The notes beneath the pieces were generated by a model that was not told the origin of the DNA, did no database searches, and was given only the letters and a program-made list of their open reading frames with translations. Positions 1 through 38,739 of a stretch of DNA of 38,739 nucleotides are shown here, in pieces. The position numbers were made by a program, and so were the translations under genes. Position 1 is the stretch's first letter, and each line of letters starts with the position of its first letter. The stretch is from positions 1 to 38,739 of the forward strand of contig JAKVAS010000018.1 in assembly GCA_022448165.1 (NCBI GenBank), written 5' to 3'. Origin of the DNA: Crocinitomicaceae bacterium. GTDB lineage: Bacteria; Bacteroidota; Bacteroidia; Flavobacteriales_D; Crocinitomicaceae.

Positions 1-2164
1 ATAATTCTGTACTATAAAACCCTCCATAATTATTGATTGTTGCCACTAAGAACTCCAACGGGAAATATGCTTTCAAAAATAAACATTGATAACTTTCAAC
101 TGCATAAGAAGCCGAATGACCTTTTGCAAAAGCATAGCCCGCAAAACTTTCCGTTTGTCTCCAGACCTCTGAAGTTAATTCTAGTGAATGTCCTTTCTTG
201 TGAAGACAATTATCGAAGAACTTTTGCTTTACCGCCTGAAACTCTTCTCTTGAACGAAACTTCCCTGACATTCCTCGTCTCATCTTGTCTGCCTCACCCA
301 GTGTTAAACCAGCAAAATGGTGTGCCACCTTAATCACATCTTCTTGATATACCATCACACCAAATGTTTCTGGCATTAACTCTAATAAAACAGGGTGAGC
401 ATCTTTACGTTTTTCAGGATGACGAAATCGTTTAATATATTCATTCATCATTCCTGATTTTGCCACACCAGGGCGAATAACAGAACTTGCTGCTACCAAT
501 CCTAAATAATCATCTACTTGCAATTTCTTCAATAACATTCGCATCGCTGGAGATTCTACATAAAAGCATCCAACCGCTTGTGCCCCTCGAAGTATTTTTT
601 TTATTCGTTCATCGTTTTTAAACCGATTCATATTATGAATATCAACAACCTCAGCTTGGGGTTGATTGTACTCAATAATGCTCAATGTATCTTTGATTTT
701 ACTCAGCCCTCGTTGACTAAGAATATCAAACTTATATAACCCCACATCTTCTGCAACATGCATATCAAATTGAAGTGTCGGATAACCCTTCGGAGGAAAA
801 AAGGTAGCACAAAAATATTGAATACTTTTTTCTGCAATAACGATACCACTTGCATGCACACTCATATGGCTAGGAAACCCCTGAATATATGCAGCATATT
901 TAAGTACCAATGTAAACAAATGCGTAGCATTCCATGCCTGTATATTTCCGTCACTAAGTAGGTCAATTTCCTCCTTGGGTAATCCAAACACTTTACCGAG
1001 CTCTCTAACGACCGCCTTATATTGAAAGGTATTATATGTTGCAACAAGAGCTACATTTTTAAATCGTTCAAAAATGTAGCGTGTTACATCCTCCCTCTCA
1101 CGCCATGAAAAATCAATATCAAAATCAGGTGGATTCTTTCGATATAGATTAATGAATCGTTCAAAATACAAGTCCAGTTCAATTGGATCTACATCCGTAA
1201 TTCGTAACAAGTAAGCGACAACACTGTTCGCTCCACTTCCTCTCCCGACATAGAAATACCCTTTTGATCGAGCATACTTTACGATGTCCCAATTCATTAA
1301 AAAATAGGAGACAAATCCCATTTGCTCAATTGTTTTCAACTCCATATTGATCCGCTGACGAATTACCTCCGTCGCATTAGGGTAACGGTATTCAACACCT
1401 TGTTTACACAATTGTTTGAGCAATACGAGATCTTCTTCATCCGATCTTGTGTAATTTTTCTGATTCTGATGTTCTATTCCTTCCGAAAAATCAAATTCTA
1501 TAGTGCATTCCTCTAATAACCTTTGGGTATTTAGAATGATTTCTGGGTAGTTTTCGTACAACAACAACAGACGGTCCTTAGAAAGCATTCGGTGATGTGA
1601 TTTTCCTTCTTCTGTTATTGGAAGCTTACTCAAAAGAAGGCTTAAATCCACTGCACGCAACAAACGATGTGCGTTAAAATCTTTCTTATTTCTAAATGTT
1701 ACCGTTTGTAGAATAACCGATTTACGCGTATCAAAACCTGTTAATCGAACAGAAGGAATATCTTCCGGACGGATACCTACAAACTCATTTTCCTTTAATT
1801 CATATTTTCTTTCCTTTTCATATGGATAAACAACCCATGTATTTTTAAGCTCAGGAGCAATGCAAGGCACACGTTTGCCATGATGCAAAACAATGGTTAG
1901 ATAATTGTTTATCGCTTGAAAACCAATATTGTCTTTTGCAATCAGAACGAACTGTTGCTTGACTCCATTCCTAAAATCAACACCAACAACCGGTATTACA
2001 TTATGTTTCTTTGCTTCCCGAACAAAACTTAAACATGCCGAAGTACTGTTAATATCTGTGAGTGCAATGGTTTTTATTCCATTTTTTACCGATAATTGCA
2101 ACAATGTCTTGACATCAAAAGCCCCATATCGCAAACTATAATATGTATGCGTATTTAAATACAT
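1..2164 (-). CDS. dnaE: DNA polymerase III alpha subunit family protein (DnaE-like paralog), 3' end outside window
   Basis: Continuous minus-strand reading frame to the window edge, not in the ORF track because it has no stop here. Starts MYLNTHTYYSLRYGAFDVKTLLQLSVKNGIKTIALTDINSTSACLSF; contains VGRGSGANSVVAYLLRITDVDPIELDLYFERFINLYRKNPPDFDIDFSWREREDV and GVMVYQEDVIKVAHHFAGLTLGEADKMRRGMSGK, characteristic of C-family polymerases. Confidence 0.9.
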   Translation of the reverse strand, partial: MYLNTHTYYSLRYGAFDVKTLLQLSVKNGIKTIALTDINSTSACLSFVREAKKHNVIPVVGVDFRNGVKQQFVLIAKDNIGFQAINNYLTIVLHHGKRVPCIAPELKNTWVVYPYEKERKYELKENEFVGIRPEDIPSVRLTGFDTRKSVILQTVTFRNKKDFNAHRLLRAVDLSLLLSKLPITEEGKSHHRMLSKDRLLLLYENYPEIILNTQRLLEECTIEFDFSEGIEHQNQKNYTRSDEEDLVLLKQLCKQGVEYRYPNATEVIRQRINMELKTIEQMGFVSYFLMNWDIVKYARSKGYFYVGRGSGANSVVAYLLRITDVDPIELDLYFERFINLYRKNPPDFDIDFSWREREDVTRYIFERFKNVALVATYNTFQYKAVVRELGKVFGLPKEEIDLLSDGNIQAWNATHLFTLVLKYAAYIQGFPSHMSVHASGIVIAEKSIQYFCATFFPPKGYPTLQFDMHVAEDVGLYKFDILSQRGLSKIKDTLSIIEYNQPQAEVVDIHNMNRFKNDERIKKILRGAQAVGCFYVESPAMRMLLKKLQVDDYLGLVAASSVIRPGVAKSGMMNEYIKRFRHPEKRKDAHPVLLELMPETFGVMVYQEDVIKVAHHFAGLTLGEADKMRRGMSGKFRSREEFQAVKQKFFDNCLHKKGHSLELTSEVWRQTESFAGYAFAKGHSASYAVESYQCLFLKAYFPLEFLVATINNYGGFYSTEL

Positions 2165-2196
2165 TCGTATGTTTAAAAATAACTGAGGCTGAAGAA

Positions 2197-2204
2197 CAAA
2201 TATA
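2197..2204 (-). promoter_or_regulatory. candidate Bacteroidota -7 box (TATATTTG) for the dnaE-like gene
   Basis: Minus strand TATATTTG matches TAnnTTTG, 33 nt upstream of the ATG; no clear -33 TTG. Confidence 0.35.
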
Positions 2205-2209
2205 GGTAA

Positions 2210-2270
2210 AAAAACCAAAAAGATTATATTATAACCATCATTTGATTAGAATATAATCTTTTTGGTTTTT
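2210..2270. repeat. perfect 21-bp inverted repeat with 19-nt spacer between divergent genes
   Basis: Left arm 2210-2230 AAAAACCAAAAAGATTATATT; right arm 2250-2270 AATATAATCTTTTTGGTTTTT. Confidence 0.9.
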
Positions 2271-2303
2271 AGGATTCCTAGAATCAAGCATGTTACTTAA
2301 TAG

Positions 2304-2311
2304 TACTTTTG
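2304..2311 (+). promoter_or_regulatory. candidate Bacteroidota -7 box (TACTTTTG) for the DUF2141 operon
   Basis: TACTTTTG matches TAnnTTTG upstream of the ATG at 2363; no clear -33 TTG. Confidence 0.4.
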
Positions 2312-2362
2312 TAAGTACACAATCATTTGGCCGTCCAAGGCAACAAGACAAGAAACGAGAAT

Positions 2363-2806
2363 ATGAAAAAAATTGGTTTTGTATTATTAACGCTAGTTGC
2401 ATTATTTGGCATATCTGCCACTACAAGTTCATCATCGAATCATTCGATATCTCTTGATTTATATAATATTCGAAATACAAAGGGGAATATGTATATCTAT
2501 TTATATAATTACTCCAATCAATATCCATATCATCCATACAAACACTTTAAGATTAGTAAGCAGAACGTAAAAGATGGTCATTTACGATACACCATTTCTT
2601 CCTTAAAGAAAGGGCAATATGTAATCACCGCTATTGATGACGAGAATGCTAACAATAATTTGGACCGTGTACTCGGTATTCCAAAAGAAGGCTATGCCTT
2701 TTCAAACAACGTAAAAGGTTTTATACTTCCCGCTTATCATCGTCTTCAGTTTCAATTGTCTGAATCAAAAAAACATTTAAGTCTTAAAGTTCAATACGTA
2801 AAATGA
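2363..2806 (+). CDS. DUF2141 domain-containing secreted protein
   Basis: The tracked start at 2327 is TTG; ATG at 2363 gives a signal peptide (MKKIGFVLLTLVALFGISA). C-terminal GIPKEGYAFSNNVKG motif is DUF2141-like. Confidence 0.75.
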   Translation: MKKIGFVLLTLVALFGISATTSSSSNHSISLDLYNIRNTKGNMYIYLYNYSNQYPYHPYKHFKISKQNVKDGHLRYTISSLKKGQYVITAIDDENANNNLDRVLGIPKEGYAFSNNVKGFILPAYHRLQFQLSESKKHLSLKVQYVK

Positions 2807-4404
2807 GAATTATTCTTCTTTCCAGTGCATTCCTAATTTCATTTTTTGGAAGTACGCAGCAATCTTTTGATTTTTTTGAAACCGCAGATGGCTTCTTTAA
2901 AAAATACTGTTTAAACGGAAAAGTTGACTACGAAAACATTCAATCTGACACAACACTTCCAACACTGATTAAGCATATTGAATCCGACGCAATTCCAATT
3001 GGGGATGAAAAAGCATATTTAATTAATGTTTATAATCTTTTCGTTATTAATCAGGTAGCTAAAAAATATCCGATTGAATCCCCAATGGATGACCCTTCAT
3101 TTTTCACAAAGAAATACATGATCCTTCATGGAAAAACAGTTTCATTAAATCATCTTGAAAACGAAATACTACGTAAGAAATATTCAGATCCACGTTTGCA
3201 CTTTGTCCTTGTTTGTGGAGCCATTGGATGTCCACCAATTGTAAATTTTGCTTACAGAACATCCATGCTTGAAAAACAAATGGATATCCAAACAAAAAAA
3301 GCGCTCAACAACACTGATTTCCTTTATCAAAAGGCGGATGAAAAAATTATATATCTATCCGAAATCTTCAATTGGTATAAATCAGATTTCGGGAAATCGA
3401 CGTCTGAAGTAATCAACTACATCAACACCTTTAGAAATAATCCATTTGATGCTACCTATCGAATTAAATACTATCCATACAACTGGACGTTAAACGGATT
3501 AAATGTAGCTATTCCTAATTCAACAAATGTTAATCAGCCCCCATCAGAAAATATAAATCTTCAACAATTCACTGCTGGAAGTTTATTAGCAAAAGGAAAG
3601 ATGGACTTCACACTTTTCAACACTATGTACACAGAGTCTCGTCAAAATTGGTTAGGCGATCGTTTCTCTGGTTATCGAACAACTTTTATAACGCATCAGC
3701 TTCAATGGACAATTGGTACCACAAAAAACAAACGTATCAACTTAGGGTTCGATTTAAGCTTTAGATATTCTGGAAACTCATCAGATTCAACAATTGGCGG
3801 AATTAAAACTGCTTTAGGGTTCAAAAATACAGATAGTAGTCGTGTAGGTTTAACCTCTGCAGGAATTCGTTTAAAAGTTCAACCGTTCAAAAACGTAAGT
3901 GATTTTTCTATTCAAAGTACTTTCCTCATTCCGACCATTAGCCACCCCGAAGGAAAAAGTGCGACTAATGGTGAAAGCGATGGTTTATACTGGGCTGACT
4001 GGAATAGATATACATGGTGGAATCAATTGTTCTATACTAAGTCTTTTGGTAATTTTCAATTATTCACTGAGGCCGACCTTCTTTTCCGTTTCCGTTCGAA
4101 TAAAAGTCAAATTGGAATGTTAGACCTTCCGATAAGTGCTTTTTTAAGTTATTTTCCAACGAAAAAAATTACGGTATATGCAATGACTCAACATGTTCAT
4201 CGTTTTACAAACGGCATAACTCCAAATGATCCTGTCGTTACAGATTGGGTTATTCCTTCCAGCTACACAGCTTCGGGTCTTGGGTTTAAGTATCAACTAT
4301 TGAGTAATTTAAACATTGAATTGTTATATACTAACTTCTGGAGATCGAGGAATGCTGGACTTGGAAGCACTTTCAATATAGGACTTAAATTCCTGACCAG
4401 GTGA
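2803..4404 (+). CDS. DUF547 domain-containing protein with C-terminal beta-barrel-like extension
   Basis: N-terminal half is DUF547-like (AYLINVYNLFVINQVAKKYPI...HFVLVCGAIGCPPI...IYLSEIFNWYKSDFG). Residues ~255-533 have alternating amphipathic strands typical of outer-membrane proteins. ATGA overlap with the upstream gene. Confidence 0.75.
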   Translation: MRIILLSSAFLISFFGSTQQSFDFFETADGFFKKYCLNGKVDYENIQSDTTLPTLIKHIESDAIPIGDEKAYLINVYNLFVINQVAKKYPIESPMDDPSFFTKKYMILHGKTVSLNHLENEILRKKYSDPRLHFVLVCGAIGCPPIVNFAYRTSMLEKQMDIQTKKALNNTDFLYQKADEKIIYLSEIFNWYKSDFGKSTSEVINYINTFRNNPFDATYRIKYYPYNWTLNGLNVAIPNSTNVNQPPSENINLQQFTAGSLLAKGKMDFTLFNTMYTESRQNWLGDRFSGYRTTFITHQLQWTIGTTKNKRINLGFDLSFRYSGNSSDSTIGGIKTALGFKNTDSSRVGLTSAGIRLKVQPFKNVSDFSIQSTFLIPTISHPEGKSATNGESDGLYWADWNRYTWWNQLFYTKSFGNFQLFTEADLLFRFRSNKSQIGMLDLPISAFLSYFPTKKITVYAMTQHVHRFTNGITPNDPVVTDWVIPSSYTASGLGFKYQLLSNLNIELLYTNFWRSRNAGLGSTFNIGLKFLTR

Positions 4405-5702
4405 AAACAACTATCTCTTTACTCTTCTTAATTTTCATTGGCTTCCCTGCCTCTACACAGGAAAACATGCCAAATTTTGAAGGAAAAATTAATGATATAT
4501 CATTTGAGGGATTAACGACAACAAAAGAGAGTTACTTAAAAAAAATTATATCAACGCAAGAAGGAAATGGTTTTGATAGTACAACATTAAAACAAGACCT
4601 ATTCTTACTACGAAATTTAAACTTATTCTTTTCTGTTAATTTCAAGGTTTCCAACCCAACAAATGATGTTGTCCATATCACCTTTATTATTCGAGAAGCA
4701 AGGTATTTATACCCGATCATTTCTGCGTCTGGATTTAAAGATCAACTAAAACTTCAAATTGGTGCAAATCATATTAACTTTTTAGGTAGAGCACAATCCT
4801 TCGGGGCATTATATCAATTTTATGATCGACATTCCATTTCAGTATTTCACACTGCAAATCGACATTCCAATAGTAAGACGGGACATTTGTTGGCTATAGC
4901 AAAATACTCAACAATAGAACCATTATATGCTCAAGACACCGTTAGTCAATTCAACTTCGACAATTATTCAATTTCAGTTGGGGGACATTACTGGATTAAT
5001 CAATACTTAAATCTAGGAATAGGAGGTTCTTACATGTACGAAGATTACACACAACGTGATCTCGGATTTATCATAAATAACGGACAAAATAAATTTAACT
5101 TTCATAAACATCAATTAAGATCAAGTGTAAATTTTAATGAGGTAGATAATCAATTTGAACGTCTTTCTGGATTTAAATGGCAAGTATATGGTGAATGGAT
5201 ACACACCTATCTACCAAATAAGATGGGAGCTTCACCTAGTCCTCCAGCTTTTATAAAAGCAACATTCGACTATATCTTTTACAAATCAATTAAGAAGAAC
5301 GGAAACTTTGCGGTAAAATCTCGTTTGGGCATATCAACAAATCATGCCAGTCCTTTTGCTCCTTTTGTTTTAGATGGTTTTCAAAATGTTCGAGGAATTG
5401 GTAATCGCGTAGAACGAGGAACAGCAGAATTTATTTTTAATATCGAATACCGTCACACTATACTTCGAAATAAATATACCACAATACAAGCTGCGATCTT
5501 TTCTGATTACGGTTCATTACGTTCTCCTGGCTCCAAAATTTCAAAATTATTTCATGAAACCTCTCAAAATCTGTTCACAGGAGGAGGGCTGCGCTTTCAT
5601 CTCAATGTCTTATATAAAACATCTCTTAGAATTGATTACTCTGCAACCCCATTTGCGCCAAATACTGGAGGATTTACGTTTGGTTTCGGTCAATTTTTTT
5701 AA
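4401..5702 (+). CDS. POTRA plus Omp85/BamA-like outer membrane protein
   Basis: Signal peptide, POTRA-like ISFEGLTTTKESYLKKII...LFLLRNLNLFFSVNFKV, barrel with C-terminal GGGLRFHLNVLYKTSLRIDYSATPF...GFTFGFGQFF. GTGA overlap with the upstream gene. Confidence 0.7.
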   Translation: MKTTISLLFLIFIGFPASTQENMPNFEGKINDISFEGLTTTKESYLKKIISTQEGNGFDSTTLKQDLFLLRNLNLFFSVNFKVSNPTNDVVHITFIIREARYLYPIISASGFKDQLKLQIGANHINFLGRAQSFGALYQFYDRHSISVFHTANRHSNSKTGHLLAIAKYSTIEPLYAQDTVSQFNFDNYSISVGGHYWINQYLNLGIGGSYMYEDYTQRDLGFIINNGQNKFNFHKHQLRSSVNFNEVDNQFERLSGFKWQVYGEWIHTYLPNKMGASPSPPAFIKATFDYIFYKSIKKNGNFAVKSRLGISTNHASPFAPFVLDGFQNVRGIGNRVERGTAEFIFNIEYRHTILRNKYTTIQAAIFSDYGSLRSPGSKISKLFHETSQNLFTGGGLRFHLNVLYKTSLRIDYSATPFAPNTGGFTFGFGQFF

Positions 5703-5936
5703 TGCTTGTTTCTCCTAAATTAACACTTTAAGAGAATGACATCTTATACTCATGATATTCAGCGAATCATTATAAAAAGTGATCGATTAACGCAATATAG
5801 CTTCATATAATTCACACTTATGTAAACTTTTTAATTACATTTGTCTTAACCATTGGATACTTGATCTAATAAAAGAATATAATTCGCCTATTATATGAAC
5901 AGTATACAAGAAGTCAAAGTATACAGTGGTTAGGTT

Positions 5937-5975
5937 ACAATGAGGGCAAAAACAATTGTTTTTTGCCCTCATTGT
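5937..5975. terminator. bidirectional intrinsic terminator
   Basis: 16-bp perfect arms ACAATGAGGGCAAAAA / TTTTTGCCCTCATTGT with a 7-nt loop, between convergent genes. Confidence 0.8.
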
Positions 5976-5989
5976 TTAACTAAAAGCAC

Positions 5990-6934
5990 TTAGTCATCAA
6001 AATAAAGGAAGTAATACGCCTCTACATTATCTAGATAAGCTCCATCAAATCCGGCATTAATGATCTTCTTGATGTACGAATTATCATTTCCATAGATAAT
6101 ATCTTTCCAATCTTGCTTCCAAAACTTCACCCACAACTCGTCTTCATACCCTTCATAAGGCTTCTTTAGAAAATTAGGATTTCCTTTTTTCCAATCATCC
6201 TCCCAATAATACCTATAAGACTCCGCAGCACCAATATTTATATACGAAAGGACTATTCTTTTACCTCCATTTGCCTTCGTTTTAAGCTGCTCAATCTCTA
6301 ATGCAGTAAATGGAGTTTCTTCGAAAAACAAATCAATCAAAACCACGTCAAAATTTGTTGACGCAATGGTATTAATCATATCTAACTTTGATACAAAACT
6401 ATCCGTGCTAATTAAGTATAAATAATTTTGCGCATCACCTAATGTCAAAATATCGTTCGAATTCTCATTAGAAACTACATTCGGAATCTGCGTATAATTA
6501 TAATTTGTACTGTTTCGAGGAAAGCAAATAAAGCCTTCATTGAGGTTATTTTGTATCGCTGACGCTACATTTATAGTATCTAAAACAAACTCGGAAACCA
6601 TAATTTTCTTTGTTTCAGAAAGTGTTCGTAACATTTCTAAACGATAAGAATCAAGTTGAGCTGTTCCATTATAGAACAATTCTTCTATTCCAAACCCATC
6701 AACCGAAGACAAGTATGCGGCACTCACTTTTCTTGTAGGGTCACCCCCAACAAATCCCAATTCAGGGCCATTCTGAGGAACAATAATAAATTAAGATGAT
6801 TCTTGCCTAGCATAACGAGCCAGTTCAATCACAAATTCCTGTATTTTGACCGCTTTACGATCAGACCTTTTTTCTTTTGAACAGCTCGTGAGAACAATAC
6901 TCCACAATAGCAACAAAACAACATGGCCCTTCAT
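5990..6934 (-). pseudogene. GH114/TM1410-like putative glycoside hydrolase lipoprotein, interrupted by an in-frame TAA
   Basis: MKGHVVLLLLWSIVLTSCSKEKRSDRKAVKIQEFVIELARYARQESS*FIIVPQNGPELGFVGGD... reads in one frame from ATG at 6934 to the stop at 5990, apart from TAA at 6791-6793. N-terminal lipobox LTSC. Confidence 0.75.
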
Positions 6935-6997
6935 AGTATGAGAATTAGTACATTAACAACGATAATCGAAATGAAAAATTGTCTCTATAAATATACC

Positions 6998-8353
6998 TTA
7001 AAAAGCTCTTAATTTCGTTTTAGAGAAACCAAAATTCACTCCTGCTAAGGCCAATACATTATTGACATTTGTGAAATCTTTTCCAAAAGTTGCGGTCAAA
7101 TAAAAATTTGAGGAAAGTTGATAACTTCCAATTGCTGCTAGTCTATAATCAGACACCATATCGTTTACAGAATCATGACGATATATATATTCCATCGAAG
7201 CACTAAATTTTCCAATATCATAATTCAATCTAGCGCCTACATCGAATAAATCTGAGTTATCCGAGTAATTTCGAAACTGTTCGTTTTTCACATAACGAAT
7301 TAACAGTGTCGTATAAAAATCATTCCCCCTTGGTCTCCAATTAACTGAGGTCCAAAGTGCCCAACGACTCAACATCAAATCATTAAACGAATTGGTAGCA
7401 GAACTCCCCCCCATCGCACCAGCAAAATCAATAGTAAACACAGGCTTCTCTAAAACCCCCATATATGATTTTTGAAGTGCTTTCAATTCATCAAAATTTC
7501 CATCTGCCAATAGGTCTACCATCATTCCTTTTAGCGAGTCTAATTTTTTAATTTGAGATGAACTAAACTGTTGATAAGGACGTGTACGAAACCCTCCTGT
7601 TACCAAATTAGATGTATCCGTCTTAATACTTGCTGCAGAAAATGAAAAATTATGAATTAACTGTCTATGCTTTTTATACACATCTTCGGATGAAAGCTTT
7701 GGGTGATCCATCAACCAAAACGGGGCCACCTCAACAGCTCCTCCTGCGCCCTCCAGCACCCCTAATATTCCAATTCCAAAACCTTGTGGCGTTGTCGGTC
7801 GTTCAATAGATGAAGGCGTTTGATCCATTAAAATAAATCCAGGCGAACTTGGTGTTTCCAGATTCTGAAATGCTAAATCATTTGTAATCTGCCCAATTGA
7901 AAAATTAGAAAACCCAAATAAAAAAATCAATGCTCCAATAACCTTGAATAAGTATGTTCCAATAAAAGAAGCTACACCATCCTCAGGCGCATCACCACTG
8001 TCAATTTTAGTATATATAACCTTATTATTTTCATTATAAAACGTAGTAGTAATTACACATTTTGATGTAAAATGATTTACATCCATAACATTTGTCACTA
8101 AATCAATCGATTTTCCTTTAAGGCTTTCAATACTCCCTATATGCGTCGACTGTGAGAGGTCTCCTTTTGCTAAGACTTTAGTTTCATTGGTGATTTTTGA
8201 TCCTCCAATTTGAGCATTTCCGATTACAATAGACACATAAACTTCGTCGGCATTATTCCATTCACCGATCTCTCTTGGAGAAGGCGTCAGTTTGTATTTG
8301 TTGACATCCATAAAAGCAGTTTTATTAAGTTGATCTAAAAGTACATGAATCAA
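6998..8353 (-). CDS. outer-membrane beta-barrel-like protein with N-terminal soluble extension and internal signal-peptide-like segment
   Basis: Open frame of 451 aa; internal FKVIGALIFLFGFSNFSIGQ segment; C-terminal half with barrel-like strands (NFYLTATFGKDFTNVNNVLALAGVNFGFSKTKL). Confidence 0.55.
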   Translation of the reverse strand: MIHVLLDQLNKTAFMDVNKYKLTPSPREIGEWNNADEVYVSIVIGNAQIGGSKITNETKVLAKGDLSQSTHIGSIESLKGKSIDLVTNVMDVNHFTSKCVITTTFYNENNKVIYTKIDSGDAPEDGVASFIGTYLFKVIGALIFLFGFSNFSIGQITNDLAFQNLETPSSPGFILMDQTPSSIERPTTPQGFGIGILGVLEGAGGAVEVAPFWLMDHPKLSSEDVYKKHRQLIHNFSFSAASIKTDTSNLVTGGFRTRPYQQFSSSQIKKLDSLKGMMVDLLADGNFDELKALQKSYMGVLEKPVFTIDFAGAMGGSSATNSFNDLMLSRWALWTSVNWRPRGNDFYTTLLIRYVKNEQFRNYSDNSDLFDVGARLNYDIGKFSASMEYIYRHDSVNDMVSDYRLAAIGSYQLSSNFYLTATFGKDFTNVNNVLALAGVNFGFSKTKLRAF

Positions 8354-8449
8354 CGTAAAACTCTTTCGGTATAAATACCTTAATTTATGTAAAGCGTATT
8401 TTTTTCTATCATTACCCTTTTACCCTTCAATTGTATATCATTTTCAATC

Positions 8450-9709
8450 TTATACCAATATTTGAAATAAATCAGGGTTATTATTAAGGTATTCACCAAA
8501 GAATTTTTTCGCCTTCATTTTTTCCATGAGTGTTTCAATATCTTTTGGATCAAATAACTCTAGACCAACTACTGCTGGACCAGAATTTCGATTATGTTTT
8601 TTTGAATACTCAAAATGTGTAATATCGTCGTTAGGGCCTAAAATATCAGATAAGAACTCCCTTAACGCACCCGCTCTTTGCGGAAATCTAATAATGAAAT
8701 AATGTTTATGGCCAGAATGAAGTAAGGCGCGTTCTTTTATTTCTTCCGTTCGCGTGATATCGTTGTTAGAACCGCTAATCAAACAGACCACATTTTTACC
8801 TTTAATTTCCTCTTGATATTGTTCTAATACAGCAGTGGTTAGTGCGCCTGCTGGCTCCACTACGATAGCATTTTTATTATATAAATCCAATATGGTTTGA
8901 CATACTTTTCCCTCATGCACAGTAACCATTTCATCAAGATTTTCTTTACAAATCTCAAAGTTTAAATCACCAACCTTTTGCACAGAAGCCCCATCCACAA
9001 ACTTATTGATGTCTTCGATTTTAGTATTTACTCCATTTTTTATAGAGGTAGACATAGAAGGAGCCCCTTGAGGCTCCACACCAATCACCTTCGTACTTGC
9101 CGATAACTCTTTAAATATACTTGAGATTCCCGCAGACACCCCTCCTCCTCCAACAGGCAAAAACAAATAATCAATAGGCGCTTTAGATTCTTCTAATATT
9201 TCCAGAGCAATGGTAGCCTGTCCCTCTATTACTTTTATATCATTAAATGGGTGTACAAATGACATGTTATGATTATTACAATATGCAATCGCGCTCTGAG
9301 AAGCGTCATCAAAAGTATCCCCTGTTAAAACAACATCCACATAATCGCCACCAAACATTTTTACTTGTTCAATTTTTTGATTTGGAGTAGGTGCAGGCAT
9401 AAAAATAACTCCCTTTATCTTCTTTACAAAACAAGAGTACGCTACACCTTGAGCATGATTGCCGGCACTAGCACACACAACACCTTGTTTTAATTCAACA
9501 GCTGTTAAAGACGCAATTTTATTATATGCTCCCCTTATTTTATAAGATCTAACCTCTTGTAAATCTTCTCTTTTAAAAATAACGTTAGCGCCGTATTTTT
9601 CCGATAAGTATTGATTCTTTTGTAGCGGTGTTTTTAAAACAACATCCCTCAAAAGAGATGCTGTTTTTTCCACTTCACTTAAATTAACATATTTGATTAA
9701 TGTGGACAT
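8450..9709 (-). CDS. ilvA: threonine ammonia-lyase
   Basis: PLP lysine motif FKREDLQEVRSYKIRGAYN, GGGGVSAG, C-terminal ACT-like region; located in the ilv operon. Confidence 0.93.
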   Translation of the reverse strand: MSTLIKYVNLSEVEKTASLLRDVVLKTPLQKNQYLSEKYGANVIFKREDLQEVRSYKIRGAYNKIASLTAVELKQGVVCASAGNHAQGVAYSCFVKKIKGVIFMPAPTPNQKIEQVKMFGGDYVDVVLTGDTFDDASQSAIAYCNNHNMSFVHPFNDIKVIEGQATIALEILEESKAPIDYLFLPVGGGGVSAGISSIFKELSASTKVIGVEPQGAPSMSTSIKNGVNTKIEDINKFVDGASVQKVGDLNFEICKENLDEMVTVHEGKVCQTILDLYNKNAIVVEPAGALTTAVLEQYQEEIKGKNVVCLISGSNNDITRTEEIKERALLHSGHKHYFIIRFPQRAGALREFLSDILGPNDDITHFEYSKKHNRNSGPAVVGLELFDPKDIETLMEKMKAKKFFGEYLNNNPDLFQILV

Positions 9710-11178
9710 TAGTTTAACTTTTGCATAGCAGTCATTGAAGCTCTAAGTTTGGCACCAACAATTTCTATCGGGTGATTTCTCAACGCTTGATTTACCGCTA
9801 TTAATTTTTGATTATCGACATAATTTTCTTCTGCGTACGGTTTTCCAATTAGACTTGTATCCACATTTTTCATGAATTCCGTCAATAACGGTTTACAAGC
9901 ATGATCAAACAAATAACAACCGTACTCAGCAGTATCAGAAATAATTCTATTCATTTCATATAACTTTTTACGTGCAATTGTATTGGCAATTAACGGTGTT
10001 TCATGCAACGATTCATAATATGCCGACTCAGCCTTTATACCCGCATTAGTCATTGTTTCGTATGCTAACTCAACTCCTGCTTTGGTAAAAGCAGCTAACA
10101 ACGTTCCATGATCAAAAAATTCCTGCTCATTAATTGGTTTGTCCGTAATTTTCGTTTGCTCAAATGCTGTTTCACCCGTAGCCTTTCTCCAGTTTAACAA
10201 ATCCTTATCATTATTCCTCCAATCTTCCATCATTCCTGCAGAAAATTCACCTGACATAATATCATCCATATGCTTGGTAAATAATGGCGTCATAATAGTC
10301 TTTAACTCTTCCGATAATTCATGCGCTTTAATTTTGGCTGGGTTGGATAGTCTATCCATCATATTTGTTAACCCACCATGTTTCAATGCTTCGGTTAACG
10401 TTTCCCAACCATACTGAATTAACTTAGCAGCATAGCCCTCATCTATGCCTTCTTGAACCATCTTGTCAAAGCATAAAATAGATCCCGTTTGTAAGACTCC
10501 GCATAAAATCGTTTGCTCGCCCATTAAGTCTGATTTCACCTCCGCTACAAATGATGAATTAAGAACCCCTGCTTTGTCTCCTCCAGTAGCAACTGCATAA
10601 GCTTTAGCTAATTCCAATCCTTCATTCCTAGGATCATTTTCAGGATGAACAGCTATCAAAGTAGGTACACCAAAACCTCTTTTAAACTCCTCTCGAACCT
10701 CAGAACCAGGTGATTTAGGCGCCATCATTATTACGGTTAAGTCTTCTCTAATTGTCATCCCCTCTTCAACAATATTAAACCCATGAGAGTAAGATAAAGC
10801 CGCTCCTTTTTTCATTAGAGGCATTACGCTATTTACAACTGATGTATGCTGTTTGTCTGGTGTTAAATTAATTACTAAATCAGCACTCGGAATCATTTCT
10901 TCATAAGTACCCACATTAAAGTTATTCTCTGTTGCATTTTTAAATGACTGTCTTTGTTCTTTAATAGCACCTTCTCTAAGAGTGTAAGACACATCTAAAC
11001 CAGAATCTCTCATGTTCAAACCTTGATTCAAACCTTGAGCTCCACACCCAATAATTACAATCTTTTTATCATTCAACGCTTTTGTTCCGTTTTGGAATTC
11101 AGACGCATCCATAAAGTCACATTTACCTAATTGTGTTAATTGGTTTCTAAGTGATAAGGTGTTAAAATAATTTTTCAT
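9709..11178 (-). CDS. ilvC: ketol-acid reductoisomerase (long form)
   Basis: [36 protein letters not shown] and [33 protein letters not shown] motifs; 489 aa. Confidence 0.95.
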
Positions 11179-11198
11179 TTTGTTCTATTCTTTATTGC

Positions 11199-11501
11199 TT
11201 AATTAATTGAATTATGGGTAAGTTTTGAAACTACCAAGTCTTGAAGTAACATGTCAGACTCTGAGTGGTAGTATGCTTTTAACACATCCACCTGCTTCTC
11301 TAACTGTTTTGTAATTTTTACAATTTGCGACTCAGAGGTATGGATCACTATCTTAAATTTTGAAATCCCTTCCACTTCACTTTTCTCCACCTTCAAACTT
11401 TCTATATTTATTTTTCGCCTCGTAAATATGATGGAAACCCTAACGAGCATACCCGGCATATTCTCCGTAAAAACGGATATTTTAAATCTTTTATCATTCA
11501 T
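11199..11501 (-). CDS. ilvN: acetolactate synthase small subunit (ACT domain, short form)
   Basis: ACT domain FKISVFTENMPGMLVRVSIIFTRRKINIESLKVEKSEVEGISKFKIVI, directly after ilvB. Confidence 0.85.
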   Translation of the reverse strand: MNDKRFKISVFTENMPGMLVRVSIIFTRRKINIESLKVEKSEVEGISKFKIVIHTSESQIVKITKQLEKQVDVLKAYYHSESDMLLQDLVVSKLTHNSIN

Positions 11502-11507
11502 TTCACT

Positions 11508-13235
11508 CTATTTTAACCTCACATCAGATACCGCCGATCCTGTTGGTATCATCGGAAATACATTATTTTCTTTACCAACCATAACCTCTAAAAAATATGA
11601 CCCTTCATGAGATAACATTTCTGTAATTGCTCTTTTTAACTCCTCTCTTTTCTCAACTTTTTTGGTCGTAATACCATACCCCTTAACTATAGTCTGAAAG
11701 TCTGGATTAACCATATGAGTAGAAGCATATCTCTTATCAAAAAATAGCTCTTGCCACTGTCTTACCATTCCTAAAAACTCGTTGTTTAAAACCACCATCT
11801 TCACCGGCGTTTTACATTGAAGTATAGTTCCCAATTCTTGAATTGTCATTTGAAAACCACCATCTCCCATTATAGCGATAACCTGAGTGTTTGGCATCCC
11901 CATTTTGGCACCAATTGCAGCTGGCAAACAAAACCCCATAGTTCCAAGTCCTCCAGAAGTAATCATAGATCTTGTTTCTTTAAATTTGGCATACCTACAA
12001 GCCATCATTTGATGCTGTCCAACATCAGTTACGATAATATTATTCTTGTCAGACAACTCATTTATTTGATGGATCACCTCCCCCATACTCATTATTTCAG
12101 TGGATGGAGATAACTCTTCATTAATGACCTCTTTGTATTCTTCTTGTTCTAATACTCTAAACTGATTAAGCCAAGCCTCGTGTTTTCTAGTTTTAACTAA
12201 TTCAGTTAAGTGCATTAAACTCTCTTTTGCATCTGCGATTATCGCAACGTCCGCTTTAACATTTTTATCTATCTCCGCAGGATCGATATCTAAGTGTATA
12301 ACCTTTGCCTGCTTTGCATATTTAGTCAAATCTCCAGTTACTCGATCGTCGAATCGCATACCTACAGCGATCAATACATCACACTCATTTGTCAATTTAT
12401 TTGGCGCATAGTTACCATGCATCCCCAACATTCCAACATGTAAATAGTGGTCAGATTCCAAAGCTGATAATCCAAGAATAGTGCATGCAGATGGTATTCC
12501 TGCTTTCTCAATAAAAGCTTTAAACTCCTTTTCAGCTTCAGACAAAATCACGCCTTGACCAAATAAAACAAATGGTTTTTTTGCTTGATCAATTAACTGA
12601 GAAGCAACTTTTACCTTATCTCGATCAAGTTCTGGCTTAGGCAAATAACTTCTCATTCCTATAAACGGCTTGTACTCAAAATTAACTTCACCAAATTGAG
12701 CATCCTTAGTAATATCGATCAATACAGGACCTGGTTTCCCAGTTTTCGCAATGTAAAATGCTTTGGCTATAGCCATTGGAATTTCCTCGGCATTTGTAAC
12801 CTGAAAATTCCATTTCGTTACCGGCATTGAAATATCAATGACATCTGTTTCTTGAAAAGCATCTGTACCTAACAAATGACTTGCTACTTGCCCTGTAATA
12901 CAAACTAATGGCGTAGAGTCTATTTGAGCATCTGCTATGCCAGTAATCAAATTTGTAGCTCCTGGGCCTGAAGTGGCAATACATACACCAACTTTACCTG
13001 TTGCTCTCGCATACCCCTGTGCGGCATGCACTGCACCTTGCTCATGTCTAGTTAAAACATGTTTAATTTGATCTTCAAAATCATAAAGTGCATCATAAAC
13101 CGGCATTATAGCCCCCCCCGGGTACCCAAACATTAAGTCAGCACCTTCTTCAATTAATGACTGAACAACTGCCTCTGCTCCTATCATCAACTTTTTTTCC
13201 GTTTTGATTTTATTTTTTATTTCAAGCGTTTCCAT
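11508..13235 (-). CDS. ilvB: acetolactate synthase large subunit
   Basis: ThDP enzyme motifs: FGYPGGAIMPVYDALYDFEDQIKHVLTRHEQGAVHAAQGYARATGKVGVCIATSGPGATNL, GDGGFQMTIQEL. Confidence 0.95.
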   Translation of the reverse strand: METLEIKNKIKTEKKLMIGAEAVVQSLIEEGADLMFGYPGGAIMPVYDALYDFEDQIKHVLTRHEQGAVHAAQGYARATGKVGVCIATSGPGATNLITGIADAQIDSTPLVCITGQVASHLLGTDAFQETDVIDISMPVTKWNFQVTNAEEIPMAIAKAFYIAKTGKPGPVLIDITKDAQFGEVNFEYKPFIGMRSYLPKPELDRDKVKVASQLIDQAKKPFVLFGQGVILSEAEKEFKAFIEKAGIPSACTILGLSALESDHYLHVGMLGMHGNYAPNKLTNECDVLIAVGMRFDDRVTGDLTKYAKQAKVIHLDIDPAEIDKNVKADVAIIADAKESLMHLTELVKTRKHEAWLNQFRVLEQEEYKEVINEELSPSTEIMSMGEVIHQINELSDKNNIIVTDVGQHQMMACRYAKFKETRSMITSGGLGTMGFCLPAAIGAKMGMPNTQVIAIMGDGGFQMTIQELGTILQCKTPVKMVVLNNEFLGMVRQWQELFFDKRYASTHMVNPDFQTIVKGYGITTKKVEKREELKRAITEMLSHEGSYFLEVMVGKENNVFPMIPTGSAVSDVRLK

Positions 13236-13260
13236 GTCTAATGGATTTTAGTTTTAATCA

Positions 13261-14937
13261 TTAAAATTCGTCAGTAACACAACCTTCTGAGGCACATGAT
13301 ACAGTCCTAGCATACTTGTAAAGCACGCCTTTCTTATGTTTTAAATGAGGTTGGCTCCAACGAGATTTCCTTAAAATCAACTCCTCTTTTGTAACATCAA
13401 AATCTATGGTGTTATTTATAGCATCAATAGTAATCCTGTCACCATCTTTTACAAAAGCAATTGGTCCGCCAACTTGGGCCTCTGGAGAAATATGACCAAC
13501 AACAAACCCATGTGTTCCACCTGAAAACCTTCCATCAGTGATTAAGGCAACATCATTGCCTAATCCCGCCCCGATAATTGCCGCTGTAGGCTTAAGCATT
13601 TCAGGCATTCCCGGTCCTCCTTTTGGACCTTCATACCTAATTACTACCACATCTCCCTTTTCTACTTTCCCATCTCTAATGCCATCATTAGCAGCATATT
13701 CAGATTCAAACACCTTCGCTGTACCTGTAAAACGGAGGCCTTCTTTACCCGTAATTTTTGCTACAGCACCTTTAGGAGATAAATTTCCTTTAAGGATTCT
13801 TAAGTGACCTGTTTTCTTTATTGGGTTTTCAAGCGTTTTGATAACTTGCTGACCTGTCAACAGGTCAGGTACAGTTTCCAAATTTTCAGCTAACGTATTC
13901 CCCGTTACAGTTAAACAATCTCCATGTAAAAGACCATTTTTCAATAGGTACTTTAATACCGCCGGCACACCTCCAACTTCATGCACATCCTCCATAAGAA
14001 ACTGTCCACTTGGCTTGAGGTCGGCCAGAAATGGAGTTGTATCAGCAATTCTTTGAAAATCTGATAATGTAAATTCAACCCCCGCTGTTTTTGCTATTGC
14101 CAAAAAGTGAAGCACAGCATTTGTCGAGCCACCCAAAACAGTTACTAATCTTATCGCATTTTCTAGTGCCTTTTTAGTAACTATATCTTTCGGTTTCAAA
14201 TCCTTTTCAAGTAAAACTCTAACTGTTTCCCCCGCTTTCACACTCTCGCTTTTCTTCTTTTCACCTAATGCTGGGTTCGAAGAATTATAAGGTAGTGACA
14301 TCCCCAATGCTTCAATAGCTGACGCCATAGTATTGGCAGTATACATACCTCCACAAGCTCCTGCTCCTGGACAAGCTTTTTCTATTATACTCTCGTATTC
14401 TTCTGTATCCATCTTACCCGCTACTTTTTGTCCCCAAGCTTCAAAAGCAGATACTATATCTAACTTCTTATCCTTATGACAACCTGAAGCTATGGTACCA
14501 CCATAAACAAGAATACCCGGCCTGTTTGTTCTCAACATTGCCATCAATGCTCCAGGCATATTTTTATCACATCCAACAACTGTAACCAAAGCATCATAAG
14601 ACATTCCTTCAACGACTGTTTCCATTGAATCCGCTATTACATCTCTCGATGGTAATGAGTATCTCATCCCAGGAGTTCCCATAGAAATACCATCACTTAC
14701 ACCAATCGTATTGTAAATCAAACCAACTGTACTTACATTTTTCGTTCCCCGCTTAACTTCAAGTGCCAAGTCATTTAAATGCATATTACAAGGGTTACCT
14801 TCATATCCAGTACTCGCAATACCAACAAATGGCTTACTAAAGTCTTCCTTAGTCAAACCAATAGCATGAAGCATTGCTTTAGCTGCTGGTTGTGTGTCAT
14901 CTTGCGTAACACGCTTACTGTATTTATTCAATTCCAT
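13261..14937 (-). CDS. ilvD: dihydroxy-acid dehydratase
   Basis: [64 protein letters not shown]. Confidence 0.95.
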
Positions 14938-14975
14938 TTTTCTTTTATTTCGAGTTCAAATATCTGCGTCCATTA

Positions 14976-15077
14976 TCATCTGAAGAAATTATAAATTATC
15001 AGATCAGGAATGTCCAACCTGTTCAACAACATCATAAACAACTGAAAAACAGGAGGTTTGACCTCCTCCTTTTTCAT
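14976..15077 (-). other. small ORF (33 codons) in the ilvE-ilvD gap overlapping a hairpin
   Basis: MKKEEVKPPVFQLFMMLLNRLDIPDLIIYNFFR*; hairpin AGGAGGT-CAA-ACCTCCT (minus strand, 15051-15067) lies within its first codons. Confidence 0.25.
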
Positions 15078-15088
15078 ACTTCCAAGCA

Positions 15089-15979
15089 TTAAACCAATTC
15101 AAAAAGCTTATACTCCTTTTCCCTTACTCGATTCATGTACGCATTTGAAAGAGTGTACCCCATGGTATCTTCCCATTTTAAGTTGAACCTTTTATTATCA
15201 AGGCTTTCTATGCCAGCAACTTCAGCCGCTGTTCCTGTAAAAAATGCACCATCCGCCTCATACACATCTTTAGGCGTAAAGTATTTCTCTTCAACTGTGA
15301 AATCAAGCTCCTTAGCTAGATCTAGAATAGTTTGTCGTGTGATGCCAGCAAGAATATTTCCCAATGGAGCAGTAAATAATTTACCCCCTTTTTCATAAAA
15401 GAAATTGGCTCCAGGACCTTCTGCTATATAGCCATTCATATCCAGTAATAATGCCTCATCAAACCCTTTTTGTTTTGCTTCCGTAGTTGCTAATATTGAA
15501 TTCGTATAATGGCCTGTGACTTTCGCTTCAACAAAACAAGATTTTGGATTTGGCCTCTGAAATGAAGAAGTCATTAGCCTTAACCCAGTATTACCCAAAT
15601 ACCTTCCCCATTCCCATGCGCACAACATTACATGAACCTTATTTGTTGGTTGTAACTGCATGTTTTCCCCTAGATAAACCAATGGGCGGATGTATGCATC
15701 CTCTAAACCATTCTTTTCAAGTAACTGGTATGTTAACCGAATTAACTCTTCGACTGAATAAGGGAGCTTAATGTGCATTTTTTCAGCTGAATAATGTAAT
15801 CTTTCATAATGTTCCTTAGCCTTAAACACATTAGCACCATTTTCTGTTTTATAAGATCTAATGCCTTCAAACACACCTGCTCCATAGTGAAGTGTTTGAC
15901 TATAAAGATCAGCTGAACTATCTTTCGCTTTAACCCAATTTCCATCTAAAAATATCAGGGTATCATTGTTGTAATACAT
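15089..15979 (-). CDS. ilvE: branched-chain amino acid aminotransferase
   Basis: LHYGAGVFEGIRSYKTENGANVFK...YIRPLVYLG...EALLLDMNGYIAEGPGANFFY (class IV aminotransferase). Confidence 0.95.
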   Translation of the reverse strand: MYYNNDTLIFLDGNWVKAKDSSADLYSQTLHYGAGVFEGIRSYKTENGANVFKAKEHYERLHYSAEKMHIKLPYSVEELIRLTYQLLEKNGLEDAYIRPLVYLGENMQLQPTNKVHVMLCAWEWGRYLGNTGLRLMTSSFQRPNPKSCFVEAKVTGHYTNSILATTEAKQKGFDEALLLDMNGYIAEGPGANFFYEKGGKLFTAPLGNILAGITRQTILDLAKELDFTVEEKYFTPKDVYEADGAFFTGTAAEVAGIESLDNKRFNLKWEDTMGYTLSNAYMNRVREKEYKLFELV

Positions 15980-16010
15980 AACTTTTTCTGTGTTTGTTAA
16001 TTTTTAATTC

Positions 16011-16043
16011 AAAAAAAAGCCCTTCTCAGTAGTGAGAAGGGCT
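16011..16043 (-). terminator. ilv attenuator terminator B (upstream of ilvE)
   Basis: Minus strand AGCCCTTCTCA-CTAC-TGAGAAGGGCT followed by a T8 tract; 11-bp perfect stem, 32 nt upstream of the ilvE start. Confidence 0.9.
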
Positions 16044-16070
16044 CTAATATTTTTCAATACAATTCCGTTC

Positions 16071-16163
16071 TCACCCATGAGGTAAAATAATAATGACTAC
16101 AATGACAATGACAGTTGTTAACATGTTCATTATACTATTACTATCGAATTGTTTCTTTTTCAT
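16071..16163 (-). CDS. ilv leader peptide B, MKKKQFDSNSIMNMLTTVIVIVVIIILPHG
   Basis: 30-codon ORF with ten consecutive Val/Ile/Leu codons (VIVIVVIIIL) preceded by Leu-Thr-Thr; stop codon 27 nt before terminator B. Confidence 0.88.
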   Translation of the reverse strand: MKKKQFDSNSIMNMLTTVIVIVVIIILPHG

Positions 16164-16211
16164 TTTTAATTGTCTTAATTACCGTTTCTTATCTCAAATA
16201 AAACTTATTCC

Positions 16212-16239
16212 AAAAAAAAAGCCATCCTCATGGATGGCT
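16212..16239 (-). terminator. ilv attenuator terminator A
   Basis: Minus strand AGCCATCC-ATGA-GGATGGCT followed by T9. Confidence 0.85.
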
Positions 16240-16269
16240 CAAGTTTATATTTTTAGTTGTACCATCTTA

Positions 16270-16329
16270 TTAGCTGTGATTGACAATCACGACTTCAATA
16301 ATTGATGGTAAAATATTTGTGTTCTTCAT
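16270..16329 (-). CDS. ilv leader peptide A, MKNTNILPSIIEVVIVNHS
   Basis: 19-codon ORF, 8 of 19 residues Ile/Leu/Val; stop codon 30 nt before terminator A; upstream of leader B on the same strand. Confidence 0.75.
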   Translation of the reverse strand: MKNTNILPSIIEVVIVNHS

Positions 16330-16337
16330 TACAGCGG

Positions 16338-16369
16338 CAAAGTTATCATATCTTTTTATTAATTTCCAA
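16338..16369 (-). promoter_or_regulatory. candidate ilv operon promoter (TTG-N21-TAACTTTG)
   Basis: Minus strand TTTGGAAATTAATAAAAAGATATGATAACTTTG: TAACTTTG matches the Bacteroidota TAnnTTTG -7 box with an upstream TTG. Confidence 0.45.
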
Positions 16370-16671
16370 ATAAAGCGCAAACTTTTTGAGAATAATCTTT
16401 TGTACCCATCTCAAATTCAATAAAATATAACAAGAAAAGAACCTTTAAACTCAGATATACATAGCAAAACTTGTTAACAACATTAAATCAATGAGCTAAA
16501 TTGGAATTTTAGAAACTGTGTTGAGGTGTAAAACTACCTATCATCACGAAATAAACTGCTTTTCAAAAAATTTAATACCGTAATTCTCAAATAGAAGCCT
16601 TAATTGATCCTTTTATAAATTGTCGTTGGGTTTAACGGGCAAATGAAATAATTTCAATTTATTAAAATCAA

Positions 16672-16707
16672 AAAAAGGCTTTCAACGAAATCGTTGAAAG
16701 CCTTTTT
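16672..16707. terminator. intrinsic terminator downstream of the tRNA
   Basis: AAAAAGGCTTTCAACGA-AA-TCGTTGAAAGCCTTTTT, symmetrical hairpin with A/T flanks. Confidence 0.85.
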
Positions 16708-16716
16708 CTCACTGTG

Positions 16717-16790
16717 TGCTCCCACATGGGCTCGAACCATGGACCCCTTGATTATGAGTCAAGTGCTCTAACCAGCTGAGCTATAGGAGC
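16717..16790 (-). tRNA. tRNA with CAU anticodon (elongator Met or Ile2)
   Basis: GCTCCTATAGCTCAGCTGGTTAGAGCACTTGACTCATAATCAAGGGGTCCATGGTTCGAGCCCATGTGGGAGCA folds as a cloverleaf with anticodon loop CTCATAA; CCA not encoded. Confidence 0.93.
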
Positions 16791-16881
16791 ATTTCACTTA
16801 CAATAGTCTGGTTTTTCTATTGACGCGTTGGCAAAGATAGCATTCAAAGATAAAATTTCAATATTCTGAGCACTTTTATAT

Positions 16882-17673
16882 TCACAAAACAAACTTTTGT
16901 ATCGCAATCCCCACTGATACAGCGAGTAATATAAAGCTAAAAATTTTCCTTAAAATTTTTCCTGAAAAGAATTTCTGCAAGTAATTCCCAATAAAAACAC
17001 CTGAAATGGTAGCGATCGTGAGAAACAATAATAATTGCCAGTCAAAACCACTCTCCCAAATTTTCTCATTTGATATATCTCCAATTAAAGCGATTGCAGA
17101 CTGAACAGAAATAATAAACATGGATGTACCAATTGCAGTGCGAATAGCTAACCCTAAACGTAATAAAATAGGCACAATAATAAAGCCCCCACCTGCTCCA
17201 ATTAACCCACTTAGAATACCTGTCAAAATCCCGAAGAGTATAATATTAATAATTGAAGCATTTCCATTAGTTGAATCTCGTTCTTTACTAAGCAGTGTTT
17301 TAATTGCAGTATAAACCATTACCGAAACTAAAATGAATGAAATCAAATTTTCTGTAGAAACAATAAAACCATTGATTACAAATTGATCTCCAAGCGATGG
17401 GATCATCCATTGACGAATAGAAAATGCGGTAAACATACTTGGAATCAAAAAAATGATTCCATGTTTCCAATCTACTTGCTTAGAACGAACTCTTTGAATA
17501 GTTCCTACTCCTGATGCAATAGAAACCACAAAAAGTGAATAAGTTGTAGCAACCACCATTGAAGCACCAAAAAGATAGTGAACAAGCGGCACTGTTAGGA
17601 TCGAGCCTCCTCCTCCAACCAATCCAAGAATGGTTCCTATAATAAGCGAAATAAAAAGTCCGATCCAAAGCAT
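16882..17673 (-). CDS. TSUP/TauE-family sulfite exporter-like permease
   Basis: GTILGLVGGGGSILTVPLVHYLFG and GILSGLIGAGGGFIIVPILL duplicated motifs; multiple TM segments. Confidence 0.88.
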   Translation of the reverse strand: MLWIGLFISLIIGTILGLVGGGGSILTVPLVHYLFGASMVVATTYSLFVVSIASGVGTIQRVRSKQVDWKHGIIFLIPSMFTAFSIRQWMIPSLGDQFVINGFIVSTENLISFILVSVMVYTAIKTLLSKERDSTNGNASIINIILFGILTGILSGLIGAGGGFIIVPILLRLGLAIRTAIGTSMFIISVQSAIALIGDISNEKIWESGFDWQLLLFLTIATISGVFIGNYLQKFFSGKILRKIFSFILLAVSVGIAIQKFVL

Positions 17674-17682
17674 TGCGCAAAA

Positions 17683-18720
17683 CTAACGGCTCACTTCTAG
17701 TATAGAAGAATTATCAACATCGATCTTACCGCGTAAAACCAACATAGTTAGAATCCCAAAGAGTACTGTAGCAAAAATCAAATGGCTCGTCTGCACTAAA
17801 CCTGGCATATCTGCATATGCTAAAAGAACCCCAGACAACAACTCCAAAGCAAGCGTTACATACAAGAACCTCAAACACTTATACTTCAACCCCCTCTCGT
17901 TTTTCCATGCAATAACCGTGAGTAAAACAAGAACTAGCCAAGAAAAACTTCTATGGATATAAAATTGCATTCCTAAATGATCAGTCCATTGATCTCTTCC
18001 ATACCCTCGTTTGGTCAAAACATCAATCGCCTCACGAACTTGCGTTCCCAAAAACATTTGGTAAATCGTAATTACAAAACAAACCCATAAAAGATAATAC
18101 ATCCATTTCGGCGTTGAAATTTTCAACTTCTGCGAAGGACTAATCATTCGAATAACATATAACTGAATAGCTATAATGACCAGCGCAAGAAACATATGAA
18201 CGGTAATTGTCCAAGGGACTAAATTCGATGCTACTACAATAGAACCAAACCAACCTTGAACTCCCATTAAAACAAGGTTCAAAAAGGTGATAAGAATAAG
18301 CTTCCTTTTTCTATACTTCAAAAGTATCCAGAAAAATGCAATGAGCATAGCATTGCCTGCCAAGAAGCCAAAAAGTCGATTCACATACTCCGTCCATGTT
18401 TTTCGAGCATTAAAATCTTCTTCCTTCAATAGATTCGGATCTGATTCCAGTTTTTTCGCAGTATTTTCAAATCCTAGGCTTCGTAAAAACTTAGAAAACT
18501 TAACAATCTTCTTTTCTCTTTTTTCTGAATATACATCCTTATAATTATCAGGAAGACTCGCTTCTTCCGTTGGGGGGATCCAATTACCAAAACACTTTGG
18601 CCAATCAGGACACCCCATTCCACTTCCTGTAATTCGGACAAAACTCCCTGCAACAACTACTAAATAAATGAGCACAAGTGATATCCAGTTTAATCGAACA
18701 AAAGCTTTGGAAAATTTCAT
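17683..18720 (-). CDS. ctaA: heme A synthase (COX15/CtaA family)
   Basis: VVVAGSFVRITGSGMGCPDWPKCFGNWIPP and HRSFSWLVLVLL motifs. Confidence 0.92.
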   Translation of the reverse strand: MKFSKAFVRLNWISLVLIYLVVVAGSFVRITGSGMGCPDWPKCFGNWIPPTEEASLPDNYKDVYSEKREKKIVKFSKFLRSLGFENTAKKLESDPNLLKEEDFNARKTWTEYVNRLFGFLAGNAMLIAFFWILLKYRKRKLILITFLNLVLMGVQGWFGSIVVASNLVPWTITVHMFLALVIIAIQLYVIRMISPSQKLKISTPKWMYYLLWVCFVITIYQMFLGTQVREAIDVLTKRGYGRDQWTDHLGMQFYIHRSFSWLVLVLLTVIAWKNERGLKYKCLRFLYVTLALELLSGVLLAYADMPGLVQTSHLIFATVLFGILTMLVLRGKIDVDNSSILEVSR

Positions 18721-19074
18721 ATCACAAATGTAATCATTCGTACTTTAGACCTGTAAAATTGTCTTGGATAATCACCCAAAAAGAAGATTAGGAATACTAT
18801 TCAATTGTTACTTTGGTTTAAAATAAACAAAGGAATAACTATTAGCAACAACAACTATGCAATCAACTAGATATCAGGACTTAGAAGGCATTAACAGATA
18901 AACAGCCAAAAGACACCTTAAAAAAAGAGAAATAATAACATTAATCAGATCGTAAAAAGCCAACTATTAAATATATCAAACGTCTAATAGATGCGTTTTA
19001 CTTTTCAAGCATTGCGTAAAAAACATTTTTTTGGAATAACTTTTGTAAGTACTTTTCTCGTTTAAAGATTAACA

Positions 19075-21753
19075 TTGAAACTAATTACCATAATATATAT
19101 TCTCCTGTTTGCTTTACCAGCAAGCGCTTCTCATATCGTGGGAGGAGATATTTACTATGATTATCTAGGAAACAATTCATATAAATTTTACATATCAATT
19201 TATCGAGACTGTAATTCCACAGGAGCACAATTTGACAATCCATTAAACCTAACTATATATAGCGGAAACGGTTTATTTGTGCAAAATGTTGAAGTTCCTT
19301 TTCCTGGAAGTGACCTTGTCCCTGTTGTATTTAATAATCCATGCGTAACACCTCCAACAAATATTTGTACTGAAAATGCGATTTATACAACAATTGTTGT
19401 ATTACCTCCCACCGCTTCTGGATACACCATATCTTATCAACGCTGTTGCAGAGGGCCAAACATTACAAACATCATGAACCCTGGAGACACTGGCTTTACG
19501 CTTTCATGTCAAATTCCAGGAACGGCAAATTCAAATTATATTAATAGCAGTCCTCGATTCAATAATTATCCTCCACTATTACTATGTAACAATGAGGATT
19601 TAATTTTTGACCATAGCGCAACTGATCCAGACGGAGACCTACTACAATACCAACTAGTAACTCCAAATTCAGGAGCTTCAGGACTCAACCCACAACCAAC
19701 AACAGCACCACCTCCACCATATGCACCAATATTCTGGGTTGGAGGCCACACCGCAGCACAACCTCTTGGCCCAGGGTCTACAATTAACATAGATCCAAAT
19801 ACAGGACTATTGACTGCGAGCCCTAATTTATTAGGATTATATGTTGTCGGAATTCGCGTTTCAGAATTTCGGAATGGAGTTGAAATTAATTCAATAACCC
19901 GTGATTTTCTTTTCAGAGTTTTCAACTGTAACCTACAACTAGAGAGCATATTGCCAAATCAAGAAGATTTGCCAGACTTCGTTTCTTATTGCCAAGGCTT
20001 AACAGTTAATTTTGTAAACAACTCCTATGGAGGCACAAATTACGAATGGGATTTTGGCGTACCAGGAACAAATACAGATGTAAGTACAGCTTTCGAACCA
20101 TCGTTCACCTATCCGACAGATGGTTTTTATCAAGCAATGCTCGTCGTAAACCCTGGATGGCCTTGTACGGACACTGCATACATGGATATAAATGTAAACA
20201 ACGAAATCATTGTTGACTTTACTTCTCAAGACTCATTATGTATCTTCGGTAACAATTTCAATTTTGTAGCAAATAGTAACGGTCCCGCAGGCTCCAACTA
20301 TTCTTGGGACTTTGGACCCAATGCAAACATATCCACAGCAACAGGTCAAACTGTAAACAATGTCCAATTTGACGCCACAGGAAACATACCTGTCACTGTA
20401 TTTGTCGAGAACAATTTATGCGTAGCTGATTATACAGGCTCTGTTTATATTTTTCCAGAACCTACAGCTGAAATGGTACTATCTCCCACTATCGAATGTG
20501 ATGGCCTCACTGTCGATTTTGGTAACAACTCCTCTAATTCTAACTTTTTTGCATGGGATTTTGGAGTACCGGGAACAGTAACTGATGTAAGTACAGCTGC
20601 CACACCAATATTTACCTACAATACTCCTGGAACATATACCATTACACTTATATCAGGCTCATCACCTTTATGTGCAGACACGGTAATGGAAACCGTCTCT
20701 GTAAATGATCCAATACTAATCGATTTCACATCAGAAGACTCCCTTTGTATTACTGATAACAGTTTCAATTTTGATGGTACAGTTAGCGGTCCTCCCGAGA
20801 CTGTTTACACATGGGATTTTGGCTCCAATGCCTCCATTAGCTCCTCAAATGACATAGATGTTTCAAATGTTGTTTTCTCACAAACAGGAAGTATTCCAAT
20901 CTCACTCATTGGAGCCCATAACGACTGTATAGATACGGTGATTCATGATATCTATATTTTTCAAGCCCCAACAATTGATTTCTACCTAAAACCAGGATTA
21001 CAATGTGCCCCTTTTAACGCTGAGTTTATTAACCTGTCTACAGCAGAAACTCCAATCACCTACCTATGGGACTTTGGTGATGGTTTTGGGTCAAATGATC
21101 AACATCCCACTCATTTATATCCGATCGTTGGTAACTACCACGTAACATTAACTATATCTACAGATCATGGATGTATTGACACACTCACTCTATTGAAACC
21201 TGATTTAGTGACTGTTCGTCCAAACCCTACTGCCGGTTTCAACCTAAGTACTGACTTCACCGATATTTGCAATTCTTCCATTGAATTTTTTGATGAGTCA
21301 ATAGGTGCAAATGAATGGTTTTATTGGTTCGATGACTCTTCTTTTATCAGTAATGAACAGTCTCCAACACATACATACATTTCAGATGGAACACATTATC
21401 CAATGCAGATTGTAACAAATCAATATGGATGTAAAGACACGACATATTCATCTTTATACATTGAACCATTCACAATATATGCTCCAAACACCTTCACACC
21501 TGACGGTAACGAGTTCAATAATGATTTCTTACCTATTATTTACCTCCCGCTTGAAAGTTATAAAATGCAAATATTTGATCGTTGGGGAGAACTTGTTTTT
21601 GAAACAGTTGACATAAATGAGGCTTGGGACGGAACCTCTATAAATGGACAAATGGCTCAAGACGGTACTTACATATGGAAACTTACTTTTGTTTCTTGTG
21701 AACCCATTAACCCGGAAATCATAGAAACAGGCCATGTAACTCTACTGAGATAA
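19075..21753 (+). CDS. PKD-repeat secreted protein with T9SS type B / gliding-motility C-terminal domain
   Basis: Signal peptide then SHIVGGDIYYDYLG; several PKD WDFG motifs; C-terminus APNTFTPDGNEFNNDF...MQIFDRWGELVFE...WDGT...GTYIWKL. TTG start. Confidence 0.88.
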   Translation: MKLITIIYILLFALPASASHIVGGDIYYDYLGNNSYKFYISIYRDCNSTGAQFDNPLNLTIYSGNGLFVQNVEVPFPGSDLVPVVFNNPCVTPPTNICTENAIYTTIVVLPPTASGYTISYQRCCRGPNITNIMNPGDTGFTLSCQIPGTANSNYINSSPRFNNYPPLLLCNNEDLIFDHSATDPDGDLLQYQLVTPNSGASGLNPQPTTAPPPPYAPIFWVGGHTAAQPLGPGSTINIDPNTGLLTASPNLLGLYVVGIRVSEFRNGVEINSITRDFLFRVFNCNLQLESILPNQEDLPDFVSYCQGLTVNFVNNSYGGTNYEWDFGVPGTNTDVSTAFEPSFTYPTDGFYQAMLVVNPGWPCTDTAYMDINVNNEIIVDFTSQDSLCIFGNNFNFVANSNGPAGSNYSWDFGPNANISTATGQTVNNVQFDATGNIPVTVFVENNLCVADYTGSVYIFPEPTAEMVLSPTIECDGLTVDFGNNSSNSNFFAWDFGVPGTVTDVSTAATPIFTYNTPGTYTITLISGSSPLCADTVMETVSVNDPILIDFTSEDSLCITDNSFNFDGTVSGPPETVYTWDFGSNASISSSNDIDVSNVVFSQTGSIPISLIGAHNDCIDTVIHDIYIFQAPTIDFYLKPGLQCAPFNAEFINLSTAETPITYLWDFGDGFGSNDQHPTHLYPIVGNYHVTLTISTDHGCIDTLTLLKPDLVTVRPNPTAGFNLSTDFTDICNSSIEFFDESIGANEWFYWFDDSSFISNEQSPTHTYISDGTHYPMQIVTNQYGCKDTTYSSLYIEPFTIYAPNTFTPDGNEFNNDFLPIIYLPLESYKMQIFDRWGELVFETVDINEAWDGTSINGQMAQDGTYIWKLTFVSCEPINPEIIETGHVTLLR

Positions 21754-21754
21754 A

Positions 21755-24160
21755 TCAAAGAACTAAGGAAAAGGCTACTTTCGGAACAATATTTTTCTTC
21801 CAATCAGAATCTGCATAACTTCCATATCGATAAAAGCCACCAACTCCTAGTGACATAAAATTCATCGTCCAAACACCCCCAAATACAACTCCTGCTTCTG
21901 TATAGCCATTATCCATTGTTTCGAATTGAATCGAATGATTTTCTCTCCCCTCAAAATTCCCAAAACCGATAGCGTGATGCAAACTAAGTGAAGGCTCATT
22001 CCAGCTAGCTTTTGTACGTATCGGCTTAAAGTCTAATCGCATAAATAAACTAGCACTTTCCGTCGTATAAAAGCTTGAGTTTACCATCGTTTCAAAACTA
22101 TTTCTAACACTAACACCCCATGCTTCTCCCGTTCCATTTCCATTAAATGCCAAAAACAATGGAACTTCCCCTATCAATTTCGAAGCAGAAAGCTTCCAAT
22201 GAAACTTCCCAAGCGATCGTAAGCTAATACTTTGACTTATATCTAAATTCATACGATAGTAATCGTAATCACCTTTTAACACATCGTTCCATCCCTTTAT
22301 AGCTTTAATAAAAATAGTGGGATGCTTTTTCCCTTGAGAAACCTTATTATCCCCAAGCAACATAAATCGCTCTCCAATGCTCCAATTAAATTCAACTCCC
22401 GTCTCAAACAAGCGATATCCTTCAGCCCCCACAGACACATTCGAATTTGGTTTAAAAACATATTCATCCAAAGAGCGAATATGTTGATAACTCCCAATTA
22501 GTTTCACATTAATATTCGCCTTTATATCACTAGAAAAAGAAGCAGAAAAAAGTTGCTGTTCTTCTTTCTGCGAAACAAAGAAATCACGCAATAAATTAGG
22601 ATTATCTAAGCCACGTACATTTCCATCCAAATATCGACCTCCACGCTCAACAACATCTTCTTGACATTGAAAATTGAGTTTCATTCCTCTTCTTCGATTC
22701 AAGTGAATTGTAGAATAGCCACCATATTTCCACGACTTATCCCTTGTAGCCCAGGCAAAATATCCACCAACCTGAAAAGACCTCCATAAACGATCAGAAG
22801 TTTCCAATCCAACACCGAATCTAAATCCTTCAAACTCGTTGTAATCAATCAATCGCTCCAAATCCAAATCAAGCTTCTTTACTGGTAATTTCCCATTCAT
22901 CAAGCCTGTCAATATTCCAAAACGCTTTTCAAATTGGTGTTCCTCTGACAGACTATCAATTGTCACATAAGTCTGCCTTTCTTTATTCGTTATAGAATCC
23001 CTTCTTATCTCATTCCAATCCGCAGAATCTAATTCATTTGCTCCCTCAGCTGTTGACAAAGAAATATTATCATTGAAGGACCTCTTAATCTCCGGATTCA
23101 ATTGAATACTATCTATGTATGTTTGACCTCTTCCAAACAAGTAACTTTCTTTAACCTGCGAAATTACCTCTAGTGAGGTCATGTCAATCTCAGTTATCAA
23201 TTTTGTAGGAAACCATTTTTTCCCGTCAATAAAATCATATTCCTGAACAATCTTTACTCGGGTTCCCGAAGAATCTTGATACGGCTCAGCGATTACTTTT
23301 TCAATCGCGTACCCATTCGTATTAATAAACAAATGTCCCGTCATCCCATCAAACTTCTTTCCTAACCGAGGTCGATAAAAGATAGTAAACGTTGTGTCAG
23401 CTCCAACTACCGTTGTATCTTTCATAATGAAAAGATATCTCTTAGTTCCTCCTCTTGCGATCGGATTAATATAATTATTACCTAACAAATCAAATTGATT
23501 ATCATAAAAACTAAACGATTGCATACCACTTGCGAATGTCGATAATCTAGGATCAGAAAACCCTGAAACTTTATACGCGGTAATTTCCTCTTTATCACGA
23601 TAAGGAGGAACAAAGGTTCGTTTCGAAGTACTCTCCATTACCATCAAATGCTGAGAATCAAAAAAAGTACGAAGCTTTACTAAATCAGTATCTTTAGTAT
23701 TCTCAGGAATTGATTCAATTGCCTCATTATTAACATCGAAAACAAATTTGCTATATGCTCTATAAGTAAATGCATCCTTCGTTAAAGGATGATTCTTCTT
23801 TCGATTATTAATCACATGTCTCATTATTCTATGCGCCGGGTTCTCCTTCGCCTTCACCGTAACTTCTTGAATTTTTTGCACCTCCAAGTTCGGCATCATC
23901 CAAAAGGATTGATTCACCACATCTAAAAGAAAAATTGTAGTATCAAGATAACCAGTGTACTGCAATCGAACTGAAGTTACTTGATCATCCAACTTAACAT
24001 CACCATCGATACCAGAAAGAAAAGGAGAACCATTATTTGGAAAAACTTTCACAAATGGTAAAGATTCAGTTGTTATAACATCTTTTACAAAGAATACCTG
24101 TTGTCCTAAACTAAAAAACGACCATAAACAGATAATCATCACTGATAATAACTTTCTCAT
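21755..24160 (-). CDS. DUF5686 / carboxypeptidase-like regulatory domain outer membrane protein
   Basis: Signal peptide, CarboxypepD_reg-like N-terminus, VTVKAKENPAHRIMRHVINNRKKNHP and the DUF5686-type large barrel. Confidence 0.82.
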   Translation of the reverse strand: MRKLLSVMIICLWSFFSLGQQVFFVKDVITTESLPFVKVFPNNGSPFLSGIDGDVKLDDQVTSVRLQYTGYLDTTIFLLDVVNQSFWMMPNLEVQKIQEVTVKAKENPAHRIMRHVINNRKKNHPLTKDAFTYRAYSKFVFDVNNEAIESIPENTKDTDLVKLRTFFDSQHLMVMESTSKRTFVPPYRDKEEITAYKVSGFSDPRLSTFASGMQSFSFYDNQFDLLGNNYINPIARGGTKRYLFIMKDTTVVGADTTFTIFYRPRLGKKFDGMTGHLFINTNGYAIEKVIAEPYQDSSGTRVKIVQEYDFIDGKKWFPTKLITEIDMTSLEVISQVKESYLFGRGQTYIDSIQLNPEIKRSFNDNISLSTAEGANELDSADWNEIRRDSITNKERQTYVTIDSLSEEHQFEKRFGILTGLMNGKLPVKKLDLDLERLIDYNEFEGFRFGVGLETSDRLWRSFQVGGYFAWATRDKSWKYGGYSTIHLNRRRGMKLNFQCQEDVVERGGRYLDGNVRGLDNPNLLRDFFVSQKEEQQLFSASFSSDIKANINVKLIGSYQHIRSLDEYVFKPNSNVSVGAEGYRLFETGVEFNWSIGERFMLLGDNKVSQGKKHPTIFIKAIKGWNDVLKGDYDYYRMNLDISQSISLRSLGKFHWKLSASKLIGEVPLFLAFNGNGTGEAWGVSVRNSFETMVNSSFYTTESASLFMRLDFKPIRTKASWNEPSLSLHHAIGFGNFEGRENHSIQFETMDNGYTEAGVVFGGVWTMNFMSLGVGGFYRYGSYADSDWKKNIVPKVAFSLVL

Positions 24161-24316
24161 AGCGCGAACATACCTAAAGGAAATAAATCCTCACAAAATT
24201 TCACATAAAATAACATCCATCAATTAAATATTATTGAACCATATGACCAAATTGACAGTACTACTATTATTAATAGTATAATTTCCCGATCCGAAGATAT
24301 TCGGTACTTTTAAGGC

Positions 24317-25336
24317 ATCAAGCGCTTCAAAGATCATATAGCTATTGCTCAACACCTATCTGTCTATCGGATTTGGAACCTATTCTTACTTTCCTTTAGC
24401 TATTATTGGTCTCGATTTCGGAAAAAATCAAAGCATCGAGGACTTCCTTTTTCTCTAAGCATAGAACCTACTACGGCATGTAATTTAGGATGCCCTGAAT
24501 GTCCAAGCGGACTAAAGCAATTTACCCGTCCAACAGGAAAACTATCACTTGAACTTCATGAACAAATGCTTGATCAAGTAAAGAATTCTGTTTTTTACAT
24601 CAACTATTACTTTCAAGGAGAACCTTTCCTAAACCCCAATTTCTTGACACTAATTGCCGCAGCAAAAAAACGTAAAATATATACTGCAACGTCAACAAAC
24701 GCACATTTCATTGACAACAAAAAAGCGGAGCAAATTGTAGATTCAGGCTTAGACAGACTCATTATCTCCATAGACGGTTTAACACAAAAAACCTATGAGA
24801 ATTATCGCATAAATGGAAAATTGGAAAAAGTTATTTCCGGCACAGAAGCTCTATTAAAGGCTAAGAAAAAACTAAACTCCACAACACCTCATCTAATTTT
24901 TCAGTTTCTTGCTGTTAAACCAAATGAACATGAGATTCCAGCGATTTTTGAACTTGGAAAAAAAATGAAAATTGACGAAGTCCGCATCAAAACCGCTCAA
25001 CTATATGACTACCAAAAAGGTAATCCATTAATCCCTGACAATGAAGACTATTCGAGATACAAACTTCGATCTGACGGGACTTATTCGCTAAAATATCATT
25101 TAGGAAATCATTGTTGGCGTATGTGGTCCTCTAGCGTATTCACCTGGGACGGAAAAGTTGTTCCTTGCTGTTTTGATAAAGATGCTCAACACATCCTTGG
25201 AGATTTGACGACCAACTCATTTGAATCAATTTGGAAGCACTCCAAATATCAATCTTTTAGAAGTGCCATTCTAACAAATAGGGGGCAAATCGAAATTTGT
25301 AAAAACTGCTCCGAAGGAGCGAAAGTTTGGGTCTAA
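24317..25336 (+). CDS. radical SAM/SPASM protein; no canonical start codon (frame opens at ATC AAG CGC TTC)
   Basis: The tracked ORF starts at 24566, but the same frame extends upstream through EPTTACNLGCPECPSGLKQFTRPTG (CxxxCxxC cluster motif). SPASM-like C-terminus CFDKDAQHILGDLTTNSFESIWK...CKNCSEG. Confidence 0.85.
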   Translation: MKRFKDHIAIAQHLSVYRIWNLFLLSFSYYWSRFRKKSKHRGLPFSLSIEPTTACNLGCPECPSGLKQFTRPTGKLSLELHEQMLDQVKNSVFYINYYFQGEPFLNPNFLTLIAAAKKRKIYTATSTNAHFIDNKKAEQIVDSGLDRLIISIDGLTQKTYENYRINGKLEKVISGTEALLKAKKKLNSTTPHLIFQFLAVKPNEHEIPAIFELGKKMKIDEVRIKTAQLYDYQKGNPLIPDNEDYSRYKLRSDGTYSLKYHLGNHCWRMWSSSVFTWDGKVVPCCFDKDAQHILGDLTTNSFESIWKHSKYQSFRSAILTNRGQIEICKNCSEGAKVWV

Positions 25337-25515
25337 CACATGAATCAGAAATAGGCTAACTTAAACAACCTACGCTATCAAATATTCATCCGTAAGTGCA
25401 ATTTGATAATTAATAGGCTTATTTTATTCATTTATAATAGACTATTAATTATTTTTACCGTTCTGTTAAATAGATTTAATCCACGTTAAACAACCAAGCA
25501 AAGCTAACACCTCGT

Positions 25516-25956
25516 ATGAGATTTTTATTACCATTCTTAGTCCTTACCTCTTTTCCCCTTTTCAGTCAAAACTTAGACATTCAAAAATGGCAACTACATC
25601 ACCCGGATGTTGTATTTGTGGAACAAGAGATTTTTTCAAACTTTACTGATAAACAAGTAGAGCAATTAGGAGATAAAGTCATTGTTTATAATTCGACTAT
25701 TTCAATGATTGACATATCACTCTATGAATCAGCATCTAAATCAAGCTATTTAGAGAATACAAACACACTTATTGAACCAAGTGCATCTACAGAAGTAAAA
25801 ACATGGTTAGCACATAACGGCGATGTAAAAATTATCACTCGTAGCTACTACAACTCCCTTTCACAAGAACGAAAAGATGCATATAATAATGTAAATGCTC
25901 TGATTCTCATTGGCGAAACTCTTACAATTGGAGATATAAAATCGTACAATCCTTAA
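25516..25956 (+). CDS. hypothetical secreted protein, 146 aa
   Basis: Clear signal peptide MRFLLPFLVLTSFPLFSQ; no family recognised. Confidence 0.7.
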   Translation: MRFLLPFLVLTSFPLFSQNLDIQKWQLHHPDVVFVEQEIFSNFTDKQVEQLGDKVIVYNSTISMIDISLYESASKSSYLENTNTLIEPSASTEVKTWLAHNGDVKIITRSYYNSLSQERKDAYNNVNALILIGETLTIGDIKSYNP

Positions 25957-26130
25957 GACACTGCTAATCAAATTATCAAAATCTATATTTAACATCTTTC
26001 ACTCAACACAACTAAGACACTACTAATCAGATTATCAAAATCTGTATTTAACATCTTTCACTCAACACAACTAAGACACTACTAATCAGATTATCAAAAT
26101 CTGTATTTAACATCTTTCATTCAACACAAC
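25954..26130 (+). repeat. three contiguous copies of a 59-bp tandem repeat
   Basis: Copies 25954-26012, 26013-26071, 26072-26130 (TAAGACACTACTAATCAGATTATCAAAATCTGTATTTAACATCTTTCACTCAACACAAC). Copies 2 and 3 differ at one position, copies 1 and 2 at three. Confidence 0.97.
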
Positions 26131-26131
26131 C

Positions 26132-27991
26132 ATGAATAAATTATATATACTATTTATATGTCTTTTTGCATACACTCAATCCTTTACCCAAAGTAATGGA
26201 TGCGGTAGTACTCCACAAAACTTATCCGTAAATTCAGCGTGTATTGTTGAAGGATTCACAAATAACGAAAATGGGACGAGTCAAACTGTAAACGCAAGCT
26301 GTGCTGCAGGTTATGGTACAGCATACGAAGATGTTTGGTACTCAGTAACAGGAACTGGAAATACGGTAACAATAACCTTGGATGCATCAAATCAAGATGC
26401 GGTATTGGCTGCATTTACTTCGTGTGGTGCTGGAGAAATTGTTTGTCTTCAAATTGATGCAGGATTCACGGGATCAATTAGCTTTGGCACAACCTTAGCC
26501 ACAACATATTTCATACAAATCCAACGTCGTTCAGGTGGAACCAACTCAGACATGTCCGGAAACATTTGTGCTTCCGACCCTTTACTTTCCGGAAGTGGGG
26601 CGCCAGCAAATGATGAACCATGCAGTGCAACAACGCTTACCGTTGGATCTGCATGCACATTCACAACTGGGACTAATGTAAACGCAACAACCTCTGCTGG
26701 AGTACCCGCTCCTGGCTGTGCTAGCCACACTGGTGGTGATGTGTGGTACGAATTTACAGTTCCTGCTTCAGGAAATGTTGAAATGCAAATAGGAGCAACT
26801 CTTGGTGGAATTAGTGATGGAGGAATGGCTGTATACTCTGGAACATGCTCTTCTCTTACACTTATTGAGTGTAATGATGATGACGGAGCCGGACTCTTAC
26901 CGTTAATATCATTAACAGGCCAAACTCCTGGCGCAACACTATTCATTATGTTCTGGGCATTTGGAAACTCTGAAATTGGCATCTTTGATATTTGTGTTTC
27001 TGAACCAGCAGGACCACCCCTTAATATTGCCTGCGACGTTCCTGACCCAATTTGTTCAGGAACTCCCATTACATTTACAGCACAATCAAATGGCACAACA
27101 GCAAGCACTGTTAATCCAGGAAATAATTATGATTGCCTTTCAACAACCCCGAATCCATCTTGGTATTATCTAGAAATTGACACTGGAGGTGATATTGCTA
27201 TTGATATTACTGCCGGTCAAGATATCGACTTTGCTCTATGGGGACCATATGCAAATATACCCGCTGCAGTTGCCGCGTGTAATGCATATCCTACACCAAT
27301 TGATTGTAGCTATTCTACAGCATCCACAGAACAAGCAAACGTTACAGGAGTAGTACCTGGTGAAGTATATGTGTTACTCGTTACCAACTATGCGGCGGTA
27401 ACACAAACCATATCATTAAACGAAGCCGGATCAAATACAGCAACCACTGACTGTTCAATCCTTTCAGTCACTTTTGGAACATTAGAAGGAAAAAGAACGT
27501 CAGAAAATGTATTAGTAGAATGGTCCACTGTCACAGAAGACAACAATAATTACTTCGTAGTAGAACGCTCTTATGATGGTGGAACCTGGTCTGCAATTGA
27601 CGTTGTAAATGGTGCGGGAAATAGCACAAATGAACTTTTTTATTCGTCAATCGATCGAAATGCCCAAAATGGAATAGTCTACTACAGAATAAAGCAATTT
27701 GATTTTGACGGATCAATAAAAACATCTGATATCATTACAGTTACAGATCCATTAAATGCTGACATTCATTTGTTCCCCAACCCAGCTAAAGAAAAAATGC
27801 ACATTTCTGTATCAGACTTTTTTACAGATGTCCAAATAACAGACATCCGCGGAAACATTGTTTTAGAAAACAACTATTCATGGATCAAGCAAACAACTTT
27901 AGATGTATCCACACTGTCAAACGGTCTCTACTATGTGAATATCATAATGGATAGTGGAGTTCAAACTGAACGTGTAGTTATTCAACGATAG
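26132..27991 (+). CDS. secreted protein with pre-peptidase-like domains and T9SS type A sorting domain
   Basis: Signal peptide; repeated DVWYSVTGTG / DVWYEFTVPASGN PPC-like modules; C-terminus LFPNPAKEKMHISV...NGLYYVNIIMDSGVQTERVVIQR. Confidence 0.87.
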   Translation: MNKLYILFICLFAYTQSFTQSNGCGSTPQNLSVNSACIVEGFTNNENGTSQTVNASCAAGYGTAYEDVWYSVTGTGNTVTITLDASNQDAVLAAFTSCGAGEIVCLQIDAGFTGSISFGTTLATTYFIQIQRRSGGTNSDMSGNICASDPLLSGSGAPANDEPCSATTLTVGSACTFTTGTNVNATTSAGVPAPGCASHTGGDVWYEFTVPASGNVEMQIGATLGGISDGGMAVYSGTCSSLTLIECNDDDGAGLLPLISLTGQTPGATLFIMFWAFGNSEIGIFDICVSEPAGPPLNIACDVPDPICSGTPITFTAQSNGTTASTVNPGNNYDCLSTTPNPSWYYLEIDTGGDIAIDITAGQDIDFALWGPYANIPAAVAACNAYPTPIDCSYSTASTEQANVTGVVPGEVYVLLVTNYAAVTQTISLNEAGSNTATTDCSILSVTFGTLEGKRTSENVLVEWSTVTEDNNNYFVVERSYDGGTWSAIDVVNGAGNSTNELFYSSIDRNAQNGIVYYRIKQFDFDGSIKTSDIITVTDPLNADIHLFPNPAKEKMHISVSDFFTDVQITDIRGNIVLENNYSWIKQTTLDVSTLSNGLYYVNIIMDSGVQTERVVIQR

Positions 27992-28014
27992 ATCAACCAA
28001 TACAATAATTACCT

Positions 28015-28047
28015 AAAAAAGCTCGTCTAATTAGACGAGCTTTTTTT
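28015..28047. terminator. intrinsic terminator
   Basis: AAAAAAGCTCGTCTAATTAGACGAGCTTTTTTT palindrome. Confidence 0.88.
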
Positions 28048-28093
28048 ATGTCGAAATAATTTAAAAAAGGAACAGCTTATTTTAAATAATAAA

Positions 28094-28129
28094 CAAAAAA
28101 AACCTACCTCAACTAAGAAGTAGGTTTAA
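28094..28129 (-). terminator. intrinsic terminator for the small minus-strand ORF
   Basis: Minus strand AAACCTAC...GTAGGTTT followed by a T-run. Confidence 0.65.
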
Positions 28130-28148
28130 ATATATTTCAAAACAACGT

Positions 28149-28304
28149 TTATTCTTCGTTGTCTTCTAAAATTCTTTTTGGACGCATTTTTTCAAAAATT
28201 CCCAAGGTAACCCAGTAAGGAACTGCAAATCCTAAAAGGAAAGTTAGCAACCAGAATGCCAATCCACCAAGGAAAAGGAATAATACTATACCGAAAACGC
28301 TCAT
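28149..28304 (-). CDS. small membrane protein, 51 aa
   Basis: MSVFGIVLFLFLGGLAFWLLTFLLGFAVPYWVTLGIFEKMRPKRILEDNEE*; below the ORF-track length cutoff; followed by its own terminator-like hairpin. Confidence 0.65.
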   Translation of the reverse strand: MSVFGIVLFLFLGGLAFWLLTFLLGFAVPYWVTLGIFEKMRPKRILEDNEE

Positions 28305-28375
28305 CTCTTGTTATTTTTGTGTTTGCTTTACAACGGTAAAAGTAATAAATAATTCAAATAAATAAACACACGGTT

Positions 28376-29770
28376 ATGGAATATCGTATTGAAAAAGATA
28401 CTATCGGAGAGGTTAAGGTTCCTGCAGACAAATATTGGGGTCCTCAAACGGAACGATCTAGAAACAATTTTAAGATTGGACCGGCTGCCTCAATGCCTAT
28501 AGAAATAGTACATGCTTTTGCTTACTTAAAGAAAGCTGCGGCACATGCAAATTGTGAACTAGGAGTTTTACCTAAAGAAAAACGAGATTGGATTTCAAAA
28601 GCAGCAGATGAAATTATCGCAGGTGAATTAGACGATCAGTTTCCATTAGTTATTTGGCAAACGGGTTCAGGAACCCAAAGCAACATGAACGTAAACGAAG
28701 TAATCGCTAATAGGGCACACGTACTTCAAGGCAACAACATTGGAGAAGGAGAAAAGACAATTCTTGCAAATGATGATGTAAACAAATCGCAGTCGAGTAA
28801 CGATACATTTCCAACAGGGATGCATATTGCTTGCTATAAAATGATCATCGAAAGAACAATTCCTGGAATTGAACAACTTCGTGATACATTAGAAGCAAAA
28901 TCAAAAGCATTCACTGATGTCGTAAAAATTGGTCGTACACATTTAATGGACGCTACTCCGTTAACGTTAGGACAAGAATTTTCTGGTTACGTTTCTCAAT
29001 TGAATCATGGTTTAAAAGCCTTAAGAAACACAATGGCTCACCTATCTGAATTAGCCCTTGGAGGAACCGCAGTTGGAACAGGGTTAAACACTCCAAAAGG
29101 TTACGATGTATTGGTAGCTAAAAAAATTGCTGAGTTTACAGGACTCCCATTTATAACTGCTGAGAATAAATTTGAAGCTTTAGCTGCTCACGATGCCATT
29201 GTAGAAACCCATGGAGCATTGAAACAAATTGCTGTTTCTTTAAACAAAATAGCAAACGATATTCGAATGATGGCTTCAGGACCACGTTCTGGTATTGGAG
29301 AAATTACAATTCCAGCAAATGAGCCTGGATCGTCAATTATGCCTGGAAAAGTAAATCCTACTCAAGCAGAAGCTATCACGATGGTCTGTGCACAGGTAAT
29401 GGGAAATGATGTAGCTGTTTCCGTTGGAGGAACACAAGGTCATTACGAACTCAACGTATTCAAGCCAATGATGGCTGCCAACTTACTACAAAGTGCAGAA
29501 TTAATTGGAGATGCTTGTAGATCATTTGATGTTAATTGTGCTCAAGGAATCGAACCGAACCAGACACGTATAGATGAATTATTGAACAATTCTTTAATGC
29601 TAGTAACTGCCCTAAACACAAAAATCGGTTACTATAAAGCGGCAGAAATTGCAAATACAGCTCATGAAAATGGTACAACACTGAAAGAAGAGGCTATTCG
29701 CTTAGGATATGTACCCGCAGAAGAGTATGACAACTGGGTTGATCCTAAAAATATGATCGGATCTCTATAA
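28376..29770 (+). CDS. fumC: class II fumarate hydratase
   Basis: [46 protein letters not shown]. Confidence 0.96.
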
Positions 29771-29839
29771 TTTTTTTGAGAAAATTATAAGAATATCAAA
29801 ATTAAATTAATACATTCGGTCTGTCTAAGGACAAATACA

Positions 29840-29911
29840 ATGTACAGAAACAATTTTACATATTATTTCTTTTTTGGAGTTTCAAGCCACTGGAACCTAT
29901 TAAGGATATGA
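29840..29911 (+). CDS. aromatic leader peptide MYRNNFTYYFFFGVSSHWNLLRI
   Basis: 23-codon ORF with FTYYFFF (six aromatics in seven codons), 24 nt upstream of a strong terminator and upstream of pheA. Confidence 0.88.
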   Translation: MYRNNFTYYFFFGVSSHWNLLRI

Positions 29912-29935
29912 TATAACCCTATACAATCTTTAGTT

Positions 29936-29967
29936 AGCCCCAGTGAAAATTCACTGGGGCTTTTTTT
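29936..29967 (+). terminator. pheA attenuator terminator
   Basis: AGCCCCAGTGAA-AA-TTCACTGGGGCT with a T7 tract, 19 nt before the pheA start. Confidence 0.92.
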
Positions 29968-29986
29968 ATGTTCAAACAATTACAAA

Positions 29987-30814
29987 ATGAGAAAACACAA
30001 AATTGCAATCCAAGGAATCGATGAATCATTTCATCATTTAGCAGCTCAAAAAATTTTTGGAGAAGATGTAATCACGGAGCACTGCAGTAGCTTTGAAGAC
30101 GTATGCATTACAATAACGGAAAACGGAGCAGATTATGGGGTGATGGCTATTGAAAACTTATTAACAGGTTGTATTCTAACTAATTATTACTTAATTGAAA
30201 AATACGGACTTAATATAATTGGAGAAACGACAATCCCTATTTCCCTTCATTTGATAGGGTTACCGGGTGCACGTTTAAATGAAATAGAAAAGGTCATATC
30301 CCACCCGATAGCATTGGCTCAATGTACAAAAACCATTCGCTCAAATGGTTGGAGTACTGAACAAACAAATGACACTGCAACCTCAGTAAAAGATATTAGT
30401 ACATCAAAAACCTCTGAAGTCGCTGCGATTGCGAATAGTTCTGCCGCCGAAAAGTACGGAATGGAAATCTTACTCAATGGAATTCAAAACTTTCCTGAGA
30501 ACAAAACGCGCTTCCTTGTTTTATCTACAAAAAAAGTAGTTAATCCAAAAGCAAATAAAGCTTCTATCTCCTTTCAATTAGAGCATTCAAAAGGAGCATT
30601 GGCCAAACTACTCCATCAATTAGCCAACAAAGGTTGTAATGTTTCCAAAATCCAGTCCATTCCCTTACCAAATAATGTAGATCAGTATTCATTTATAATA
30701 AATATTGAATGGGAAGAAGATTTGGATCACAACGAACTATTTACAAGTTTATCTCCCCTCGTTAAAACACTAAAAATACTAGGTATATACATTAAAAACA
30801 CCATGATTTCTTAA
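29987..30814 (+). CDS. pheA: prephenate dehydratase
   Basis: IAIQGIDESFHHLAAQKIFG, YGVMAIENLLTGCI, ENKTRFLVLS, C-terminal ACT domain (SISFQLEHSKGALAKLLHQLANKGCNVSKIQSIP). Confidence 0.92.
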   Translation: MRKHKIAIQGIDESFHHLAAQKIFGEDVITEHCSSFEDVCITITENGADYGVMAIENLLTGCILTNYYLIEKYGLNIIGETTIPISLHLIGLPGARLNEIEKVISHPIALAQCTKTIRSNGWSTEQTNDTATSVKDISTSKTSEVAAIANSSAAEKYGMEILLNGIQNFPENKTRFLVLSTKKVVNPKANKASISFQLEHSKGALAKLLHQLANKGCNVSKIQSIPLPNNVDQYSFIINIEWEEDLDHNELFTSLSPLVKTLKILGIYIKNTMIS

Positions 30815-30844
30815 CTCTAGAAATTCATTCAATAGATTTCAATT

Positions 30845-31855
30845 ATGATCCCAAAAAACAAATGCATCATTGCCGGTCCTTGTAGCGCAGAAAGCCGAGA
30901 ACAAGTTGTTTCAACTGCAAAATCTCTTGCCAAAATTGACTCTTCCATTATCTATCGTGCAGGAATATGGAAACCTAGAACTAGCCCAGGCTCATTCGAA
31001 GGAATTGGGCACAAAGGACTATCCTGGTTAAAAGAAGTAAAAGAAACCACAGGCTTAAAAACGGCTACTGAAGTTGCCACACCTAAACACATTGAAGCAT
31101 GTCTCGAAAACGACATTGATGTTCTTTGGATAGGGGCTCGTACAACCGTAAATCCTTTTGCGATACAAGAGCTTGCAGAAGCATTAAGGGGAACAAATAA
31201 AGAAATACTCATTAAAAACCCTATCCATCTGGACATCAAATTATGGGTTGGTGCTTTCGAACGAATGGAACGATGCTCTGTAAAAAACACAAAAGCAATA
31301 CACAGAGGTTTTTCTGATGGTTCATCTGGAATCTATAGAAATAGCCCACATTGGGAACAATTAAAAACTTTCAACAATTTAATTCCAGAAAAAGACATCA
31401 TTTGCGATCCAAGTCACATTTCTGGTAACGCATTACTTGTGCCTTCTATTGCAGAAAAAGCCAGTAAACTTAATCTCAATGGACTTATGATTGAAACACA
31501 TCATGATCCATCTAACGCGCTCTCAGATGCAAAACAACAGATAAAACCAGAACAACTGGAATTACTTCTTAATTACTTATATGAAATACCATCGGAATTA
31601 AAAATGCTTCGATCAGAAATTGACCAAACTGACGAACATTTAATCGAATTACTTGCCAGAAGAATGGATATTTCAAAAAAAATAGCTGAAGTAAAACACT
31701 CAAACAAATTAGAAATTCATCAACCAAATAGATGGAAATCACTTCAACAACGCAACAAGGACATTGCAAACAATAATCAACTGGATCCAGCTTTCATTCA
31801 TACACTTTATGAAATCATCCATGAGGCATCCATTAGCACACAAAAATCAATATAA
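30845..31855 (+). CDS. bifunctional 3-deoxy-7-phosphoheptulonate synthase / chorismate mutase
   Basis: CIIAGPCSAESREQ, YRAGIWKPRTSPGSFEGIG, DPSHISGNALLV, C-terminal chorismate mutase-like LRSEIDQTDEHLIELLARRMDISKKIAEVK. Confidence 0.93.
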   Translation: MIPKNKCIIAGPCSAESREQVVSTAKSLAKIDSSIIYRAGIWKPRTSPGSFEGIGHKGLSWLKEVKETTGLKTATEVATPKHIEACLENDIDVLWIGARTTVNPFAIQELAEALRGTNKEILIKNPIHLDIKLWVGAFERMERCSVKNTKAIHRGFSDGSSGIYRNSPHWEQLKTFNNLIPEKDIICDPSHISGNALLVPSIAEKASKLNLNGLMIETHHDPSNALSDAKQQIKPEQLELLLNYLYEIPSELKMLRSEIDQTDEHLIELLARRMDISKKIAEVKHSNKLEIHQPNRWKSLQQRNKDIANNNQLDPAFIHTLYEIIHEASISTQKSI

Positions 31856-31860
31856 ATGAA

Positions 31861-31890
31861 AGAAAGAGAATCTTAAACGATTCTCTTTCT
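31861..31890. terminator. bidirectional terminator between convergent genes
   Basis: AGAAAGAGAATC-TTAAAC-GATTCTCTTTCT, 12-bp stem. Confidence 0.7.
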
Positions 31891-31901
31891 AATTATAAAC
31901 A

Positions 31902-32597
31902 TTAATCGAGTCGAAAACGAATAGGGATATTCACTTTAGATCTGCAGCAAATAAGACCACCTTGCTTAGCAGGCGTCCAATTAGGCATTGCCAAAATCAC
32001 ACGTTTTGCCTCTTTATTTAGTTCATTCGAGATTCCTCGAAGAAGTTTTATTTTCGAAATCGCACCATCCTTCTCAATAACAAATGAATAGTAAAAAAAA
32101 CCCTGAACTCCAGCTCTCTTTGCAAGAATTGGATATTCAATTGTATTTTTGATAAACTCAAGTCTACTGTTTTGTCGTTAATTATAATTCAGATACTGAT
32201 AATGAATCATAATCAACTTCCAGCCCATTTGTATCTTTCGTTAATTTATTGATTTCACCTATTGGATTCACTCTTTCTATTTCAGGAGTAAAACCATTAT
32301 TACAACTCAAAATCACAACACCAGGATCAGCAATATTGCTAGTATTCGATGTAATTTGACTATTCTGAGAGACAGGATCCTCACTCCCTATTGCGGGAAT
32401 CGCATTTCGCACCAGAGGCTTCTCAACATCATCTTTGGATATTACAGATGCCTTTTCATACAACCGTACCTCTTTATCCATTCGAGTCTCATAAGTACAT
32501 GCAGCCAAAGTAAAAGAGCTAGCAACCAGTAATCCAATATTAAAAAAACAAACCTCTTCCGTTTGAGGTTCAACCCATTGTTTTTCTTTGCGATCAC
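31902..32597 (-). pseudogene. decayed tandem copy of TonB-like protein
   Basis: Fragments match the adjacent intact TonB: (V)IAKKNNGLNLKRKRF, FFNIGLLVASSFTLAACTYET, and in another frame EYPILAKRAGVQGFFYYSFVIEKDGAISKIKLLRGISNELNKEAKRVILAMPNWTPAKQGG...IPIRF. Frame breaks at a T-tract near 32550 and near 32180. Confidence 0.8.
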
Positions 32598-32623
32598 AAT
32601 AATAGTTTAAAAAAAATTCGAAT

Positions 32624-32657
32624 AAAGCGGCTATCATTTAGGATAACCGCTTTTTTG
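32624..32657 (-). terminator. probable intrinsic terminator of tonB
   Basis: Imperfect hairpin AAGCGGTTATC...GATAGCCGCTT with flanking T/A tracts. Confidence 0.6.
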
Positions 32658-32671
32658 CTACCGAATCGGAA

Positions 32672-33391
32672 TTAGTTCTGAAGAATAAAATTAATCGGTA
32701 GCACAACTTTCGTTCTTACCACACCATAAGCATCTTCTCCCGGTTTCCACAACGGAAACGATCGAACAATTCGTTTCGCTTCGCGATCAAGCGATTTACA
32801 CACCCCCTGTCCTTTCACAACTGTAACACCTGTTACCGAACCATCCTTCTCAACAATAAATGAAACATACACTCTTCCTTGGTCCCCCAATTCTCTTGCA
32901 TCATCAGGATAACTCATAACATCAACAATGTGATTTTGCATTGCAACATTCCCTCCAATAAATGAAGCATCAATCTCTGGTATTTCAACCACCGGGCTAG
33001 GACCAATTTTCGCTTTTACCTTTGGTATAAAAAATCCATTTCCAGGAGCTTGAATTCCACCAACCCCGGACTCTGGTATCTTTGAAGAATTACTTGTCGC
33101 CGATGTTTGTTCATTAACTGCATTCTCACTTCCGACCTGTTGTTGATTTTGTTCTTCTTGTTGTTCAGGCTTTGTTTGTTCCACAACTTTCTCCTCCTCT
33201 TTTGGCTTATCATAATCAACGAGGTATTCCACCTTCGATGAAGAAACACCATGATCCATAGCAATCCTTTCTATAGGAGTTTCATAGGTAAATGCTGCCA
33301 ATACAAACGAACTAACGGCTAGTAGTCCAATGTTAAAAAAGAGAATTCTCTTCCGCTCGAGGTTCAACCTCGGATTTTTCTTTGCGATCAT
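32672..33391 (-). CDS. tonB: energy transducer TonB
   Basis: N-terminal TM, charged E/Q/K-rich linker, C-terminal TonB domain (SYPDDARELGDQGRVYVSFIVEKDGSVTGVTVVKG...PINFILQN). Confidence 0.88.
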   Translation of the reverse strand: MIAKKNPRLNLERKRILFFNIGLLAVSSFVLAAFTYETPIERIAMDHGVSSSKVEYLVDYDKPKEEEKVVEQTKPEQQEEQNQQQVGSENAVNEQTSATSNSSKIPESGVGGIQAPGNGFFIPKVKAKIGPSPVVEIPEIDASFIGGNVAMQNHIVDVMSYPDDARELGDQGRVYVSFIVEKDGSVTGVTVVKGQGVCKSLDREAKRIVRSFPLWKPGEDAYGVVRTKVVLPINFILQN

Positions 33392-33632
33392 AATTAAAAT
33401 TATTTATGTGTTAGTGCCTTTAATAATTCAAATCACATGCCAAAAAGACAAGAACCTGAAAAGCAAGCAATTAACACCTGTGTACATGTTAAAAATCTGT
33501 TAACAACAATACAATTCCTAACATCAAAACCTTCGTTATTATTCAATTTTTTCTTAAAAAGATAATGTTTCAATAACCATAACTTCACCAAGCTTCACCT
33601 TAGATCACATACAAAGTCTTACATTCGTAATA

Positions 33633-34064
33633 ATGGCAAAGCAAAAAAAGCACACATTGACCTTTGAACAGATGTTTAACTTCGATATGATCGGAGTCTG
33701 TTCTCACCATAGTGATTATCGCCTGGCCTGGAGTATTAATCAACAATTAGAAATTCAATTAGCCAAGTGTGATGAAGATTACTTTGTCACCAATCGAAAA
33801 GGCGAGGTTATTTCTCAGCATTCAATGTATGAGTACCAAGATTTGGAAAATCGAATGGATTATTTCATGGTGAAAAACAAACAACAAGGAAAATTTCTTG
33901 TTCCTGAAAAGCCAACTATGGATTATTTTATTTTTCTATGTGATAATTGTGCTATTGATATTAACGAACTAATTAAGAATTTAAGAGCTGTACCAAGTGT
34001 TCTAGGAGTATATAAATTTGATCCAGAAGAAATTGCATCAGCTGAGAACTTAGTATTTAACTAA
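33633..34064 (+). CDS. IPExxxVDY family protein
   Basis: VPEKPTMDYFIFL variant of the motif; immediately upstream of pyk. Confidence 0.75.
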   Translation: MAKQKKHTLTFEQMFNFDMIGVCSHHSDYRLAWSINQQLEIQLAKCDEDYFVTNRKGEVISQHSMYEYQDLENRMDYFMVKNKQQGKFLVPEKPTMDYFIFLCDNCAIDINELIKNLRAVPSVLGVYKFDPEEIASAENLVFN

Positions 34065-34065
34065 A

Positions 34066-35484
34066 ATGAAAAAAACGAAAATAGTAGCAACAATGGGACC
34101 TGCATCTAGCGGGAAGAAAGTATTACGTGAAATGCTTAACCAAGGTGTAAATGTTTGTCGATTAAATTTCTCTCATGGATCTCATGAAGTCCATAAGGAA
34201 ACGATTACAACAATCCGAGAATTAAATCAAGAACTCGGTTACAACGTAGCCATTCTTGCCGATCTTCAAGGTCCAAAAATTCGAACGGGAGAAATGACCG
34301 ATGACGGTATCGACTTAGTAGACGGAAATAGCGTAACTATCACTACGGATAAGACTCTTGGAACTTCAGATCAATTTTCTATTAATTATCAAGAATTACC
34401 TAGAGACGTTCAAGCAGGTGAACATATCTTATTAGATGATGGAAAATTAATGCTTGAAGTAATTGCTACAAATGGAAAAAATAAAATTGAAGCAAAAATA
34501 ATCCATGGAGGCAAATTATCTTCAAGAAAGGGAGTTAACTTACCTAACACAAAAATATCTATGCCTTGCTTAACTGACAAAGACAAGGTAGATTTAGATT
34601 TTGCTCTTGAACAGAATGTAGATTGGATTGGACTTTCTTTTGTTCGTTCATCTCAAGATATTATCGAATTAAAAGGGATTATCGCTAGACAAAAAAGGAA
34701 AGCTAAAGTCATTGCGAAAATTGAAAAACCCGAAGCTCTTGAAGACATTGATCAAATTGTAAAAAATAGTGATGCATTGATGGTTGCCCGCGGAGACTTG
34801 GGAGTAGAAATTCCATATCAAAATGTGCCATTGATTCAAAAAATGCTTATCAAAAAATCTCGATCGCACGCAAAACCAGTAATTGTAGCTACACAAATGA
34901 TGGAAAGCATGATTACAAATTCTTCACCAACACGTGCTGAAGTAAATGATGTCGCGAATGCAGTATTGGATGGCGCTGATGCTGTTATGCTCTCAGGAGA
35001 AACCTCTGTAGGTAAATTTCCTATCGAGGTAATCAAAACCATGGCAAACATCGTTACAGAAATGGAAACACACGATGACCTTTATTACAAAGAAGAACTT
35101 CCCGAGAAAAACCAAAGTAGGTTTATAACTGACAGTATTTGCTTCAATGCTTGTCGACTTTCGAACCGTGTGGATGCAAAAGCAATATTAACAATGTCAT
35201 TTTCAGGATATACCGCATACAAAATTGCATCCTTGCGTCCTAAATCAAAAATTTTCATTTTCACTAGTAACCGACAGATTTTAACTCAACTCAACTTAAT
35301 CTGGGGAGTTCGTGGTTTTTACTATGACAAAACTGTAAGTACCGATCATACCATAGCAGATATCAAACATATTTTGAAGAAAGAAGGAATCCTAAACACC
35401 AATGATTTAGTTATTAATGTAGCCTCTATGCCGATTCAAGAGCATGGAAAATCTAATATGTTGAAACTTAGTAACGTGGAATAA
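34066..35484 (+). CDS. pyk: pyruvate kinase
   Basis: TKIVATMGPASSGKKVLREMLNQGVNVCRLNFSHG, MVARGDLGVEIP, PVIVATQMMESMI. Confidence 0.97.
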   Translation: MKKTKIVATMGPASSGKKVLREMLNQGVNVCRLNFSHGSHEVHKETITTIRELNQELGYNVAILADLQGPKIRTGEMTDDGIDLVDGNSVTITTDKTLGTSDQFSINYQELPRDVQAGEHILLDDGKLMLEVIATNGKNKIEAKIIHGGKLSSRKGVNLPNTKISMPCLTDKDKVDLDFALEQNVDWIGLSFVRSSQDIIELKGIIARQKRKAKVIAKIEKPEALEDIDQIVKNSDALMVARGDLGVEIPYQNVPLIQKMLIKKSRSHAKPVIVATQMMESMITNSSPTRAEVNDVANAVLDGADAVMLSGETSVGKFPIEVIKTMANIVTEMETHDDLYYKEELPEKNQSRFITDSICFNACRLSNRVDAKAILTMSFSGYTAYKIASLRPKSKIFIFTSNRQILTQLNLIWGVRGFYYDKTVSTDHTIADIKHILKKEGILNTNDLVINVASMPIQEHGKSNMLKLSNVE

Positions 35485-35497
35485 AGCCCTCTTTGTT

Positions 35498-35527
35498 TTG
35501 AATCGCTGGAATCTTGTGCTACTTTTG
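35498..35527 (+). promoter_or_regulatory. Bacteroidota-type promoter TTG-N19-TACTTTTG
   Basis: TTG at 35498-35500, spacer of exactly 19, TACTTTTG at 35520-35527, 18 nt before the ATG at 35545. Confidence 0.7.
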
Positions 35528-35544
35528 TTACATAATCCATCTCT

Positions 35545-36549
35545 ATGAAATTATTTAATTACATATGGGTTGTTGCCTCTTTATTTTCTACAGCAACCTT
35601 CGGACAAGTCCAATGCGCCGTTGACATTACAATTGATGAAGGTACTTCAATCACTATGTGTGCTAATGCACTGCAAACTATCTCAGGAGCCGCTGGGTTC
35701 AATGCATATGCATGGACAGGGCCTGAAACTGTTGTTGGTCAAACAATAACACCAAACTTTTCCGGACAATATATTTTGGCTGCAACAGATGCAGTGGGCT
35801 GTATTTCTAAAGATACAATTGATGTAATTATCAATGGTACTTCTTTTGGAATCAGTGCCTCAAGTAACTCTATTTGCACAGGAGGTAGCGTTTCTCTAAC
35901 TGCTCTTGGCGGTTCCACTTATCTTTGGTCAACTGGCGAAACAAGTAGTACAATAGTCGTAAACCCTGATGCAACTACTGTATACACAGTAACTATAACC
36001 AATTCAGGATGTTCAGAAACCTTATCCCATACGGTCACTCCTGCAAATATTCCTGTTTTTGATTTACCAGATACAATTTATATACAATCTGGCGGAACAG
36101 CTTTTCTAAATGGACCAAGTGATTTTGAAACATATGTCTGGAGCGATGCAACTAATCTAAACGCACCTTCAGGTCAGTCTGTAATTTTTTCTGGTAGCGA
36201 ATCAGAAACAATTTTACTTGAAGCAACTCATGCTGATGGCTGTGTGATTAATGACTCCGTTGTTATCATTGTTGTTGATTTGACTATTCCAAATGCATTC
36301 TCACCGAACATGGATGGTCGTAATGACACCTTTGAAATTCCTGAATTCACGGATTATACTGGATCACTAACTGTATGGAATCGACGAGGCGATAAAGTTT
36401 TAGATGATCGATATTATCACAACGATTGGGACGGAACCTGTAAAACATCACTTTGTTTAGGAGGTTCAGATGTTCCTGAGGGGACGTACTTCTACCTTGT
36501 CGATGTTGGAGGAATCAAATTTAAAGGGTACATCACCATAAATCGATAA
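35545..36549 (+). CDS. secreted protein with T9SS type B C-terminal domain
   Basis: Signal peptide; C-terminus IPNAFSPNMDGRNDTFEIP...LTVWNRRGDKVLDD...WDGT...PEGTYFYLVDVGG. Confidence 0.88.
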   Translation: MKLFNYIWVVASLFSTATFGQVQCAVDITIDEGTSITMCANALQTISGAAGFNAYAWTGPETVVGQTITPNFSGQYILAATDAVGCISKDTIDVIINGTSFGISASSNSICTGGSVSLTALGGSTYLWSTGETSSTIVVNPDATTVYTVTITNSGCSETLSHTVTPANIPVFDLPDTIYIQSGGTAFLNGPSDFETYVWSDATNLNAPSGQSVIFSGSESETILLEATHADGCVINDSVVIIVVDLTIPNAFSPNMDGRNDTFEIPEFTDYTGSLTVWNRRGDKVLDDRYYHNDWDGTCKTSLCLGGSDVPEGTYFYLVDVGGIKFKGYITINR

Positions 36550-36551
36550 GC

Positions 36552-37523
36552 ATGAAAAGAGTTCTATATATTTTCGTGAGCATCTTCATTGTGAAAAGTT
36601 CCTTTGGACAAAACACGCCACGTTTTGGACAACCTAACTTCGCTCAAGGAATCGTAAACCCAGCAGCTTTAGCAATTGATTCGCGCATTATGGTAGACAT
36701 GGTTTTCCGTAATCAATGGGCTGGATTTGCAGGTGCGCCTAGTACAGGTGCAGTTAATGCACAATTTGAATTGTATCATGATATGGCAGCCGGGCTTGCT
36801 GTTTCCTATGACTTAATCGGTGTTCATCACGAAACACATGTATCTGGACAATATTCTTACCGTGCTTTTCTAGCTAATGGAAACGCCATGATTTTTGGAG
36901 CAAGCGTTGGTATTGATCAACGTGTTCATGATTTAGCAAGTGCCCAAACTATTGACGCAAATGATCCAAAATTTGCAACAACGACTTCTAAACTATACTT
37001 CAATAGCGGATTTGGAATGTTCTATAATGCACCCAATTTTTACATTGGAGCAAGTATTCCTCAACTCTTTGAAAACCGAAACATAATCGGAATAGACTTT
37101 AGGCCTTACCGATGGCACTATAATGTATCCGGGGGACTTTATGCACACGTAAGTGAGCGATATACATTTAATCCGAACTTCCAATTGAATGCCGTATTCA
37201 ATGCACCAATACAAGCGGACATAGTATTGCGAAACACCTTTTCTAATAGCTGGAGTTTAGTAGTAGGATACCGTACGGAAAATGCTGTTATTTTAGGATT
37301 TGACTTTCTAGTTGGAGGTGTTTTCAGAATGGGGTATTCATTCAATTACGGTGTAGACAAATTAGCCACTATAAAAGGAATGTCTAATGAACTTTATGTT
37401 GGAATTGGCTTACCTTATCATAACTCAAGAGAAGAATTTGGACAGCGTCGCTATTTGAACAAAAAGGGGAAATTTAGAAGAGACTTCAGAAGAGGATACG
37501 ATCATCGTAAATGGTATAAGTAA
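36552..37523 (+). CDS. PorP/SprF family T9SS membrane protein
   Basis: QNTPRFGQPNFAQGIVNPAALAIDSRIMVDMVFRNQWAGFAGAPST, typical PorP/SprF N-terminus. Confidence 0.9.
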   Translation: MKRVLYIFVSIFIVKSSFGQNTPRFGQPNFAQGIVNPAALAIDSRIMVDMVFRNQWAGFAGAPSTGAVNAQFELYHDMAAGLAVSYDLIGVHHETHVSGQYSYRAFLANGNAMIFGASVGIDQRVHDLASAQTIDANDPKFATTTSKLYFNSGFGMFYNAPNFYIGASIPQLFENRNIIGIDFRPYRWHYNVSGGLYAHVSERYTFNPNFQLNAVFNAPIQADIVLRNTFSNSWSLVVGYRTENAVILGFDFLVGGVFRMGYSFNYGVDKLATIKGMSNELYVGIGLPYHNSREEFGQRRYLNKKGKFRRDFRRGYDHRKWYK

Positions 37524-37585
37524 AACGTTTTTTCTACTTTTTCGTTATTTTCTTAAAATCGTATTTAAAAACTCCTCAGACGCAG

Positions 37586-37593
37586 TATATTTG
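37586..37593 (+). promoter_or_regulatory. candidate -7 box for gcvP (TATATTTG)
   Basis: Matches TAnnTTTG; no good -33 TTG. Confidence 0.4.
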
Positions 37594-37618
37594 TACTCTC
37601 AAATTTTACGCAAAGAGG

Positions 37619-38739
37619 ATGAACAATTTTTCCAGAAGACACATCGGGCCGAACGCTGCTGAAAAGACAGAAATGTTTGCTAAAATCGGAATTACATCAA
37701 TTGAAGAATTGGTGGACAAAACAATTCCCGCGCACATTCGATTGAATCGTGATTTAAATATCACCAGTGCAATGAGTGAGCAAGAATATTTGAATCATAT
37801 TACTAAGCTTGGAGACAAGAATAAATTATTCAAATCATTTATCGGATTAGGGTACAGTGAAACAACTGTTCCATCTGTTATTCTTCGAAATGTACTAGAG
37901 AATCCAGGTTGGTACACAGCTTATACTCCCTACCAAGCTGAGATTTCTCAAGGACGTCTTGAAGCCTTGTTAAACTTCCAGACAATGGTTTTGGATTTAA
38001 CAGGAATGGAATTAGCCAATGCTTCATTATTAGATGAAGGCACAGCTGCTGCCGAAGCTATGATCATGTTCTTCAACTCTCGTTCAAGAGCAGATGTAAA
38101 GGCTGGGATTAACAAATGTTTCATTTCTCAAAACTGCTTCCCTCAAACAATTGATGTTGTTCAGGGGAAAGCGGATAATTTAGATATTGAATTAGTAATT
38201 GGTGATCCAGAATCATTCGAAGGTGATGAGAAGTTTTTTGGTTCAATCATTCAATATCCTGATGTAAATGGTCAAGTTAAAAACATTGACCGTTTTATTA
38301 AGCGTGTTAATGCCAATGGAATCAAAGTAGCTGTTGGAGCAGATATTATGTCTCTTGTTCTTCTTGAATCTCCAGGAAAACTAGGAGCTGATGTTGTTTT
38401 TGGAACAACACAACGATTCGGAGTCCCAATGGGATATGGTGGACCTCATGCTGCGTACTTTGCAACAAAAGATACATACAAGAGAAATATTCCAGGGCGA
38501 ATTATTGGAGTATCAAAAGATGCTGATGATAACGTAGCCTTAAGAATGGCACTTCAAACTAGAGAGCAACACATTAAACGTGGAAAAGCAACCTCTAATA
38601 TTTGTACTGCTCAAGCTTTATTAGCAGTAATGGCAAGTATGTATGCTGTTTATCATGGACCTGATGGCCTTAAGGCTATTGCAGGAAGAATGCATACTTT
38701 GGCACAAATTCTAGACCAAGAGTTACAAAACTTAGGTTA
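37619..38739 (+). CDS. gcvP: glycine dehydrogenase (decarboxylating), partial
   Basis: MNNFSRRHIGPNAAEKTEMFAKIGITSIEELVDKTIP...NPGWYTAYTPYQAEISQGRLEALLNFQTMV...GVPMGYGGPHAAYFATKD; runs off the window. Confidence 0.96.
   Translation, partial: MNNFSRRHIGPNAAEKTEMFAKIGITSIEELVDKTIPAHIRLNRDLNITSAMSEQEYLNHITKLGDKNKLFKSFIGLGYSETTVPSVILRNVLENPGWYTAYTPYQAEISQGRLEALLNFQTMVLDLTGMELANASLLDEGTAAAEAMIMFFNSRSRADVKAGINKCFISQNCFPQTIDVVQGKADNLDIELVIGDPESFEGDEKFFGSIIQYPDVNGQVKNIDRFIKRVNANGIKVAVGADIMSLVLLESPGKLGADVVFGTTQRFGVPMGYGGPHAAYFATKDTYKRNIPGRIIGVSKDADDNVALRMALQTREQHIKRGKATSNICTAQALLAVMASMYAVYHGPDGLKAIAGRMHTLAQILDQELQNLG

Follow-up and report, generated by a model that had tools for sequence, protein, structure and literature searches.

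Two putative leader-peptide attenuators in series before the ilv operon of a Crocinitomicaceae bacterium, with counterparts in other Bacteroidota

Attenuation is known from textbooks as a single switch. In ilv, trp and his attenuators of the E. coli type, an amino-acid-rich leader and overlapping 1:2, 2:3 and 3:4 pairings are followed by a terminator before the first structural gene, with one such unit per operon. The leader mRNA of Salmonella mgtCBR carries two short leader ORFs, each an attenuator, and has been called a "singular example"; its modules are unlike one another and respond to unlike signals (ATP and proline), and the pair of intrinsic terminators found in the metE tandem riboswitches is absent from that leader (PMC3641672). 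The mefA/msrD operon also has two ribosome-mediated transcriptional attenuators, for which a double lock has been proposed (PMC10314930), but stalling there is induced by drugs and not by starvation, msrD is the only gene under the second attenuator, which is located within the operon, and the modules are not adjacent. Tandem riboswitches and T-boxes likewise place repeated cis sensors in series, some of them forming logic gates (PMC5912903, PMC12452182, PMC7583486), although their aptamers bind a metabolite or a tRNA. Class of bacteria, amino-acid operons and promoter type are shared with Flavobacterium psychrophilum, where clues to attenuation by leader peptides ahead of such operons have been noted; the main text of that paper mentions neither tandem modules nor ilv (PMC9723704).

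We analysed the ilv leader in a 38,739-nucleotide stretch of DNA from a Crocinitomicaceae bacterium (GenBank assembly GCA_022448165.1, contig JAKVAS010000018.1), called the window below. In contrast to the systems above, the biosynthetic operon is preceded by two like modules (up to three in relatives) behind one promoter, which carry codons for the same amino-acid class and have their own terminators; the proposed signal is ribosome stalling on a leader ORF, and the first leader starts about 4 nt after the predicted transcription start. As far as could be searched, like modules in series, variable array size and a possible Val/Ile split are new. A preliminary description of this DNA knew of no tandem arrangement in Bacteroidota, and we found no description of tandem amino-acid attenuators in the main text of the open-access papers searched, to which the claim of novelty is confined.

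Elements of the ilv leader

The preliminary description had listed a promoter box, leader A, a terminator, leader B, a second terminator and ilvE, in that order on the minus strand, at the head of an ilvE-D-B-N-C-A operon. Every element was found in the order claimed, and NCBIfam agrees with the gene names. The hairpins and their T9 and T8 tracts are likewise present, with stems slightly longer than the 8 and 11 bp first described (9 and 13 pairs). The features are as follows.

16367..16369, minus strand: -33 element TTG, 24 nt upstream of the -7 box
16338..16345, minus strand: -7 box TAACTTTG, the sole promoter detected, from its sequence and the box spacing in relatives
16270..16329, minus strand: leader peptide A, MKNTNILPSIIEVVIVNHS followed by a stop; Ile/Leu/Val make up 8 of 19 codons
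16260..16310, minus strand: predicted protector hairpin 1:2 of module A, fold -15.1 kcal/mol
16310-16304, minus strand: segment 1 of module A, TACCATC, within leader A codons 7-9
16266-16260, minus strand: segment 2 of module A, GATGGTA, immediately 3' of the leader A stop
16219..16240, minus strand: terminator A, segments 3:4 being GAGCCATCC and GGATGGCTT, then T9; 9 pairs, -14.9 kcal/mol
16071..16163, minus strand: leader peptide B, MKKKQFDSNSIMNMLTTVIVIVVIIILPHG followed by a stop, with the run VIVIVVIIIL; Ile/Leu/Val make up 12 of 30 codons
16068..16074, minus strand: segment 2 of module B, GTGAGAA, overlapping the leader B stop codon
16016..16045, minus strand: terminator B (3:4), then T8; 13 pairs including A-U, -20.6 kcal/mol
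15089..15979, minus strand: ilvE, branched-chain amino acid transaminase, start at 15979 (NCBIfam)
13261..14937, minus strand: ilvD (NCBIfam)
11508..13235, minus strand: ilvB (NCBIfam)
11199..11501, minus strand: ilvN (NCBIfam)
9709..11178, minus strand: ilvC (NCBIfam)
8450..9709, minus strand: ilvA (NCBIfam)

A strict leader-plus-terminator detector called two modules in the window. The 1.4-kb region holds 4 terminator-like sites against 0.5 expected from dinucleotide shuffles, and fold z-scores were -3.8 for module A and -6.0 for module B. Leader B has two further in-frame ATGs, at 16130 and 16124, as alternative starts. An Rfam search of both modules gave nothing at gathering score, and family membership was rejected, the sub-threshold matches being weak and chance-like. 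A tRNA-Met gene (16716-16790, minus strand) lies upstream of the ilv leaders with its own 18-pair terminator (16709-16670); transcription of the leaders by read-through from this gene was rejected because that terminator is strong.

Module arrays in relatives

The preliminary description had proposed a comparison of ilvE upstream regions from related genomes. In 110 such regions, window included, hairpins and branched-chain amino acid (BCAA) codon runs were kept together in relatives. Within this sample L036 equals L003 and L045 equals L009, and some regions are shortened by contig ends. The strict detector found a module in 84 of the 110 regions and two in 31, as against 0 modules in 1100 dinucleotide-shuffled ilvE upstream regions. 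With a looser detector, 96 regions had at least one module (one in 54, two in 40, three in 2, none in 14). These counts are approximate: module A, visible by eye, is missed in L005, L034, L035 and L038; a TTG-started first module is missed in L083 and L087, which brings the triple arrays to four by hand; and a few calls are wrong, for example a 55-codon ORF in L081. A suspected third module in Myroides L097 falls in masked N sequence and was left out of the counts.

Tandem arrays occur in Flavobacteriales (the window's clade, Ulvibacter, Gelidibacter, Aureisphaera, Chryseobacterium, Bizionia and Aequorivita), in Cytophagales (Pontibacter, Cesiribacter and Roseivirga) and elsewhere, and module state (0, 1 or 2+) changes at least 22 times on the IlvE tree. 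Cultured species with tandem modules include Ulvibacter antarcticus DSM 23424, Chryseobacterium rhizosphaerae KCTC 22548 and Pontibacter virosus DSM 100231, and three modules are present in Bizionia algoritergicola and Aequorivita xiaoshiensis. The tandem arrangement, with up to three modules, is more general than first thought and extends to several Bacteroidota lineages. It is not phylum-wide, since none of 30 ilvD-first Bacteroidales loci had two modules. Bacteroidales-type ilvD loci typically carry one long Leu/Ile/Val leader without a nearby simple terminator; in L131-L136, L140 and L144 this leader has 45-60 codons before ilvD and ends in a Leu/Ile run such as IILLGIIILSLLGI. In Flavobacterium (L044, L046, L050, L080), a conserved hydrophobic ORF of 31-32 codons (MKTSPNIWNKILIVINTIISIGLLVLIIKCS), about -230 to -130 before ilvE and without a terminator of its own, precedes the Ile leader.

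In the window's clade, the start, Ile/Val run, stop, GGATGG segment and terminator of module A are kept in at least nine tandem species (about 77-80% IlvE identity). Leader A has counterparts with a conserved codon run in same-clade species, and peptide sequence outside the Ile/Val run varies among relatives. The clade also contains natural deletions. L032 and L091 have only B, with the promoter box directly before it; L034 and L038 also have the box directly before B, and their module A has lost much of its Val/Ile run. L007, L039 and L040 have only an A-type module, directly before ilvE, with a poor leader in L039 and L007. The existence of relatives with A only or B only suggests that each module type can act alone. 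Duplications are both old and recent: neighbouring modules are 86-94% identical in L076, L083, L086 and L087, indicating recent duplication, and in other arrays they are as dissimilar as random modules (mean 62%).

Alternative pairings, codon placement and the promoter

In module A the predicted energies are -15.1 (1:2), -7.1 (2:3) and -14.9 kcal/mol (3:4), segment 2 being the alternative partner of segment 3. In module B, segment 2 (GTGAGAA) pairs with TTCTCAC of terminator B (2:3, -15.2; 3:4, -20.6 kcal/mol), and the 1:2 hairpin is weak, unlike that of module A. The GTGAG of this segment is invariant across 14 same-clade sequences. Module B also keeps the 12-nt sequence GTCATTATTATT almost without change throughout the window's clade. 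Pairing in relatives was judged by a cognate-versus-mismatched duplex test in place of formal pair counting on a MAFFT alignment of module A, which set segments at wrong positions in L034 and L075. Cognate 2:3 duplexes averaged -12.8 kcal/mol as compared with -8.9 for mismatched modules, and 2:3 pairing beat shuffled segment 2 (p <= 0.05) in 64% of 133 modules. The same threshold was reached by 1:2 pairing in 30% of all modules. By position in the array, the 2:3 signal was present at p <= 0.05 in 31% of first, 76% of later and 79% of only modules, and its weakness in first modules may mean that the distal attenuator is leakier, or in part vestigial, in some lineages.

The choice of Ile and Val codons tends to stabilise the leader hairpin. 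Val is encoded by GTC in 48% of cases in ilv leaders versus 6.7% in ilvE, and Ile by ATT in 78% versus 45%. Synonymous recoding of the Ile, Val and Leu codons at ilvE frequencies weakened the leader fold (mean z -1.1; 36% below -1.64). An isoacceptor explanation of the GTC bias was rejected because GTC and GTT are expected to share one tRNA; pairing in leader hairpin 1:2 is the better explanation, if a partial one, of the GTC/ATT bias. Over the ilv loci taken together, leader Val codons cluster 8-9 codons before the stop. In the 5' direction from the predicted start of segment 2, Ile, Leu and Val account for 0.92-0.96 of the codons at 18-20 nt; at 12-14 nt their share is 0.33 in first, 0.76 in later and 0.55 in only modules, and at 9-11 nt it is down to 0.03-0.20 in all three classes. 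The control codon run therefore stops 12 nt 5' of segment 2, a spacing present in first and later modules alike. About 12 nt of mRNA beyond the codon being translated lie under the ribosome (PMC4833913), so the codon run ends where it should if a stalled ribosome is to keep off segment 2.

In the 60 nt that precede the module, a TAnnTTTG box occurs at 30 of 42 first modules and 21 of 50 only modules (51 of 92 together), and at 0 of 44 later modules. It stands 4-11 nt from the ATG in 19 of the 30 first modules, and the commonest position of TTG in relatives is 22-24 nt upstream of it. The window has no TAnnTTTG between A and B, in a scan confined to this promoter type. Boxes that precede first or only modules and never later ones argue for modules in series behind one promoter, and in the window for both modules on one predicted transcript behind a single box. 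Mapped starts in F. psychrophilum have the box at -12 to -5 (PMC9723704). By this rule transcription in the window is predicted to start at about 16333, giving leader A a 5' UTR of about 4 nt.

Both modules combine a predicted short BCAA-rich leader ORF, a terminator before the first gene, a competing 2:3 pairing and the codon placement of a classic attenuator, and they look like ribosome-mediated transcription attenuators, a known mechanism class. The serial pair of BCAA-codon attenuators proposed in the preliminary description accounts best for the data: antiterminator pairing, spacing, codon runs and the lack of a box between the modules all agree with it. Architecture and mechanism are well supported, and a polymerase that starts at the one promoter very probably has to pass two complete attenuators in turn before it reaches ilvEDBNCA. 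From these parts we infer stalling, termination and a multiplication of read-through. Transcription would begin some 4 nt upstream of leader A. When Ile and Val are in good supply, the ribosome would complete leader A and mask segment 2, letting 3:4 form and the polymerase halt at T9; under scarcity it would stall on Ile/Val codons over segment 1, so that 2:3 could pair and the polymerase continue. The same decision would be taken again at module B, which has a leader, an antiterminator and a T8 terminator of its own. The chance of reaching the operon would be roughly the product of the read-through probabilities at A and B, which amounts to a double lock and would keep basal expression low. 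The pair may also work more or less as an AND gate that responds to shortage of both Val and Ile, an idea prompted by distal modules being moderately richer in Val and proximal ones dominated by Ile.

One signal or two

Whether the modules sense different amino acids, as the preliminary description had suggested, received a mixed answer. Over 21 sequence clusters, the Val share of control codons averages 0.41 for first modules and 0.21 for last ones (p = 0.012), and in the window's clade it is 0.61 versus 0.25; this supports the suggestion moderately. Against it, 7 clusters run the opposite way as compared with 13 in which the first module is richer, and several clades are reversed. A Val/Ile sensor followed by an Ile sensor fits these codon shares, with moderate support and a moderate effect. 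One leader of mixed codons, as in E. coli, amounts to an OR gate, as opposed to the AND gate of a series order. It is quite possible, if short of probable, that ilv arrays in Bacteroidota outside Bacteroidales generally consist of one to three near-leaderless or downstream modules that duplicated and then diverged, the distal one reading Val (with Ile) and the proximal one Ile, as an AND gate.

Alternatively, the modules may be redundant sensors of one signal that sharpen the response and lessen leakage with no Val/Ile split, which we regard as a real though tentative possibility. Ile and Val occur in both leaders, the 86-94% identical neighbours in the triple arrays and some pairs look like functionally equal copies, and a "double lock" is the role put forward for mefA/msrD (PMC10314930). 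The difference in Val share between first and last modules argues against full redundancy, as do operons for single amino acids: his and trp would gain equally from a double lock, yet no tandem was seen in the sample. In the same order, hisG has a single His-rich leader in 16 of 18 genomes and trpE a single Trp leader in 7 of 7, the window's genome included in both (L225 and L200). In the window's genome a single Thr/Ile leader precedes thrA, and in the window a single Phe/Tyr leader precedes pheA; tandem modules were absent from all his, trp, thrA and pheA leaders sampled.

29840-29911, plus strand: Phe/Tyr leader MYRNNFTYYFFFGVSSHWNLLRI, before pheA at 29987

Between this single putative attenuator's leader and the genes for prephenate dehydratase and DAHP synthase stands a strong terminator hairpin (-21.2 kcal/mol) with a T7 tract, just before pheA. 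The other leaders of this genome read MNFNQLHHHHFHTCTQSS (his), NNWWHTTQRWCDW (trp) and TTTTITTTT (thr, L224); a clear Leu leader was looked for at leuA and none was found. The single his, trp and thr leaders point to ribosome-mediated attenuation as general in this genome.

It is unlikely that the proximal module B alone regulates, with module A a decaying duplicate or leftover terminator. Such decay would accord with the weaker 2:3 signal of first modules and with the loss of A in L032 and L091 and its erosion in L034 and L038, in all four of which a promoter box belongs to B itself. The parts of module A are nevertheless kept in the tandem species of the clade, A as the sole module directly precedes ilvE in L007, L039 and L040, and the only promoter box of tandem loci precedes A, later modules having none. 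Very improbable is a separate short transcript of leader A and its terminator acting in trans, as peptide or RNA, with ilvE under the control of B through a cryptic promoter: attenuator peptides that act in trans are known (peTrpL, PMC7298713) and L034 and L038 have a box directly before B, but TAnnTTTG is absent both from the A-B interval of the window and from the stretch ahead of all 44 later modules, and a peptide that varies outside its Ile/Val run is expected of codon sensing and not of a trans-acting peptide.

Two attenuators in series remain the preferred reading. With one to three interchangeable modules before the same operon, arisen by old and recent duplications, steeper control, lower leakage or two-input logic become testable. 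The natural arrays also let one ask why ilv is tandem but the sampled his and trp leaders are not. Translation initiation and promoters in Bacteroidota are unlike those of model organisms, and the ilv arrays would add a defined regulatory system for this phylum and may provide modular parts for tunable expression there.
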